Origin: Pseudomonadota bacterium
GTDB taxonomy: Bacteria > Pseudomonadota > Gammaproteobacteria > CALCKW01
Direction of reading: 5' to 3'
Assembly: GCA_039196715.1 (NCBI GenBank)
Contig: JBCCUP010000019.1
Location: 1 to 64,000, forward strand
Length of the DNA: 64,000 nt
Positions 1 to 64,000 of this stretch are shown piece after piece (the stretch's first letter is position 1; the number at the start of each line of letters is the position of its first letter). The translations under genes were made by a program, and so were the position numbers. Below the pieces are notes generated by a model. It was not told the DNA's origin. It saw nothing but the letters and a program-made list of their open reading frames with translations, and searched no databases.

Positions 1-44
1 TCTTGAGGGCGTGCATGGTGGGGTGTCGGCGGTGAGATTGCCGC

Positions 45-278
45 TTAGTGTAGTGGGCTGGCGTGTGGCTCGAGTGGGCGACGTGTGCCGCAGAACGGGT
101 TGACGGTGTGCGACGATGACTCGGCAGCCAACCCCACAACGCAAAAACCCCGGTCGTTTGGGTCGAACCGGGGTTTCTGCTGGCGGCGGTAACTGCCTTT
201 GCCTTTTTTGGCCTGTTGCTGTTTGGGCCGAAAGCGGGGTGACATCACCATCGCCTTGGCGCGTCGTCGCGTGTTCAC
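45..278 (-). CDS. arfA: ArfA-like alternative ribosome-rescue factor
   Basis: Predicted 77-residue basic protein. ArfA rescues ribosomes stalled on non-stop mRNA when tmRNA is insufficient, by recruiting RF2. The diagnostic block is a lysine-rich stretch followed by KKGKGSYRR at residues about 24-32, matching the KGKGSY core of the family. The start is a GTG at 278 with a strong AGGAGG at 288-293, nine bases away. A perfect hairpin followed by T residues lies inside the coding region, encoding roughly residues 35-48. In E. coli arfA a comparable internal structure makes the mRNA non-stop, so full-length protein is tagged by tmRNA and only truncated, active protein accumulates when trans-translation fails. 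The residues beyond the hairpin look unconserved. Family assignment rests on the short motif plus the hairpin logic. Confidence 0.8.
   Translation of the reverse strand: MNTRRRAKAMVMSPRFRPKQQQAKKGKGSYRRQQKPRFDPNDRGFCVVGLAAESSSHTVNPFCGTRRPLEPHASPLH
143..176 (-). terminator. Intrinsic terminator inside arfA
   Basis: On the minus strand AAACCCCGGT (176-167) pairs perfectly with ACCGGGGTTT (154-145) across a 12-base loop and is followed by two further T residues, giving a five-T run. It lies well before the arfA stop codon at 45-47, so transcripts ending here would lack a stop codon. The plus-strand reading has a poorer T tract. Confidence 0.8.
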
Positions 279-369
279 GGTCGGGTTCCTCCTGAAAAGC
301 GGTTCACTGTGCTGAGGGTATCGGCGGCTGGCTGCTGCTGCTGAGGCACACTCGGGTTACCATTGTCGC

Positions 370-2244
370 ATGCCCCACACCGCCCGAATACCGCGCCCGA
401 TTCGCCGCTGGATGCACTGGGCCGAGTCGCTGTTCGACCCACTGGCAGACTCGCCTCAGGCACCGCCCACGGCGTTGTTTGCCTACATCCGCTGGTCGCT
501 CGCCGGCGCCGAGCGGGCGGTGGGCTTGCAATTGGTCGTCAGTGCGCTCGTCGGCCTCAGCGATGTCGTCGCCGCCTGGTGCATCGGCTATCTGAGCAAC
601 CTCGCGGTGCAGGGTGGCCCCGAGGCCTTCTTTGCCGACGCGGCCGTGCCACTGTGGTGGATGCTCGGCTTTGCGCTGGTGGTCCGCCCGGTGCTGATGG
701 TCATGCAGGCCGGGCTGAACACGCTCAGCCTTGGGCCAGGGCTCACCACGTTGAGCTACTGGCGCATCCACCGCTACACGCTCGGCCAGGCACTGTCGTT
801 CTTCGACGACGATTTCGCTGGTCGCTTGGCGCAAAAGGAGCGGCAGGTTGCGACCAGCATCACCGAATTGATGCTCGAGGTGCTCAACGCCGTGACCTTT
901 GCGCTCGCCTTGATCATCGGCGCCGTGTCTGTGCTTGCGGACGCCGACTGGCGTCTGGCTGCCGGGCTTGTCTTGTGGATCGCGTTCTACATCGCCGCGC
1001 TGAGTGTGTTTCTGCCGCGGATCCGCGCGCGCGCGAAGGTGCGCGCCGAAGTCTCGGCCAAGGTCAGCGGGCAGTTTGTTGACAGCTTCAGCAACATGTC
1101 GACGGTGAAGCTCTTTGCCCACGATGGCCGCGAGGTGCGCTACGCGCGCGAGGCGCTCGACGAAAACCGCCAGGTCGCACTCGATTTCGGCCGCGCGGTG
1201 CTGGGTTTGCGTACGGCCCTCGCGTTGCTGGCCGGGTTGATCCCGGTGCTGCTCGTCGGGCTCGCGCTCTGGCTCTGGAGTCTCGGCGAGACCGACGTGG
1301 GTGCGGTGGTGATTGCGGCGATGCTGGCAGCGCGCATCGGTGCGATGAGCGGGTGGTTCTCGTTCATGCTGATGGGCCTCTACAACCACATCGGCACGAT
1401 CGAGGACGGTGTCGGCACGCTGGTCAAGCCGTGGTCACTGACCGACCCTGCCACACCGGCCGCGCTTGAGCGGGTGCGGGGCGATATCGCGTTTCGCGAC
1501 GTGCATTTCCACTACGGTCGCGACGACGGCGTTGGTTTGAATGGCTTCAACCTGCGCGTGGCAGCCGGCGAAAAAGTCGCGTTGGTGGGGCGTTCCGGGG
1601 CAGGCAAATCGACCGTCATCCAGTTGTTGCTGCGCTTGCGCGACGTCGAAGCCGGTCAGGTGTCGCTCGACGGCCTGGATGTGCGCGAGGTCGCGCAGGA
1701 CGCGTTGCGCGGTTCGATCGCCCTGGTGACTCAACAGAGCGCGATGTTCAACCGCTCGGCGCGCGACAACATCCGCTACGGCCGGCTCGCGGCGACCGAC
1801 GACGAGGTCCACGCGGCGGCTGCGCAGGCGGAGGCCCACGACTTCATTCTCGACCTCGAGGACGGCAAGGGGCGACGCGGCTATGACGCGTACCTCGGCG
1901 AGCGCGGTGTGAAACTCTCCGGCGGTCAACGGCAGCGTATCGCGCTGGCACGTGCCATTCTCAAGGACGCCCCGGTGCTGATCCTCGACGAGGCCACCTC
2001 GCAGCTCGATTCGGAGGTCGAAGCGGCGATCCAGCAGGCGCTGGCTTCAAGCATGGAGGGCAAGACCGTGATCGCCGTGGCACACCGCCTGAGCACCATC
2101 GCGCGGATGGACCGGATCGTGGTGCTCGACGACGGGCAGATCGCGGAACAGGGCACGCACGCCGAGTTGCTCGAGGTGAACGGGCTCTACGCGCGGTTCT
2201 GGCGGCGGCAGTCAGACGGCTTCATTGGCATAGACACACCCTGA
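370..2244 (+). CDS. ABC exporter, fused permease-ATPase
   Basis: 624-residue half-transporter of the MsbA/LmrA type that should act as an inner-membrane homodimer. An N-terminal six-helix membrane domain spans about residues 45-340. The nucleotide-binding domain follows, with Walker A GRSGAGKST near residue 406, signature LSGGQRQR near 516, and Walker B VLILDEATS near 536 with the catalytic Glu present. A histidine switch lies in the VAHRLST segment. The exported substrate cannot be told from sequence; lipids, peptides or drugs are all possible. It is followed by mltA with a one-base TGATG overlap, implying translational coupling and perhaps an envelope role. It diverges from arfA. Confidence 0.9.
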   Translation: MPHTARIPRPIRRWMHWAESLFDPLADSPQAPPTALFAYIRWSLAGAERAVGLQLVVSALVGLSDVVAAWCIGYLSNLAVQGGPEAFFADAAVPLWWMLGFALVVRPVLMVMQAGLNTLSLGPGLTTLSYWRIHRYTLGQALSFFDDDFAGRLAQKERQVATSITELMLEVLNAVTFALALIIGAVSVLADADWRLAAGLVLWIAFYIAALSVFLPRIRARAKVRAEVSAKVSGQFVDSFSNMSTVKLFAHDGREVRYAREALDENRQVALDFGRAVLGLRTALALLAGLIPVLLVGLALWLWSLGETDVGAVVIAAMLAARIGAMSGWFSFMLMGLYNHIGTIEDGVGTLVKPWSLTDPATPAALERVRGDIAFRDVHFHYGRDDGVGLNGFNLRVAAGEKVALVGRSGAGKSTVIQLLLRLRDVEAGQVSLDGLDVREVAQDALRGSIALVTQQSAMFNRSARDNIRYGRLAATDDEVHAAAAQAEAHDFILDLEDGKGRRGYDAYLGERGVKLSGGQRQRIALARAILKDAPVLILDEATSQLDSEVEAAIQQALASSMEGKTVIAVAHRLSTIARMDRIVVLDDGQIAEQGTHAELLEVNGLYARFWRRQSDGFIGIDTP

Positions 2245-3386
2245 TGGGGATCGATACACACATGTGGCGCACAGCGAAACGGACGGTGGTGTGGAGTGTG
2301 CTGGCGCTGACCGGTTGCGCCGTTGTCGACGCCCCGCGTACACCGGAACCGCACATTGCCGCTGCGGTGCCCTACACGGCGCTCGCGGGCTGGCAGGCCG
2401 ACGCGTTCGACGGCGTGCTCGACGCCGTGCTCGCGCAGTGTGCGGCACCGTCGACCGCGGGCACGGGTTCGCTGTGTGCAGTCGCGCAAACCGGATTGCC
2501 GATCGCCTTGCGCGACCACCTCATGCAGCACTACCGACCGCATGCGGTGCTCGGTGACGCCGGTGCCGAGGACGGCCTGATCACGGGCTACTACGAGCCA
2601 CTGTTGCACGGCAGTGTCGCGCCGAACGCGCGCTACCGGTGGCCGCTGTACCGTCGCCCACGTGACCTGGTCACCCTCGACCTCGCCGAGCGCTACCCCG
2701 AACTCGAGGGGCGGCGGGTGCGCGGCCGCCTGGTCGAACAACGCGTGGTGCCCTATTGGACGCGCGCCGACATCGACGGCCCTGAACAGCCCCTCGCGGG
2801 CGACGAGCTGCTCTGGGTCGACGACCCCGTCGACGCGTTTTTCCTGCACGTGCAGGGCTCGGGCCTGGTGGCCCTGGCGGACGGCCGGGTCGAGTCGGTC
2901 GGTTACAGCGATCAGAATGGTCATCCCTACCGGTCCATCGGACGGGTACTCGTCGACCTCGACGAGGTTGCGCTCGAGGACGTCTCGTTGTTCAGCATTC
3001 GCGCGTGGCTCGCGGACAACCCTGACGCGGCGCAGGCGCTGTTGAACGAGAATCCGAGCTACGTGTTCTTCGAGCGCCGCGGCGATCGCGGTGACGACGG
3101 CCCGTTGGGCACGCTCGGGGTGCCGCTCACCGCCGAGCGCAGCATCGCGGTCGACCCGCGTGTGATCCCGCTCGGGTCCCTGGTGTGGCTGGATACCACG
3201 CTTGACGACGGCCAGCCCTACCGCCGGCTGATGGTGGCGCAGGACACCGGCGGCGCCATTGCCGGCGGGCCGCGCGCCGACGTGTTCTTTGGCCGCGGTG
3301 AACGCGCCGAGCGGCTCGCAGGCACACAGAAGTCCCGTGGCCGGCTGTACGTGTTTCGGCCTGTCGAGTCCGACGGCGGGGGCTGA
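2244..3386 (+). CDS. mltA: Membrane-bound lytic murein transglycosylase A
   Basis: 380-residue lipoprotein that cleaves the MurNAc-GlcNAc bond of peptidoglycan to give 1,6-anhydro-muropeptides. The signal peptide ends in a lipobox (ALTGC, lipidated Cys at about residue 27), so the enzyme should sit on a membrane facing the periplasm. The MltA domain covers the middle, and a C-terminal 3D domain includes VAQDTGGAI with the expected catalytic Asp at about residue 334. Length is close to the family norm. The ATG at 2244 overlaps the stop of the ABC exporter; the ATG at 2262 is an alternative that gives a more typical signal peptide. Confidence 0.92.
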   Translation: MGIDTHMWRTAKRTVVWSVLALTGCAVVDAPRTPEPHIAAAVPYTALAGWQADAFDGVLDAVLAQCAAPSTAGTGSLCAVAQTGLPIALRDHLMQHYRPHAVLGDAGAEDGLITGYYEPLLHGSVAPNARYRWPLYRRPRDLVTLDLAERYPELEGRRVRGRLVEQRVVPYWTRADIDGPEQPLAGDELLWVDDPVDAFFLHVQGSGLVALADGRVESVGYSDQNGHPYRSIGRVLVDLDEVALEDVSLFSIRAWLADNPDAAQALLNENPSYVFFERRGDRGDDGPLGTLGVPLTAERSIAVDPRVIPLGSLVWLDTTLDDGQPYRRLMVAQDTGGAIAGGPRADVFFGRGERAERLAGTQKSRGRLYVFRPVESDGGG

Positions 3387-3394
3387 ATGCGGCG

Positions 3395-4273
3395 TCAGCC
3401 GGCGCCGTCACGCGCCGCTTCGCGTTCGGCCCGCAGCACCGTGCGCCGCGCGGCCTCCGCGTGCAGCGCCTCGACCATCTGGCCGTCGCGGTTCGCCACG
3501 CTCTCGCCGCGTGCCAGCGCCGCTTCGAAGTGCTCGATCACACTCAGCGCCTCGGTCTGCTGTGCCGCAGAGACCGAGAAGGCCGCGTTGATCGGCCCGA
3601 GCTGCGCCGGGTGGATGGCGGCCTTGCCGTCGTAACCCCAGCTCCGAGCCTGGGCGCACTCGGCGGTCAGCGGCGTGAGGTCGCGGAAGTGCGGGTTGAC
3701 GCTGTCGATCGCATCGACGCCGGCCGCCCGCGCCGCCAGCAGGGTGTTTTGCATCGCGTGCAGAAAGGGCTGCCGGTCGACCGGCCAGGCCGGCAGGCGC
3801 AGCGCGGCGCCGAGGTCCTGGGTGCCCAACATCGCCGCCGCCACCTGGGCGTGCGCGGCGAGTGCCTCGGCGGCCGCCAGCACGCCGCGCGGCGTCTCGA
3901 TCATCAACATCAGCCGTTTGGCGTCGCCGAGCAGCACCCCGGTGCGGTGCACCGACTCCGGGTCGTCGACCTTGGGCAGCACCACGCCGGTCAATGACAG
4001 ACGGGCAACGGCGCGCAGGTCGTCCTGGCCGGCGCGTGTGTCGAGCGCGTTGATGCGTACCCAGAGCTCGCGGTGGCCGAAGTCGGCGTCGGCGAGCATC
4101 GCGGCCAGCTCGGCGCGGACACCGGCCTTGTCGCCGTCGGCGACCGCGTCTTCGAGGTCCACCACCACGCCGTCGGTCGGCAGCGACTGCGCCTTGGTCA
4201 GGGCGCGCGGCTTGTTGGCCGGCACGAACAAGAGGCTGCGCCGCAGCGGCTCGGGTGTCGGCTCTGTGGTCAT
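3395..4273 (-). CDS. CitE/HpcH-HpaI family CoA-ester lyase
   Basis: 292-residue TIM-barrel lyase of the CitE/malyl-CoA lyase family, which cleave or form (3S)-malyl-, citramalyl- or citryl-CoA type thioesters using a divalent metal. The N-terminal RRSLLFVPANKP block, the VVDLEDAVAD metal-region motif near residues 36-46, MIETPRGV with the conserved Glu, and the GYDGKAAIHPAQL segment near the C-terminus are all typical. It stands alone, without the citD/citF subunits of citrate lyase, so a stand-alone (methyl)malyl- or citramalyl-CoA lyase or malyl-CoA thioesterase is more likely than citrate lyase. Exact substrate is unknown. Its start faces the hrpB promoter region. Confidence 0.85.
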   Translation of the reverse strand: MTTEPTPEPLRRSLLFVPANKPRALTKAQSLPTDGVVVDLEDAVADGDKAGVRAELAAMLADADFGHRELWVRINALDTRAGQDDLRAVARLSLTGVVLPKVDDPESVHRTGVLLGDAKRLMLMIETPRGVLAAAEALAAHAQVAAAMLGTQDLGAALRLPAWPVDRQPFLHAMQNTLLAARAAGVDAIDSVNPHFRDLTPLTAECAQARSWGYDGKAAIHPAQLGPINAAFSVSAAQQTEALSVIEHFEAALARGESVANRDGQMVEALHAEAARRTVLRAEREAARDGAG

Positions 4274-4325
4274 GGGGAACTCGCTTGGCTGGTGGTCCTC
4301 GGCGTGCGCCGTGGTGGCGGGCCGC

Positions 4326-4342
4326 GCCCTATACTGTAGGGC
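4326..4342 (+). promoter_or_regulatory. Candidate hrpB -10 within a palindrome
   Basis: TATACT (4330-4335) is a good -10 hexamer upstream of hrpB. It is embedded in a perfect inverted repeat, GCCCTA-TACTG-TAGGGC, so a dimeric repressor or an RNA hairpin could act here. No convincing -35 hexamer is seen at 16-18 bp. Confidence 0.35.
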
Positions 4343-4386
4343 AGTCTCGGGGCGGCTGTCCCGGCCCCCATGAACCCCGTGCCCAC

Positions 4387-6849
4387 GTGACCGACGACGC
4401 CGTCAAGCCTGCGGTGCAGGCGATCATCGAACCGCTCCGCCACGCGTTGAGGGCGGGCAATGCCGTGCTTGAAGCCGAGCCCGGTGCCGGCAAGAGCACG
4501 CTGATCCCGCTCGCGTTGCTCGACCTTCCGTGCCTGTCAGGGCGTCGTCTGGTGATGCTCGAGCCGCGTCGCGTGGCGGCCCGCGCCGTGGCCGAGCGCC
4601 TTGCACACAACCTCGGTGAGCGCCTCGGCGAACGGGTCGGCCTGGTGACCCGCGACCAGCGCGTCCTCGGGCCGCACACGCGTATCGAAGTGGTCACCGA
4701 GGGGGTGTTGACCCGGCGCCTGCAGGGCGACCCGACCCTGCAGGGTGTGGGCCTGGTTGTCTTCGACGAGGCCCACGAGCGTGGCTTGCAGGCCGACCTC
4801 GCGCTCGCCCTCTGCCTCGATGTCCAGCGCGGCCTGCGCGAAGACCTGCGGGTGCTGTTGATGTCGGCGACGGTCAACGCGCGCGCGGTGGAGACGGTGC
4901 TGCCCGCTGCACCCGTGTTGCGCTGCGCCGGCCGTCAGCACGCGGTCGATGTCGTGTGGCTGGCGCAACCGGCGCCGGCGGAGCGCCCGGCTGCGGCGGC
5001 CCGCGCGGTGTGCGACGCGCTCGCAGCGCACAGCGGTGACGTGTTGGTGTTCCTGCCGGGGCTGCGGGAGATCCGGGCGGTCGACAGGCAGCTGGCGCCG
5101 CGGCTCGACGGGGACACCGAACGGGTCTGGCTGCACGGTACCCTCGACTCGGACGCGCAGCGGGCGGCACTGGCGCCGGCGTCGCGGCGCCGCGTGATCC
5201 TGTCGTCGGCGATCGCCGAGACCTCGGTGACCTTGCCCGGCGTGCGGGTGGTGGTCGATCTTGGCCTCGAGCGCCGGGCGGTCTTCGACGCGGCCAGCGG
5301 CTTCAGCCGGCTGAGTACCGTGGCGGCCTCGCAGGCGAGCGCCGATCAACGCGCCGGTCGGGCCGGGCGGGTCGCACCGGGGACGTGCTACCGGCTGTGG
5401 GGCGAGGCGGCACACCGACGGCGCCCGCCGCACTGGCGTGCGGAGGTGCTCGACGCCGACTTGTGTGATCTGGTGTTGCAGTTGCGTGTGTGGGGCGTCA
5501 CCGATGCCGCCGCGTTGCCCTGGCAGGACGCGCCGCCCGCGGCTCACCTCGCGCTGGCGGAGGCCACGCTGCAGCGCTGCGGCGTGCTGGGAGACACCGG
5601 GCAGGTCACCGCACTTGGCCGGCAGGTTGCCGAGCTCGGGCTGCCGACCCGGCTCGGTGTGCTGGCCGCGGTGGGGTCACACCACGGGTGCCTTGCGTTC
5701 GCAAGCGACCTGGCGGCGCAGCTGGCAGAACCGCCGCGCGGCGAGCGCCACGCAGCGGACTTCGCACGGGCACGTGACCGTGCTTCGGTGCGTCGTTTGC
5801 GCCGCCGTGTGCGCGAGCGGCTCGGTTCCACGTCAACCGAAACACCGCTGCCGGAGGACGCGATTCTGGTGCGCGCCTTTGCCGACCGCGTCGGTGTCCG
5901 CCGCGACAACGCGCCGCAGCGCTACCGCCTTGGCTGCGGGCTCGGCGTGAGTCTGCTGGACGACGACCCGCTGGTTGGCGAGGACGCCATCGTCGTCTTT
6001 GAGGTGGGCGGTGAAGCAACAGCGCGCAGCCGCGATCGAGTGGTCCGGCGGGCAGTGGCGATCGATCTGGACGCGGCGCTGGCGCACTGCGGGCACCTCT
6101 GCCACACCGATCGCCACTGCGGCTGGGACGATGACGCGGCCCGCGTGGTCGCGCGCGAGCGCGTGCAGCTCGGCGCCCTGGTGGTGCGCGAACGGGCGCT
6201 GGGTGTGCTCTCCGACGCCGACTGGTGTGCCGGCCTCATGGAAGCGGTGCGGGTGCGGGGCCTCGGGGTGCTGTCGTGGAACGACGCAGCCGAGCAGCTG
6301 CAGGCACGCGTGGCGTTTGCCCGCCGTGTGTTGGGTGATGACGCCGGCCTGCCGGCGCTGGATACCGCCACGCTGATGGCGTCACTGGACACCTGGCTTG
6401 CGCCGCGCGTGCACGGCGTGCGGTCGTTTCAGGGTTTGTCGCGTGTGCCCGTCGCGCACGCGCTGCTCGACACCCTGAACTGGGCGGAGCGGCAGCGTCT
6501 CGATGCGGTGGCGCCCGTGTCGGTGTCAGTGCCGTCAGGCAGGGCGGCGGCACTGCAGTACAGCGAGTCGGGTGCGGTTCTCGCGATCAAGTTGCAGGAG
6601 GTGTTCGGGCTGACGGAATCCCCACGCGTGGCCGCCGGTCGCGAGGCGGTGAGCCTGCATTTGCTCTCACCCGCCGGTCGGCCGCTGGCGGTGACCCGTG
6701 ACATCGCGAGCTTCTGGTCGAATGCCTACCCGGAGGTGCGCCGCGAGATGCGCGGACGCTACCCCAAGCACCCGTGGCCCGCCGACCCGTTGACCGCCCA
6801 GGCGACCGCCAAGACCACGCGCGCACTCGGCGGCAGCCGGCGCTCCTGA
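4387..6849 (+). CDS. hrpB: ATP-dependent helicase HrpB
   Basis: DEAH-box helicase of the HrpB family. The GTG at 4387 gives 820 residues, the usual family length; the frame stays open upstream to an ATG at 4255, but that would add 44 unconserved residues and overlap the divergent lyase start. Walker A GAGKST lies near residue 33, DEAH at about 127-130, the SAT motif near residue 159, and motif VI (QRAGRAGR) in the second RecA domain, followed by helicase-associated and HrpB C-terminal regions. E. coli HrpB has no firm cellular role; the paralogue HrpA acts in resolving ribosome collisions. Confidence in the start is moderate because no clear Shine-Dalgarno sequence precedes it. Confidence 0.9.
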   Translation: MTDDAVKPAVQAIIEPLRHALRAGNAVLEAEPGAGKSTLIPLALLDLPCLSGRRLVMLEPRRVAARAVAERLAHNLGERLGERVGLVTRDQRVLGPHTRIEVVTEGVLTRRLQGDPTLQGVGLVVFDEAHERGLQADLALALCLDVQRGLREDLRVLLMSATVNARAVETVLPAAPVLRCAGRQHAVDVVWLAQPAPAERPAAAARAVCDALAAHSGDVLVFLPGLREIRAVDRQLAPRLDGDTERVWLHGTLDSDAQRAALAPASRRRVILSSAIAETSVTLPGVRVVVDLGLERRAVFDAASGFSRLSTVAASQASADQRAGRAGRVAPGTCYRLWGEAAHRRRPPHWRAEVLDADLCDLVLQLRVWGVTDAAALPWQDAPPAAHLALAEATLQRCGVLGDTGQVTALGRQVAELGLPTRLGVLAAVGSHHGCLAFASDLAAQLAEPPRGERHAADFARARDRASVRRLRRRVRERLGSTSTETPLPEDAILVRAFADRVGVRRDNAPQRYRLGCGLGVSLLDDDPLVGEDAIVVFEVGGEATARSRDRVVRRAVAIDLDAALAHCGHLCHTDRHCGWDDDAARVVARERVQLGALVVRERALGVLSDADWCAGLMEAVRVRGLGVLSWNDAAEQLQARVAFARRVLGDDAGLPALDTATLMASLDTWLAPRVHGVRSFQGLSRVPVAHALLDTLNWAERQRLDAVAPVSVSVPSGRAAALQYSESGAVLAIKLQEVFGLTESPRVAAGREAVSLHLLSPAGRPLAVTRDIASFWSNAYPEVRREMRGRYPKHPWPADPLTAQATAKTTRALGGSRRS

Positions 6850-6860
6850 CCCCGTTGCGG

Positions 6861-6884
6861 TGCGGCGCCGCGCGTGGCGCCGCA
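6861..6884. terminator. GC-rich hairpin between convergent genes
   Basis: TGCGGCGCC (6861-6869) and GGCGCCGCA (6876-6884) form a perfect nine-pair stem with a six-base loop in the short gap between the convergent hrpB and coiled-coil genes. There is no T tract, so factor-independent termination is uncertain; it may protect 3' ends. Confidence 0.45.
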
Positions 6885-6893
6885 GCGCAGCCG

Positions 6894-9800
6894 TCAGGGC
6901 AGCACGCGGATGTCGACGCGCCGGTTGCGGGCCCGGTTTTCACGCGAGCTGTTCGGCACCAGCGGTCGGTGCTCGCCGAAACCGGTCGCGCGCAGTCGCG
7001 TCGGATCGATGCCATTCCGCTGTTGCAGCGACCGCGTGGCGGCGTTGGCCCGCGCGAGCGACAGCTCCCAGTTGGTCGGGTAGAAATCCTGCAGGGCGGC
7101 GTTGATCGGCACGTTGTCGGTGTGACCCTCCACGCTGATCAGGTTGTCGCCCGCAGCGAGCACGTCACCCACCTGCTGCATGATGTCGCGGCCTTCGCGG
7201 CTCAGCCGCGCGCTGCCCGAGCGAAACAGCGAGCCGTTCGCCAGCTGGATCACGACACTGCCGTCACTGTCGGTCTTGACTGCAATCGCCGGGTTGTCGC
7301 CGAGAGCGTCGCGCAGCGTCTGTGCGAGCGAGACGGCGTCAAGCCGCGGTTGCATCAACTGGGCCGCGAGCGAGTCGTTGCCCGCTTGCAGGCTGGCCAG
7401 CTCTGCCCGCAGCGCGGCGTCCTCGGCCTTGGCTGCAGCGATCGCCTCCTCGAGCGACTGCACCGAGCCCTGCAGGGCGCTCACTTCGGCCACGCGTTCG
7501 GCGATGGTCGCGTCGCGCGCTGACACCGTGTCGTTGAGGTCAGCCCGCTCTGCGGTGAGCGACGCGACACTCGACTCCGTCGACGCGAGTTGGCTTTGCA
7601 CGGCCTCGAGGTCCGACAGCCGCGCGTTGAGCGTGGCGGTGGTGTCGTCGAGTGAGGCCTGCAGCGCGGCGGCCTGTTCCGACAGCGAGGCGTTTTGCGC
7701 CGTCAGATCGGCCACGCTTGCCTCGAGGCTCGCGCGTGTGGCCTCGAGGTCACTGACGCTCGACTGCAGTGACTGAATCTCGGCGCCACTCTGCTCGGCG
7801 CTCTGGGCGGCGCTGGCCGTCGCATCGGTCAAGGCCGTTTGCGAGTCGGCCAACTGCCCCCGCGTCTGATCGAGTTCGGCGCTGACGCTCTCGAGCGTTG
7901 CCTGCGCTGTGCCCAATTCGCCCTGCAAGGCATCGCGTTCAACGGTGAGCTCGTCGAGCGCGGCGGTGGTCGACGCCACTTGCGTTGTGAGGTTCGAGAC
8001 CTCGTCGCTGAGCGACGTCACCTGAGCGAGCGCGTCGTCGCGTTCGCCGACGGTCGGGCGCAGGGTTTCGACTTCGCTGGTCAACGCGGCGTTGGCTGCG
8101 TCACGCTCACCCAGTGCGGTGTTGGCCGCCGTGAGGTCGGTCTCCAGCGTGCGCTTCGCCTCGGTCAGCGACGCGACCTCGGCCTGCAGGGCCGTGGCCT
8201 GGGTTTCGAGCTCGGCGATCTGACCCTCGAGCGCCGTGGTCATGCCAGTGGCGTCTGCCTCGATCGCGTCCTTGGCCGACATCAACGAGGCCAGCTCGAG
8301 TTCCAACGACTCGGCCCGGGCGGTCATGGCGTCGATGTGCTCGGCCGCCGCGTCGCGCGCTGCAACGGTCGTTGCCAGTTCGCCCGCGAGGCTGTCGCGC
8401 TCGCCGGTCAGCGTCGCAATTTGCGTCTCGAGGGTGCTCGCCGTGTCAGCCGCGTCAGCCTCGAGCGACGCCTTGCTCTCCGTCAGGGCCGCGAGCTCGG
8501 CTTCGAGCGCCTGGGCCTGTTCGGTCAGCGCGGCCACCTGTTCGGTTGCCGCATCGCGGGCTGCCGCAGTCGACGCGAGCTCGGCGCTGAGGGTATCGCG
8601 CTCGGTCGTCAGCTCGGCTATTCGGGCTTCGAGTTCGGCTGCGGTGTTGCTGGCGTCCGTTTCGATGCTGGCCTTGCTTGCCGCGACTTCGGCGAGCTCG
8701 GCCTGCAGGGATTCGGCCTCGGCGGTCAAGGTTGCGACCCGCGCGTTGGCCTCGTCCCGGGCGGCCGCCGTGGTGTCGAGCTCGCTGGCCAGCGCGTCGC
8801 GCTCGCCGGTGAGTTCGGTGATTTGCGCTTCGAGCACGCTGGCCGCGTCGCTGGCGTCGGTTTCGAGTGTCGCCTTCGCTGTGGTCAGGCTGGCGAGGTC
8901 GGCCTGGAGGGTTTCGGCCTCAGCGGTCAGGGTGGAGACCTGCTCGACCGCGGTGTCACGGGCGGCGGCAGTGGCTTCGAGCTCGGATGTGAGTGCGTCG
9001 CGGCTCGCGGTGAGTTCGGTGATTTCCGCCTCGAGCCCGGCGACGGTCGAGGTGAGCTCGCTGATCTGCGACTCGGCGGCGTCGGCCGATGCGCTGGCGC
9101 TGCTCTGTGCCTCGTCGAACGTCACCTGCAAGGCGTCGAGGGCGGCCACGGCGTCGTCCTTGGCGGCGGTGGCCGCACTGAGCTGTGCCTGGGCGCTGTC
9201 GAGTTCGGACGCCGTGGTGTCGAAGGCGCCCTGCAGGGCCTGCAATTGGGTGTCGGCTGACGCCTGCAGGGTCTCCAGATTGGCGCTGAGCTCGCTCTGC
9301 GCGGTGCCGGCGGCGTCCAGATCGCTCATCAGCTGCGACGCGGTGGCATTGAGCTCATCGCGCTCTGCGGTGATCGCGTTGACGTCCTGTTGCAGGCGGC
9401 TGATGTCGGCTTGAAGGGCCTCGCGCGCGCGCACCAAACCATCGCGTTCTTCGGTCAGGCTCTGCACCTGCCCCTCGAGCGCCGGAATGGTTTCCTGCAT
9501 CGCCACACCGAGCTCGGCGGTCAGCGCGTCGGTAGCGGCGGCGGCATCGGCCTGGCCCTGCTCAAGCTGCCGCGTCAGCAGTTCGATCTGGGACTGGTGG
9601 TCGGTGGCCTGCTCGGCGGACTGGTTTTCGAGGTTGGCGAACGCGGTCGACAGGTCGTCGAGACGAACTTCGAGGTCCTGTTTCTCGCCCCGGGCGAAGT
9701 CGAGCTGGTTGTTCAACAAACCGAACTCGTCGGCGCGGGCGTCGAGCGAAGTCTGAAGGCTCGCGGCGCTCTCGCGCGCCGCGCCGAGTTCGGCGACGGT

Positions 9801-10517
9801 CGCGTCGAGCTCGGACTGGGCTGCGGCGAGGGCCGACTGGGTGTCCGCCAGGGTAGCGTTCAGTTGATCGCGCTCGCTCATCAGCGTGTCGAGCTGGGCC
9901 TGCGCTTGGGCTTGTTCGGCTCTCAGGCCGTCGATCGCCTCGAGCGACGCCGCGGCGTTGGCCGTTTGCGCATCGAGCTCCGTCTTGAGCGTGCCGATCT
10001 CGGCCGTGAGGGCCTCCGACGCGGCTGTCATCTCAGCGAGCGAGGCCTCGTGCTCGGCCACCAGCGAGGTGCGCTCGGCGACGGCAGTTTCGAGGTCTGA
10101 TTGCAGTTGAGCTGCAGCCTCCTGCGACGAGCTCAGGTCAGTTTGCAGCGTCACGACGTTGGCTTCGAGCGGCGCGATGGTGTCGTCGATCAGGGCGGTG
10201 CGTTCCTGTTCGAGCCGGTCGCGATCGGCGCTCACCTCGGCCAGGGTTTCGGCGGGTGCAGCCAACTCGGCCTGCGATTCAGAGAGCGCGCTCGCCGATT
10301 CGCTTTGGGCGGACAGCGCGTCAGCGAGGTCGGATTCCAGGGTCTGCGCGCGGGTGTTGACGCTCTCGAGCTCGGCGTTGAGGTCGGCGACCTTGTCGAC
10401 GTCCGGGCTGGTGCAGAAACGCACCGTGATCGCCATGAGCAGGACCGCGGCCGCGGCCAGCGCTGCGGGTGTCAGGGCCTGAAGCACCCCGCGTTGTTTT
10501 CGTGGGCCGTGAGACAT
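6894..10517 (-). CDS. Giant coiled-coil protein with C-terminal OmpA domain
   Basis: 1,207-residue protein with three parts: a short basic cytoplasmic N-terminus, one membrane helix at about residues 14-34, and more than 1,000 residues of Ala/Glu/Leu/Thr-rich predicted coiled coil. It ends in an OmpA/MotB-type peptidoglycan-binding domain (about 1,065-1,207) with EGHTDNVPI near residue 1,128, the NWELSLARA block and the terminal NRARNRRVDI motif. It should be anchored in the inner membrane and grip peptidoglycan. Four tandem 67-residue repeats lie in the middle. The ATG at 10517 is preferred over one 12 codons upstream because AGAGGA sits just before it. OmpA-ended inner-membrane proteins include MotB and Pal-like factors, but this extreme length is unusual. 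Function unknown. Neighbouring minus-strand genes also encode membrane proteins. Confidence 0.85.
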   Translation of the reverse strand: MSHGPRKQRGVLQALTPAALAAAAVLLMAITVRFCTSPDVDKVADLNAELESVNTRAQTLESDLADALSAQSESASALSESQAELAAPAETLAEVSADRDRLEQERTALIDDTIAPLEANVVTLQTDLSSSQEAAAQLQSDLETAVAERTSLVAEHEASLAEMTAASEALTAEIGTLKTELDAQTANAAASLEAIDGLRAEQAQAQAQLDTLMSERDQLNATLADTQSALAAAQSELDATVAELGAARESAASLQTSLDARADEFGLLNNQLDFARGEKQDLEVRLDDLSTAFANLENQSAEQATDHQSQIELLTRQLEQGQADAAAATDALTAELGVAMQETIPALEGQVQSLTEERDGLVRAREALQADISRLQQDVNAITAERDELNATASQLMSDLDAAGTAQSELSANLETLQASADTQLQALQGAFDTTASELDSAQAQLSAATAAKDDAVAALDALQVTFDEAQSSASASADAAESQISELTSTVAGLEAEITELTASRDALTSELEATAAARDTAVEQVSTLTAEAETLQADLASLTTAKATLETDASDAASVLEAQITELTGERDALASELDTTAAARDEANARVATLTAEAESLQAELAEVAASKASIETDASNTAAELEARIAELTTERDTLSAELASTAAARDAATEQVAALTEQAQALEAELAALTESKASLEADAADTASTLETQIATLTGERDSLAGELATTVAARDAAAEHIDAMTARAESLELELASLMSAKDAIEADATGMTTALEGQIAELETQATALQAEVASLTEAKRTLETDLTAANTALGERDAANAALTSEVETLRPTVGERDDALAQVTSLSDEVSNLTTQVASTTAALDELTVERDALQGELGTAQATLESVSAELDQTRGQLADSQTALTDATASAAQSAEQSGAEIQSLQSSVSDLEATRASLEASVADLTAQNASLSEQAAALQASLDDTTATLNARLSDLEAVQSQLASTESSVASLTAERADLNDTVSARDATIAERVAEVSALQGSVQSLEEAIAAAKAEDAALRAELASLQAGNDSLAAQLMQPRLDAVSLAQTLRDALGDNPAIAVKTDSDGSVVIQLANGSLFRSGSARLSREGRDIMQQVGDVLAAGDNLISVEGHTDNVPINAALQDFYPTNWELSLARANAATRSLQQRNGIDPTRLRATGFGEHRPLVPNSSRENRARNRRVDIRVLP
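8232..9035 (-). repeat. Four tandem 201-bp coding repeats
   Basis: Four in-frame units of exactly 67 codons, starting at 9035, 8834, 8633 and 8432. Each begins LExxIxxLTxxRD and contains xxTxAARD followed by an ESLxxELAxL-like stretch. The copies are diverged, so the expansion is not very recent, but the register is perfect. The DNA is a candidate for copy-number variation between strains. Confidence 0.85.
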
Positions 10518-10607
10518 GGTGAAGGTCCTCTGCGTTGTCACGGTGAAATGCATGTGTTGCGTGCGTGGCGGCGTCGAGCGCGGCGTGTCGGTGCGTGGCG
10601 GCTGCGC

Positions 10608-11093
10608 CTACGCGAGTGACACAGCGCCCTTCTTGCTGCCGGAAATCTGTTGTGCGGCACAACTGACCGGTTCGCCTGCTGCAGCGGCGGGCGAGGCGCC
10701 CGCGGCGGCTTCGATGGCCGAGTCGGCGGCGTCGGTTGCGGTTGCGGCGGCACTGGACACGGTCTCGCCCGCGAGCTCGACAGCCTCTGTTGCGGTGTCA
10801 GCGAGCGTGCTCGCGGCCTGCGATGCGGCATCGGTGGCCGCGTCAACCGCGCCCTCGGCCTGCGAGGCCACGGCCGATGCCGAGTCGCCGACGTTCTCAA
10901 CCGCGTCGGTTGCGGCGCGCTCGGCGGCGTCGATCTTATTGTCAACGGTCGTCGTGATCGCCTCGGCGGCGTCGTTGGCGGCGGTCTCGGCGCCACCGGT
11001 CGACACTGTGGTGGTGTCGTCGGATTTCCCCATCAGAAGTTTCAGCGCGACCAGGACGATGGCCGCGATGATGACCCAAAACCACATACCCAT
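10608..11093 (-). CDS. Small single-pass membrane protein, Ala-rich
   Basis: 161 residues. One membrane helix lies at about residues 3-21 (WFWVIIAAIVLVALKLL). A long Ala/Thr/Asp/Glu-rich low-complexity region of roughly 110 residues follows, with a periodic pattern typical of amphipathic helices such as apolipoprotein- or LEA-like 11-mers. The C-terminus contains a single Cys. The ATG at 11093 is chosen over one eight codons upstream because GGAG precedes it at good spacing and it places the helix at the N-terminus. It sits between the BON protein and the giant OmpA protein on the same strand, 90 bp from the latter, suggesting a shared envelope role. I do not recognise a family. Confidence 0.65.
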   Translation of the reverse strand: MGMWFWVIIAAIVLVALKLLMGKSDDTTTVSTGGAETAANDAAEAITTTVDNKIDAAERAATDAVENVGDSASAVASQAEGAVDAATDAASQAASTLADTATEAVELAGETVSSAAATATDAADSAIEAAAGASPAAAAGEPVSCAAQQISGSKKGAVSLA

Positions 11094-11094
11094 G

Positions 11095-11382
11095 TCAGCA
11101 GCTCCCGAGCGTGACACGCACGACCTGGTGGTGCCGCAGAGCCGTCATGACGACGGCGGCAGGCACGCCCGGCGCACGGCGGCAGCGCGTCGGAGACGCG
11201 GTCGCGGCGCTTCGGTGCAGGTAGCGTTGTCTCAGTTGTCCCAGAGGGTTTGGCGCGGGATCGCGCCACTGTTGTATTGCGAACCGCGCCATCAGGTTAT
11301 CCGATCGCGTCGACGCGATAAAGCGGGTCAGCGGCCCCAAGGCGTTCAGATGACGGGGTTTTCTCTGCGGCCGCGCGTCCAT
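11095..11382 (-). CDS. Possible small ORF filling the operon gap
   Basis: A 95-codon open frame begins with the ATG directly after the stop of the BON gene (TGAATG) and ends with a TGA one base before the start of the next gene. The exact fit to both junctions argues for translation by coupling. Against it: no Shine-Dalgarno sequence, rare codons such as AGA and ATA, a basic composition with no recognisable domain, and the ease with which such frames arise in GC-rich DNA. If it is not a gene, the 290-bp gap holds only the leader of the downstream membrane-protein gene. Confidence 0.3.
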   Translation of the reverse strand: MDARPQRKPRHLNALGPLTRFIASTRSDNLMARFAIQQWRDPAPNPLGQLRQRYLHRSAATASPTRCRRAPGVPAAVVMTALRHHQVVRVTLGSC

Positions 11383-12042
11383 TCAGCCGCCACCGCCCCG
11401 GAGCGTGAGGGTTTCGACGACGCGCATGCGTGCAGTTGACACGTTGGCAAGGTCGACGCGCAGGTCGCGGATCGCGTCCGCGTTGTCGGTGTCGCCGACC
11501 ACGGTCGCGGTGGTCCCGGCGTAGTCCACCTCGATGCGGTCGAATTGACGTCGGTAGCGGTTGACGATCAGGACGAGGTCCATCCAGGCGTCGTCGCCGG
11601 CGGGGTTGACGCTCAGGTCGAACTCGCCTCCGAGCAGCGCCTGCGCGCGGGCACGCGCGGCTCGGCTGGGCGCGTCGCCGGCGAGTTGCATGCCGTCGCG
11701 GGTGGCGAAAATGCGGCTGGAAAAGCGTGCGCCGTCGTCGAAAGTGGCGCGGTCGCCACCCTGGCGGACACCGACCGTGCTCACCGTGCGCACGCCCGGA
11801 ATGGCCATCAACGCGCGTTGGATGGTTTGCAGAGCGCCGGTGGCCGGCACCGTGCCCTCGAGCAGCAGGTCACGGCCTTCGGCGACCACGGCCAACGCGT
11901 GCCCCGGTCGCGCCGACAAGGCCGATTGCGCGCCTGCGAGCACCCCGGCCTGAATAACCGGCGCGTGGCGGGCGTGCGTGTAGCGGGTCAGGGCAGCCAG
12001 CGCGAGAACGGCGAGCAGCGCAAGGCAGAATCGGTAGAGCAT
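11383..12042 (-). CDS. BON-like domain envelope protein
   Basis: 219 residues from the ATG at 12042, chosen because it places a signal/membrane helix (LALLAVLALAAL) at the N-terminus; the frame is open to 12132. After the helix come two repeated segments resembling BON domains. The first contains LLLEGTVP and a MAIPGVRTVSTVGV stretch, the second ends near residue 215. BON domains bind membranes or phospholipid and occur in OsmY and in mycobacterial OmpATb. It probably lies in the periplasm, tethered to the inner membrane, and is the first gene of the minus-strand cluster that ends with the OmpA coiled-coil protein. Assignment to BON is by pattern only. Confidence 0.55.
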   Translation of the reverse strand: MLYRFCLALLAVLALAALTRYTHARHAPVIQAGVLAGAQSALSARPGHALAVVAEGRDLLLEGTVPATGALQTIQRALMAIPGVRTVSTVGVRQGGDRATFDDGARFSSRIFATRDGMQLAGDAPSRAARARAQALLGGEFDLSVNPAGDDAWMDLVLIVNRYRRQFDRIEVDYAGTTATVVGDTDNADAIRDLRVDLANVSTARMRVVETLTLRGGGG

Positions 12043-12168
12043 CGGGTCAGCGGCGATCAGCGGTGACCCCGACGCTACCCCAGCCACGCAACCGCACTCA
12101 AGTGCGATGGCGGACCACAGCCGGCGTGGCACGGCACAGGCCTCTGACCTGTCACGGCGCTGATACGG

Positions 12169-12840
12169 CTAGCTGCCGAAGAGGTCGGGCGTGAACGGCT
12201 CGGTTTCCGCCGGGGCCAGACAGTTGGCTGCGTCGTGCTTCGCGTTGTTGACGTGGGAGGCCACTGCGCACGCGGTCAGGACACCGGATGCGGGCACGCT
12301 CAGCAGACCGCGCCAATCACCGTGCAGCCAGCGATCGGCCTCGCTCGGCCGGAGCAACAGCGGCATGCGGTCGTGGATACCGCGCATGTCGCTGTTTGCC
12401 GCCGTGGTCAGCGTGGCCGTTTCAATGCGGCCGTCAGGGTCCCGGCGCCAGAGGCTGGCCATCAGCAGGGCTGAATCGGCGCTGTGGCTGAAATGGTAGG
12501 CCTGCCGCTCGGCGCCGCGGCGAGCCCACTCGTAGAAACCCGATGCCGGCATCACCGCACGGTGGACGCCAACGTGGTCGCAGAACAGCGGTTTGGTGTC
12601 GATGCTCTCCGAGCGGGCGTTGAAGACGTCGCGGGACGCGGCCTGGGTGCGCACGCGGAACCCCCAGCGGGCGCGTGCCCACCGAGGTTCGGCGGTGTCG
12701 TCGCCGAGCAACACCGGCACGCTCGTCGAGGGGGCCACGTTGTAGCGCGGCAGGTCGTCGCCCTGGAACAGCGGCATGCCGATCTGGGCCATGAGGTGTC
12801 GGATCCCGTCGAGGTCCGAGAGATTGAGCCTGCCGCACAT
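12169..12840 (-). CDS. HMCES/YedK-type abasic-site crosslinking protein
   Basis: 223 residues of the SOS response-associated peptidase (SRAP) family. These proteins self-process to expose Cys2 and form a thiazolidine crosslink with abasic sites in single-stranded DNA, shielding them during replication. Visible catalytic residues are Cys2 (MCGR), Asn74 in FNARSES, Glu104 in GFYEW and His156 in IHDRMP; the NVAPS block starts at residue 34. The start is fixed by the need for Cys at position 2. It overlaps no neighbour and no LexA box is evident upstream, so induction by damage is not shown here. Confidence 0.92.
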   Translation of the reverse strand: MCGRLNLSDLDGIRHLMAQIGMPLFQGDDLPRYNVAPSTSVPVLLGDDTAEPRWARARWGFRVRTQAASRDVFNARSESIDTKPLFCDHVGVHRAVMPASGFYEWARRGAERQAYHFSHSADSALLMASLWRRDPDGRIETATLTTAANSDMRGIHDRMPLLLRPSEADRWLHGDWRGLLSVPASGVLTACAVASHVNNAKHDAANCLAPAETEPFTPDLFGS

Positions 12841-12890
12841 GGCGTTACCTCGCGCGCGGTCGGCCGGCTGGCGCCGACCGGGTGGTGAGA

Positions 12891-13679
12891 TCAGTTGCCG
12901 GTGAATCGCGCCGGGCGCTTCTCGTTGAAGGCCCGCACGCCCTCGCGGAAATCGCTGTTGTGACTCAGCGCCCGCTGGCTGTCGCGCTCGAGGTCGAGCT
13001 GCTCCGGCAGGCTGTTGTTCCAACTGCAGGCCATCAGCCGTTTGGTCAGCGCAAGCGCCGCGGTCGGCCCGGCAGCCAGGCGTTCTGCGAGTTGCTCGGT
13101 GGTGGCGACCAACGCGTCGTCGTCGACGACCTGGTAGATCAACCCCCAGTCGGCCGCAGTCTCGGCGTCGAGTTTGTCGCCTGTCAGCGCGAGCCCGAGC
13201 GCACGGGCAGGGCCGAGCAGGCGCGGCAGGAACCAGGTGCCCGAGCAGTCGGGCACCAGGCCGACCTTGCTGAACGCCTGGATGAAACTCGCTGAGCGGG
13301 CGGCGATGACGATGTCGCAGCACAGCGCGAAGTTGGCGCCGGCGCCGGCGGCGACGCCGTTGACAGCTGCGACGACCGGGATGTTCATGCCGGTGATGCG
13401 GTTCACCAACGGGTTGTAGTGTTTCTCCAACGCCGCGCCAAGGTCGATCGGTTCGGGCGAATCGATGTCGACCGCGCCGAGGTCCTGCCCGGCGCAGAAG
13501 CCCCGACCGCTGCCGGTGATCAACAGGCAGCGCACCGTGTCGTCGGACTGGATGTCGATCAGCGCATCGGCCAGTTCGTTGTGCATGCGTTCGTTGAACG
13601 CGTTGAGCTGTGCCGGTCGGTTCAACACCAGGCGCGCCACGCCCTTGGCCTTGGCGAGCACGAGGGTTTCGTAGTGCAT
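12891..13679 (-). CDS. PaaG-like enoyl-CoA hydratase/isomerase
   Basis: 262-residue crotonase-fold protein. The oxyanion-hole segments are GRGFCAGQDLG and NGVAAGAGANFALCCDI, and LVPDCSGTWFLPRLLG carries an acidic residue at the position used by isomerases such as PaaG. PaaG converts the ring-epoxide of phenylacetyl-CoA to an oxepin and also shifts double bonds. No other paa genes are nearby, so a general cis/trans-enoyl-CoA isomerase role in fatty-acid or aromatic-acid breakdown is equally possible. It diverges from a second crotonase gene across a 118-bp gap. Confidence 0.85.
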   Translation of the reverse strand: MHYETLVLAKAKGVARLVLNRPAQLNAFNERMHNELADALIDIQSDDTVRCLLITGSGRGFCAGQDLGAVDIDSPEPIDLGAALEKHYNPLVNRITGMNIPVVAAVNGVAAGAGANFALCCDIVIAARSASFIQAFSKVGLVPDCSGTWFLPRLLGPARALGLALTGDKLDAETAADWGLIYQVVDDDALVATTEQLAERLAAGPTAALALTKRLMACSWNNSLPEQLDLERDSQRALSHNSDFREGVRAFNEKRPARFTGN

Positions 13680-13797
13680 CGGTCAATCACAGTGAGGCGG
13701 TTCGCCAGTGTACCGCAGACCGCGCCGCGGTCCGTGCGCTGGCCCGCGTGTCCGTGGCACACTTGCAGGCCCCCCTGATGTCCACTGGAGCGCTGTG

Positions 13798-14574
13798 ATG
13801 GCGTACGAGACCCTGATTGCCGAAACCCGCGGAAACGTCGGGCTGATCACCTTCAACCGGCCCAAGGCGCTCAACGCCCTGTCGTCACAGTTGATGACCG
13901 AGCTCACCGCCGCGCTCGACGCCTTCGAGGCGGACGAGAACGTCAGGGCGATGGTGATCACCGGCAGTGAGCGCGCCTTCGCGGCCGGTCTCGACATCAC
14001 CGAGGTCAAGGACCTCGACTACATGGATGCCTACCAACGCAACCTGATCACGGCGGGCTGGGAGCGGCTCGCCTCCTGCCGCAAACCGGTCATTGCGGCG
14101 GTGGCCGGCTACGCACTCGGCGGTGGCTGCGAGGTTGCGATGATGTGCGACATGATCTTTGCCGCCGACAACGCGGTGTTCGGGCAGCCGGAGATCAAAC
14201 TCGGCGTGATCCCGGGCGCGGGCGGCACCCAGCGGCTGACCCGCGCGGTGGGCAAGGCCAAGGCCATGGACATGGTGCTCACCGGCCGCAACATGAAAGC
14301 CGAGGAGGCCGAACGCAGTGGTCTGGTCGCACGCGTGGTGCCGGTGGACGCGTTGCTCGATGTGGCGCTCGAGGCCGCCGCCACGATCGCGAGCTACTCG
14401 GCGCCGATCACGATGATGGCGAAGGACTGCGTGAACGCCTCGCACGAAATGGGGCTCAGCGAGGGGGTGCGGCTGGAGCGGCGGGTGTTTCACGCCTGCT
14501 TTGCCACCGAAGACCAGAGCGAAGGGATGGACGCGTTCGTCTCGAAGCGGCCTGCCGAGTTCAAGCACCGCTGA
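13798..14574 (+). CDS. Enoyl-CoA hydratase
   Basis: 258-residue crotonase. Both catalytic glutamates expected for hydration are in place, in [13 protein letters not shown] and in [20 protein letters not shown], so syn addition of water to trans-2-enoyl-CoA is the predicted reaction (short-chain beta-oxidation or PaaF-like). The start is the ATG at 13798, preceded by GGAG; the frame is open further upstream but that part is unconserved. It diverges from the PaaG-like gene, and both could be controlled from the same intergenic region. Confidence 0.9.
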
Positions 14575-14622
14575 GCCGCGGCGCGCGGGGCGGCGGGCCG
14601 GCCCGCACCGGCGAGGCGCACG

Positions 14623-16422
14623 TCAGCGCCTGCCTTCGTCCTCGGCGTGCGTGCGCAGCCCGCCCGGTTGCGCCTCCGGCAGCGGGGCCGACAGCCCATT
14701 GCATTCGCGGAAAATCTTCAGGGAACACCGTCGGCAGATGGCGAGATCGAAGCGCTTGCTGATGTCCCGCAGCGCGTAGGTCTTGGAATCCATGAGGTTG
14801 TGCTCACCGATCTCCTCGACCACGTTGAAGCGCTCGAGGCTACGCACCACTGGCGTGTGCAGGCCCACGAGGACCATCGAGCCGTCCATCTTCTGCCGTT
14901 TTTCCGCCTCGCGGGCGAGCAGCTCGGCGCCGGCCAGGTCGACGAAGTTGATGCCGTCACACACGACCATCAGGTGCCGTTGTTGCGGGTCGCGCTTGCG
15001 CAGCACGTCGAGCTCGCCCTCGACGTGGTTGACCGCGCCGAAGAACAGTGACCCGCCGACGCCGGCAATCTTCAGTTGTGGGCACTGCGGCAGCTTGTGT
15101 TGGTCGGCGTTCTCGATGCGGCGTTTGGGCGCGTCCTGATTCGGTGCGAGGCTCTCGACCTCCGGGTGTGAGGTGCGGTTGAGGTAGAGCAGCAGCGACA
15201 GCAACACACCGCCGTAGACGGCGAACTCGAGCTCGAGGAACAAGGTCGCGAGGAAGGTCGCCACCAACACGGACCACTCGTGGATGCCGGCGCGAAACAC
15301 CTTGCGTATTTCAGGCAGGTCGATCAGACCCCAGGCGACGATCAGGATGATGCCGCCCATGGCTGGGAGGGGCAGGTAGCGGGTCCAGTCGGCGACGAAC
15401 AGGAGCATCAACCCCAACCAGATCGCGGCGAAAATCGCCGACAAGGGCGTGCGTGCGCCCGCGGCGTAGTTGACCCCCGAGCGCGTAAACGAGCCCGAGC
15501 CCGCGTAGGCCGAGAAAAAACTGCCGACGACGTTCGACATACCTTGGCCGATGAACTCCTGATTGCCCTCGATGCGCTGGTAGCTCTTGACGGCGATCGA
15601 TCGGGAAATGGACACCGCTTCGATCAGGCCGAGGATCGCCACGGCCAGTGCCGAGGACCCGAGCGTGCGCAGCATGTCGAAGGACAGTGGCGGCACGCTG
15701 GGCAAGGGCAGGTGTGATGTCAGGGGCCCGAGCAGGGTCACGCCGTGCGCGGTCGCGTCGGTCAGCGCTGTGGCGAGCGCGCCGGTGACCATGCCGATCA
15801 GGAGGTGAGGCAGGCTGGGGTTTATCCGTTTGACCGCGATGGCGGTCACGGCCGTGGTGGCCGCGATGCCCAACACCCAGGGGTTGATGGCACCCGCGTG
15901 CTCGACCACCTGCGCCCAGGTGCCGACGAAGTTCTCGCGCGGCAGTTCGAGTCCGAAAACGGTCTTGATCTGACTGGTGAAGATCAGCACCGCGGCGCCG
16001 GTGGTGAAGCCGACCACCACGGTGTGGGAGACAAAATTGACCATGCTCCCGAGGCGCGCCAGCCCGAAGACAAGCTGGTAGGTGCCCGCCATCAGTGTGA
16101 GGGTCAGAACGGCGCTGATGTAATCCGGTGTGCCGGGGTCGAAATAGGGCGATACGGTGGCAAACACCACGATCGAGATGGCGGTGGTCGGTCCACTGAT
16201 CAGGTGCCAGGACGACCCGAACAGCGCGGCGATCACCGGCGTGACCATCGCGGTGTACAACCCGTATTCGGGCGGCAACCCGGCGATCAACGCGAAGGCG
16301 ACGCCCTGTGGCAGCACGATGACGGCGTTGGTCAGCCCCGCCAGCAGGTCGGCGCGTACGGTGTTGCGGTTGACGAGCGGCCACCAGCGCAGTGCCGGGA
16401 AGAGCCGGATAAAAGGGTTCAC
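14623..16422 (-). CDS. SulP-family anion transporter with STAS domain
   Basis: 599 residues. Around 12-14 membrane helices fill residues 20-410, including the typical N-terminal block with LPQGVAFALIAGLPPEYGLY. A cytosolic STAS domain follows at about 440-555. SulP proteins move sulfate, bicarbonate or C4-dicarboxylates, and the substrate cannot be fixed from the sequence. There is a C-terminal tail with three cysteines spaced CxxC and then six residues to a third Cys (CRRCSLKIFREC), which could bind a metal or act in redox sensing. It is convergent with the enoyl-CoA hydratase gene and is followed upstream by rdgC. Confidence 0.9.
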   Translation of the reverse strand: MNPFIRLFPALRWWPLVNRNTVRADLLAGLTNAVIVLPQGVAFALIAGLPPEYGLYTAMVTPVIAALFGSSWHLISGPTTAISIVVFATVSPYFDPGTPDYISAVLTLTLMAGTYQLVFGLARLGSMVNFVSHTVVVGFTTGAAVLIFTSQIKTVFGLELPRENFVGTWAQVVEHAGAINPWVLGIAATTAVTAIAVKRINPSLPHLLIGMVTGALATALTDATAHGVTLLGPLTSHLPLPSVPPLSFDMLRTLGSSALAVAILGLIEAVSISRSIAVKSYQRIEGNQEFIGQGMSNVVGSFFSAYAGSGSFTRSGVNYAAGARTPLSAIFAAIWLGLMLLFVADWTRYLPLPAMGGIILIVAWGLIDLPEIRKVFRAGIHEWSVLVATFLATLFLELEFAVYGGVLLSLLLYLNRTSHPEVESLAPNQDAPKRRIENADQHKLPQCPQLKIAGVGGSLFFGAVNHVEGELDVLRKRDPQQRHLMVVCDGINFVDLAGAELLAREAEKRQKMDGSMVLVGLHTPVVRSLERFNVVEEIGEHNLMDSKTYALRDISKRFDLAICRRCSLKIFRECNGLSAPLPEAQPGGLRTHAEDEGRR

Positions 16423-16494
16423 GCGGACGGGCCCGGTGCGGCCTGCTGCTCAGGGCAGCTCATGGGTTGTGTGGTGGCGAGGGCCTGCATTGCC

Positions 16495-17457
16495 TCAGGC
16501 CGGCTCCTCGGTGGCAGTCCGTTGTGCCGCGCCGCTGCGCGCGTTGGCCGAGGTTGACGACGGCGTCGCCTCGCCTCCGAGCGCCGCCAGAACGTCATCG
16601 CAGACCGCCAGCGCAGTGTGCGAGAACAGCGCAAAGTCGGCGTCGAATCGGGCGGCCTCGTCGTCGTCACGCTCGTCCTCGTTGAGTGTGTCCGCAAACT
16701 TCAGTTTGCGCACGATGAGGTCATCGCCCAGCACGAAGCTCGCCTGTTCACGCCAGTCCAGCCCGAGACGGGTGACGCGTTTGCCGGCGTTGAGGTGCGA
16801 ATCGACCTCGGATCCCGTCAAGGTGTGCCGGCGCAGGCGCGCGACCGCCCCGGCGTCGGGGTCGGTCAGCTCGCACTCGTCACCGAGTGCGAAGTGGCGG
16901 GGCAGGCCGCCCGGACGCGCGAGCCAGCGGGTCATGTGCTCAACGGGGTCCGATGTGGGCTCGGGCGGACGGATCCGCAGGCTGCCGAGGGCGTCGCGCA
17001 ACAGCCCCGTGACGGCCTCGGCGCGCACGACACTGGCGCTGTCGACCAGCAGCCAGCCGCGCCGATCGTCGATCAGCACGGAGATGTCAGCGTGGCGGGT
17101 GAAGGCGCGCGGCAGCAGCTCGAGGGTCACTCGTTCGCGGAGTGTCTCGCGTTCGTTTTTGCCCATCTTGCGGCCGTGTTGGTCCTCGAAGTCGCTGATC
17201 GCGTAGCGCATGTGGTCGCGCAACACGCTCGCCGGCAGCAGCTTGGTTTCGCGCCGGGCGTTCAGCAGCACACGCCCCTCGGCAGCGTGTACCAGCTCAT
17301 CGTGGATGCCGGCTGCGGGCAGGTGCCAGCCGAGCGTCTCGGCGTCGAACTGGCCACAGGGTTGCCAGGTGTGGTCGGCGAGTGCCTCCGCCAGGGCTTC
17401 CGGGCTGAGGCCGATCGGTTCGATCAGGCGGTAGAGACAGAGGTTCGACAGTTTCAT
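16495..17457 (-). CDS. rdgC: Recombination-associated protein RdgC
   Basis: 320 residues, slightly longer than the E. coli protein of 303, with an extra variable acidic/Ser-rich tail. RdgC forms a ring dimer around DNA and limits RecA filament formation. Family features are the N-terminal NLCLYRL stretch, the PCGQFDAETLGW region, and the GRKMGKNERE segment around residue 100. The ATG lies only about ten bases after the T tract of a strong minus-strand terminator, so independent initiation would have to occur inside or before that hairpin. No clear Shine-Dalgarno sequence is present. Confidence 0.93.
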   Translation of the reverse strand: MKLSNLCLYRLIEPIGLSPEALAEALADHTWQPCGQFDAETLGWHLPAAGIHDELVHAAEGRVLLNARRETKLLPASVLRDHMRYAISDFEDQHGRKMGKNERETLRERVTLELLPRAFTRHADISVLIDDRRGWLLVDSASVVRAEAVTGLLRDALGSLRIRPPEPTSDPVEHMTRWLARPGGLPRHFALGDECELTDPDAGAVARLRRHTLTGSEVDSHLNAGKRVTRLGLDWREQASFVLGDDLIVRKLKFADTLNEDERDDDEAARFDADFALFSHTALAVCDDVLAALGGEATPSSTSANARSGAAQRTATEEPA

Positions 17458-17467
17458 GGCTTCGGCT

Positions 17468-17502
17468 AAAAAAAAGACGGGCCAACTCGATCGAGTTGGC
17501 CC
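17468..17502 (-). terminator. Strong intrinsic terminator upstream of rdgC
   Basis: A perfect 24-bp palindrome, GGGCCAACTCGA (17479-17490) with TCGAGTTGGCCC (17491-17502), is followed on the minus strand by GTC and eight consecutive T residues (17475-17468). It ends the etfqo transcript and lies immediately before the rdgC start at 17457. Confidence 0.92.
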
Positions 17503-17568
17503 CGGTGTGGCCGTGTGCGGCGGCGTTGACTGGCAGCGGGCGCGTAGCGCCGCGCACGACGGCTGTTC

Positions 17569-19221
17569 CTACATGGAGGAGTAGTTGGGGCCGCCGCCCC
17601 CTTCAGGGGTCACCCATGTGATGTTCTGGCTGGGGTCCTTGATGTCGCAGGTCTTGCAGTGCACACAATTCTGCGCGTTGATCTGGAAGCGCTTCTCGCC
17701 GCCGTCCTCGACCACTTCGTACACCCCGGCCGGGCAGTACCGCTGAGCGGGCTCGGCCCACTTTTCCAAGTTTACACGGATGGGCAGGTCGGGATCACGC
17801 AATTGCAGGTGAACCGGCTGGTCTTCTTCGTGGTTGGTGTTGGAAAGAAAAACCGAGGACAGCTTGTCGAAGCTGATCACGCCGTCCGGCCTGGGGTAGT
17901 CGATCTTGAGCGCAGTGCTGGCAGACTTGAGCACACTGTGGTCCGGTTCCGTGTCCTTGAGCTCGAATGGCATTTTGCCCTTGAACACGTTCTGATCGAT
18001 GTAGTTGTAGGCGCCGCCGAGCCAAGTGCCAAACTTGTGCATCGCGGCGCTGAAGTTCCGCGTGCTGCGCAGTTCCTGCCCAGCCCAACTGTTCTTGAAG
18101 TTCTCGTCGTACTCCGACACTGTCGCACCTCCGGCGTCGCCGTTTGCGAGGCGCGCGAACAGGGTCTCGGCAGCGACCAGTCCCGACTTCATCGCCGTGT
18201 GGCTGCCTTTGATCTTGGCGTCGTTCATGGTGCCCGCATCGCAGCCGATCAGCAGCGCCCCGGGCATGCTCATGCGTGGCAGTGCATTGAACCCGCCCTT
18301 GATCAGCGCCCTCGCGCCGTAGCTGGTGCGGGTACCGCCCTCAAGGTGCTGTTTGAGCACCGGGTGATGTTTGAGCCGCTGAAACTCGTCGAAAGGACTG
18401 AGGTAGGGGTTCTCGTAAGACAACGCAGTGACCAATCCCACCGAAATGAGATTGTCCTCGAGGTGGTAGAGAAAGAACCCGCCAGCGGCGCCGTTCTCCG
18501 ACAGGGGCCATCCGGCACCGTGAACGACGAGGCCGGGTTTGTGTTTGTCGGCCGGCACTTCCCAGAGCTCCTTGATGCCGATGCCGTAGTGCTGCGGTGT
18601 GCGACCTTCGCTGAGGTTGTACTTCGCGATCAGCTCCTTACCGAGGTGTCCACGGCAGCCCTCGCAAAAAACCGTGTACTTGGCGTGCAACTCCATGCCG
18701 GGCTCGAAGCTGTCCTTTTGTTCGCCCTCACGGTTGACGCCCATGTTGCCGGTCGCCACGCCCTTGACGCTGCCGTCCTCGTTGTACAACACCTCGGCCG
18801 CGGCGAAGCCCGGGAAGATCTCGACGCCGAGGGACTCGGCCTGCTCACCGAGCCAGCGGCACACGTTGCCCAGGCTGACAATGTAGTTGCCGTGGTTGTG
18901 CATCGGCGCCGGGACCATCCAATTGGGCGACTTGAAGGATGTCTCCGCACCGGTGAGGAAGTAGACCTCGTCTTCGGTAACGGCGGTCTTCAACGGCGCA
19001 CCCCGCGCCTCCCAGTCAGGGAAGAGTTCTTGCAGCGCTGTCGGTTCGAGCACGGCGCCGGAGAGGATGTGGGCGCCGACTTCGGAACCCTTCTCCAGCA
19101 ACACCACCGTCAGCTCCTCGCCGTTCTCCTCCGCGAGCTGCATCAACCTGCAGGCGGTGGCGAGTCCGGCCGGACCGGCGCCGACGATGACGACGTCGAA
19201 CTCCATCGATTCGCGTTCCAT
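17569..19221 (-). CDS. Electron transfer flavoprotein-ubiquinone oxidoreductase
   Basis: 550 residues. ETF-QO takes electrons from reduced ETF, fed by acyl-CoA and other dehydrogenases, and passes them to ubiquinone at the inner membrane. An FAD-binding GAGPAG motif lies near residues 13-18, and a C-terminal 4Fe-4S domain has ligands Cys496 (CPAGVYEV) and Cys519, Cys522 and Cys525 (CVHCKTC). Length matches the family. The ATG at 19221 is preceded by GGGGAT; a second ATG lies five codons later. etfAB are not in the window. It supports the beta-oxidation-like genes elsewhere in the window. A structured leader lies upstream. Confidence 0.95.
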   Translation of the reverse strand: MERESMEFDVVIVGAGPAGLATACRLMQLAEENGEELTVVLLEKGSEVGAHILSGAVLEPTALQELFPDWEARGAPLKTAVTEDEVYFLTGAETSFKSPNWMVPAPMHNHGNYIVSLGNVCRWLGEQAESLGVEIFPGFAAAEVLYNEDGSVKGVATGNMGVNREGEQKDSFEPGMELHAKYTVFCEGCRGHLGKELIAKYNLSEGRTPQHYGIGIKELWEVPADKHKPGLVVHGAGWPLSENGAAGGFFLYHLEDNLISVGLVTALSYENPYLSPFDEFQRLKHHPVLKQHLEGGTRTSYGARALIKGGFNALPRMSMPGALLIGCDAGTMNDAKIKGSHTAMKSGLVAAETLFARLANGDAGGATVSEYDENFKNSWAGQELRSTRNFSAAMHKFGTWLGGAYNYIDQNVFKGKMPFELKDTEPDHSVLKSASTALKIDYPRPDGVISFDKLSSVFLSNTNHEEDQPVHLQLRDPDLPIRVNLEKWAEPAQRYCPAGVYEVVEDGGEKRFQINAQNCVHCKTCDIKDPSQNITWVTPEGGGGPNYSSM

Positions 19222-19253
19222 GGTGCGATCCCCATAGCGTGTGCCAAAAGCGC

Positions 19254-19376
19254 ATTATAGAGTTGGCAAGGCGTCGGATGCGGGTAAAAACGTCGCATAG
19301 CCGCCTAAATCCGGCCTCGGCTTTCCGACACCCGAGGGGCGCTGGCACCGCGTACTCGCGTCGGCGATCCGACGCC
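19254..19376 (-). promoter_or_regulatory. Structured upstream region of the ETF-QO gene
   Basis: The 244-bp gap contains a TATAAT hexamer at 19254-19259, without a good -35. It also has a 7-bp hairpin GCGTCGG-CGAT-CCGACGC (19358-19375), a 6-bp stem CCTCGG/CCGAGG (19315-19337), and a second GCGTCGG at 19271-19277 that could pair instead with 19369-19375. GGCGTCGGAT at 19270-19279 and ATCCGACGCC at 19367-19376 are perfect inverted repeats, so alternative folds are possible. Confidence 0.35.
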
Positions 19377-19465
19377 ATGGAGGCTCGGACAGCCGTCGGG
19401 CCGTGACGTCGGACTGCGTGTTGATTCCCGGACGCGTGGTGCCGTGTGGACCACGCGCGTGGTGG

Positions 19466-20878
19466 CTAGCGGCCGCGTTCGGTGCCGATGTCGATCTGGT
19501 ATTTTTTCATTAAGCGGTACAAGGTGACCCGTGAGACGCCGAGTTGCTGCGCGGTCTCGGTCACGTTGTGGTAGTTACGGTGCAACGCCACGCGGATGTA
19601 GTCACCCTCGGCTTTGATACGGGCTTTCTCGAGGCTGATGATGCCGGTGTCGCTCTCCTCTTCGAACTCGAGGTCGGCGGGCTGGATCAGGTTCGACTTG
19701 GCCAGGATCATGGCCTGTCGGATGCGGTTGCGCAGCTCTCGGATGTTGCCGGGCCAGGCGTAGCGGTGCATCGCCGCCATTGCGGCGTGGGAAATGCCCT
19801 TCACCCGACCGCGGCGATCACCGGTGAAGATCCGAAAAAAGTGCTCGGCCAGCAGCTCGAGGTCGCCGTTGCGGTCGCGCAGCGGCGGCAGCGACACGCA
19901 CAGCACGCGCATGCGGTAGTACAGGTCCTCGCGGAACTGGCCGGACTCGACCATCGCTTCGATGTCGTCCTGAGTGGACACCACCAGGCGTGGCGCGCAG
20001 TCCAAACGGGCACTGGAGTTGACCCGCGAGAAACTGCCGGTCTCGAGAAAACGCAGGATGCGTGTCTGGGCATCGGCGTTGAGGCTGGTGATGTTGGCGA
20101 GGTGCAGTGTGCTCTCGTGTGCGGCTTCGAGCACGCCCACGCGTGACACCTGGCGCACACCGTCAGATGTGATGCGTTCTTCACCAAACAACTCGATCTC
20201 GAACATCTCGGTCGGGATCAGCGAGCAGTCGAGCTCGAGGTACTCGTTCGCGGACTGCTCTGACAGGGCGTGGATGGCGCGCGCGGCGATCGACTTTCCG
20301 GTGCCGCTCTCGCCCATGATCAGCGTCGGGGCGTTGACCCGTGCGGCGCGTTGCAGCGACTGCAACACCGCGTGCATCGCAGGACAGTCGCCAATCAGGT
20401 TGACCTCGCCGAGGTCGACGAGCTGCCGAGGCACCGTGGTGGGCTGCAACATCGCCATGCCGAAGGCGTGGCCGATGGTGCCGGCCAGGGCATCGACGTT
20501 GACCGGGTGGGTGTGGAAATCGTGAAAATGCTGGCCGATGGTCTCGACGAATTGCGGGTTGCTCTTGAGCACCGGCGGCACGATCGCGATCCAGTAGAGT
20601 GCGTGGTTGGCAAACAGCTTGTGCAAGGCGTTGTTGCTGTCGGACGAAAACCCGTCGATCGATGCCACGGCGACGCGAAAGTCGCCCTCACTGAGGCGTG
20701 TACTGGCCTCGTCGGCGCTCTCGCAGACTTCGACGTCCCAATCGGCGGCGCGAAGCGACTCGATGGTGGGCGCGTCGGCCGACCCGGATGACAGGAAGAA
20801 CACGCGCCGCGGCAGCTCGCTGGCCAGGACAGGCGAGGGCGTCGTGTGAGAGTGTTGGTCGAGTTCAGTCGTGCTCAT
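19466..20878 (-). CDS. VpsR-like degenerate sigma54-type regulator
   Basis: 470 residues with a receiver-like N-terminus (about 20-145) that lacks a clear phospho-acceptor setting, an AAA+ domain (about 165-390) and a C-terminal Fis-type helix-turn-helix (TETAQQLGVSRVTLYRLMKKY). Walker A GESGTGKS is present near residue 188, but the GAFTGA loop that contacts sigma54 is replaced by unrelated residues after ELFGEE. Walker B reads TLHLANI in place of TLFLDEI, losing both acids. Vibrio VpsR likewise does not use sigma54, responds to cyclic di-GMP and controls biofilm genes. A similar role is inference only. The ATG at 20878 is favoured over an ATG 15 codons earlier. Confidence 0.82.
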   Translation of the reverse strand: MSTTELDQHSHTTPSPVLASELPRRVFFLSSGSADAPTIESLRAADWDVEVCESADEASTRLSEGDFRVAVASIDGFSSDSNNALHKLFANHALYWIAIVPPVLKSNPQFVETIGQHFHDFHTHPVNVDALAGTIGHAFGMAMLQPTTVPRQLVDLGEVNLIGDCPAMHAVLQSLQRAARVNAPTLIMGESGTGKSIAARAIHALSEQSANEYLELDCSLIPTEMFEIELFGEERITSDGVRQVSRVGVLEAAHESTLHLANITSLNADAQTRILRFLETGSFSRVNSSARLDCAPRLVVSTQDDIEAMVESGQFREDLYYRMRVLCVSLPPLRDRNGDLELLAEHFFRIFTGDRRGRVKGISHAAMAAMHRYAWPGNIRELRNRIRQAMILAKSNLIQPADLEFEEESDTGIISLEKARIKAEGDYIRVALHRNYHNVTETAQQLGVSRVTLYRLMKKYQIDIGTERGR

Positions 20879-21214
20879 CGGGCAGTTCCCGTCTGGTTCA
20901 GGTGTCAACGCGCCGCAGCGCATCCCCGGCCGCGCGTGTCACGCCGTGGCCACCCCCCGCCCAACGCACCGCGGCACGGCGTGTCCGTGTCGGGTGTGCC
21001 GTGGCTGGTTGGGGCGTGCTGCGCCGGGGCGACAGCCAGACCCACAGCCTGCGGGGTAACTTGATACTACTGACCGTCAGGTGAAAGGCCAGCCGACGGT
21101 GCACGTCTTGCGCGGGCTGTCACAAATTTCTGTCGGTCTGGATCACCGTGGCCGTCTCCTGAAACGGTGACAGGCACGGCCGGACCGGGTGTCTGTGGCA
21201 TATTGCGGCTCGAG
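20879..21214. other. 336-bp divergent intergenic region
   Basis: It separates the VpsR-like gene from the thioesterase operon and so must hold both promoters. A 7-bp inverted repeat TCACCGT/ACGGTGA (21143-21149 and 21164-21170, 14-bp spacer) lies upstream of the thioesterase and could be an operator. I see no convincing -10/-35 pair, RNA gene or repeat. Confidence 0.3.
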
Positions 21215-21670
21215 ATGGGGCCTGGAGAGCCGGATTTGAGCCGAATCGACCGTGCGCAGTTCGAGCGACTGATGCACGAGCAACTGCCCTTTGCAGTGGA
21301 CATGGGGGTGCAGCTCGACACCCTGGAGCGGGACCGCGTGGTGGTGCGTGCGCCGTTTTCGGCGCAGTCGCTGCGCCCCGGCGGCACGATCAGCGGGCCG
21401 ACCATGATGGGACTCGCAGACGTCGCTCTGTATGCCCTGGTGCTGGCGCAGGTCGGGCTCGAGCCGCTCGCGGTGACGACCAGCCTGAACATGAACTTCC
21501 TGCGAAAGCCGGCGCCGGCGGACCTGCTGGCCGTGGCCCACCCCCTCAAGGTTGGCAAGCGCCTGGTGGTGGGGGAGGTGAGCCTCTACACCGCTGGCGA
21601 CACCGTCCGCTGTCTTGCCCATGCAACTGGCACCTACTCGGTGCCCCCGGTGGAGAGTGACCATGTCTGA
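21215..21670 (+). CDS. PaaI-like hotdog thioesterase
   Basis: 151 residues from the ATG at 21215; the frame is open to 21167 and a TTG start at 21236 is also possible. The hotdog-fold signature GGTISGPTMMGLADVALYAL carries the acidic residue on the central helix, followed by TSLNMNFLRKP and a TGTYSVP-like last strand. Such enzymes hydrolyse acyl- or aryl-CoA thioesters in the cytoplasm. Its stop overlaps the start of the dehalogenase-like gene by eight bases, so the two are translated together. Substrate unknown. Confidence 0.85.
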   Translation: MGPGEPDLSRIDRAQFERLMHEQLPFAVDMGVQLDTLERDRVVVRAPFSAQSLRPGGTISGPTMMGLADVALYALVLAQVGLEPLAVTTSLNMNFLRKPAPADLLAVAHPLKVGKRLVVGEVSLYTAGDTVRCLAHATGTYSVPPVESDHV

Positions 21671-22361
21671 TGCCCTGCACGCAACGCGAGTCTGCCTGTT
21701 CGACGCCTACGGCACGCTGTTCGACGTGCATTCGGCCGTCGCCCGCCTGCGCTCAGGCATGAACGACGAGGCCGAGCAGCTTTCGGCCACCTGGCGACAG
21801 AAACAGCTCGAGTACACCTGGCTCCGCAGCCTGATGCAGGACTACACCGATTTCGAGCAGGTCACGGCGGACGCGTTGGACTACGCCCTCGCGGCGCACC
21901 CGCAACCCGACGCCGTGGCCTTGCGCGCGGGGTTGCTTGAGGCCTACACCACCTTGTCGGCCTACCCGGAGGTGCCCGGGACGCTCGCGACGCTGCACGC
22001 CAACGGTTGGCCCCTCGGGATCCTGTCAAACGGCACCGTCGCGTGGCTCGACGCCGCGGTGGACGGCTCCGGGCTTCGCCCGTGGCTCGCCGAACTCGTC
22101 TCGGTCGATCCGTTGCGCGTGTTCAAACCCGCACCGGTGGTGTACCAGACGGGGTGTGATCGCATGCGGGTCGCCGCGCACGAGGTGTGTTTCCTGTCCT
22201 CCAATGCCTGGGACGTGGCGGGCGCGGCGCACTTTGGCTACAAACCGGTCTGGATCAACCGCGGCGGGCAGCCGGTCGAGCGGCTCAGTGGCCGCGCCGA
22301 AGCCGAAATCCGGACGCTCGACGCGCTGCTGCCGCTGCTGCCCGACACACCCTCGGAGTGA
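21663..22361 (+). CDS. Type II haloacid dehalogenase-like hydrolase
   Basis: 232 residues of the HAD superfamily, closest in layout to (S)-2-haloacid dehalogenases. The nucleophile Asp14 is in LFDAYGTLFD, LSNGT supplies the motif II Ser, a Lys is in RVFKPAPVVY (motif III), and SSNAWDVAGA is the motif IV segment with Asp, strongly resembling L-2-haloacid dehalogenases. It may hydrolyse 2-haloalkanoates or simply a phosphorylated metabolite. It overlaps the gene on either side (8 bases before, 4 after), making a tightly coupled three-gene operon. Confidence 0.85.
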   Translation: MSDALHATRVCLFDAYGTLFDVHSAVARLRSGMNDEAEQLSATWRQKQLEYTWLRSLMQDYTDFEQVTADALDYALAAHPQPDAVALRAGLLEAYTTLSAYPEVPGTLATLHANGWPLGILSNGTVAWLDAAVDGSGLRPWLAELVSVDPLRVFKPAPVVYQTGCDRMRVAAHEVCFLSSNAWDVAGAAHFGYKPVWINRGGQPVERLSGRAEAEIRTLDALLPLLPDTPSE

Positions 22362-23212
22362 AGCTGGTTCTGAGCCGCAAGGGCTTCGACAGCGCGGCCG
22401 GCGGGGTGCCGAGCCCGATTCTGCCCGGCGGGCGGCTGCAGTCGCTGCCGATCCCGGACCCACAGTCGGCGCAGCGCTACCGCGATATCGGCGGATCCGA
22501 GCCTCGGGTCGCCACCCTCGTCGCGCAGCTGAGCCCGGGCTTGCGCGCAACCTCGCACGTCCACCTGGACCCGGACCTCGACGCCGACCAGCAGCCGCGG
22601 CTGACGGGCTGGCGACCGGCGTTTGGCCAGGCGGGTGCGGCATTAGGCCACCTCGAGCGCCTTGGCGTCGGTGTCGGTGACCTGTTTCTGTTCTTCGGCT
22701 GGTTTCGCGCTGCCGAACGCCATCGGCGCCGCTGGCGTTTCGTGCCCGGTGCGCCGGATCTGCATCTGCTTTTCGGGTGGTTACAGGTCGGCGAAGTCAT
22801 CGACCTCCGCGCTGCGCCCCCCGGGGCGCCCTGGGCGTCGCACGTTCACTGCACGCGCCGTTTCAACGGCGGCAACGCGCTGTTCGTCGCCGCACCGCGC
22901 CTGGTGCTTGACGGCACGGCGATTGGGTGCGCCGGCGGCGGACACTGGCGCCACACGGCGGCGCTGCGGCAACTCACGGTGGACGGCTGGTCACGCAGCC
23001 AGTGGCGCCTGCCGCGCGCCTTCCTGCCGATCGAGACGGACGCGGGCCTCGATTGCCTCAGTTGCCACGCACGGGCAGCGCGTTGGCGCGATTGCGGTAG
23101 CCACTGTGAGTTGCACGCGGTGCCGCGCGGGCAGGAGTTCGTGCTCGACTGCGCCCGGCGGCCCGGTGTCCTCGCCTGGGCGGCGTCGCTGTTCGACGAC
23201 GTCGCGCGCTGA
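22358..23212 (+). CDS. Nmad3-type nucleotide-modification-associated protein
   Basis: 284 residues starting at a GTG that overlaps the upstream stop (GTGA). The N-terminal LSRKGFDSAAGGVPSPILP block, the HVHLDPDL segment and GVGVGDLFLFFGWFR match my recollection of the Nmad3 family, named by comparative genomics from association with DNA base-modification loci; no biochemical activity is established. A cluster of cysteines and histidines (CLSCHARA, CGSHC) near residues 228-247 could bind metal or be structural. Here it sits in an ordinary chromosomal operon behind a thioesterase and a dehalogenase-like gene, with no phage genes nearby. Other folds cannot be excluded without a profile search. 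Confidence 0.7.
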   Translation: MKLVLSRKGFDSAAGGVPSPILPGGRLQSLPIPDPQSAQRYRDIGGSEPRVATLVAQLSPGLRATSHVHLDPDLDADQQPRLTGWRPAFGQAGAALGHLERLGVGVGDLFLFFGWFRAAERHRRRWRFVPGAPDLHLLFGWLQVGEVIDLRAAPPGAPWASHVHCTRRFNGGNALFVAAPRLVLDGTAIGCAGGGHWRHTAALRQLTVDGWSRSQWRLPRAFLPIETDAGLDCLSCHARAARWRDCGSHCELHAVPRGQEFVLDCARRPGVLAWAASLFDDVAR

Positions 23213-23221
23213 TCGCCCGCT

Positions 23222-24289
23222 TCAGCGTAGGCCCAGGGGGTCGTTCGGGTCGACACCGTCCTGAAACGGCTTGGTCGGGTCGACGTTGGTGAGTTGGTAC
23301 ACCTTGCCGATCCAGGAACTGACCATGGCCTTGGCCGTGTCTCGCCAGACGTTGTCGAGTGCCGGCTCGATCAGGTGTTCGGGGAAGGGTGGGGTGGGCG
23401 TGCCAGCGGTCCGTGCGTGCGCCACGCGGTCGGCGTATTCGGTCAGGATCGCCTTGCACCGGTCGTCGAAGACGTGGCGCACGAACGGCGGTGGTGTGGC
23501 AATGTCGCCTTTGGCGTAGCGCGCGAGCTCGCGCTTGTATTCCTTGAGCAGGCTGTTGGTGTCGTACTCCGGGTGACCCTGCATGAACACGAAGCGGAAA
23601 CCGTCCGGACTGACTGCCGTCAGCACGCCGGCCTCGGCACTCTCGGTGAGCACGCGGATACCGACCCCCTCAAGCGCGTCTCGACTGACATCGTTGAAGC
23701 GCGAGTGCGGCACCGAGAACCGGGTGTTGATGGTCTGCGCCAGCGGGTGCGTCGCGTCGATGGCACGGTGCTCGAACACCCCCCAACACTTGTACGGCAG
23801 GTTGCGCCGGCGCAGGCCGAAGCGGTGTTGCCAGACGGCGTGGCTCGCGAGACACGAGCACAACGTCGATGTCACGTGCTCCGCCGCCCAGTCGGTGATC
23901 GCGGCGAGTTCGGGCCAGAAGGCCTCGCGTTCGAGCGCAGGTTGGGTCACGTTCGCGCCGGTCAGTATCAGCGCGTCGAGGCCGTGTTCGCGCACCGCGT
24001 CGAAAGGCTCGTAGTGTGCGTCGATGTGGGCCCTGGCCCGGTCTCCACGGGGCAGTGCGGCGACGGTGAACGGGTGGATGGTGATCTGCACGACGCGGTT
24101 GGCGCGGTCGATCAGGCGCAGGAACTGTCGCTCGGTCGCCTCGATGGCCGCGTCGGGCATCATGTTGAGCAGGCCGACATGCAGACTGCGGATGTCCTGG
24201 CGCCGTGCGCTGTCCGGGTCGAGGATATCGCAACCCTCGTCGCGCAGACGCTGAAAGGTCGGGAGCGCGTTGTGGGCGACGACGGGCAC
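23222..24289 (-). CDS. metA: Homoserine O-acyltransferase, MetA family
   Basis: 355 residues. MetA activates homoserine with succinyl- or acetyl-CoA in methionine synthesis. The glutamine-amidotransferase-like fold shows catalytic Cys146 (CSCLASHA), and MQGHPEYD supplies His239 and Glu241. The start is a GTG at 24289, one base after the stop of the upstream NTPase gene; the longer upstream frame overlaps that gene and is unconserved. The residue equivalent to E. coli Gly111, which separates succinyl- from acetyl-CoA users, is Thr115 here (TGANVT). The usual MPKK-like block reads MMPDAA. Acyl donor is therefore uncertain. Confidence 0.9.
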   Translation of the reverse strand: MPVVAHNALPTFQRLRDEGCDILDPDSARRQDIRSLHVGLLNMMPDAAIEATERQFLRLIDRANRVVQITIHPFTVAALPRGDRARAHIDAHYEPFDAVREHGLDALILTGANVTQPALEREAFWPELAAITDWAAEHVTSTLCSCLASHAVWQHRFGLRRRNLPYKCWGVFEHRAIDATHPLAQTINTRFSVPHSRFNDVSRDALEGVGIRVLTESAEAGVLTAVSPDGFRFVFMQGHPEYDTNSLLKEYKRELARYAKGDIATPPPFVRHVFDDRCKAILTEYADRVAHARTAGTPTPPFPEHLIEPALDNVWRDTAKAMVSSWIGKVYQLTNVDPTKPFQDGVDPNDPLGLR

Positions 24290-24290
24290 G

Positions 24291-25148
24291 TCAGCGCGGC
24301 TCGGTCGGGTGGCGGTCGATGGCGGTGCAGACCAGCTCGATGAAATCCGCCTCGTCGCGCACGGCCCGGACTTCGTTCGTCGACACCGCGTAGGCGTGCT
24401 CGGCGGCGATCTGCTCGTAGCGTGGCAGCCGCGCGGCAAAGAGCTTCGGAAACACCCAACGCACGAAATCGTCGGGGTCGATCTCGGCGATGTACTCGTG
24501 TTGCCGATCGCGCAGGTACTCGGCCAAGTGGGTCTCCAAAAACGCCGATCGGTAGTAGAGCGGCTTGGGCGACAACCGTGCCCGTTCGATCAGCTCGGCT
24601 TCGTCCTGGTCACTCGTCCTGATGTAGAGCACCACGCTCGACGCGGTCAGGCAGTCGAGCACCTCCGGGGCATCCAGCTCGCACACACTGCCACCGGCAT
24701 CGACGAGAAAGTGGGGCAGGTCGTAGATGCGCGCGGCCTTGTCGATGAACTTCGGCACGTCCAGCAGCGCCTGGGTCTCGGCGTCGTGGTGCAGCGCCTG
24801 GCGGCGCTGGAACTCGGGCAGCGACAGGCCGCCGCGGTTCGGGTCGCCGAGTTTGCCGAGAAAGGTCGACAGCGGCGCAAGGTTGTCGATCGTCAGGTTA
24901 CTGCGGATGTAGATCGAGTCCGAGCGCAGCAGGTCGCGCACGAACGGCAAGCGCATGCACTGACTCTTGATGTTGTCGAGAATCTCCTCCTCGAGGTACC
25001 GCGTGCCGATGCGGTAGTCGGCCGAGTAGTGAAACCAGGCGTCGCGCGGCAGGCGGCTGGCGAGTGTGCTCTTGCCCACCCCGGACATGCCGAACAGCGA
25101 GACGCGCTTGTTGGTGGAAGATCGGAATTCGCTGGCACTCAATCGCAC
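24291..25148 (-). CDS. P-loop NTPase coupled to metA
   Basis: 285 residues from a GTG start. A kinase-like Walker A, GMSGVGKST, lies at residues 20-28, followed by WFHYSADYRIGTRYL. A later VVLYIRTSDQDE strand could end the nucleotide-binding fold. No membrane segment is seen. I do not recognise a named family; a small-molecule kinase or regulatory ATPase is possible. The stop codon lies one base before the metA start, so the two proteins are probably made in fixed ratio, and the gene may act in methionine or one-carbon metabolism. That functional link is inference from coupling only. Confidence 0.75.
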   Translation of the reverse strand: MRLSASEFRSSTNKRVSLFGMSGVGKSTLASRLPRDAWFHYSADYRIGTRYLEEEILDNIKSQCMRLPFVRDLLRSDSIYIRSNLTIDNLAPLSTFLGKLGDPNRGGLSLPEFQRRQALHHDAETQALLDVPKFIDKAARIYDLPHFLVDAGGSVCELDAPEVLDCLTASSVVLYIRTSDQDEAELIERARLSPKPLYYRSAFLETHLAEYLRDRQHEYIAEIDPDDFVRWVFPKLFAARLPRYEQIAAEHAYAVSTNEVRAVRDEADFIELVCTAIDRHPTEPR

Positions 25149-25169
25149 GGCCGGGTCTCGTATGGCAGC

Positions 25170-25667
25170 TCAGAGGGGAGTGGGTTCGGTGTCGGCAACC
25201 TGGTCGACCAGCGGAATGTTGCGTTCCAATGCCATGTCCCAGGGGAAGTTGATCCAGGTGTCCTGGCCCACTTCCTCGATGAAGTCGTCGACCGTACCGC
25301 GGCCTGCCGGCTTCGCGTACACGGTCACGAAACGGGCTTTTGGCACGAGGTCGCGCACGAACGTCGCCGTGGCGCCGGTGTCGACGAGGTCGTCGACAAG
25401 CAGCATGCCCTCGCCGTCGTGGTCGCCCACAACGTTCTTCAGCAATTGAATGTCACCCTGTTCCGTGTAGTCGTAGCTGGCAACGCAAATGGTGTCGACC
25501 AGCCTAAGGTTCAGCTCGCGCGCGATGATCGCGGCCGGGATCAGCCCGCCGCGCGAGATGGCGATCACGCCGCGCCACTGTGATGCGGGCAGCAGGCGTG
25601 CCGCCAGCGTGCGCGTGTCACGGTGGAGTTCTTCCCAGGAGACGTAGAAATGCTTGTGTCGCTGCAT
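25170..25667 (-). CDS. gpt: Xanthine-guanine phosphoribosyltransferase
   Basis: 165 residues, a little longer than E. coli Gpt (152). It salvages xanthine and guanine to XMP and GMP with PRPP. The N-terminal FYVSWEELH start, the VIAISRGGLIPAAI loop, and the PRPP-binding motif LLVDDLVDTGATA near residues 89-101 are all present. The C-terminal residues after the family end are variable. The gene is 21 bp upstream of the NTPase-metA pair on the same strand and may be cotranscribed with it. Confidence 0.93.
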   Translation of the reverse strand: MQRHKHFYVSWEELHRDTRTLAARLLPASQWRGVIAISRGGLIPAAIIARELNLRLVDTICVASYDYTEQGDIQLLKNVVGDHDGEGMLLVDDLVDTGATATFVRDLVPKARFVTVYAKPAGRGTVDDFIEEVGQDTWINFPWDMALERNIPLVDQVADTEPTPL

Positions 25668-25833
25668 GGCGCGGGGTGTGTCCGTGTGTGTCCGCCTCGG
25701 GCGGCCGGGGAGCGCTACATGGTATCAACTCGGCTGCGGCCTCGCCCGGGAATGCGGCACAGGCCACAAATCGCCAGGACCGTCCCGCGTAGTCTCAGCA
25801 GAGCGACACAGACCCCGAGGCTGACGACCCACC

Positions 25834-26106
25834 ATGAGCGACACCACTTCCCTGATCTGGCTGCTGGCGTGTGCGTTTGCGTTGTGCGGCGTGTACGCCG
25901 TGTTTCGCTCACAACGCCTGCGGGCCGACATCGAACGGGGCGCCGAAGGCAGCATGCTCGGCGCCGAGTTCGGGGCATTCGGTCTGCCGCAAGCCGAGCT
26001 CGCGCCCGATGAGACTGCGCGCCGTCGGTGCCGCTCGTGGTCGATCGGTGCAGCGGTGGCGATCGCGTGTTCGGTCACCACTTTCGCCACCGGTTTTCTG
26101 ATCTGA
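25834..26106 (+). CDS. Small two-helix membrane protein
   Basis: 90 residues. A membrane helix lies at about residues 8-23 (LIWLLACAFALCGVYAVF) and a second near the C-terminus (about 70-88), with a loop of some 45 charged residues between them. No conserved motif is recognised and the ribosome binding site is weak. It is flanked by gpt (divergent) and rnd (convergent, nine bases away), which leaves room for it as a gene. Confidence 0.5.
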   Translation: MSDTTSLIWLLACAFALCGVYAVFRSQRLRADIERGAEGSMLGAEFGAFGLPQAELAPDETARRRCRSWSIGAAVAIACSVTTFATGFLI

Positions 26107-26115
26107 GGGCGCGCG

Positions 26116-27315
26116 TCAGCCGCTTGCACCCCCCTGTGCATCCACCGCGCTGACAGCACCGTCGCGCACCTGCAGTAACACCGAACCCCTGAGCACCGCG
26201 CGCAGGGGGGCGTCGAGCAGCGCATCGCGCCACGCCGTGTCGAAACCGCCATCACCGTTCTCGAGCCAGCTTGCCAACTGCGCGCGTGAAGCCAGGGCGT
26301 CGGGGTGGATCTGGCGCGCGAGCGCAATCACGGACACGTGCGCGGCCAGCGCATCGAGCAGGCAGCGTTGGGCGAGCGAGTCGGCCGACTTCCGGCGGCG
26401 TTTGACCGGATACCGTGGCGCATCCGGTGCCTCGCGCAAGACCCGCAGCAGCGCGGTGCCGTGGCTGGACACGGTGGCCGGCTTGAGGTCGCGCAGGCGC
26501 GCCAGTGCGCGGGCGTCCGTCGGGTTCTTGCGCGCCAGGGCGTTCAAGGCCTGGTCGCTCAGCACCCAGCCGCGTGGCAGGTTGGCCGCCTGCGCCTCCG
26601 CCTCGCGCCAGATGGCGAGGGCCTGGGCGCGCGCCTGCTGTGGCGGGTTGAACCGGTCGATGCCCTTGAGCCGCTGCGCGACCGCGTCCGGCGGGCGTCG
26701 GTAGCGTTCGACGTCGCCGAGCGCGGCCCACTCGGGTGCCAGCCAGTCGAGCCTGCCGGCGCGCTCGAGCGCCGCCGACATCTCGGGGTAGATCTGCGCA
26801 AGATACACCACGTCGTTGGCTGCGTAGCGCAGCGCGCTGTCGGACAACGGGCGCGCGGACCAATCCGCGCGTGTCTGGTCCTTGGGCAGTGCCACGCCGG
26901 TCACTGCCTCGACCAGACGCGCGTAGCCAATGCCCTCCGCGTGGCCGAGCAACGGCGCAGCGACCTGCGTGTCGAACACCGCCGATGGCGGTGCGCCCCG
27001 GTGCAACGTAAACAGTTCGAGGTCCTGCGAGGCCGCGTGGAACACGGTGCGGAGCTCGGGTCGGTAGAGCGCTTCCCAGAGCGCAGTCAGGTCGACGTCG
27101 GCGAGCGGGTCGACCAACGCGCACCAGTCCGCGGTGGCCAACTGCAGCAGACAGAGCTCGGGGTAGTAGGTGCTCTCCCGCATGAACTCGGTGTCGACGG
27201 CGACCCAGGGCACGGTGGACAGGGTGGCGGCGAGCGTGTCGAGGTCGAGTTGCGTGTCGACAAGTTGGTAAGCTGGGGGCACGGGAAGCGGGGGGCGTGT
27301 GTCAGCATGAAGCAT
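26116..27315 (-). CDS. rnd: Ribonuclease D
   Basis: 399 residues. This 3'-5' exoribonuclease of the DEDDy group trims the 3' ends of tRNA precursors. The DEDDy residues begin with VAVDTEFMRE near residue 40, then HAASQDLELF, and Tyr/Asp in SALRYAANDVVYL. HRDC domains follow in the C-terminal half. Length is near the family norm (375). It diverges from clpS. Confidence 0.93.
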   Translation of the reverse strand: MLHADTRPPLPVPPAYQLVDTQLDLDTLAATLSTVPWVAVDTEFMRESTYYPELCLLQLATADWCALVDPLADVDLTALWEALYRPELRTVFHAASQDLELFTLHRGAPPSAVFDTQVAAPLLGHAEGIGYARLVEAVTGVALPKDQTRADWSARPLSDSALRYAANDVVYLAQIYPEMSAALERAGRLDWLAPEWAALGDVERYRRPPDAVAQRLKGIDRFNPPQQARAQALAIWREAEAQAANLPRGWVLSDQALNALARKNPTDARALARLRDLKPATVSSHGTALLRVLREAPDAPRYPVKRRRKSADSLAQRCLLDALAAHVSVIALARQIHPDALASRAQLASWLENGDGGFDTAWRDALLDAPLRAVLRGSVLLQVRDGAVSAVDAQGGASG

Positions 27316-27369
27316 ATCACCTCGACCGCCCGGGTCGGTTGCCGCCAGCGCGTCCGCAGCGGCATTGAT

Positions 27370-27397
27370 TTGCCGCGTCGGCGCCCCAACCTATACT
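27370..27397 (+). promoter_or_regulatory. Candidate sigma70 promoter of clpSA
   Basis: TTGCCG (27370-27375) and TATACT (27392-27397) are separated by 16 bp, about 95 bp upstream of the clpS start. It is the best promoter-like pair in the gap between rnd and clpS. Confidence 0.5.
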
Positions 27398-27496
27398 GTT
27401 CGTGGGGACATGTAGACACCCGAAAACCAGCCGAAATACGCTGGAAAGGCGCGGCATGTAACCTGCTATCTGGGCAGTCAGACACGGAATCCGAGT

Positions 27497-27817
27497 ATGG
27501 GCAGGCGCGAGGAACACGAAGACCAAGGTGGCCTCGCCACCGAGGAAGCCAAACCGGCATTGAAGCCGCCGCCGCTGTATCAGGTCGTGCTCGTCAACGA
27601 CGATTACACGCCGATGGAGTTTGTTGTTCTCGTGCTCGAAAAGTTCTTCGCAATGAACCGCGAAGCGGCCACGCAGGTCATGTTGCACGTGCACACGCGA
27701 GGGAAGGGCGTGTGTGGCGTGTACGCACGGGACGTCGCCGAGACCAAGGTGACGCTCGTCAATCAGTTTGCACGCGACAACCAACACCCGTTGTTGTGTC
27801 AGATGGAAGAAGCCTGA
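27497..27817 (+). CDS. clpS: ClpS, N-degron adaptor for ClpAP
   Basis: 106 residues. ClpS binds proteins with N-terminal Leu, Phe, Tyr or Trp and delivers them to ClpA. The recognition core [13 protein letters not shown] and the HVHTRGKG segment are conserved, after a disordered 25-residue N-terminal tail as needed for ClpA engagement. It is 42 bp upstream of clpA and clearly cotranscribed. Confidence 0.97.
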
Positions 27818-27859
27818 GGCGGGTTGCAGGCGAAGACCACACCGAACTAGAGGTTAACG

Positions 27860-30121
27860 ATGCTGAGCAAAGAACTCGAGGAAACCCTGAACGGGGCCTT
27901 TCGTAAGGCGCGCGAGCAGCGCTATGAGTTCATGACCGTCGAGCACCTGATGCTGGCGTTGATTGATAACGCGCAGGCCGCCGAAGTGATTCGCGCATGC
28001 GGTGGCCACGTCGAGGAATTGCGCGAGGAGTTGCGCAGCTACATCGAGAAGAACACGCCGCTGCTGGACGACAGTGACACGCGCGACACCCAGCCGACGC
28101 TCGGTTTCCAGCGCGTGTTGCAACGTGCGGTGTTTCACGTGCAGTCGTCTGGCAAGAAGGAAGTCAGTGGCGAGAACGTGCTGGTCGCCGTGTTTGGCGA
28201 ACAGGACAGCCACAGCGTCTACCTGCTGGGCAAGCAGAACATCTCCCGCCTCGACGTGGTGAATTTCATCTCGCACGGCATTTCGAAGTCGCGCGACGAG
28301 GAGAGCGACGACGAGGACTCCACCGTCAACGACGGCGGCAGCGACGAGAACCAGGCGGAGAAGCCGCTGCAGAAGTTCGCCACCAACCTGAACCAGCGCG
28401 CGGCCGAGGGTGCGATCGATCCGCTGATCGGCCGCGACCACGAGATCGAGCGCGCCGTTCAGGTGCTGTGCCGCCGGCGCAAGAACAACCCGCTGCTGGT
28501 CGGTGAGGCCGGCGTCGGCAAGACCGCCATCGCCGAAGGTCTGGCGAAGAAGATCGTCGAGGAAGACGTGCCGGAAGTGCTCTCTGAGGCGGTGATCTAC
28601 TCACTCGATCTTGGTGCGCTGGTCGCCGGCACCAAGTACCGCGGCGACTTCGAGAAGCGCCTCAAGAGCATCCTCGCGCAGATCAAGCAGGAGCCCAATG
28701 CGGTGCTGTTCATCGACGAGATCCACACCATCATCGGCGCCGGTGCGGCCTCGGTTGGGGTGATGGATGCGTCAAACCTGATCAAGCCGATGCTCGCCAC
28801 CGGCGAGCTGAAATGCATGGGCTCGACCACCTACCAGGAATTCCGCGGCATCTTCGAAAAGGACAAGGCGCTCGCGCGCCGTTTCCAGAAGATCGACGTG
28901 CCGGAGCCGTCCGTCGAGGAGACGTTCAACATCCTCAAGGGGCTCAAGCCGAACTTCGAGACCTTCCACGACGTCACCTACACCGCGGACGCGTTGCGCG
29001 CGGCGGCGGAGTTGTCGGACCGCTACATCAACGACCGTTTCCTGCCTGACAAGGCGATCGACGTGATCGACGAAGCGGGTGCCAACCGGCGCCTGCAGCC
29101 GGCCTCGAAGCGCAAGAAGAAAATCAACCAGTCCGACGTCGAGGCGATCGTTGCGAAGATGGCGCGCATCCCCGAGAAGAACGTGTCCAGCACCGACCTC
29201 GACAAGCTGCGCACCCTCGAGCGCGACCTCAAGCTGCTGGTCTACGGGCAGGACAAGGCCATTGACACGCTGGCGACGTCCATCAAGATGGCGCGTTCCG
29301 GACTCGGTGTGGTCGACAAACCGATTGGCAGTTTCCTCTTCGCCGGCCCGACGGGCGTCGGCAAGACCGAAGTCACACGCCAGTTGGCGCAGGTCATGGG
29401 CATCGAGCTGGTGCGCTTCGACATGTCCGAGTACATGGAACGGCACACCGTGTCGCGCCTGATCGGTGCGCCGCCGGGCTACGTCGGTTTCGACCAGGGC
29501 GGTCTGCTGACCGACGCGGTGCTGAAGAACCCGCACGCCGTGGTGTTGCTTGACGAGATCGAAAAAGCGCACCCTGAGGTGTTCAACCTGCTGCTGCAGG
29601 TGATGGACCACGGTACGCTGACCGACAACAACGGCCGCAAAGCCGACTTCCGCAACGTCATTCTGGTGATGACCACCAACGCCGGTGCGGAGTCGATCAG
29701 TCGTCGCACGCTCGGCTTCGTGGAGCAGGACCACACGACCGACGGCATGGAGGCGATCAACCGGACGTTCACACCGGAGTTCCGCAACCGCCTCGACGCC
29801 ATCGTGCAGTTCGACGCGCTCGACGCGAAGGTGATCACCAGCGTGGTTGACAAGTTCGTGATCGAACTCGAGAGCCAACTGGCCGAGAAGCACATCCAGC
29901 TGATCGTGGACGAGTCGGCGCGGGCGTGGCTCGCGGAGCACGGATTCGATCCGAACATGGGGGCGCGGCCGATGCGCCGGGTCATCCAGGAGAAGATCAA
30001 GCGGCCGCTGGCGGACGAGATCCTGTTCGGCAAGCTCGCCAAGGGCGGGACGGTCACGGTGTCGGTGGGCAACGACAGCCAGTTGTCGTTCTCGTTCGAC
30101 GACGAGTCGCTGCCCGCCTGA
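27860..30121 (+). CDS. clpA: ClpA, AAA+ unfoldase of ClpAP protease
   Basis: 753 residues, the normal length. It unfolds substrates and threads them into ClpP. It has an N-terminal Clp_N repeat domain (about 1-145), then a first AAA+ module with Walker [10 protein letters not shown] near residue 215, and a second with GPTGVGKTE near residue 495. Each module has a Walker B (FIDEI, LLDEI). A short acidic linker (SDDEDS) separates the N domain. A GAGGT-type ribosome binding site precedes the ATG. clpP is not in the window. Confidence 0.98.
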
Positions 30122-30156
30122 GTCGCGGGACGGGGCGGGCGATGTCCGTCACGCAG

Positions 30157-30183
30157 GTGCACACCGCCGCGCGCGGCGTGCAC
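30157..30183. terminator. GC hairpin between clpA and infA
   Basis: The perfect palindrome CGCCGCGCGCGGCG (30165-30178) is flanked by GTGCA and TGCAC, giving a long stem with a three-base bulge between the convergent clpA and infA genes. There is no T tract, so it is only a possible terminator. Confidence 0.35.
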
Positions 30184-30191
30184 GTGTGCTC

Positions 30192-30410
30192 TCAGCGGCT
30201 GCGGTAGACGATGCGCCCCTTGGAGAGATCGTAGGGCGTCAGCTCGACCGTGACCTTGTCGCCGGTGAGGATGCGGATGTAGTGCTTGCGCATTTTGCCG
30301 GAGATGTGCGCTGTCACCTGGTGGCCATTCTCCAACTCAACGCGAAACATGGTGTTGGGGAGGGTGTCGGCGACGACGCCTTCCATCTGGATGGGTTCTT
30401 CTTTTGCCAT
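30192..30410 (-). CDS. infA: Translation initiation factor IF-1
   Basis: 72 residues, exactly the usual length: a single OB-fold S1 domain that occupies the ribosomal A site during initiation. The [11 protein letters not shown] start, [16 protein letters not shown] core and [14 protein letters not shown] end are near invariant. The ATG is at 30410. It is convergent with clpA, as in E. coli. Confidence 0.98.
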
Positions 30411-30539
30411 ACTGTGGCAAGGGCCTCTTGGGAGTGATACGTATCCAACCAACCATGATACCACCAATCCTGGAACAGGGCAGTTTGGCGCGTTCCGCCC
30501 GTGTGCGGGCGACGGCGTTTGGCAACCGGCGAGGGGCGC

Positions 30540-31013
30540 ATGTATTTCAAGGCCGGTGAGCGACCGCTCGCGCACGCGCCGCTGACGCGCCTGATGGCGC
30601 TCTACGAGCAGAACTACCTGAACATGCGTCTGCTGGTGCCGGATCTGGCTCAGCTGGCCGCGGGGGAGTACTGGTCAGTGCTGCCCGATTGCCTTGACTT
30701 GCGTTTGCGTGTGCTCGAGCGCAGCCGCTACACCACCACGGTCAACCTCAGCTACGAGTTCGCGCCTGGGTCCGGGCGCGTCGATAAACCCGACCTCTGC
30801 GTGCGGGTGTACCACGACGCGCGCTCGGCCGAGGCGATGAGCGGTTTGATTCACGGCAATCGGCTCGAGCGCCGCGAGGTGCGCGACCTGCAGCGCAGCT
30901 GGACCCTCAACCGCTTTCTGTACAAGTGGCTGCGCTACAACCTGCACCGAGGCCACAAGTTCAACCGCACGGCAGACGACGACCTGTCGTCGCTCGACGC
31001 CGGGTCTGCGTGA
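30540..31013 (+). CDS. DUF1249 family protein
   Basis: 157 residues. The [15 protein letters not shown] opening and the [12 protein letters not shown] segment fit the DUF1249 family (E. coli YqiB), whose function is unknown; the C-terminal [11 protein letters not shown] end is also typical. The ATG at 30540 has GAGG five bases upstream and is preferred over one 13 codons earlier. It overlaps nothing and is one base before the DUF218 gene, so the two should be coupled. In E. coli the family member lies near parE; here parC is nearby. Confidence 0.85.
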
Positions 31014-31014
31014 C

Positions 31015-31761
31015 GTGCACTACGTGCTCGATCCGGTGCTCTGGCCGTTTCTGCTTGCAGTGGTGCTGATGGCGCGCGCGTGGTTCGTGGGGCGTTCCGG
31101 GCTCGGCGAAGCGGCGCTGGCGCTCAGCCTGGTGGTGGTGGCGTCACCGGCGACCGGTAACCTCTGGTTGGTGACACTCGAACGTCAGCAGCCGTTGCGG
31201 GCCTGCCACGCGGCCAGCAGCAACACGGTGGTGGTGCTCGGTGCAGGCCTCGACACCCGTTACCCGGTCGACCTGCCGGCGGAGCAGCTCTCGCACCTGT
31301 CCTGGCGCCGAGCGTTTGCCGCGGTGCCGTTGCTGCGCGAGGGCGCCACGGTGGTGCTCGCAGGCGGTGGCCGTTTTCGGCACAGCGACCGTTTCACCGA
31401 GGCCGCGGCCATGGCGGCGTTCCTGCAACCCCACGCCGCGCGCTTCGACGGCGTGCGGTTGATCGAGGAATCGAGCTCGCGCAACACGCTCGAGAACGCA
31501 ACGTTTACGGCTGCGTTGCTGGCGCAGCACGAGACCGAGCTCGACATCGTGCTGGTTACCAGCGCGGCGCACATGGCGCGGGCGCGCGGCACCTTCGAGC
31601 AGGCGGGGTTCACGGTGTGCGCCCACGCCGTCGCACCCGAGGCGCAACCGGCCATCCCCTGGGGCGCTTGGTTGCCACAGATCAGCGGTCTGCAGAAAAC
31701 CGCCGTGGCGATGCGCGAGTGGGCGGCGGTCGTGCTCTACCGCCTTCAGGGCTGGATGTAG
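31015..31761 (+). CDS. YdcF/ElyC-like DUF218 membrane protein
   Basis: 248 residues with a GTG start one base after the upstream stop. Two N-terminal hydrophobic segments (about 5-20 and 33-55) lead to a DUF218 domain with TVVVLGAGLD, VVLAGGGRFR, ESSSRNTLENA and VTSAAHMARA, the usual conserved blocks. E. coli ElyC (YcbC) of this family affects lipid-carrier recycling and envelope integrity. The domain should face the periplasm. Confidence 0.88.
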   Translation: MHYVLDPVLWPFLLAVVLMARAWFVGRSGLGEAALALSLVVVASPATGNLWLVTLERQQPLRACHAASSNTVVVLGAGLDTRYPVDLPAEQLSHLSWRRAFAAVPLLREGATVVLAGGGRFRHSDRFTEAAAMAAFLQPHAARFDGVRLIEESSSRNTLENATFTAALLAQHETELDIVLVTSAAHMARARGTFEQAGFTVCAHAVAPEAQPAIPWGAWLPQISGLQKTAVAMREWAAVVLYRLQGWM

Positions 31762-31768
31762 CGCGAAC

Positions 31769-33100
31769 TCAGTCGGCCGCCGTGTCATTCAAGGCGGCCT
31801 CGAGCGTCCGTGCGCAGGCGATCAGGCGCTGATCGTCGTCGTCTCGGCCGATGATCTGCAGCCCCATTGGAATGCCGTGTGTGTCCCGCCCCATCGGCAG
31901 GCTGACGGCGCAACACCCGAACAGGCTCGGGAAAACCGTGTAGCGCAGCAACAGGTTGCTGTAGCGCTCGTAGTAGCTCTCGTTGTCGAGCATCGCCACC
32001 GCCGGTGCGCTCACCGGACAGGTCGGGCACAGCAGAAAGTCGGCGTCGCCGAACAGCGTTGCCTGCTCCGCCCGCAGTTCGCGCACCCGGGCGTGGCGCG
32101 AGGCGATGATGTCCTCCGGCACACCGGCGTGTTCGTTCAGCAAACGGCTCACGTGCGGCGTCAGCCGCTCGCGCCACCCCGGCAACTCCGCCTCGATCAG
32201 GCGTGCGCAGTTGCTCGCAGCGGTGTTCGGCCCGTTGTCGAGCATCTCGAAGGCGTCTTGCAGCAGCCGCTGCGCCGCGCCACCCATCGACGAGACACTG
32301 GGTCCCGCGCGCCGGCAGGCTCGCCGCCAGGCGGTCTGCACGTCGGCGTCGCAGGCACTCAGAAACTGGTCGGGGACGGTGGCGAAGCGCACGCCGGCGA
32401 GCGTGAGGGCGGCGCGCGGGTTGACGCGGTCGATTGCTGCGGCGACCAGGCTCAGGTCGGCGGCGTTCCGCGCGATGATGCCGGGGTCGTCGAACAGTGG
32501 GCTCAGCGGCAGGATGCCGTCGGTCGGCCAGCGACCGTGGGTGGGCCTGAAGCCCACGCAGCCGCAGAGACTCGCAGGCACCCGCACCGACCCGCCCGTG
32601 TCGGTTCCGACACCGATCCACGCCATGCCGCTCGCCACAGCGACGGCGGTGCCGCTGCTCGACCCGCCTGGAGCGCGGTGGATGTGGGGGTCGAAGGGGT
32701 TGCGCGGTGTGCCGTGGTGCGGGTTGAACCCGCTGCCGCCGAAGGCGAATTCCGCGCAGTGACTCTTGCTGGTCACGACTGCGCCCGCAACCTCGAGGCG
32801 CTCGATCAGTTCGCCGCTCTCGGCCCAGCGGGGCGGCAGGGCCGCCGCCGTACCCGCCCAGGTCTCGAAGCCCGTGACGCCGATGTTGTCCTTGACAGTG
32901 ATGGGTACGCCCCGCAGGGGGCCTTCATTGGCGCTGATCGGCGGGTGGTGCACCTCGCGCAGGGCATTCAGGTGTCCGTTGAGCGCGTCGATCCGCTTGG
33001 CGCACCACTCGAGCATGTCCTGGTGCGCCCGGGTGTGTGCACGAAAGGCGGCGATCGACTCGTAGGGTGGTGCGGTGGTGGGCGTAACCGGACTTGTCAT
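31769..33100 (-). CDS. Amidase-signature enzyme
   Basis: 443 residues from the ATG at 33100; the frame is open to 33241 but the extension is unconserved and would run into the parC promoter. The amidase-signature Ser-cisSer-Lys triad is visible: Lys in VTVKDNIG-like PITVKDNIGV (about residue 70), Ser in PGGSSSGTA, and Ser in DTGGSVRVPA. It hydrolyses an amide, but resemblance to GatA is only general and no gatB/gatC is near, so a stand-alone amidase is likely. Substrate unknown. It diverges from parC. Confidence 0.9.
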   Translation of the reverse strand: MTSPVTPTTAPPYESIAAFRAHTRAHQDMLEWCAKRIDALNGHLNALREVHHPPISANEGPLRGVPITVKDNIGVTGFETWAGTAAALPPRWAESGELIERLEVAGAVVTSKSHCAEFAFGGSGFNPHHGTPRNPFDPHIHRAPGGSSSGTAVAVASGMAWIGVGTDTGGSVRVPASLCGCVGFRPTHGRWPTDGILPLSPLFDDPGIIARNAADLSLVAAAIDRVNPRAALTLAGVRFATVPDQFLSACDADVQTAWRRACRRAGPSVSSMGGAAQRLLQDAFEMLDNGPNTAASNCARLIEAELPGWRERLTPHVSRLLNEHAGVPEDIIASRHARVRELRAEQATLFGDADFLLCPTCPVSAPAVAMLDNESYYERYSNLLLRYTVFPSLFGCCAVSLPMGRDTHGIPMGLQIIGRDDDDQRLIACARTLEAALNDTAAD

Positions 33101-33194
33101 GTGATGGGGTTGCTTGCGGGTGGTGGCGCCGTGAAAACTGAAGGCCATGGTATATGATGAACCGCATTGCACACAGTTCGCACACCGCCCACCC

Positions 33195-35435
33195 ATGACC
33201 GGATTCGACGAGACGGAGCAGCAACCGCTGCGGGAATTCACCGAGAAAGCCTACCTCGACTACTCGATGTACGTGATTCTCGATCGCGCCCTGCCGCACC
33301 TCGGTGACGGGCTGAAGCCGGTTCAGCGACGGCTGATCTACGCGATGAGCGAACTCGGGCTCTCGGCCGGACAGAAATACAAGAAATCGGCACGCACCGT
33401 CGGCGACGTGCTGGGCAAGTTTCACCCGCACGGCGACTCCGCCTGTTACGAAGCCATGGTCCTCATGGCCCAGCCGTTCTCTTTCCGTTACCCGCTGGTG
33501 GACGGTCAGGGCAACTGGGGTTCGCCGGACGACCCGAAGTCCTTTGCCGCAATGCGCTACACCGAGGCGCGTCTGACGCCCTTCGCCAAGACCCTGTTGC
33601 AGGAGCTCGGCCAGGGGACGGTGGATTGGGTGCCGAACTTCGATGGCACCTTGAGCGAACCCGCGGTCATGCCCTCGCGCCTGCCGCATGTGCTGCTGAA
33701 CGGCACCACGGGTATCGCGGTCGGCATGGCGACCGACATCCCGCCGCATAACCTGCGGGAGGTGGTTGCCGCCTGTGTGCACCTGCTCGAAAAGCCGCGC
33801 GCCACCGTCGCGGAGCTCCTGACCCACATCCAGGGGCCGGATTTCCCGACGCACGGCGAAATCATCAGTTCGCCGGAGGATATCGCCCGGCTGTACGAGA
33901 CCGGCAACGGCTCGGTGCGCCAGCGTGCGGTGTACGAACGCGAGGGCAACGACATCGTCGTCACCGCGCTGCCGCACCAGGCGTCACCAGCCAAGGTGCT
34001 CGAGCAGATCGCCGCGCAGATGCACGCGAAGAAGCTGCCCCTGGTGGAGGACCTGCGCGACGAGTCGGACCACGAGAACCCGACGCGGCTGGTGATCGTG
34101 CCGCGCACCAACCGGGTCGACGCCGATGCCTTGATGCGCCACCTGTTCGCCACCACCGACCTCGAGAAGCACTACCGCGTCAACATCAACGTGATCGGGC
34201 TCGACGGTCGGCCGGGTGTGCTCAACCTGCGCGAGCTGCTCAGCGCATGGCTGGTGTTTCGCACCGAGACCGTCCGGCGACGCCTGACGCACCGCCTCGA
34301 AGCCGTGATGGCGCGGCTGCACAAGTTGGACGGCCTGCTGATCGCCTTCCTGAACCTCGACGAGGTGATCCGGATCATCCGCACCGAGGACGAACCCAAA
34401 CCCGTGTTGATGGCCCGCTTCGATCTCAGTGAGATTCAGGCTGACTACATCCTCGACACCCGCCTGCGGCACCTGGCGCGGCTCGAGGAAATGAAGATCC
34501 GCGCGGAGCAGGAGGCGCTCGAGGCCGAGCGGCAGTCGCTCGAGAAAACGCTCGGGTCGGACCGTCGGCTCAAGACGCTGGTCAAGAAGGAGCTGCTCGC
34601 CGACGCCGAGACCTACGGTGACGCGCGTCGCTCGCCGATCGTCGTGCGTGAGGCCGCGGCCGCGATGTCCGACACCGACCTGGTGCCGGCCGAACCGATC
34701 ACGGTCGTGTTGTCCGAGCGCGGTTGGATACGATCGGGCAAGGGCCACGAGCTCGATCCGGTCACACTGAACTACAAGTCCGGAGATGGCTACCGGAGTC
34801 ACTCGCGCACACGCAGCAACCACCCGGCGGTGTTCCTCGACTCCACCGGGCGCAGCTACGCGATCTCTGCGCACAGTCTGCCGTCGGCGCGCAGCCTCGG
34901 AGAGCCCCTGTCGGGCCACGTGAAATCGCCCGACGGCGCGACCTTTGTTGCCGCCTTGCACGGTGCCCCCAACGCCCGCTACCTGCTCGCGAGCAGCGCG
35001 GGCTACGGGTTCCAGAGCACGATCCAAGTCTTCACGAGCCGCAACAAGACCGGCAAGGCCGTGCTCTCGCTACCGGCGGGTGCGACGGTGCTGCACCCCG
35101 CTCAGGTGGGCGATCCAGGGACCGACCGGGTGGCCTGCATCAGTTCGTCGGGCAACCTGCTGGTGTTCGACCTGGCCGAAGTCGGTGAGATGAGCAAGGG
35201 CAAGGGCATGCGGCTGATGAACATCCCGTCGGCGAAGGTCAAGTCCGGGACCGAGTCGATGTGTGCGGTTGCGGTCGTGCCGCAGCGCGGTGTGCTCAAG
35301 CTGTTTGCAGGCAAGCGACACACGGCCTTGTCGTTCCGCGACCTCGACGACTACCTGGGCGAGCCGGGCAAGCGTGGCCGCAAATTGCCGCGCGGGTTCC
35401 AGAAGGTGGCGCGGGTCACCGTCGAGCGCAAATGA
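33195..35435 (+). CDS. parC: DNA topoisomerase IV subunit A
   Basis: 746 residues. Together with ParE it decatenates replicated chromosomes. The catalytic Tyr122 lies in [10 protein letters not shown]. The quinolone-determining region reads [10 protein letters not shown], with Ser82 and Glu86 at the usual resistance positions, so wild-type at these sites. The C-terminal beta-propeller follows from about residue 490. The ATG at 33195 is preferred over one 16 codons upstream. parE is not in the window. Confidence 0.97.
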
Positions 35436-35523
35436 GGGCGTGGCAAGGTCCCTTGCGTTTGCCGCAGTGAGGCCCCAACGTTAGGCTGATACCCGCACAA
35501 CCGGATACACCGAGGTTGACCTC

Positions 35524-36393
35524 ATGATGCGCATCGTGTTGTTTCTCGCCACCAATGCCGCGGTGATGCTGGTGTTCAGCATCACCTCGCGTTTGCTCGG
35601 CATCGATCGAATGCTCGGGCCCGGCAACTACGAGGGCCTGTTCCTCTTCGCACTGATCGCCGGCTTCGCAGGCTCGTTCATCTCGCTGGCCATGTCGAAG
35701 ACCCTGGCCAAGCGCGGTATGGGGGTGCACGTGATCGAGCAGCCGGCGAACGAGACCGAGCGCTGGCTGCGCGACACGGTCTACCGGCAGGCCGAGCAGG
35801 CCGGCATCGGCAAACCCGAAGTCGGTATCTTCGATTCGCCTCAGCCCAACGCCTTCGCCACGGGCATGAACCGCAACAATTCGCTGATCGCGGTCAGCAC
35901 CGGCTTGCTGCAGCACATGCAACGCGACGAAGTCGAGGCAGTGCTCGGCCACGAGGTCGGCCACGCGGCGAACGGTGACATGGTCACCATGGGCCTGATC
36001 CAGGGCGTGTTGAACACCTTTGTCATTTTTTTCGCGCGCATCATCGGCCAGATCGCCAGTGGCGGACGGGACGGCCAGCGCGGCAACTACATGGTGTACA
36101 TGCTCGTCAGTCTGGTCGCAGAGTTCGTGCTCGGCATCCTCGCGAGTTTCATTGCCGCGTGGTTCTCGCGCCGCCGGGAGTTTGTCGCCGACCGCGCCGG
36201 TGCCGAACTCGCGTCGCGTCAGGGCATGATCAACGCGCTCAAGGCGTTGCAACGGGTGCACGATCCCGAGGGCCTGCCGGACAGCATGGCCGCGTTCGGC
36301 ATTCTGGGTGGCCGTGGCAGCCTGATGCAGAAACTCGCCTCGACACACCCGCCGCTCGACCAGCGCATCGCTGCACTCGAAGCCGGTCGCTGA
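35524..36393 (+). CDS. htpX: HtpX membrane zinc protease
   Basis: 289 residues. It degrades misfolded membrane proteins, with FtsH. Zinc ligands are in HEVGHA (His143, Glu144, His147) and the third is in the EFVADRAGAEL block. Four hydrophobic helices are visible (about 3-20, 37-54, 155-175, 190-208). An initial MM pair leaves a one-codon ambiguity in the start; GAGG precedes it. It ends six bases before convergent ppsR. Confidence 0.95.
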   Translation: MMRIVLFLATNAAVMLVFSITSRLLGIDRMLGPGNYEGLFLFALIAGFAGSFISLAMSKTLAKRGMGVHVIEQPANETERWLRDTVYRQAEQAGIGKPEVGIFDSPQPNAFATGMNRNNSLIAVSTGLLQHMQRDEVEAVLGHEVGHAANGDMVTMGLIQGVLNTFVIFFARIIGQIASGGRDGQRGNYMVYMLVSLVAEFVLGILASFIAAWFSRRREFVADRAGAELASRQGMINALKALQRVHDPEGLPDSMAAFGILGGRGSLMQKLASTHPPLDQRIAALEAGR

Positions 36394-36399
36394 TGCGGC

Positions 36400-37227
36400 C
36401 TACAGCAGCGGCGCGTCCAACTCGCGCAGCTGCACGATCTCGGCAGAGAGTTCTTCGATCGACTTCGCGGTGGAGTCGAGCCACGGAATTGCGTGGCGGC
36501 TCATCAGGCGTTCGGCGGCCACCGTCTCGGCACGGCACGACGCCAGCGCGGCGTAACGTGAGTTCGGGCGCCGTTCGCTGCGGATGGACGACAGTCGCGC
36601 CGGGTCGATGGTCAGGCCGACCAGCAGGTTCGTGTGGGATTCGAGCACCCCGGGCAGGGCATCGCGCTCGAAATCCTCCGGGATCAGCGGGTAGTTCGCG
36701 GCGTAAATGCCGTAGTGCATGGCGAGGTAGAGGCTGGTCGGCGTCTTGCCGCTTCGGCTCACGCCGACCAGGATCACCTCTGCGTGGTCGAGGTGTTGGT
36801 GGCTCTGGCCGTCGTCGTGCTGCAGCGTGTAGTTCACCGCGTCCATGCGCCGAATGTACTGCGAAGTGTCGACGGTGGCGTGGGAACGGCCGACATAGTG
36901 CGTCGACTTCATGCCGAGCTCACGCTCGAGCGGTGTCAGGAAACTGCGGAACAGGTCCATGTGCAAGGCGTCGGCCTGATCGATGACCGCGGCGATGTCC
37001 TTGTCCACCAGCGTGGAAAACACCAGCGGGCGGTGAACGGAGGTCTCGGCCGCCGCCCGAATCCGGGCAACGCAGGCTTCAGCCTGTTCCCGTCCGGTCA
37101 CGAAGGACACCACCACCGCGTGGGTCTCGATCGCCTCGAACTGTGACATCAGGCTGTGACCGAGGGTCTGGGCGGTGATACCGGTGCTGTCCGAGACGTA
37201 GAACACGGTTCGCGTCGTCCAACCCAT
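36400..37227 (-). CDS. ppsR: PEP synthase regulatory protein (DUF299)
   Basis: 275 residues. PpsR both inactivates PEP synthase by ADP-dependent phosphorylation of a threonine and reactivates it by Pi-dependent dephosphorylation. The N-terminal FYVSDSTGITAQTLGHSLM start and the P-loop-like GVSRSGKTPTSLYLA motif near residue 155 are typical. It diverges from ppsA, its target, across 134 bp. Confidence 0.96.
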   Translation of the reverse strand: MGWTTRTVFYVSDSTGITAQTLGHSLMSQFEAIETHAVVVSFVTGREQAEACVARIRAAAETSVHRPLVFSTLVDKDIAAVIDQADALHMDLFRSFLTPLERELGMKSTHYVGRSHATVDTSQYIRRMDAVNYTLQHDDGQSHQHLDHAEVILVGVSRSGKTPTSLYLAMHYGIYAANYPLIPEDFERDALPGVLESHTNLLVGLTIDPARLSSIRSERRPNSRYAALASCRAETVAAERLMSRHAIPWLDSTAKSIEELSAEIVQLRELDAPLL

Positions 37228-37361
37228 GCTGTCCTCACCCTGCGCGAAGAATGTTTCAAATTGTAGACACGGTCACCGATAATCCCCGTGACCCGTTATA
37301 GAGTTGTGCCACCTTTTTCACGAATCGGCCCCGTCTGTGGCCTCAAATCGGGATAGCGCCC

Positions 37362-39728
<2,367 letters not shown>

Positions 39729-39734
39729 CACACG

Positions 39735-39763
39735 AAAAACCCGGCCATTGGCCGGGTTTTTTT
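39735..39763. terminator. Bidirectional terminator between ppsA and acs
   Basis: CCCGGCC (39740-39746) and GGCCGGG (39750-39756) pair across a three-base loop, flanked by five A residues on the left and seven T residues on the right. It can end transcripts of both convergent genes. Confidence 0.93.
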
Positions 39764-39779
39764 CCTGTGCGCGCGGGCC

Positions 39780-41723
<1,944 letters not shown>

Positions 41724-41768
41724 GCGCGGGTCTCCTGTGGCAATCAACGGGGTAGCGTCCCTGGAACT

Positions 41769-41797
41769 ATTATTCCTGTCTGCACCTTGTGTGTCAT
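41769..41797 (-). promoter_or_regulatory. Predicted sigma70 promoter of acs
   Basis: On the minus strand ATGACA (41797-41792) and AATAAT (41774-41769) are separated by 17 bp, each matching five of six consensus bases. Transcription would start about 40 bp before the acs start codon. No TGGCAC-N5-TTGC-type sigma54 element is seen between the regulator gene and acs. Confidence 0.65.
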
Positions 41798-41871
41798 TCG
41801 AACCATTTTCCGAGAGAAATCAGCACGTTCTGATTGGAGGTCCGCATGTGAGAACGGGCTTTGGCCGAAAC

Positions 41872-41888
41872 TGTTACCAAACTAAACA
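41872..41888 (-). promoter_or_regulatory. 17-bp inverted repeat upstream of acs
   Basis: Plus strand reads TGTTAC-CAAAC-TAAACA; minus strand TGTTTA-GTTTG-GTAACA. The geometry, six-base half-sites five bases apart, is that of sites bound by NtrC-family Fis-type helix-turn-helix domains. It lies about 75 bp upstream of the acs -35 and overlaps the regulator stop codon. A matching site lies at 46373-46389. Confidence 0.5.
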
Positions 41889-43210
41889 GCGTTGCCGCGC
41901 TGGCGTGGTATTCCCATACGCTGACGCCGTTCCCACAGGGCCTTGCGGCTGATCCCCAGCCGAGCCGCCAACTCGGTCTCGGTGAGTTGCTGTTGGTGGG
42001 TTTCGACGAAGTGCCGAAAGTAGTCGTCAAGGCTCAGGTCGGCCGCCGGTGGCGTGCTGACCTGCGCGTCCAGGGCCAACTGGCTGGCGAGCACGTGCGG
42101 GCCGTCGCTGAGGATCGCGGCGCGCTCGACCGCGTTGCCGAGTTCGCGCACGTTGCCTGGCCAGTGGTAGGCGTTCAGCGCGCTCAAGGCCTCGGGCTCG
42201 AATCCGTCGAGCTGGCGGTTGAGCCGCTCGGCCGATCGGCGCAGAAAGTGGTGCGCGAGCACCGGCACGTCCGTCCGCCGATCGCGCAGTGGCGGCAGGG
42301 TGATCTCGACCACACGCAGGGTGTAGAGCAGCGCCGTGTCGAAGCGGTTTTCCGCCGCCGCGTTGGACAGGTCGAAGCGGGTCGACGCGAGGATGCGCAC
42401 GTCTACCTTGCGGGTGTAGCTCGCCCCGATCGGCCGCACATCACCGTGGCGCAGCAGCTGCAGCAGGCGCGCCTGGGCATCGGCGGGCAGGGCGTCGACC
42501 GCCGAGAGAAACAGGGTACCGCCGTTGGCGGCTTCAGCGAGGCCCTGCTTTGCCGCTGACTGCCCGTTCCCGTCGCCGGTCTCGCGGCCGAACAGGCTCT
42601 CCTCGATCATGCCGTCGCCACCGGCGCCGCAGTTCACGGTCACGAAGGGCCCGTGCCGGCGTGTGCTGCGGTTGTGGATGGCACGCGCGAACAGCTCCTT
42701 GCCGGTACCGGACTCGCCCGAGATCAACACCGGCATGTCGATCGGTGCGACTTTCTCCATGTGGTTGACCGCGGTGCGCATGGCGTCGCTGTCGCCGATC
42801 AGCGAATCGCTTGGGTAGTCCCGCGCGATGTCGTGTTCGAGGGCGGACCGTTGCCGCCGATCGCGGCCGACCGCGAGCGTGCGCTCGACCAGCAACAGCA
42901 ACTCTTCGTGGTCGAAAGGCTTGCTGATGTAGTCGATCGCGCCCTCGCGGATCGCGTCGACGGCGGAGCGCACACTGGCGTAGCTGGTCATGATGATGAC
43001 CGGGACCTTGTCCACCAACTTCAGGATGGCGGTGCCGGGCTCGCCGGGCAGCCGCAGGTCGCTGATGATGATGTCGAAGCTCGCCAGCGGCAGTGCGGAG
43101 GCGTCCTCGATCGAGCCGCAGACTTCCACGTCGAAACCGGACCGTTCAAAGAAGCGGCGCAGCGCCTTTCTGATGACGGATTCGTCGTCGATGATCAACA
43201 GTCGGCTCAT
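41882..43210 (-). CDS. CbrB/NtrC-type response regulator lacking GAFTGA
   Basis: 442 residues: an intact receiver (acid pair in LLIIDDES, phospho-acceptor Asp in IIISDLRLPG, Thr in MTSYAS, Lys in ISKPFDH), an AAA+ domain with Walker A GESGTGKE, and a Fis-type helix-turn-helix (ETELAARLGISRKALWER). The GAFTGA loop is missing: after ESLFGRE the sequence is Gly/Asn/Gln-rich and unrelated. Walker B reads TLFLSAVDA in place of TLFLDEIG, and the arginine-finger region is altered. It should therefore not open sigma54 promoters. The ATG overlaps the kinase stop by four bases (ATGA), so the pair is coupled. It probably controls the adjacent acs gene. Confidence 0.88.
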   Translation of the reverse strand: MSRLLIIDDESVIRKALRRFFERSGFDVEVCGSIEDASALPLASFDIIISDLRLPGEPGTAILKLVDKVPVIIMTSYASVRSAVDAIREGAIDYISKPFDHEELLLLVERTLAVGRDRRQRSALEHDIARDYPSDSLIGDSDAMRTAVNHMEKVAPIDMPVLISGESGTGKELFARAIHNRSTRRHGPFVTVNCGAGGDGMIEESLFGRETGDGNGQSAAKQGLAEAANGGTLFLSAVDALPADAQARLLQLLRHGDVRPIGASYTRKVDVRILASTRFDLSNAAAENRFDTALLYTLRVVEITLPPLRDRRTDVPVLAHHFLRRSAERLNRQLDGFEPEALSALNAYHWPGNVRELGNAVERAAILSDGPHVLASQLALDAQVSTPPAADLSLDDYFRHFVETHQQQLTETELAARLGISRKALWERRQRMGIPRQRGNAV

Positions 43211-46155
43211 GAGGCGTGCAGGCGTGTGAGTTGTGTGTGGGGCATGGGCAAGGTGACGCGGAAGGTCGTACCGGCCCCGCGCGTGCTTTGAACTGAGACC
43301 TTCCCGCCGTGTTCGTTGACGATCGCGTGCACCAGTGGCAGCCCGAGCCCGGTGCCGCGGTTGGCGTGTTTGGTCGTGAAGAAGGGTTCGAACAGACGCT
43401 TAGTGTGGGCGGGGTCGATACCGCAACCCTGGTCGACGACTGAAATCAGGGCATGGTTGCCATGCTGCCGCACGTCGATGCGGATCTCGTCACCGGGGTC
43501 TGAGGCATCGCACGCGTTGCTCAGCAGGTTGACGATGACCTGCATGATTTTCTGCGGGTCGCCGGTCAGCTCCAGGCCGCGTGGGCAGCTCACCTGGACG
43601 TGTCGCGTGCGGGCGCGCTCGTCGAGCGCGACCAGGGCGCAGGCCTCGTCGATGCAGGCCTGCAGCTCGAAGGTCTGGCGATCGAGCGGGGCCAGGGGGT
43701 CGCCACGCGAAAAAGCCAGCAACGACTTCACGATGGCACCGATTCGGCGTGTCTGGGTGACGATGTCCTCACTCGCCTGTTCGATTGCCGAACGCGAGTC
43801 CTCGTAGGCGAGGTTCTGCGCAATGCTGTCGATGCCGGTCAGCGGGTTGCCGATCTCGTGTGCGACCCCGGCGGCAAAGCGGCCGATCGAGGCGAGCCGT
43901 TCGGAGTGCGCCAACTCGGCCTCCAGCGTTTCGACGGCGGTGCGGTCCTCGACTAGGATCACGAGGCCGTTGCGCGCCTGGGGCGCGTCCATGCTGGTTT
44001 CAATGCTCGACTTGTGCAGATTGATCGAGCGGTGTGTGTCGGCGTCGCCACTGAGCCGCTCGCTGCGTTGCGTGTCAGTGCCGGCGACAAAGCCGGTGAG
44101 CACGGTGTTCCAGGGGGCGGGCAGGGTGGCGGGAATGCGGCCCTCGGCGAGCACGGCCTCGATGCCGGTGATTTGCTTCATCGCCGAATTCCAGATCACG
44201 ATGGTGCCCTGGCCGTCAAGTGAACAGACGCCTATCGGCAGCTCGCGCAGCACGTCGCGGTGGTAGCGGCGCAGGTCGTCGAGTTGCCGCATCGCGCCGC
44301 GCAGCTGTGTGCGCGACTGCTCGAGGTGGCCCTCCATGAAGCGCATGCTGTCGGACAGCGCCTCGTGGGTGCGCTGTTTCAACAGCAAACGATCGTCGAC
44401 GATGAGCCGTGCCAACACCGGCCCAAGCAATCCCGAGAGGTTGCGCTCGATGCGTTCTCGCAGCTGCCGGAGCTGCGTCGGTGTGATTGTCTTGGCGTTC
44501 AGTTGCAACTCCGACATCGCTGTCTCGACCTCGCGACGCGCGGCCTTGCGCCCCATGACGTTGCTCAACTGGCGTTCGAACTGGTCGGGCGACAGAGCGG
44601 CGACGGTGCCGGTCAATGGGCGCTCCATGTTGCTCACACAGATCTCGGCGGCCTCGATCTCGGGCAGTGTCGGGCGTGTCAGCAGGGAGCCGATCACCAG
44701 CAGCGTGCCGTTGACCGTCAGACTCCAGAAGGTGGCGTCGGACCAGACCGTCTGGCCGCCGCCGATCAACTGTTGCACCAACAGCGGCTGGTCGAGCAGA
44801 TCGATGTGAGTCACCAGCGGCAGGATCAGGGTGCCGAACCACACCGCCGCGCCGCCGGCGAGGCCGAGCAGGAAGCCTTCCTGGGTCGCGCGCGACCAGA
44901 ACAGCAGGGCCAACACGCCTGGGAGAAACTGGGCCACGGCAACGAAACTGATCAAGCCCATCTGCGCGAGCCCGGCGTTGAGCTCGATGATGCGGTAAAA
45001 GCCGTAGGTCAGCAGCATGATCAACGCAATCAGGCACCGGCGTCCCCAGAGGATGCTGCGGTGCAGGTCGAGTCGGAGGTTGGCGCGGCGCAGGCCCGCG
45101 GGCAGAAACCAGTGGGTCATGCACATGGCCGACAGCGACAGCGTGGTCACGATGATCATCGCGCTGGCGGCCGAGATGCCACCGACAAAGGCCAGCACGG
45201 TCAGCCAGTCACCCTGGGCGTGACGTGTGATCGCGAGCACGTACATGTCTGCCGGGGTGCCGGGCACCAGGTGCTGGCCGGCCCAGAGGATCGGGATGAT
45301 CGGGAGATTCAACAGCAGCAGGTACAGCGGAAACGCGAAGGACGCGATGTGCAACGACCGCGGGTTGTCGTTCTCGGTGAACATCATGTGGAACTGCCGG
45401 GGCAGCAGAAAGGCCGCGCAAAATGACAGCACCATGAGGCTGGTCCAGGAGCTTTCGGCGACCGGCTCGTAGAGGCTGGCCAGTGCCTCGGGGTTGGCCG
45501 CGAGCCACTCGCCCAGTTGCCCGCCACCGAACACCCCGAACCAGGCGAACGCGCCGACCGACAGCAGCGCGATGAGTTTGACCGCGCTCTCGAACGCGAT
45601 TGCCGCCACCAGTCCGGCGTGGCGCTCGCGCGGTGTCAGGTGCCGGGCGCCGAACAGCACGGTAAACACCACCAGGGTCGCGCAGAACGCGATTGCCATG
45701 AGGTCGCTCTCGGTGTCCGCCACCAGCAGGTTGGTCGATTGCGTGATCGCACGGACCTGCAGTGACAGGTACGGGATCAGGCCGATCAACATGAGCCCGG
45801 TCACCAGCGCGCCGGTCACCCGCCCGCGAAAGCGGAAGGCGAGCAGGTCGGCCAACGACGAGAGCTGGTACTCGCGCACCAGCCGCAGGATCGGTTGCAG
45901 CAGGAACGGCGTGGCGGCGAAGGCGAGCGTAAGCCCGAGGTAGATCGTCAGAAAGCCGATCCCCTCGCTGCGGGCGAACCCGACACTGCCGTAGTAGGTC
46001 CAGGAGGTCGCGTACACCCCCAGCGACAGGGTGTAGGTGATCGGGTGGCGGATGACCCACCGCGGGATCAAGCCGTTGTCGGCTGCCCAGGCGATCAGGA
46101 AGAGAACACCCAGGTAGCCGACGGCCGTGCCGACCAACACCCAGAGGCTAATCAT
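43207..46155 (-). CDS. CbrA/CrbS-like SSS transporter-histidine kinase fusion
   Basis: 982 residues. An N-terminal sodium/solute symporter (SLC5) domain of about 13 helices (residues 5-490) leads to a PAS-like region near 630-740, a HisKA domain with HEIGNPL as the H-box (about 775), and an HATPase domain with NLLSNACDA, DQGCGI and GTGLGLPL. Such kinases sense carbon or nitrogen state or acetate: CbrA in Pseudomonas and CrbS in Vibrio, the latter controlling acs. The ATG at 46155 overlaps the end of the upstream small gene; a start ten codons earlier is unlikely. Its location next to acs favours the acetate-switch role. Confidence 0.92.
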   Translation of the reverse strand: MISLWVLVGTAVGYLGVLFLIAWAADNGLIPRWVIRHPITYTLSLGVYATSWTYYGSVGFARSEGIGFLTIYLGLTLAFAATPFLLQPILRLVREYQLSSLADLLAFRFRGRVTGALVTGLMLIGLIPYLSLQVRAITQSTNLLVADTESDLMAIAFCATLVVFTVLFGARHLTPRERHAGLVAAIAFESAVKLIALLSVGAFAWFGVFGGGQLGEWLAANPEALASLYEPVAESSWTSLMVLSFCAAFLLPRQFHMMFTENDNPRSLHIASFAFPLYLLLLNLPIIPILWAGQHLVPGTPADMYVLAITRHAQGDWLTVLAFVGGISAASAMIIVTTLSLSAMCMTHWFLPAGLRRANLRLDLHRSILWGRRCLIALIMLLTYGFYRIIELNAGLAQMGLISFVAVAQFLPGVLALLFWSRATQEGFLLGLAGGAAVWFGTLILPLVTHIDLLDQPLLVQQLIGGGQTVWSDATFWSLTVNGTLLVIGSLLTRPTLPEIEAAEICVSNMERPLTGTVAALSPDQFERQLSNVMGRKAARREVETAMSELQLNAKTITPTQLRQLRERIERNLSGLLGPVLARLIVDDRLLLKQRTHEALSDSMRFMEGHLEQSRTQLRGAMRQLDDLRRYHRDVLRELPIGVCSLDGQGTIVIWNSAMKQITGIEAVLAEGRIPATLPAPWNTVLTGFVAGTDTQRSERLSGDADTHRSINLHKSSIETSMDAPQARNGLVILVEDRTAVETLEAELAHSERLASIGRFAAGVAHEIGNPLTGIDSIAQNLAYEDSRSAIEQASEDIVTQTRRIGAIVKSLLAFSRGDPLAPLDRQTFELQACIDEACALVALDERARTRHVQVSCPRGLELTGDPQKIMQVIVNLLSNACDASDPGDEIRIDVRQHGNHALISVVDQGCGIDPAHTKRLFEPFFTTKHANRGTGLGLPLVHAIVNEHGGKVSVQSTRGAGTTFRVTLPMPHTQLTRLHAS

Positions 46156-46357
46156 CGCGCCGTGTTCCGAATTGACACAACGCAATGGCGAGAATCAACA
46201 GTCCCCAGAACAGATAGGGCAGGAACCACGGTGGTTTCACCGCCGTCCACCAGGCGAAAAGCGGCGAATTGAACAGCAAAACCCCGAGCGCAACTGCCAG
46301 CAGGGTATAGTCAAGCCGCCCGCGCGGCGGGCTGGGTTCGGGGGACTGAGGGGCCAC
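46148..46357 (-). CDS. CbrX-like small membrane protein coupled to kinase
   Basis: 69 residues starting at a GTG with GAGGA five bases upstream. Two membrane helices cover about residues 17-35 and 45-61. Its stop codon (46148-46150) lies inside the kinase reading frame, an eight-base overlap with the kinase ATG at 46155. In Pseudomonas a similar small hydrophobic gene, cbrX, precedes cbrA and couples its translation. The match is by position and character, not by sequence comparison. Confidence 0.75.
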   Translation of the reverse strand: MAPQSPEPSPPRGRLDYTLLAVALGVLLFNSPLFAWWTAVKPPWFLPYLFWGLLILAIALCQFGTRRDD

Positions 46358-46372
46358 GGGATCCTCGCGCGT

Positions 46373-46389
46373 TGTTACTCAAGGTAACG
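46373..46389 (-). promoter_or_regulatory. 17-bp inverted repeat upstream of the cbr-like operon
   Basis: Plus strand TGTTAC-TCAAG-GTAACG; minus strand CGTTAC-CTTGA-GTAACA. It is the same half-site and spacing as the element at 41872-41888. It begins 16 bp upstream of the small gene's GTG and is downstream of a TTGACG hexamer (minus, 46410-46405), so a bound regulator would overlap the -10 region. Confidence 0.5.
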
Positions 46390-46423
46390 CTCTGCGCGTG
46401 ATTCCGTCAAATCGGTGCAGCAA

Positions 46424-47302
46424 TCAGGCTGGTGGAACGCGGTCGCACGCGGCCCGCTCGCGCTGCCAGTGGGCCGTGGCCCAGACGAGAAAGGCGTCGG
46501 TGTCCCGGAGGTCGGCCGGCGGCGGCGCCTGGCCGAGTCGCTGCCAGGCTGAACGGAGGTTTGCCAGCGCTGTGTTCGGGTCGACAGCACTGGCCCCGTT
46601 CGATTTGCTGAGCTTGCGGCCATCGCTGCTATGCACCACGGCGACATGCAGGTAGCGTGGTGTGGCGAGTCCCAGGACGCGGTGCAGGTACACCTGGCGA
46701 CCGGTGTTGTCGAGCAGGTCGGCGCCGCGTACCACGTCGGTCACCCGTTCGATGGCGTCGTCAACAACCACAGCCAACTGGTAGGCGATCACCCCGTCGC
46801 GCCGCTGCACCGCGAAGTCGGCGACGGCCGCGTCGACCCGCTCGAACAGCTGCCGGCCCAGGGCATCGCACCACTGCGCCGGGGTGGCGTCGACCCGTAG
46901 GCGGGCGGCGTGGCCGGTGCGAGGCAGGTCGAGCGACCGGCAGGTGCCGACGTAGCGCGTGTGACCCACGTCGTCAGCACGCGCACGCAACACCGCGCGA
47001 CTGCAGCGGCACGCGTACACGTGTCCGCCTTGCCAGAGCGTGTCGAGGGTCTGTTGATGGCGGTCGCGCTGTGCAGAGGCGTGGCGCACGGGCCCGTCGT
47101 GGTGCAGGCCGTGTGCCGCGAGGCAGCACAGGATATCGCGTGTCGCATCCGGACTGCTGCGGGCCGGGTCGAGATCGTCAATGCGGACAAACCAGCGGCC
47201 CCCGCGCTGGCGCGCGTCCACGTAGCTTGCGAGTGCTGCCAGCAGGGAGCCGGCGTGCAGCGGCCCGGACGGTGACGGTGCGAACCGCCCGGTGGGGGTC
47301 AC
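46424..47302 (-). CDS. gluQ: Glutamyl-Q tRNA(Asp) synthetase
   Basis: 292 residues. It adds glutamate to the queuosine base at position 34 of tRNA(Asp). It is a short GluRS-like protein with the HIGH-type motif in PSGPLHAGS and the KMSKS-type motif KLSKSN, and it lacks the anticodon-binding domain. A CxC...C zinc-binding cluster lies around residues 98-120. Start is GTG at 47302, 16 bases after dksA, the usual gammaproteobacterial neighbour, so the two are cotranscribed. Confidence 0.96.
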   Translation of the reverse strand: MTPTGRFAPSPSGPLHAGSLLAALASYVDARQRGGRWFVRIDDLDPARSSPDATRDILCCLAAHGLHHDGPVRHASAQRDRHQQTLDTLWQGGHVYACRCSRAVLRARADDVGHTRYVGTCRSLDLPRTGHAARLRVDATPAQWCDALGRQLFERVDAAVADFAVQRRDGVIAYQLAVVVDDAIERVTDVVRGADLLDNTGRQVYLHRVLGLATPRYLHVAVVHSSDGRKLSKSNGASAVDPNTALANLRSAWQRLGQAPPPADLRDTDAFLVWATAHWQRERAACDRVPPA

Positions 47303-47318
47303 GGCGCGGTGGGGCAGG

Positions 47319-48164
47319 TCAGGCCGACTGACGCTCGCGGATTTCTTCCATCGTCTTGCAGTCGATGCACAGCGTCGCGGTCGGGCGGGCTTCGAGGCGG
47401 GCTACGCCGATCTCGATGCCGCAGCTCTCGCAATAACCGTAGTCGCCGCTGTCGATGTCCCGCAGCGAATCGTCGATTTTCTTGATCAACTTGCGCTCGC
47501 GGTCGCGTGTGCGCAGTTCCAGGCTGAACTCCTCTTCCTGTGTGGCGCGGTCGTTCGGGTCCGGAAAATTGGTTGCGTCGTCCTTCATGTGGTCGACGGT
47601 GCGGTCGACCTCTTCCATGAGCTGGCGCTTCCATTCGAGCAGTTTCGAGCGGAAGTGCTCGGATTGCTCGGCATTCATGTAGTCGTCGAGGTTGTCGGTC
47701 GGTTGTGAGGCAGTGGGCACAGTGTCGGTCTTGGTCGTTTTTCGGGGTGTCGGTTTGGGCGGCGATTTGGGTGCCGCTGCGGCGCCTGTGTCGGCAGCTT
47801 TCGCCTTTTTTGTAGCAGACGCGGTCTTTTTGGCCTTCACCACCGGGGCCTTGCTCACGGTGGCGGTTTTTTTTGTGCTGGCAGCCTTTTTGGCCGAGGT
47901 CTTCTTGGCTGCCTTTTTCTTCGCGGCAGTCCTTTTCGCAGCTGTTGTCTTCGCGGCAGTCTTCTTCGCAGCCGTTTTTTTGGCAGCCGTTTTCTTGGCC
48001 GCAGCCGTCTTCTTGGCAGCCGTCTTCTTGGCCGCAGCGGTCTCTTTCGTCGGCGCAGCAGCCCGTTTCGCGCCGCTGTCCGACGGTGTTGCCGACGCTG
48101 CCTTCGCCGTCCGTTTCGCGCTTGCAGTCGCTTTCTTCGCGGCGGCTTTTTTCTTTGCGGCCAT
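47319..48164 (-). CDS. dksA: DksA with histone-H1-like N-terminal tail
   Basis: 281 residues against 151 for E. coli DksA. The last 125 or so residues are a canonical DksA: the coiled-coil tip motif DPNDRA (Asp202, Asp205, Ala207, equivalent to D71, D74, A76), the [20 protein letters not shown] block, and a CESC...CIDC zinc finger. DksA binds the RNA polymerase secondary channel and works with ppGpp. The first 150 residues are Lys/Ala/Thr-rich and resemble the tails of histone-H1-like or AlgP-like proteins, ending in a proline-rich linker. The tail could bind nucleic acid or acidic surfaces. The gene is followed by gluQ. Confidence 0.96.
47871..48041 (-). repeat. Lys-Ala-rich repeat encoding the DksA tail
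   Basis: Encodes about residues 42-98, with repeated KKTAA-type units. The DNA has repeated A-and-G-rich codons with runs of A on the coding strand (T runs on the plus strand). Such repeats are prone to length change. Confidence 0.8.
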
Positions 48165-48287
48165 GCGTGAGTGCCTCCCCGCTAAATCAAGCCGGACTTG
48201 ATAGCATGATCAGCACCGAATTGCAAAGCAAAAACGGCTGCGCTGGCCCACCGACCGGCGGGGTGTTTCCGTGCAAACGAAAGCCGC

Positions 48288-48716
48288 TCACTCGGCGAGG
48301 GCGTCGATCACACCGCGTTGTGGCTCGAGTGCATAGCCAGCGGCCGTGGTGCTTGCCTCGATCTCGCCCCTGTCCCGCCCGGCACGCCGTTGCAGCGCGC
48401 TCCAGGCGATGCTGCAGCGCGTGCCGGATCTGCAATAGGCCAGCACCGGGCCGTCGAGCGTGGCGAGTGTGTCCTGCATCGTGTCGATGACAGCAGGCGA
48501 CAGGCTTGTGTTGTCGAACGGGATGTGGTGCGACGTGAGACCGAGCTTCGACGCGGCAGCACTGATCTCGGCAAAATCCGGCTGGCCCGGGTCTTCGTTG
48601 TCAGGGCGGTTGCAGATGATGTGCTTGAAACCCTGTTGTGCTGCGGTGTGGACGTCGTCAAGGCTGATCTGAGCACTGACGGCGAAGGCGTCGTCGAGGG
48701 GCTTGAATGATGCCAC
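48288..48716 (-). CDS. DUF442/TIGR01244 phosphatase-like protein
   Basis: 142 residues with a GTG start and GAGG six bases upstream. Cysteine-phosphatase fold: the loop YCRSGTRCS near residues 93-101 has the Cys-x5-Arg signature, and the KHIICNRPDNE segment is typical of the TIGR01244 family, often found next to sulfur-dioxygenase or beta-lactamase-like domains (Blh, in sulfide handling). Here it stands alone. The substrate may be a sulfane-sulfur or a phospho-compound; not determinable. Confidence 0.82.
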   Translation of the reverse strand: MASFKPLDDAFAVSAQISLDDVHTAAQQGFKHIICNRPDNEDPGQPDFAEISAAASKLGLTSHHIPFDNTSLSPAVIDTMQDTLATLDGPVLAYCRSGTRCSIAWSALQRRAGRDRGEIEASTTAAGYALEPQRGVIDALAE

Positions 48717-48751
48717 GTTGAACCTCGTGTGTCGGTGGAACGCGCCTCAGC

Positions 48752-50116
48752 TTACCCCTCAACAGGGTCGCTTGCATCGGCGTGCAATTCACCCTCGCGC
48801 AACGTGATGCGAAGCCGCTCGCCCGGGTTGACGTGCGCAGCGTCCAGCACGACGTGGCCGTCGGCGGCGCGCCTGACGACCGCGTAGCCGCGCTCGAGCG
48901 TCGCCAGCGGGCTGACGGCGTCAAGTGCCCGTGTCTGCGTGCCCAACAGCCGTTCGGCATCCTGCACGCGGTGGCGGATGGCCTGGGCGAGTTGGGCGCT
49001 GACGCGGCGGAGGGTCGTGCGCTGGGTTGCCAGTTGCCGTGCGGGTGACTGCGCGCGCAGGCGACGGGTCTGTGCGCGCAAGGCCGTTTCGTGTCGGCTC
49101 AACTGCGCGGTAATCGCACGGTCGAGGCGCACACGGGCGAGATCGAGCCGCTGTTGCGCGGTTTCGAGCTGGCGTTCCGGCTGCTGCCGCGCGAGGCGCG
49201 CGTGGAGTCGGCCGAGACCGTCACGCGCACGCGCCGTGCGCTGTTGCATGCTGCGGTTCAGGCGCCGGCTGCAGCTGGCCAACCGGCTGATCAGCTGATC
49301 AAGGGGCGGGCTCACGAGCTCGGCTGCGGCTGAGGGGGTCGGGGCTCGCGTGTCGGCGGCGAGGTCACAGAGGGTCGTGTCGACCTCGTGGCCCACGCCG
49401 CTGACCGTCGGGATCACGCTGTCGGCCACGGCGCGGACCACCGCTTCGTCGTTGAACGCCCAGAGGTCCTCGAGTGACCCGCCGCCACGCACGATCAGCA
49501 GCACGTCGACCTCGGCGTGGTCGTTGGCGAGCCCGATGGCGGCGACGATGCCCGGCACCGCGCGATCACCCTGTACGGCTGTGGGGTAGACGGTGACCGG
49601 GGCCAGCGGGTAGCGGCGGCGCAGCACGTCGACGACATCGCGCACGGCCGCGCCGGTGGCGGACGTCACAACGCCGATCTGCTTCGGGAAAGGCGGCAGG
49701 GCCCGCTTCCGACCCGCATCGAACAGGCCCTCGGCGTTCAGCCGTTGGAGGTTCTCCTGGTAGCGTTGCTGCAACAGCCCGTCGCCGGCGAGCTCGACAC
49801 TCTCGACGATGAGCTGGTAGTCACCGCGCGGTTCGTACACCGAGGCGCGGGCCCGCACGAGCACCTGCTTGCCCGGCTCGAGCGCGACCCGAGACAGCCG
49901 CGCGCGCTGTTTGAAGAAGGCGCAGCGCACCTGCGCCCTGGCGTCCTTCAGCGAGAAGTACTGGTGGCCGGACGCCGGGCGACTGAGGTTGCTGATTTCA
50001 CCCTCGACCCAGATCACGCCGAGCGTGAGCTCGACCAGCTCGCGCACGGTGCGGTTGAGGCGACTGACGGTGTAGACGTCGCGCGCCGTGCGAGTCAGTG
50101 GGGCGTGGGTGTTCAC
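48752..50116 (-). CDS. xseA: Exodeoxyribonuclease VII large subunit
   Basis: 454 residues from the GTG at 50116. It degrades single-stranded DNA from both ends with XseB. An N-terminal OB domain (VYTVSRLNRTVRELV and VWVEGEISNL-like VIWVEGEISNL) is followed by the catalytic domain with GVVTSATGAAVRD and RGGGSLEDLWAFNDE, a coiled-coil region and a C-terminal tail. The frame is open further upstream to an ATG at 50158 and beyond, but only the GTG start gives the usual N-terminus, and the upstream part overlaps the guaB -10. It diverges from guaB, as in E. coli. Confidence 0.93.
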   Translation of the reverse strand: MNTHAPLTRTARDVYTVSRLNRTVRELVELTLGVIWVEGEISNLSRPASGHQYFSLKDARAQVRCAFFKQRARLSRVALEPGKQVLVRARASVYEPRGDYQLIVESVELAGDGLLQQRYQENLQRLNAEGLFDAGRKRALPPFPKQIGVVTSATGAAVRDVVDVLRRRYPLAPVTVYPTAVQGDRAVPGIVAAIGLANDHAEVDVLLIVRGGGSLEDLWAFNDEAVVRAVADSVIPTVSGVGHEVDTTLCDLAADTRAPTPSAAAELVSPPLDQLISRLASCSRRLNRSMQQRTARARDGLGRLHARLARQQPERQLETAQQRLDLARVRLDRAITAQLSRHETALRAQTRRLRAQSPARQLATQRTTLRRVSAQLAQAIRHRVQDAERLLGTQTRALDAVSPLATLERGYAVVRRAADGHVVLDAAHVNPGERLRITLREGELHADASDPVEG

Positions 50117-50175
50117 GCGCCGCAGTGTAGCGAAATGCCGGTTCGAGTGCGCGCGCATCCGGGTCCGGCGCAGGG

Positions 50176-50181
50176 TATAAT
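50176..50181 (+). promoter_or_regulatory. -10 element of guaBA
   Basis: A perfect TATAAT, about 75 bp upstream of the guaB ATG. No clear TTGACA-like -35 is seen 16-18 bp before it, so an activator or a weak -35 is likely. The guaB leader would be about 68 bases. Confidence 0.55.
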
Positions 50182-50255
50182 GTGGCCGCATCGTTGATCG
50201 TCGTGACGCCGCGCCCGCGCCGCGTCGATCCCACCACACGGAGCCCCACCCCACG

Positions 50256-51710
50256 ATGCGCATCCTCAGTGAAGCACTCACCTTCGATGACGTGCTGCTT
50301 GTGCCCGCCGAGTCCAATGTCCTGCCCCGCGATGTCAGCCTGCAGACCCGCCTGACGAGCCGCATTCACCTGAACATTCCACTGCTGTCGGCGGCCATGG
50401 ACACCGTCACCGAGTCCAACCTCGCAATCGCGTTGGCCCAGGAGGGCGGCATCGGTGTGGTCCACAAGAACATGGACGTCGAGAGCCAGGCGCGCGAGGT
50501 CCGCAAGGTCAAGAAATTCGAGTCCGGCGTTATCCGCGAACCGATCAGTGTCAGTCCGTCCACGACCGTGCGTGAGGTGCTCGACATCACGCGGTCCAAA
50601 GGCATATCCGGCCTGCCTGTGGTCGATGGCGACCGCTTGCAGGGCATCGTCACGCAACGTGATCTGCGTTTTGAAACCCGTCTGGACGAACCCGTGTCAG
50701 TGGTGATGACACCGAGGGACAAGCTTGTCACCGTCTCCGAGGGCGCCACGCGCGATGCGGTCGTCGGCCTGTTGCACCAGCACCGCATCGAGAAGGTGTT
50801 GGTGGTGTCGGACGGTTTCGAGTTGCGCGGCATGATCACCGTCAAGGACATTCAGAAGTCACACGACTTTCCCAACGCCTGCAAGGACAGCGAAGGCCGG
50901 CTGCGGGTCGCGGCGGCAGTCGGCACCGGCGAAGACGCCGAGTCGCGCGCCGAGCAACTCATCGACGCCGGCGTCGACCTGCTCGTGATCGACACCGCGC
51001 ACGGCCACTCCGCTGGCGTGATCGAGCGGGTCAAGTGGGTGAAGAAGCAGTCCGACATCGATGTGATTGCCGGCAACATTGCCACCGCCGACGCCGCGCG
51101 CGCGCTGGCCGACGCGGGCGCAAACGCCGTCAAGGTGGGCATCGGTCCGGGCTCGATCTGCACCACGCGGATCGTCGCCGGTGTCGGGGTCCCGCAGATC
51201 ACGGCCATCGACAGTGTCGTGCAAGCGCTGCAGGGCACCGACGTGGGCGCGATCGCCGACGGCGGTATTCGCTACTCCGGCGACGTCGCCAAGGCTGTTG
51301 CCACCGGCGCCAACGCCATCATGGTGGGCAGCCTGTTTGCGGGCACCGAGGAAGCGCCCGGCGAGGTCGAGCTCTGGCAGGGACGCAGCTACAAGTCTTA
51401 CCGCGGCATGGGCAGCGTCGGCGCGATGCGCCAGGGTTCATCCGACCGTTACTTCCAGAGTGGCAGTGCGACCGAGAAACTCGTGCCCGAGGGCATCGAG
51501 GGGCGCGTGCCCTACAAGGGCCCGCTCGCCGGTGTGCTGCACCAACTGCTCGGCGGCTTGCGCGCAAGCATGGGCTACTGCGGCTGCGAGACGGTCGACG
51601 CCATGCGTAACCGCGCGGCCTTTGTGCGCACGACCAACGCCGGCATTACCGAGAGCCACCCGCACGACGTGACCATCACCAAGGAAGCGCCCAACTACCG
51701 TGTCGGCTGA
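50256..51710 (+). CDS. guaB: IMP dehydrogenase
   Basis: 484 residues. It oxidises IMP to XMP with NAD+, the first committed step to GMP. The catalytic Cys302 lies in [10 protein letters not shown] pair of CBS domains is inserted at about residues 90-205. The RYFQSGS and VPYKGPL flap/substrate motifs are intact. Located 42 bp upstream of guaA in an operon. Confidence 0.98.
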
Positions 51711-51752
51711 CCGCGATCGGTTCCACTCCCTCCGACCCAGGCGAAACACCGC

Positions 51753-53330
51753 ATGACAGACATCCACCAGGCACGCATCCTCGTCCTGGATTTCGGCTCT
51801 CAATTCACCCAGCTCATCGCCCGCCGCGTGCGCGAGGCCGGTGTCTATTGCGAACTGCACCCCGGTGACCTCGATGCCGAGGCCGTGCGCGCGTACGCGC
51901 CCAACGGCATCATCCTCTCCGGTGGCCCGGAGTCGGCCACCCACGCGAATCAGGCGCTCAAACCCGACCCGAGTGTGTTCGAACTCGGCGTGCCGGTGCT
52001 CGGCATCTGCTACGGCATGCAGATCATGGCTGCGATGCTCGGCGGGGCGGTCGAACCCTCGTCGACGTCGGAGTTCGGCTACGCCGAGGTGCGGGCCCGT
52101 GGGCACTCCGAGCTGCTGCGGGACATCGAAGACCGCCGCAACGAGGCCGGCCACGGGCTGCTGGACGTCTGGATGAGCCACGGCGATCGGGTCACCGACT
52201 TGCCCCCGGACTTCGTCTGCATCGCGAGCACCGAGCACGCGCCGCTGTCCGGCATGGCAAACCCGGCCAAGGGGTTTTACGCGCTGCAGTTTCACCCCGA
52301 GGTCACGCACACACCGCAGGGCGGTGCGATCTACCGCCGTTTCGTGCGCGACATCTGTGGGTGTGCCGGGCTCTGGCGTGCCGACACCATCGCCGAAGAC
52401 CTGGTGCACCAGATGCGCGAGCGGGTGGGCGAGGACCGCGTGCTCCTGGCCCTCTCGGGCGGGGTCGACTCCTCGGTCGTGGCGGCGTTGCTGCACCAGG
52501 CAATCGGCGACCAGCTGACCTGCGTGTTTGTCGACAACGGCCTGCTGCGGCTCAACGAGGCCGACCAGGTCATGCAGGCCTTTGCCCACAACATGGGCGT
52601 GCGGGTGGTGCGAGTCGACGCGGCTGACCGCTTCCTGGCCCGCCTCGAAGGCGTCAGTGATCCCGAGGCCAAGCGCGTGGCGATCGGCCACCAGTTCATC
52701 GCCGAGTTCGAGCGTGAGGCGGCGCAACTCGAGGGCGTGCGCTGGCTGGCGCAGGGCACGATCTACCCGGATGTGATCGAGTCGGCCGGTGCCAAGACAG
52801 GCAAGGCGCACGTGATCAAGAGCCACCACAATGTCGGCGGCTTGCCGGAACATATGGCCTTCGAACTGCTCGAACCGCTCAGGGAATTGTTCAAGGACGA
52901 GGTGAGGGCTGTGGGCGTGGCGCTGGGCCTGCCGGCAACCATGGTGTACCGGCACCCGTTCCCGGGGCCGGGACTCGGCGTGCGCATTCTCGGCGAAGTC
53001 AGCCGGGAGGCGGCCGACACCCTGCGAATTGCCGACGACATCTTCATTTCGGCGTTGCGCGAGCACGATTTGTACGACTCGGTCTCACAGGCCTTTGCCG
53101 TGTTCCTGCCGGTCAATTCCGTTGGCGTCACCGGTGACGGCCGACGCTATGCGCCGGTGGTGGCATTGCGAGCCGTAGAGACAACCGATTTCATGACAGC
53201 GAGATGGTCACACTTGCCCTATGATCTTCTCGACGAAGTCTCGCGACGCATCATCAACCGCCTACCGGGTGTGTCGCGGGTGGTCTACGACATCTCCGGC
53301 AAGCCGCCGGCGACCATCGAATGGGAGTGA
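51753..53330 (+). CDS. guaA: GMP synthase (glutamine-hydrolysing)
   Basis: 525 residues. It aminates XMP to GMP using glutamine. The class I amidotransferase domain has the catalytic Cys86 in GICYGMQ and His in FHPEVTHT (near 181). The ATP-pyrophosphatase P-loop reads LSGGVDSS near residue 232, and the C-terminal dimerisation domain ends in PPATIEWE, as in most members. Second gene of guaBA. Confidence 0.98.
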
Positions 53331-53335
53331 GGCAC

Positions 53336-53842
53336 ATGGGTGCTCTCCAGGCGCGCAATGGCACGGGCACAGGACGGGGGCCGGTGGCAGGCCTGCTGCT
53401 GCCTGTGCTGCTCGCTGTTGCCGGTTGCGGCAGCGTGGGCGGCGGCCCGGCCGCAACGCCCGATGTACTGCCCGTCGATGTGCCGACCCAGAAGGTCACC
53501 CACACCTTCGATGATCCGCAGGTCGTGATTGCCTGGCGTCGCGCCGAGGACGCGCGTGCCGTCGGCAACTTCGCGCTCGCATTCCGCCACCTGCGTTCGG
53601 CGTTGGAAATCGCGCCGGACGACCGGGCCCTCTGGAGCCGCCTCGGCGAAATCGCCCTTCGCCTCGAGCAGTGGGACGCGGCCGAGAAATACGCCATGCG
53701 CTCGAACACCCTCAAACCTGTGCCACCGTTGCTGAGCTACCGCAACTGGTTGATAATCGTGCAATCTCGAGAGCAGATGCGCGACTACGACGGTGCCGAA
53801 CAGGCCAAGCTGCAAGCGCGTTTGTTCAAGCCTGGAATCTGA
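53336..53842 (+). CDS. TPR lipoprotein
   Basis: 168 residues from the ATG at 53336. A hydrophobic signal ends in a lipobox, LAVAGC, with Cys31 as the lipid attachment site, so it should be an envelope lipoprotein. Residues about 65-160 contain TPR-like helices (ARAVGNFALAFRHLRSALEI, then LWSRLGEIALRLEQWDAAEKYA). No partner is identifiable; TPR proteins usually scaffold others. It overlaps the end of guaA by only a few bases in reading if the upstream ATG at 53321 is used, and lies 18 bp before the helicase gene, suggesting one long operon. Confidence 0.75.
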   Translation: MGALQARNGTGTGRGPVAGLLLPVLLAVAGCGSVGGGPAATPDVLPVDVPTQKVTHTFDDPQVVIAWRRAEDARAVGNFALAFRHLRSALEIAPDDRALWSRLGEIALRLEQWDAAEKYAMRSNTLKPVPPLLSYRNWLIIVQSREQMRDYDGAEQAKLQARLFKPGI

Positions 53843-53860
53843 ATCGCGGGTGACCGTGCG

Positions 53861-55825
53861 TTGACTACGCAATCTGCGGGCGAGGTCCTTGGGGCCGACG
53901 GCCCGCTGTCGGCATTGATCGACGGGTTCAAACCCCGACCGGGTCAGCAAGCGCTCGCCGACGCCATCGAATCCACCTTTGCCGACCGCGGTACCTTGAT
54001 CGCGGAGGCCGGCACCGGTGTCGGCAAAACCTTCGCGTACCTTGTGCCCGCGCTGCGGTCGGGCCTCAAGGTCATCGTCTCGACCGGCACCCGACACCTT
54101 CAGGACCAGCTCTACCAGAAGGACCTGCCGGTCGTCGCCAAGGTCTTTGATGTGTCGCCGCGCACCGCGCTGCTCAAGGGACGCGCGAACTACCTCTGCC
54201 GGTCGCGCCTCGCGCGCGCCAAAGGGCTCGCACAGCTCGACAACCCCGACGCGCAGGCCAAGCTCGCGACCATCGAGCGCTGGGCGCTGCGCACCCACGA
54301 CGGCGACATCAGCCAGTTCTCGGCGGTGCCGGAGGACGACCCGATCTGGCAGCACGTGACCTCCAACGCCGAGTACTGTGCCGAGCACGAGCCCGACGAA
54401 CTCGACGGCTGCTACGTGACGCACGCACGGCGGCGCGCGCAAGAGGCGGACGTCGTTGTGGTCAACCACCACCTGTTCTGCGCCGATCTCGCGCTGCGCG
54501 AGGAGGGCTTCGGCGAGATCCTGCCAACCGCCGATGCGTTCATCTTCGACGAGGCCCACCAACTCCCTGACGTGGCAACCCAGTTTTTCGGCAAGCGGTT
54601 GTCGACACGGCACGCCACCGAGCTGGCGCGCGACACCATTGCCGAGCACCTGAGCGCCGCGCCAGACCAGGCGGGCCTGCGCCACAGTGCCGAGGAGCTC
54701 GAGCGTGCGATGCGCGACCTTCGACTCGCGCTCGGGGTCGACACCCAACGCGCAGCCTGGGTCGAGGTGGCGGAGCGCGCCGCCGTGGCCGCGGCGAGTG
54801 AGCGGCTGCTCGCAGCGTACCGGGTTCTGGCAGAGGAATTGGAGGTTGCCGCCGAGCGCAGTCGCGGGCTCGAGGCCTGCGGCAAGCGCGCCGAGCGCCA
54901 GCGCGCGTTGCTGTCCGATTACCTCGGTGCTGGCGACGAGGCGTCGATCAGCTGGTTCGAAACCTACAACACGGGGTTGGCGCTGAACGTCACGCCCCTC
55001 GATGTCGCTGCGCCCTTTGCGCGCAACATGGGCGCACTGTCCGGGGCGCGCGTCTACGTGTCGGCAACGCTCGCGGTCGGTGGGTCCTTCTCGCACTTTC
55101 GCGCCCAGCTCGGGATCGAAACCGACGCCGAGGAATGCATCGCCGAAAGCCCCTTCGACTACCGCCGCAACGCGATGCTGCTGGTGCCTCCGGACATGCC
55201 GGCACCGGCCTCGCCCGGGTACGACGCCGCGGTGCTCGATGTGGCGCGTCGGGTGATCCGGGCTAGCCGGGGTCGCTGCTTCCTGTTGTTCACCAGTCAC
55301 CGCGCGATGAACCACGCGGCCGAGGCGCTCGCCGACCGCATCGAGTACCCGATGCTGGTGCAGGGCAGCCGCGCCAAGACCGAGTTGCTCGACGCCTTTC
55401 GGCGCGCGGGTGACGCGGTGCTGCTCGGCACCTCGAGTTTCTGGGAGGGTGTGGACGTGCGGGGCGAGGCACTGTCGTGTGTGCTCATCGACAAGCTGCC
55501 GTTCAGCTCGCCGGTCGATCCGGTGATGCGCGCCCGGATCGACGCACTGAACCGCAAGGGTGGAAACGCCTTCATGGACTTCCAGTTGCCGCAGGCGATC
55601 ACCCAACTGAAGCAGGGCGTCGGTCGCCTGATCCGCGATGAGAGTGACCGCGGTGTGATGGTGCTGTGTGACCCGCGCCTGGTCACCAAGAACTACGGTG
55701 CGCTGTTCATCAACAGCTTGCCGCGCATGTACCGCACGCGCGTGCCGGACAAGGTCGAGGCCTTCTTTGCCCGCGACGCTGCGTCGGCCGACGGCACCGA
55801 GGGTGAAGGGGCACCGGTCTCGTGA
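53861..55825 (+). CDS. yoaA: YoaA/DinG-family XPD-like helicase
   Basis: 654 residues with a TTG start. A DNA helicase with Walker A AEAGTGVGKT near residue 50 and a DEAH box in FIFDEAHQL; followed by tsaB, as E. coli yoaA is. XPD-like helicases carry a 4Fe-4S cluster. Here Cys113 (NYLC), Cys173 (EYC) and Cys184 (DGC) are in the expected places, but the position five residues after Cys173, where family members I recall have the third Cys, is Pro178. The cluster may be labile or absent, or ligated otherwise. E. coli YoaA works with HolC in replication repair. No SOS box is seen. Confidence 0.9.
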   Translation: MTTQSAGEVLGADGPLSALIDGFKPRPGQQALADAIESTFADRGTLIAEAGTGVGKTFAYLVPALRSGLKVIVSTGTRHLQDQLYQKDLPVVAKVFDVSPRTALLKGRANYLCRSRLARAKGLAQLDNPDAQAKLATIERWALRTHDGDISQFSAVPEDDPIWQHVTSNAEYCAEHEPDELDGCYVTHARRRAQEADVVVVNHHLFCADLALREEGFGEILPTADAFIFDEAHQLPDVATQFFGKRLSTRHATELARDTIAEHLSAAPDQAGLRHSAEELERAMRDLRLALGVDTQRAAWVEVAERAAVAAASERLLAAYRVLAEELEVAAERSRGLEACGKRAERQRALLSDYLGAGDEASISWFETYNTGLALNVTPLDVAAPFARNMGALSGARVYVSATLAVGGSFSHFRAQLGIETDAEECIAESPFDYRRNAMLLVPPDMPAPASPGYDAAVLDVARRVIRASRGRCFLLFTSHRAMNHAAEALADRIEYPMLVQGSRAKTELLDAFRRAGDAVLLGTSSFWEGVDVRGEALSCVLIDKLPFSSPVDPVMRARIDALNRKGGNAFMDFQLPQAITQLKQGVGRLIRDESDRGVMVLCDPRLVTKNYGALFINSLPRMYRTRVPDKVEAFFARDAASADGTEGEGAPVS

Positions 55826-56517
55826 GCACGGTTTTGCTCGGGCTCGACACCACCACGGAAGCCTGTTCGGTCGCCGTGTTCGACGGTTCGGAAATGCACG
55901 CACACCGCTTTCTCAACACGCGTGAGCACGCTGTGAGGCTGTTGCCGATGATCGAGGAAATGCTCTCGACTGCCGGTGTCGGTCGGCGCGAGCTCGACGC
56001 GATCGCTTTCACCCGCGGTCCCGGCAGTTTCACGGGCTGTCGAATCGGCACGGCGACCGCGCAGGCGTTCGGGCTGGCGTTGGACCGCCCACTCGTTGCG
56101 GTGTCGACGCTCGAGACCCTGGCCGAAGGGGCCAAGCGGGAACTGGGCACCACCCGTGTGGCGGCGGCGATCGACGCGCGCATGGGCCAGGTCTACTGGG
56201 GCTGTTTTGAGCGCGAGGGCAGCCGTTGGCGCGAAACGGTCGCTGAGCACGTCAGTGACCCCGGGCAGGTGATGGCGCCCGCGTCGTCCAATTGGGTCGG
56301 CGTGGGCACCGGCTGGGCGGCCCACGGCGAGGCGCTTGCGGCGCGGTGTCCGAACGTGATTCGGCAGTTCGGCAAGCAGGTGCCAGACGCACGCGACACG
56401 GTCCTGCTCGCGCTGCCCCGGTTCCACCGCGGCGACACGGTGTCGGCCGCCGAGGCCGAGCCCGTGTATCTGCGCGACAAGGTCGCTTTGACCACCGCGG
56501 AACGGCAACAGCGCTGA
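55822..56517 (+). CDS. tsaB: tRNA threonylcarbamoyladenosine protein TsaB
   Basis: 231 residues starting with a GTG that overlaps the helicase stop by four bases. TsaB is the pseudo-enzyme partner of TsaD in forming t6A at tRNA position 37. The ASKHA-fold N-terminus LLGLDTTTEACSVAV and the TRGPGSFTGCRIG motif are conserved. The C-terminal part is variable, as usual. Confidence 0.95.
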   Translation: MSTVLLGLDTTTEACSVAVFDGSEMHAHRFLNTREHAVRLLPMIEEMLSTAGVGRRELDAIAFTRGPGSFTGCRIGTATAQAFGLALDRPLVAVSTLETLAEGAKRELGTTRVAAAIDARMGQVYWGCFEREGSRWRETVAEHVSDPGQVMAPASSNWVGVGTGWAAHGEALAARCPNVIRQFGKQVPDARDTVLLALPRFHRGDTVSAAEAEPVYLRDKVALTTAERQQR

Positions 56518-56605
56518 CCGCGGTGTGTGCGGCCCCGGCGGCACTTGCAGCGGGACGCGCGACGCGGCAGGGTGGGCGGTGACCTGTCGTGGGATAAGGA
56601 GGGGG

Positions 56606-57709
56606 ATGATGGTCCGAATCCCGAACGTGGCAGCGGGCTGGTGCCTCTGCGCGGCCGTGGCGGCCGGCATGGTGTGGATTGAATGGCGTGGCGATCCGGC
56701 ACCCGCGCCCACCACCGACGTCGACCGATTCGACGCGCGTGCGGCTCGACTTGAGCAGTTGGCGTCGGCGACCTTGCGGCAGCAGTTTGAAGCCCGCTTG
56801 CACACCGTGCAATCACGCACCTCGCGCGCGGCGCTGGTCAAGCAGGCCGAGCGGGCTGTCGCGGTGGGTGACCGCGAGGCGATGGCCGAGGCGGTACACG
56901 AACTCGGCGTGCTGGCGATGGCACGCGGCGACCTCGACGGCGCCGACGTCTGGCTCGCGGATGCCCTTGCCGAATACGACGCGATGGGTGACGAACGCGG
57001 CCGCGCGCGCGTGCTGCTTGACATGGGCCGACTGCACATGGCGTTCCGCGAACGTGCGCAACGCGCCGCGTTCGACTACGACGAACTGCTGATCGCGCGC
57101 TGGGCGATGGCGAACGGATACCGCGACGATGCGCGCGTCGCCCTCGAACACATTGTGGGGTCGAGCCTTCAGTTGAACCGCTACGGCACGGCTGCCAGCG
57201 CGTTGAGCTCGCTGTTCGAGCTGCACCTCAAGGCCGGCGATGTCGCTGCCAGCCTCGACGCCGGTCAGCGCGCGCTCGAATTGCATGCCTCGGCGGGCAA
57301 CCTGCACAGCGCACAACGCATGCTGACGGCGTTGCGCGATCACGGTCTGGACCGCGAGTCGGTGCGTCGCGCCGAGTCTGCGATGGCGCTTGGCCTCGAG
57401 ACATTCGAGCGCGAGACACAGAAGCTGGGTCTGGTGCGGGACTACATGCAGCTTTACCACCAGCTCACGGCGCGCGGCGACCCGGTTGGCGCCTGGCGCT
57501 ACCGGCGACAGGCCGAGGAGCTGCGCACCAGCACCTCGCGCCGCGCAATGTACCGTCGGCAGCCCGACGTGCTGGTCGAGTTGTACCGGTCGAACCGGAG
57601 CATCGACCGGGCCTCGGATGTGCTGCGTGACGCAGAGTCCGCGTTCGAACGGTTGGGGATGGTCGAGGAGATGCTGCAGTCGGCTGCGCTGCAGCAGGAC
57701 ATACGCTGA
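56606..57709 (+). CDS. TPR-like protein with N-terminal membrane anchor
   Basis: 367 residues. Strong AAGGAGG lies just before the double ATG at 56606 and 56609, so the start is good. A hydrophobic helix at about residues 8-25 acts as a signal anchor. The rest is helix-rich, with repeated TPR-like pairs such as DREAMAEAVHELGVLAMARGD and DAGQRALELHASAGN. No known domain at the C-terminus. It follows tsaB by 88 bp and ends at a hairpin. Function unknown; possibly a periplasmic scaffold. Confidence 0.7.
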   Translation: MMVRIPNVAAGWCLCAAVAAGMVWIEWRGDPAPAPTTDVDRFDARAARLEQLASATLRQQFEARLHTVQSRTSRAALVKQAERAVAVGDREAMAEAVHELGVLAMARGDLDGADVWLADALAEYDAMGDERGRARVLLDMGRLHMAFRERAQRAAFDYDELLIARWAMANGYRDDARVALEHIVGSSLQLNRYGTAASALSSLFELHLKAGDVAASLDAGQRALELHASAGNLHSAQRMLTALRDHGLDRESVRRAESAMALGLETFERETQKLGLVRDYMQLYHQLTARGDPVGAWRYRRQAEELRTSTSRRAMYRRQPDVLVELYRSNRSIDRASDVLRDAESAFERLGMVEEMLQSAALQQDIR

Positions 57710-57721
57710 GCGGTCCGGGCA

Positions 57722-57762
57722 GGTCGCGCCCGTGCCTGCCGCGTGCAAGCACGGGCGCGACC
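57722..57762. terminator. Long hairpin between convergent genes
   Basis: GGTCGCGCCCGTGC (57722-57735) pairs perfectly over 14 bp with GCACGGGCGCGACC (57749-57762) across a 13-base loop. It lies between the convergent TPR and solute-binding genes. There is no T tract, so it could be a Rho-assisted stop or an mRNA-stabilising end. Confidence 0.6.
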
Positions 57763-57769
57763 GCGTCGG

Positions 57770-58936
57770 TCAGGGCAGACGCGAATCCAGCGTTTTCCAG
57801 GACCCGTCGGCGATCTGGGAAATGATCACCGCGTCGGCGCCGAGGTGGTCACCCTCGCCGAACTTGATGTCGGCACCGAGCAACTTGTCCTCGTAGTCGA
57901 GGGATTGCATGCCGGCCCGGAAGCTGTCGGGTGTCAGGTCACGGCCGGCGGCCTCAAGCGCACGCACGAGGATCTCGGTGTACGAGCGGCCGAGCAACGC
58001 GCCGGTGCCGGGGGGGTCACCGTAGGCCTCGGTGTAGGCGTCGAAGAAGGCCTTCACTTCGGGCACGTCCATGCGCGTTTCCATGTCCTGCCAACCGGCC
58101 GCGGCGTAGAAGTTGTTGGTCACGCCACCGGGTACCTTGGCCACCGCGGTGTGGAAGGCCGCCGAGCTGCCGAGGAAGTTGACGTCGTTCCAGCCCATTT
58201 TCTTGGCCGTGGCAACGGCCGTGATCACCTGACGCAGGCCGAGGGCGATCGCGATGGTGTCACAGCCGGCCTCCTTGAGCTTGCCGAGCGTGCCGACGAA
58301 ATCCGACTCGTCAGGCTTGTGCTTGGTCTCGGCAGCGAAGGTCAGACCGAGCGCGGCGGCCTGGTCGACGGCGCCCTCCTGAATTTCCTTGCCGAAGTCG
58401 GTGGGCAGGTACATCGCGCAAACGGTCTGGGCGCCGGCGTTTTCAGCCAGGTAGTCAATGCCCATGCGGATCTGGTCGTAGTAGGACGCACCGCCGGTGT
58501 ATTTGAAGTCGATCGAGCCGTCGAGCATCTGCCGTGCCGCGGACAGCGGGATCACGTTGGCGACTTCGCGGGCTTCCTGCAGCTTGAACGACGCGATGTT
58601 CATCGGCGTGCCCAGCGACATGAGCATCGCGAACACCTTGTCTGAGTTGACCAGCTTGTTCAGCCCCTGCATGGCCTTGGGCAGCTGGTAGGCGTGGTCC
58701 TCGACGATCAGGCGAATGGTGCGCCCATGAACGCCACCGCCGGCATTGACCTCATCCAGGTAGAGCTTGGCCGCGTTCATGGCGGGGGCGCCGAAGCCGG
58801 CAAAGATGCCCGACATATCCTGGTTGGAGCCGATGAGGATCTCGGTGTCACTGACGCCTTGTGCCTGCGCCGTCGACCCGAGCGTCGTCAGGCCCAGCGA
58901 CAACGCCGCCGCGCCCGCGAGCAGTGTGTTTTTCAT
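57770..58936 (-). CDS. LIV-type ABC solute-binding protein
   Basis: 388 residues. A Sec signal peptide (ends near AQA, residue 24) leads to a periplasmic binding fold of the branched-chain amino-acid family: DTEILIGSNQDMSGIFAG, GGVHGRTIRLIVEDHAYQ. The ATG at 58936 has AGGAGA six bases upstream; the frame is open to 58990. It is the last gene of a livHMGF operon that also carries an acyl-CoA ligase. Family members bind branched amino acids, urea or aromatic or aliphatic carboxylates; the neighbouring ligase favours a carboxylate. Confidence 0.9.
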   Translation of the reverse strand: MKNTLLAGAAALSLGLTTLGSTAQAQGVSDTEILIGSNQDMSGIFAGFGAPAMNAAKLYLDEVNAGGGVHGRTIRLIVEDHAYQLPKAMQGLNKLVNSDKVFAMLMSLGTPMNIASFKLQEAREVANVIPLSAARQMLDGSIDFKYTGGASYYDQIRMGIDYLAENAGAQTVCAMYLPTDFGKEIQEGAVDQAAALGLTFAAETKHKPDESDFVGTLGKLKEAGCDTIAIALGLRQVITAVATAKKMGWNDVNFLGSSAAFHTAVAKVPGGVTNNFYAAAGWQDMETRMDVPEVKAFFDAYTEAYGDPPGTGALLGRSYTEILVRALEAAGRDLTPDSFRAGMQSLDYEDKLLGADIKFGEGDHLGADAVIISQIADGSWKTLDSRLP

Positions 58937-59015
58937 GGGGTGTCTCCTGTTGGTGAGTTCTCTCTTGTGTGTCACGGTCCCGATTGGCACACGGGCGTCA
59001 CCGGGCGTGTCTGTC

Positions 59016-60896
59016 TCATTGCGCGTTGCCGTACATGGCGTCGATCAGTCCGCTGTAGTTCCGCTCGACCACCGCGCGTTTGAGTTTCATGGTGGCGGTC
59101 AGCTCCTCGTCTTCCGCGGTCAGCAGTTGATCGATGAGCCGGAAATACTTGATCTGTTCGACGCGCGCGAAGCGAGCGTTGACCGACTCTACCACTTCGT
59201 TGATCAGCGTTCGCACTTCTTCGGCGGCGCACAGCGACGCAAAGTCGTTGAACGGAACGCGGTTGTCCTGGGCAAATTTCTCGACATTCTCCTGGTCGAT
59301 CATCACCAGGGCCGTGAGGTATTGACGGCGGTCGCCGATCACCACCGCGTCCGAGACGTAAGGCGAGAATTTCAGTTGGTTCTCGATCTCGGCCGGGCTG
59401 ATGTTCTTGCCTCCGGCGGTGATGATGATGTCCTTTGCTCGGCCGGTGATGTAGAGGTAGCCGTCGTCGTCGACGTGGCCGACGTCGCCGGTGTGCAGCC
59501 ACCCGTCGACCAGGGTGTCCCGCGTGGCATCGGGTTTCTGCCAGTAGCCGCTGAAGAGGTTGGCACCGCGGTAGAGGATTTCCCCGTCGTCGCCCACGCG
59601 CACGGCGCCGCACGGCAGCACACGCCCGACGCTGCCGATGCGGTTGTTCGCGGCGGTGTTGGCCGACATGATGCCGGCGCTCTCGGTCATGCCGTAGCCT
59701 TCGTAGAGCGGCACGCCGATGGCGTGGAACCAGGCCAGCAACTGCGGCGAAATCGGTGCGGCGCCGGTCGCCGCGCGGTGCACGCGGTTGAGGCCGAGCA
59801 TGCGGCGCAGGTTGGCGAAGACGATCAGGTCCCAGAACGCACACTGCAGGTGCAGCCAGGGCGACACGGGCTTGCCGTCGAAGCGGCACTGCGCGCGGCG
59901 CTCGCCGGCACGAACAGCCGCTGCGTAGGCGCGCTGACCGAGCGGTGTCGCCTGTTTGACGAGGTACTCGACGCGCGAGTACATCTTTTCCCAGAGCCTT
60001 GGCACCGCGACGAACACGTGCGGGCTGACCTCCTGCACGTTCTCGAACACGGTGTCGACGCTCTCGGCGAAATTCACCGTGAACCCGGCCACGATCTGCC
60101 CCACCATCGAGGACATCCGCTCGAGCACGTGGCACAGCGGCAGAAAGCAGAGCATCTCGTCGCTGTCGTAGCTCGGCAATTGGGTCAGGGTGGCGCTCGC
60201 GGTGGCAAACATCGCGCCCTGGGTGATCTCGGCACCCTTTGGCCGTCCGGTGGTGCCGGAGGTGTAGATCAGCAGCGCGGTGTCGTCGGCCGAACCGACC
60301 GCCACGGCCTGCTCGACGGCGTTCGGGTGCGCGGAGAGATGGGCGTCGCCCTGCGCGAGGAAGTCCTCAAGGAAGACCACGTCCGGGTCACTGAAATCGT
60401 GCAACCCGTAGGGGTCGAGCACGACAACGCGGTTGAGCGAGGGCATCGACTCGCGGGCGTCAAGGAACTTGTCGAGCTGTTCGTCGTTCTCGACGAAGAG
60501 CACTCTGCTCGCCGAGTTCGCGACGAGGTAGCTCAGCTGCTCTGCGCTGTCAGTGGTGTAGACGCCAGTCACGACCGCGCCGATCGATTGACCCGCCATG
60601 TCGGCGAAGTACCACTCCGGGTTGTCCTCGCTGAGGATGGCGATCGCGCCGCCGCGGGTCACCCCGCTGGCGAGCAGCGCCGCGGCGAAGCGGTTGCTTT
60701 GCTCGAGGTAGCCGTGCCACGTCCAGGACTTCCAGATGCCGTGGTGCTTGTAGCGAAGGGCGACGCGGTCGCCGTACCGCGCCACGCGTTGGCGGAACAG
60801 TTTCGGCAGGGTGTCCTCGCCGTCGATCAGCGGAGGCCACTGCTCGAAATCGGCGTTGATCGTGACGCCGTGCACCCGTTGTTGCGCTGTGCTCAC
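59016..60896 (-). CDS. AMP-forming acyl-CoA ligase (FadD15/ACSL-like)
   Basis: 626 residues from a GTG with AGAGGA six bases upstream. AMP-binding motif YTSGTTGRPKGA, then the YGMTES motif, and GWLHTGDVGHVDDDGYLYITGR, make it a long-chain/aromatic acyl-CoA synthetase. It sits between livF and the binding-protein gene, eleven bases from livF, so it is cotranscribed with the transporter. Activation of an imported acid to its CoA ester is the simplest role. Chain-length preference cannot be read from sequence. Confidence 0.9.
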   Translation of the reverse strand: MSTAQQRVHGVTINADFEQWPPLIDGEDTLPKLFRQRVARYGDRVALRYKHHGIWKSWTWHGYLEQSNRFAAALLASGVTRGGAIAILSEDNPEWYFADMAGQSIGAVVTGVYTTDSAEQLSYLVANSASRVLFVENDEQLDKFLDARESMPSLNRVVVLDPYGLHDFSDPDVVFLEDFLAQGDAHLSAHPNAVEQAVAVGSADDTALLIYTSGTTGRPKGAEITQGAMFATASATLTQLPSYDSDEMLCFLPLCHVLERMSSMVGQIVAGFTVNFAESVDTVFENVQEVSPHVFVAVPRLWEKMYSRVEYLVKQATPLGQRAYAAAVRAGERRAQCRFDGKPVSPWLHLQCAFWDLIVFANLRRMLGLNRVHRAATGAAPISPQLLAWFHAIGVPLYEGYGMTESAGIMSANTAANNRIGSVGRVLPCGAVRVGDDGEILYRGANLFSGYWQKPDATRDTLVDGWLHTGDVGHVDDDGYLYITGRAKDIIITAGGKNISPAEIENQLKFSPYVSDAVVIGDRRQYLTALVMIDQENVEKFAQDNRVPFNDFASLCAAEEVRTLINEVVESVNARFARVEQIKYFRLIDQLLTAEDEELTATMKLKRAVVERNYSGLIDAMYGNAQ

Positions 60897-60907
60897 TTCG
60901 TTTCCTC

Positions 60908-61681
60908 TCAGCGCCAGGTCTTGCGCGCTTTCCAGCGCCGCTGGCCACGCACGCCTTCGCTGTGTTCGCCCAGGTAGAACTGCTGGATGTCCTTGCTCCG
61001 GCTCAACCGCTCGGCAGTGTCCGACATGACGACGCGGCCCAGCTCCATGACGTAGGCGTGGTGCGCAATCGACAAGGCCACGCGCGCATTCTGCTCGACC
61101 AGCATGAGGGTCACGCCCTGCTCGGTGTTGAGCCGCTTGATGATGTCGAAGATCTCGCCGACCAGGCGTGGGCTCAGGCCGAGGCTCGGCTCATCGAGCA
61201 GCATGATGCGCGGCTTGGCCATCAGGCCACGGCCGATTGCAAGCATCTGTTGCTGCCCGCCCGAGAGTGTGCCGGCTGCCTGGTTGAGCCGCTCGCGCAG
61301 AATCGGGAAGTAGGTCAACACCATGTCGAGGTCGCGCGCGATCTCTGCGCGGTCGCGCCGGGTGTACGCGCCCATCGCGAGATTATCCGCAACGCTCAGC
61401 AGCGGGAAGATCTCGCGGCCCTCGGGTACGTGAATGATGCCGCGCGTCACGATCTGTTCCGGCGCGAGACCGGTGATGCGTTCGCCATCGAAACGCACCG
61501 CGCCTTTCTCCGGGTTCATGACACCGGACAGGGTCTTGAGCAGGGTGGTCTTGCCGGCCCCGTTGGCGCCCAACACGGACACGATCCGGCCGTGCTCGAC
61601 TGCAAGGCTGACCCCGCGAATAGCCAGCACCGGCCCGTAATAGCTCTCGAGGTTGTCGACGTGCAGCAGGGCCTCGCTCAC
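60908..61681 (-). CDS. livF: LivF-type ABC ATPase
   Basis: 257 residues. Cytoplasmic ATPase of the LIV-type importer. Walker A GANGAGKTT, LSGGQQQMLAIGRGLM as the signature, and Walker B MLLDEPSLGLSP are complete. GTG start overlaps the livG stop by four bases. Works with LivG as a heterodimer. Confidence 0.93.
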   Translation of the reverse strand: MSEALLHVDNLESYYGPVLAIRGVSLAVEHGRIVSVLGANGAGKTTLLKTLSGVMNPEKGAVRFDGERITGLAPEQIVTRGIIHVPEGREIFPLLSVADNLAMGAYTRRDRAEIARDLDMVLTYFPILRERLNQAAGTLSGGQQQMLAIGRGLMAKPRIMLLDEPSLGLSPRLVGEIFDIIKRLNTEQGVTLMLVEQNARVALSIAHHAYVMELGRVVMSDTAERLSRSKDIQQFYLGEHSEGVRGQRRWKARKTWR

Positions 61682-62457
61682 GACACCCCCGCCACGCTGT
61701 CCGGGCCGAGGTAGGCCTCGATCACGGCCGGGTCGCTCTGTACCTCGGCGGGCGAGCCGACCGCGATGGCCTTGCCGTCTGCGAGCGCCAGCACGCGGTC
61801 CGACACCGCCGAGACCAGGTGCATGTCGTGCTCCACCATCAGCACCGTGATGCCCATGAGTTTCTTCATGTCCTCGATCCAGAACGCCACGTCGTTGGTT
61901 TCTTCGAGCGACAGGCCCGAAGCCGGCTCGTCTAGCAACAGCAGGGTCGGGGATATCGCCAGTGCGCGCCCCATCTCGACCACCTTGCGCACCCCGTAGG
62001 GCAGGCCGGCAATCAGGCTGTCTCGGTAGGGTTGCAGGTCGAGGAAGTCGATCACGTTCTCGGCGGCCTCACGGCTCGCACGTTCCTGCCGGCGCACGGA
62101 CGGCAGGTGCAGCAACTGTGCGATCGCCGAACAGGTGTTGTGGGTGTGGCGTCCGACCAGCAGGTTCTGCAGGACGCTGGCGTGCTCGAACAGCTCGATA
62201 TTCTGGAAGGTGCGCGCAATACCCAGCCGGGCGACCTGGTCGGCGTTGTACCTCAGCAAGTCCTCGCCCTTGAACCGAATGCCGCCGGAGGCGGGCTCGT
62301 ACAGCCGCGAAATCAGGTTGAACAGCGTCGACTTGCCGGCCCCGTTCGGTCCGACCAACGCGAAGGTTTCGCCGGCTTCCACGTTGAAACTCACGGCGTC
62401 GACCGCGACCACGCCGCCGAAACGGATGGTGAGGTTGTCGATCTCGAGCAGGCTCAC
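61678..62457 (-). CDS. livG: LivG-type ABC ATPase
   Basis: 259 residues from the GTG at 62457, which overlaps the livM stop (GTGA); the longer upstream frame is unconserved. Walker A GPNGAGKST, the unusual but family-typical LPYGVRKVVEMGRAL signature, and LLLDEPASGL. Second ATPase of the importer. Confidence 0.93.
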   Translation of the reverse strand: MSLLEIDNLTIRFGGVVAVDAVSFNVEAGETFALVGPNGAGKSTLFNLISRLYEPASGGIRFKGEDLLRYNADQVARLGIARTFQNIELFEHASVLQNLLVGRHTHNTCSAIAQLLHLPSVRRQERASREAAENVIDFLDLQPYRDSLIAGLPYGVRKVVEMGRALAISPTLLLLDEPASGLSLEETNDVAFWIEDMKKLMGITVLMVEHDMHLVSAVSDRVLALADGKAIAVGSPAEVQSDPAVIEAYLGPDSVAGVS

Positions 62458-63554
62458 CGCGTGCGCTCCGTCTTGAGGAAGCTCTGGTTGCGTTTGAACA
62501 TGTCGCGCCGCGCCAGCGGAAACAGTTCGAACCAGGTGCGGATCTTGACCCAACGGCCGTAGATGCCGAGCGGCTCGAACAGCAGGAACGCGATCAGGAT
62601 GGCGGCGAACACGCCGGCTTCGATGCCCGGAATGACAACCGCGTTGCCGAGGCCGAGCGCCGCGAGCCCGTCGCGGGCGAAGGCGATCACGGTGGGCAAC
62701 AGCACGAACACCGCGGCGCCGAAGAACGCGCCGTGGATCGAGCCGACCCCGCCGATGACGATCATCATCAGCATGTTGATCGAGATGATGATGGTGAAGG
62801 TCTCGTTGTTGAAGATGCCGGTGAAGTGGCCAAGCAGTGCGCCGGCCAGGCCGGTGTACGCGGCAGAGAGCGCAAAGGACAACGCCTTGGTGCGCGCGAG
62901 CTCGACGCCCATGGCTTGTGCCGAGACCTCGGAGTCGCGGACCGCGGCGAAGGCGCGCCCGAGCGGCGATCGCAGCAGGTTCTTGTAGAGCCAGACCAGC
63001 GCGACGGTGATGGCGAGGATGAGAAAGTAGACGTCCCGGGGGTTGACGTACTTGTTGAAGCTGTGGCCGAAGATGGCGATGTCGGGCGCAAACAACCCGC
63101 CGACGCCGCCGGTCAGCGGTTCGGCGATCACGATGATGTCTTCCACCAGAATGCCGAGTGCCAACGTCGCAATCGCAAGGTACACGCCGTGGAGTTTGGC
63201 GATTGGCCGCGCGATCAACGCGCCGCAGAGGCCCGAGATCAGGCCGGCGAGTGGGAAGGCGAACAGGAAGGGCAGGCCGAGGCGTTCTTGCAACAGCACC
63301 ACGCTGTAGGCGCCAATCGCGAGGAAGGCCGCGTGGCCGAGGCTGGCCAGCCCGGTTTGGCCGATCAGGATCATCAGCCCCATGCTGGCGATAGCCCAGA
63401 TCAGCACCAGCGTCATCTCGCCGAGCAGGTAGTCGCTGATCAGCCAGGGCAGGGCGAGCGACAACGCGCCGAGCAGCAGATACCAGTTTCGGTGATGTGC
63501 GTGCTTGAACAGCCCGAGGTCCTGGTTGTAGTCGGTTTTGAAAACGAAGCGCAC
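62454..63554 (-). CDS. livM: LivM-type permease
   Basis: 366 residues from a GTG with AGGAGA six bases upstream; the open frame extends further but the extra residues are Cys/Trp-rich and unconserved. Eight to ten membrane helices. GQTGLASLGHAAFLAIGAY is a strong LivM match, and EVSAQAMGVELARTKALSFALSA is the cytoplasmic coupling loop. With LivH it forms the channel. Confidence 0.93.
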   Translation of the reverse strand: MRFVFKTDYNQDLGLFKHAHHRNWYLLLGALSLALPWLISDYLLGEMTLVLIWAIASMGLMILIGQTGLASLGHAAFLAIGAYSVVLLQERLGLPFLFAFPLAGLISGLCGALIARPIAKLHGVYLAIATLALGILVEDIIVIAEPLTGGVGGLFAPDIAIFGHSFNKYVNPRDVYFLILAITVALVWLYKNLLRSPLGRAFAAVRDSEVSAQAMGVELARTKALSFALSAAYTGLAGALLGHFTGIFNNETFTIIISINMLMMIVIGGVGSIHGAFFGAAVFVLLPTVIAFARDGLAALGLGNAVVIPGIEAGVFAAILIAFLLFEPLGIYGRWVKIRTWFELFPLARRDMFKRNQSFLKTERTR

Positions 63555-63564
63555 GGCGGTTCTC

Positions 63565-64000
63565 CTAAACCTTCTTCTGCTGCACTTGTGGCAGTAAGCC
63601 GTGCGGGCGGAACACCAGCACCAGCACCAACAACAGGTAGGGCGCAATCTGCGCGTAGCCCGACGGGCCGTAGCGCGACGCGAACGGTTCGATCACACCG
63701 ACCACCAGACCGCCGAGCAGGGCCCCTGGCAGGCTGCCAAAACCGCCGATCACCGCGGCGGCAAAGGCCTTGATGCCGAGCAGCCCGGTGTTCGGATCAA
63801 TCGAGCCCTTGGACGCGAACAGGACGCCGGCGATTGCCGCGACCACCCCGGAGAGGCCCCAGACCAGGGCGTAGACGCGCCGCACGGGCACGCCCATGTA
63901 GTAGGCCGCCAGTTGGTTCTGCGAAGCCGCCTGCATGGCAACGCCGGTGCGCGTGCGGCCGAAGAACACGTAGAGCACCACGGTCAGCAGCACCGTGACA
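63565..64000 (-). CDS. livH: LivH-type permease, partial
   Basis: Only the C-terminal part, about 145 residues, is in the window; the start lies beyond base 64000. VFFGRTRTGVAMQAASQNQLAAYYMGV is the coupling-loop region, and several membrane helices follow, ending in FRPHGLLPQVQQKKV. It lies ten bases from livM, so it is the first or an early gene of the operon livH-livM-livG-livF-ligase-binding protein. Confidence 0.92.
   Translation of the reverse strand, partial: VTVLLTVVLYVFFGRTRTGVAMQAASQNQLAAYYMGVPVRRVYALVWGLSGVVAAIAGVLFASKGSIDPNTGLLGIKAFAAAVIGGFGSLPGALLGGLVVGVIEPFASRYGPSGYAQIAPYLLLVLVLVFRPHGLLPQVQQKKV

Follow-up and report, generated by a model that had tools for sequence, protein, structure and literature searches.

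The window, a stretch of 64,000 nucleotides that forms the start of contig C19, carries near its first positions a short minus-strand ORF (278-45) that is arfA, the gene of a ribosome-rescue backup. Its parts, including a ribosome-binding site, the conserved core motif, an in-frame hairpin and a run of T residues, are listed in Table 1, along with the beginning of the gene that follows it.

Table 1. Features of the arfA locus at the start of the window (positions are those of the 64,000-nucleotide stretch).
Feature	Position	Strand	Details
arfA ORF	45..278	minus	GTG start at 278, TAA stop at 47-45, 77 codons
Shine-Dalgarno AGGAGG	288..293	minus	9 nt 5' of the arfA GTG start; direct sequence reading
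KGKGSY motif, residues 25-30, conserved ArfA core	189..206	minus	invariant in the window, two congeners and E. coli
In-frame hairpin	145..176	minus	5' arm 176-167 AAACCCCGGT, loop 166-155, 3' arm 154-145 ACCGGGGTTT
Run of five T	143..147	minus	direct reading; transcript predicted to end within the run or shortly after it
3' tail of the arfA ORF past the T run	45..142	minus	about 32 codons; transcription predicted to be rare
Start of Ion_trans channel gene	1..16	minus	ATG at 16-14, continues on contig C143; Pfam Ion_trans E 1.7e-35

The preliminary description had recognized arfA in this short gene from its KGKGSY motif, and had named a profile search beforehand as a check on which that identity might fall. 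The search was positive. The whole ORF matches the Pfam ArfA profile PF03889 with 37.2 bits (E 1.9e-9, cut-off 25.5), the part upstream of the T run alone scores 38.9 bits against the same cut-off, and in a whole-genome profile search the ORF is the sole PF03889 match in the genome (G000). Alignment to ArfA chains solved on the ribosome bears the identity out: residues 7-35 are collinear with them, albeit weakly (phmmer, E 0.005). Alignments to these chains and to the E. coli protein place an A-x(4)-P-x-F-R segment ahead of KGKGSY, and an alanine of the product aligns with E. coli Ala18. It could be argued that a KGKGSY-like stretch has arisen in a chance ORF and that the gene is not arfA. NCBIfam gives no ArfA match for the window gene or for either of the genes of two congeners described below, and E. 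coli ArfA has nine more residues at its N-terminus, both of which would suit such a view. It is nevertheless scarcely credible, and is refuted by the Pfam profile match, which lies well over the cut-off for the window gene and for both congener genes; conserved synteny and the ribosome-binding site also speak for a real gene. For the window ArfA, rescue of non-stop ribosomes via RF2 and repression of its expression by trans-translation are predicted.

The hairpin lies in frame about 32 codons upstream of the stop and has a stem of 10 perfect base pairs. The 10-bp perfect stem and five T residues that had been reported inside the coding region are both present, with three bases counted in both, as A174-176 are paired with T147-145; an alternative reading is that of a 7-bp G+C-rich stem and then five T. 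The stem can also be extended outward to 180/141 via a G-U, an A-U and two G-C pairs, giving 14 pairs. The predicted fold has an energy of -27.9 kcal/mol; shuffled sequences average -16.0, which gives a z of -4.72. On the sense strand the G+C-rich stem leads directly into the T run, the sequence pattern of an intrinsic terminator. The hairpin falls short of an RNase III site of the E. coli arfA type, with its stem of about 20 pairs and some mismatches. A scan of both strands of the 64 kb for perfect stems, 7 bp or longer, that lead into T-rich sequence returned three sites only, namely the arfA hairpin, 39737-39759 and 49937-49919, the last being a weak stem and T-rich tail inside an ORF. A terminator scan with a loop limit of 8 gave nothing at the arfA hairpin because of that limit. 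The hairpin and T run of arfA are more than chance. The possibility that the hairpin serves as terminator of the plus-strand ABC transporter gene (370-2244) was rejected, as that gene is divergent, with transcription leading away from the hairpin. The site at 39737-39759 is a strong bidirectional terminator between convergent phosphoenolpyruvate-synthase-like and acetyl-CoA-synthetase-like genes (names taken from the translations).

Two congeners, G001 and G003, both have ArfA by Pfam, with products to which that of the window is 60-67% identical, and both show the same arrangement of a hairpin and T run before the stop. Their hairpins have z values of -5.5 and -4.7 in folding against shuffles, their T runs, at the same place, are 5 and 8 residues long, and the stop codon lies beyond the T run in the window gene and in both of theirs; the tail after the T run is conserved neither in sequence nor in length. 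In an alignment of the three sequences, every one of the 12 pairs forms in each species (36 cells, none broken) and three stem pairs are changed on both sides, whereas structures slid by 1-3 columns are 19-56% paired. The observed covariation was reached by 24 of 500 column shuffles; coming from three sequences, it is good, not overwhelming.

The known range of ArfA covers Gammaproteobacteria, some Betaproteobacteria and a few Bacillus (PMC11633108). A search of 143 genomes, that of the window among them, found ArfA in three (the window's own, G001 and G003), and neither in the congener G002 nor in the 139 sampled relatives outside the genus; in a wider sample of the class, it was found in 4 of 365 genomes outside the genus. 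The congener G002 (L124, 93% complete) has no arfA beside its ABC-transporter homologue and no orthologue of the Ion_trans gene (best 36%). Neither ArfA nor ArfB was seen in it, only tmRNA-SmpB, and it may rely on trans-translation alone.

The genome of the window contains a tmRNA with the tag ANDDNYALAA, SmpB, RF1, RF2 (with GGQ and SPF motifs; prfB profile 495 bits) and ArfB (equivalog NF006718, 173 bits against a cut-off of 100). ArfA is one of two backups beside tmRNA, ArfB being the other. With tmRNA, SmpB, RF2 and ArfB all in the genome, the earlier reading of the locus as a tmRNA-linked rescue backup therefore fits. The prfB gene retains the CTTTGAC +1 frameshift site of RF2 autoregulation (L022:2434-2440, minus strand).

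A survey of arfA 3' ends took in 80 loci from genome contigs, further genomes, E. coli and the window. It is skewed to Pseudomonas relatives because it was seeded with the window ArfA protein. The unit scored was the stretch from KGKGSY to the stop, of which there were 79, mostly from other Gammaproteobacteria and counted as distinct 3' segments, not as independent events. An in-frame stem equalled in no more than 2 of 40 shuffles was found in 63 of the 79, and a stem score of at least 22 in 62 of the 79. At least six T in the 10 positions past the stem were present in 29 of these 62 high-scoring hairpins, and 19 had at least four consecutive T (the window, with its T run inside the extended stem, makes 20). 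An in-frame hairpin ahead of the stop is thus the rule for arfA, and the arrangement in the window, given 62-63 of 79 distinct ends of this kind, follows it. The exceptions are mainly Pseudoalteromonas and Vibrio; several arfA genes of these genera have no clear in-frame hairpin, and their control may differ. In the Pseudoalteromonas loci L078, L081, L088 and L104, the hairpin of arfA spans the stop codon rather than preceding it.

E. coli ArfA (YhdL) resembles the window gene in its core motif, the order of its parts and an in-frame stem-loop before the stop, and its genome likewise has tmRNA and RF2. Beyond the shorter N-terminus already mentioned, the window gene differs in its shorter stem, its clearer T run and its neighbour, which is a same-strand Ion_trans channel gene rather than the convergent mscL of E. 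coli. Pseudomonas-type arfA genes (L030, L027 and L028) share with the window the short N-terminus and an in-frame hairpin of 10-14 pairs, then T-rich sequence, before the stop. However, their stem GAAGCCTCCC is unrelated in sequence to that of the window, and their tail past the T run is a few codons long, compared with about 32. Termination within the arfA frame is, as an idea, already known and not new here. Terminators in other arfA genes are said to have been described already by Schaub in 2012.

It is highly probable that arfA of this uncultured Granulosicoccaceae bacterium is expressed from a non-stop mRNA made by termination at the in-frame hairpin. RNA polymerase would usually halt at the hairpin and T run, such that the message would end near codon 45-46 without a stop codon. 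Ribosomes would reach the end of this message and stall, and tmRNA-SmpB would tag the product of about 45 residues for degradation. Were tmRNA overloaded, the truncated ArfA would accumulate and act via RF2. The protein family, the in-frame hairpin with its T run, the compensatory changes and the presence of the partner genes can be read from the sequence; that polymerase stops there, that the product is tagged and that repression is lifted when tmRNA is overloaded is inferred from arfA of E. coli and brfA of B. subtilis. B. subtilis BrfA resembles the proposed scheme in its intrinsic terminator within the ORF, a proven one, and in its non-stop mRNA, tmRNA control and RF2 partner (PMC6881298); it was assumed by its discoverers to be evolutionarily unrelated to ArfA (PMC6881298), and was termed homologous to ArfA in a later survey (PMC11633108). 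Termination may be partial in the window gene, as the run has only five T, which are able to pair into the stem.

At the arfA stem-loop of E. coli, premature termination or cleavage by RNase III is established (PMC8012679, PMC3989581). An arfA mRNA that RNase III cuts at the hairpin after full-length transcription would also be a non-stop message, and such cutting is established for E. coli arfA (PMC3989581); the poor T tails of many surveyed hairpins, fewer than half of which have the T content given above, are in keeping with it. Although RNase III cleavage of the shorter stem in the window is possible, we regard it as an unlikely source of the message. The stem has 10 perfect pairs and reaches 14-15 if G-U is allowed, compared with 22 for the E. 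coli hairpin by the same scan, and both congeners retain T runs for which RNase III has no need. In P. aeruginosa, the arfA hairpin is said to be shorter than known RNase III substrates (PMC13159725). Intrinsic termination is favoured over RNase III because the stem is short and, judged from the short stem together with the T run, it is a plausible reading of the hairpin. A further view, which we hold to be very improbable, is that this is an ordinary gene-end terminator that has come to lie ahead of the stop through frame drift and has no regulatory role. An open frame through the hairpin has a fair chance of occurring in G+C-rich DNA (through about 13 codons in three genomes it is, taken alone, not improbable) and the arfA tails are without conservation, but the hairpin lies ahead of the stop in the large majority of surveyed arfA genes.

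If expression works as proposed, an uncultured genus joins the bacteria in which ArfA, made from a non-stop message, is a backup controlled by tmRNA. This genus provides clean examples, in which a short stem and a T run point to termination over RNase III. The general picture of arfA is unchanged; the locus is a well-formed example of a known arrangement in a little-studied, uncultured lineage.

The Ion_trans gene, which is separate from arfA and encodes a channel of the voltage-gated type, begins 28 nt past the arfA stop on the same strand; in both congeners it likewise comes after arfA, with spacings of 42 and 59 nt. No promoter is proposed for it, as the TACACT motif that precedes it in two genomes has no good -35 box. 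Crosstalk between arfA and mscL has been described in E. coli (PMC10070815). A parallel coupling, in which the in-frame terminator of arfA would also gate the Ion_trans gene 28-59 nt downstream and read-through or the lack of it would link translation stress to an ion channel, appears quite doubtful here; both the channel and the geometry differ from those of E. coli. Contig C143 ends in an exact copy of bases 1-141 of the window. C19 and C143 share just these 141 bases and come apart at the foot of the arfA hairpin, which points to either a break in the assembly graph or variation between strains at that hairpin.
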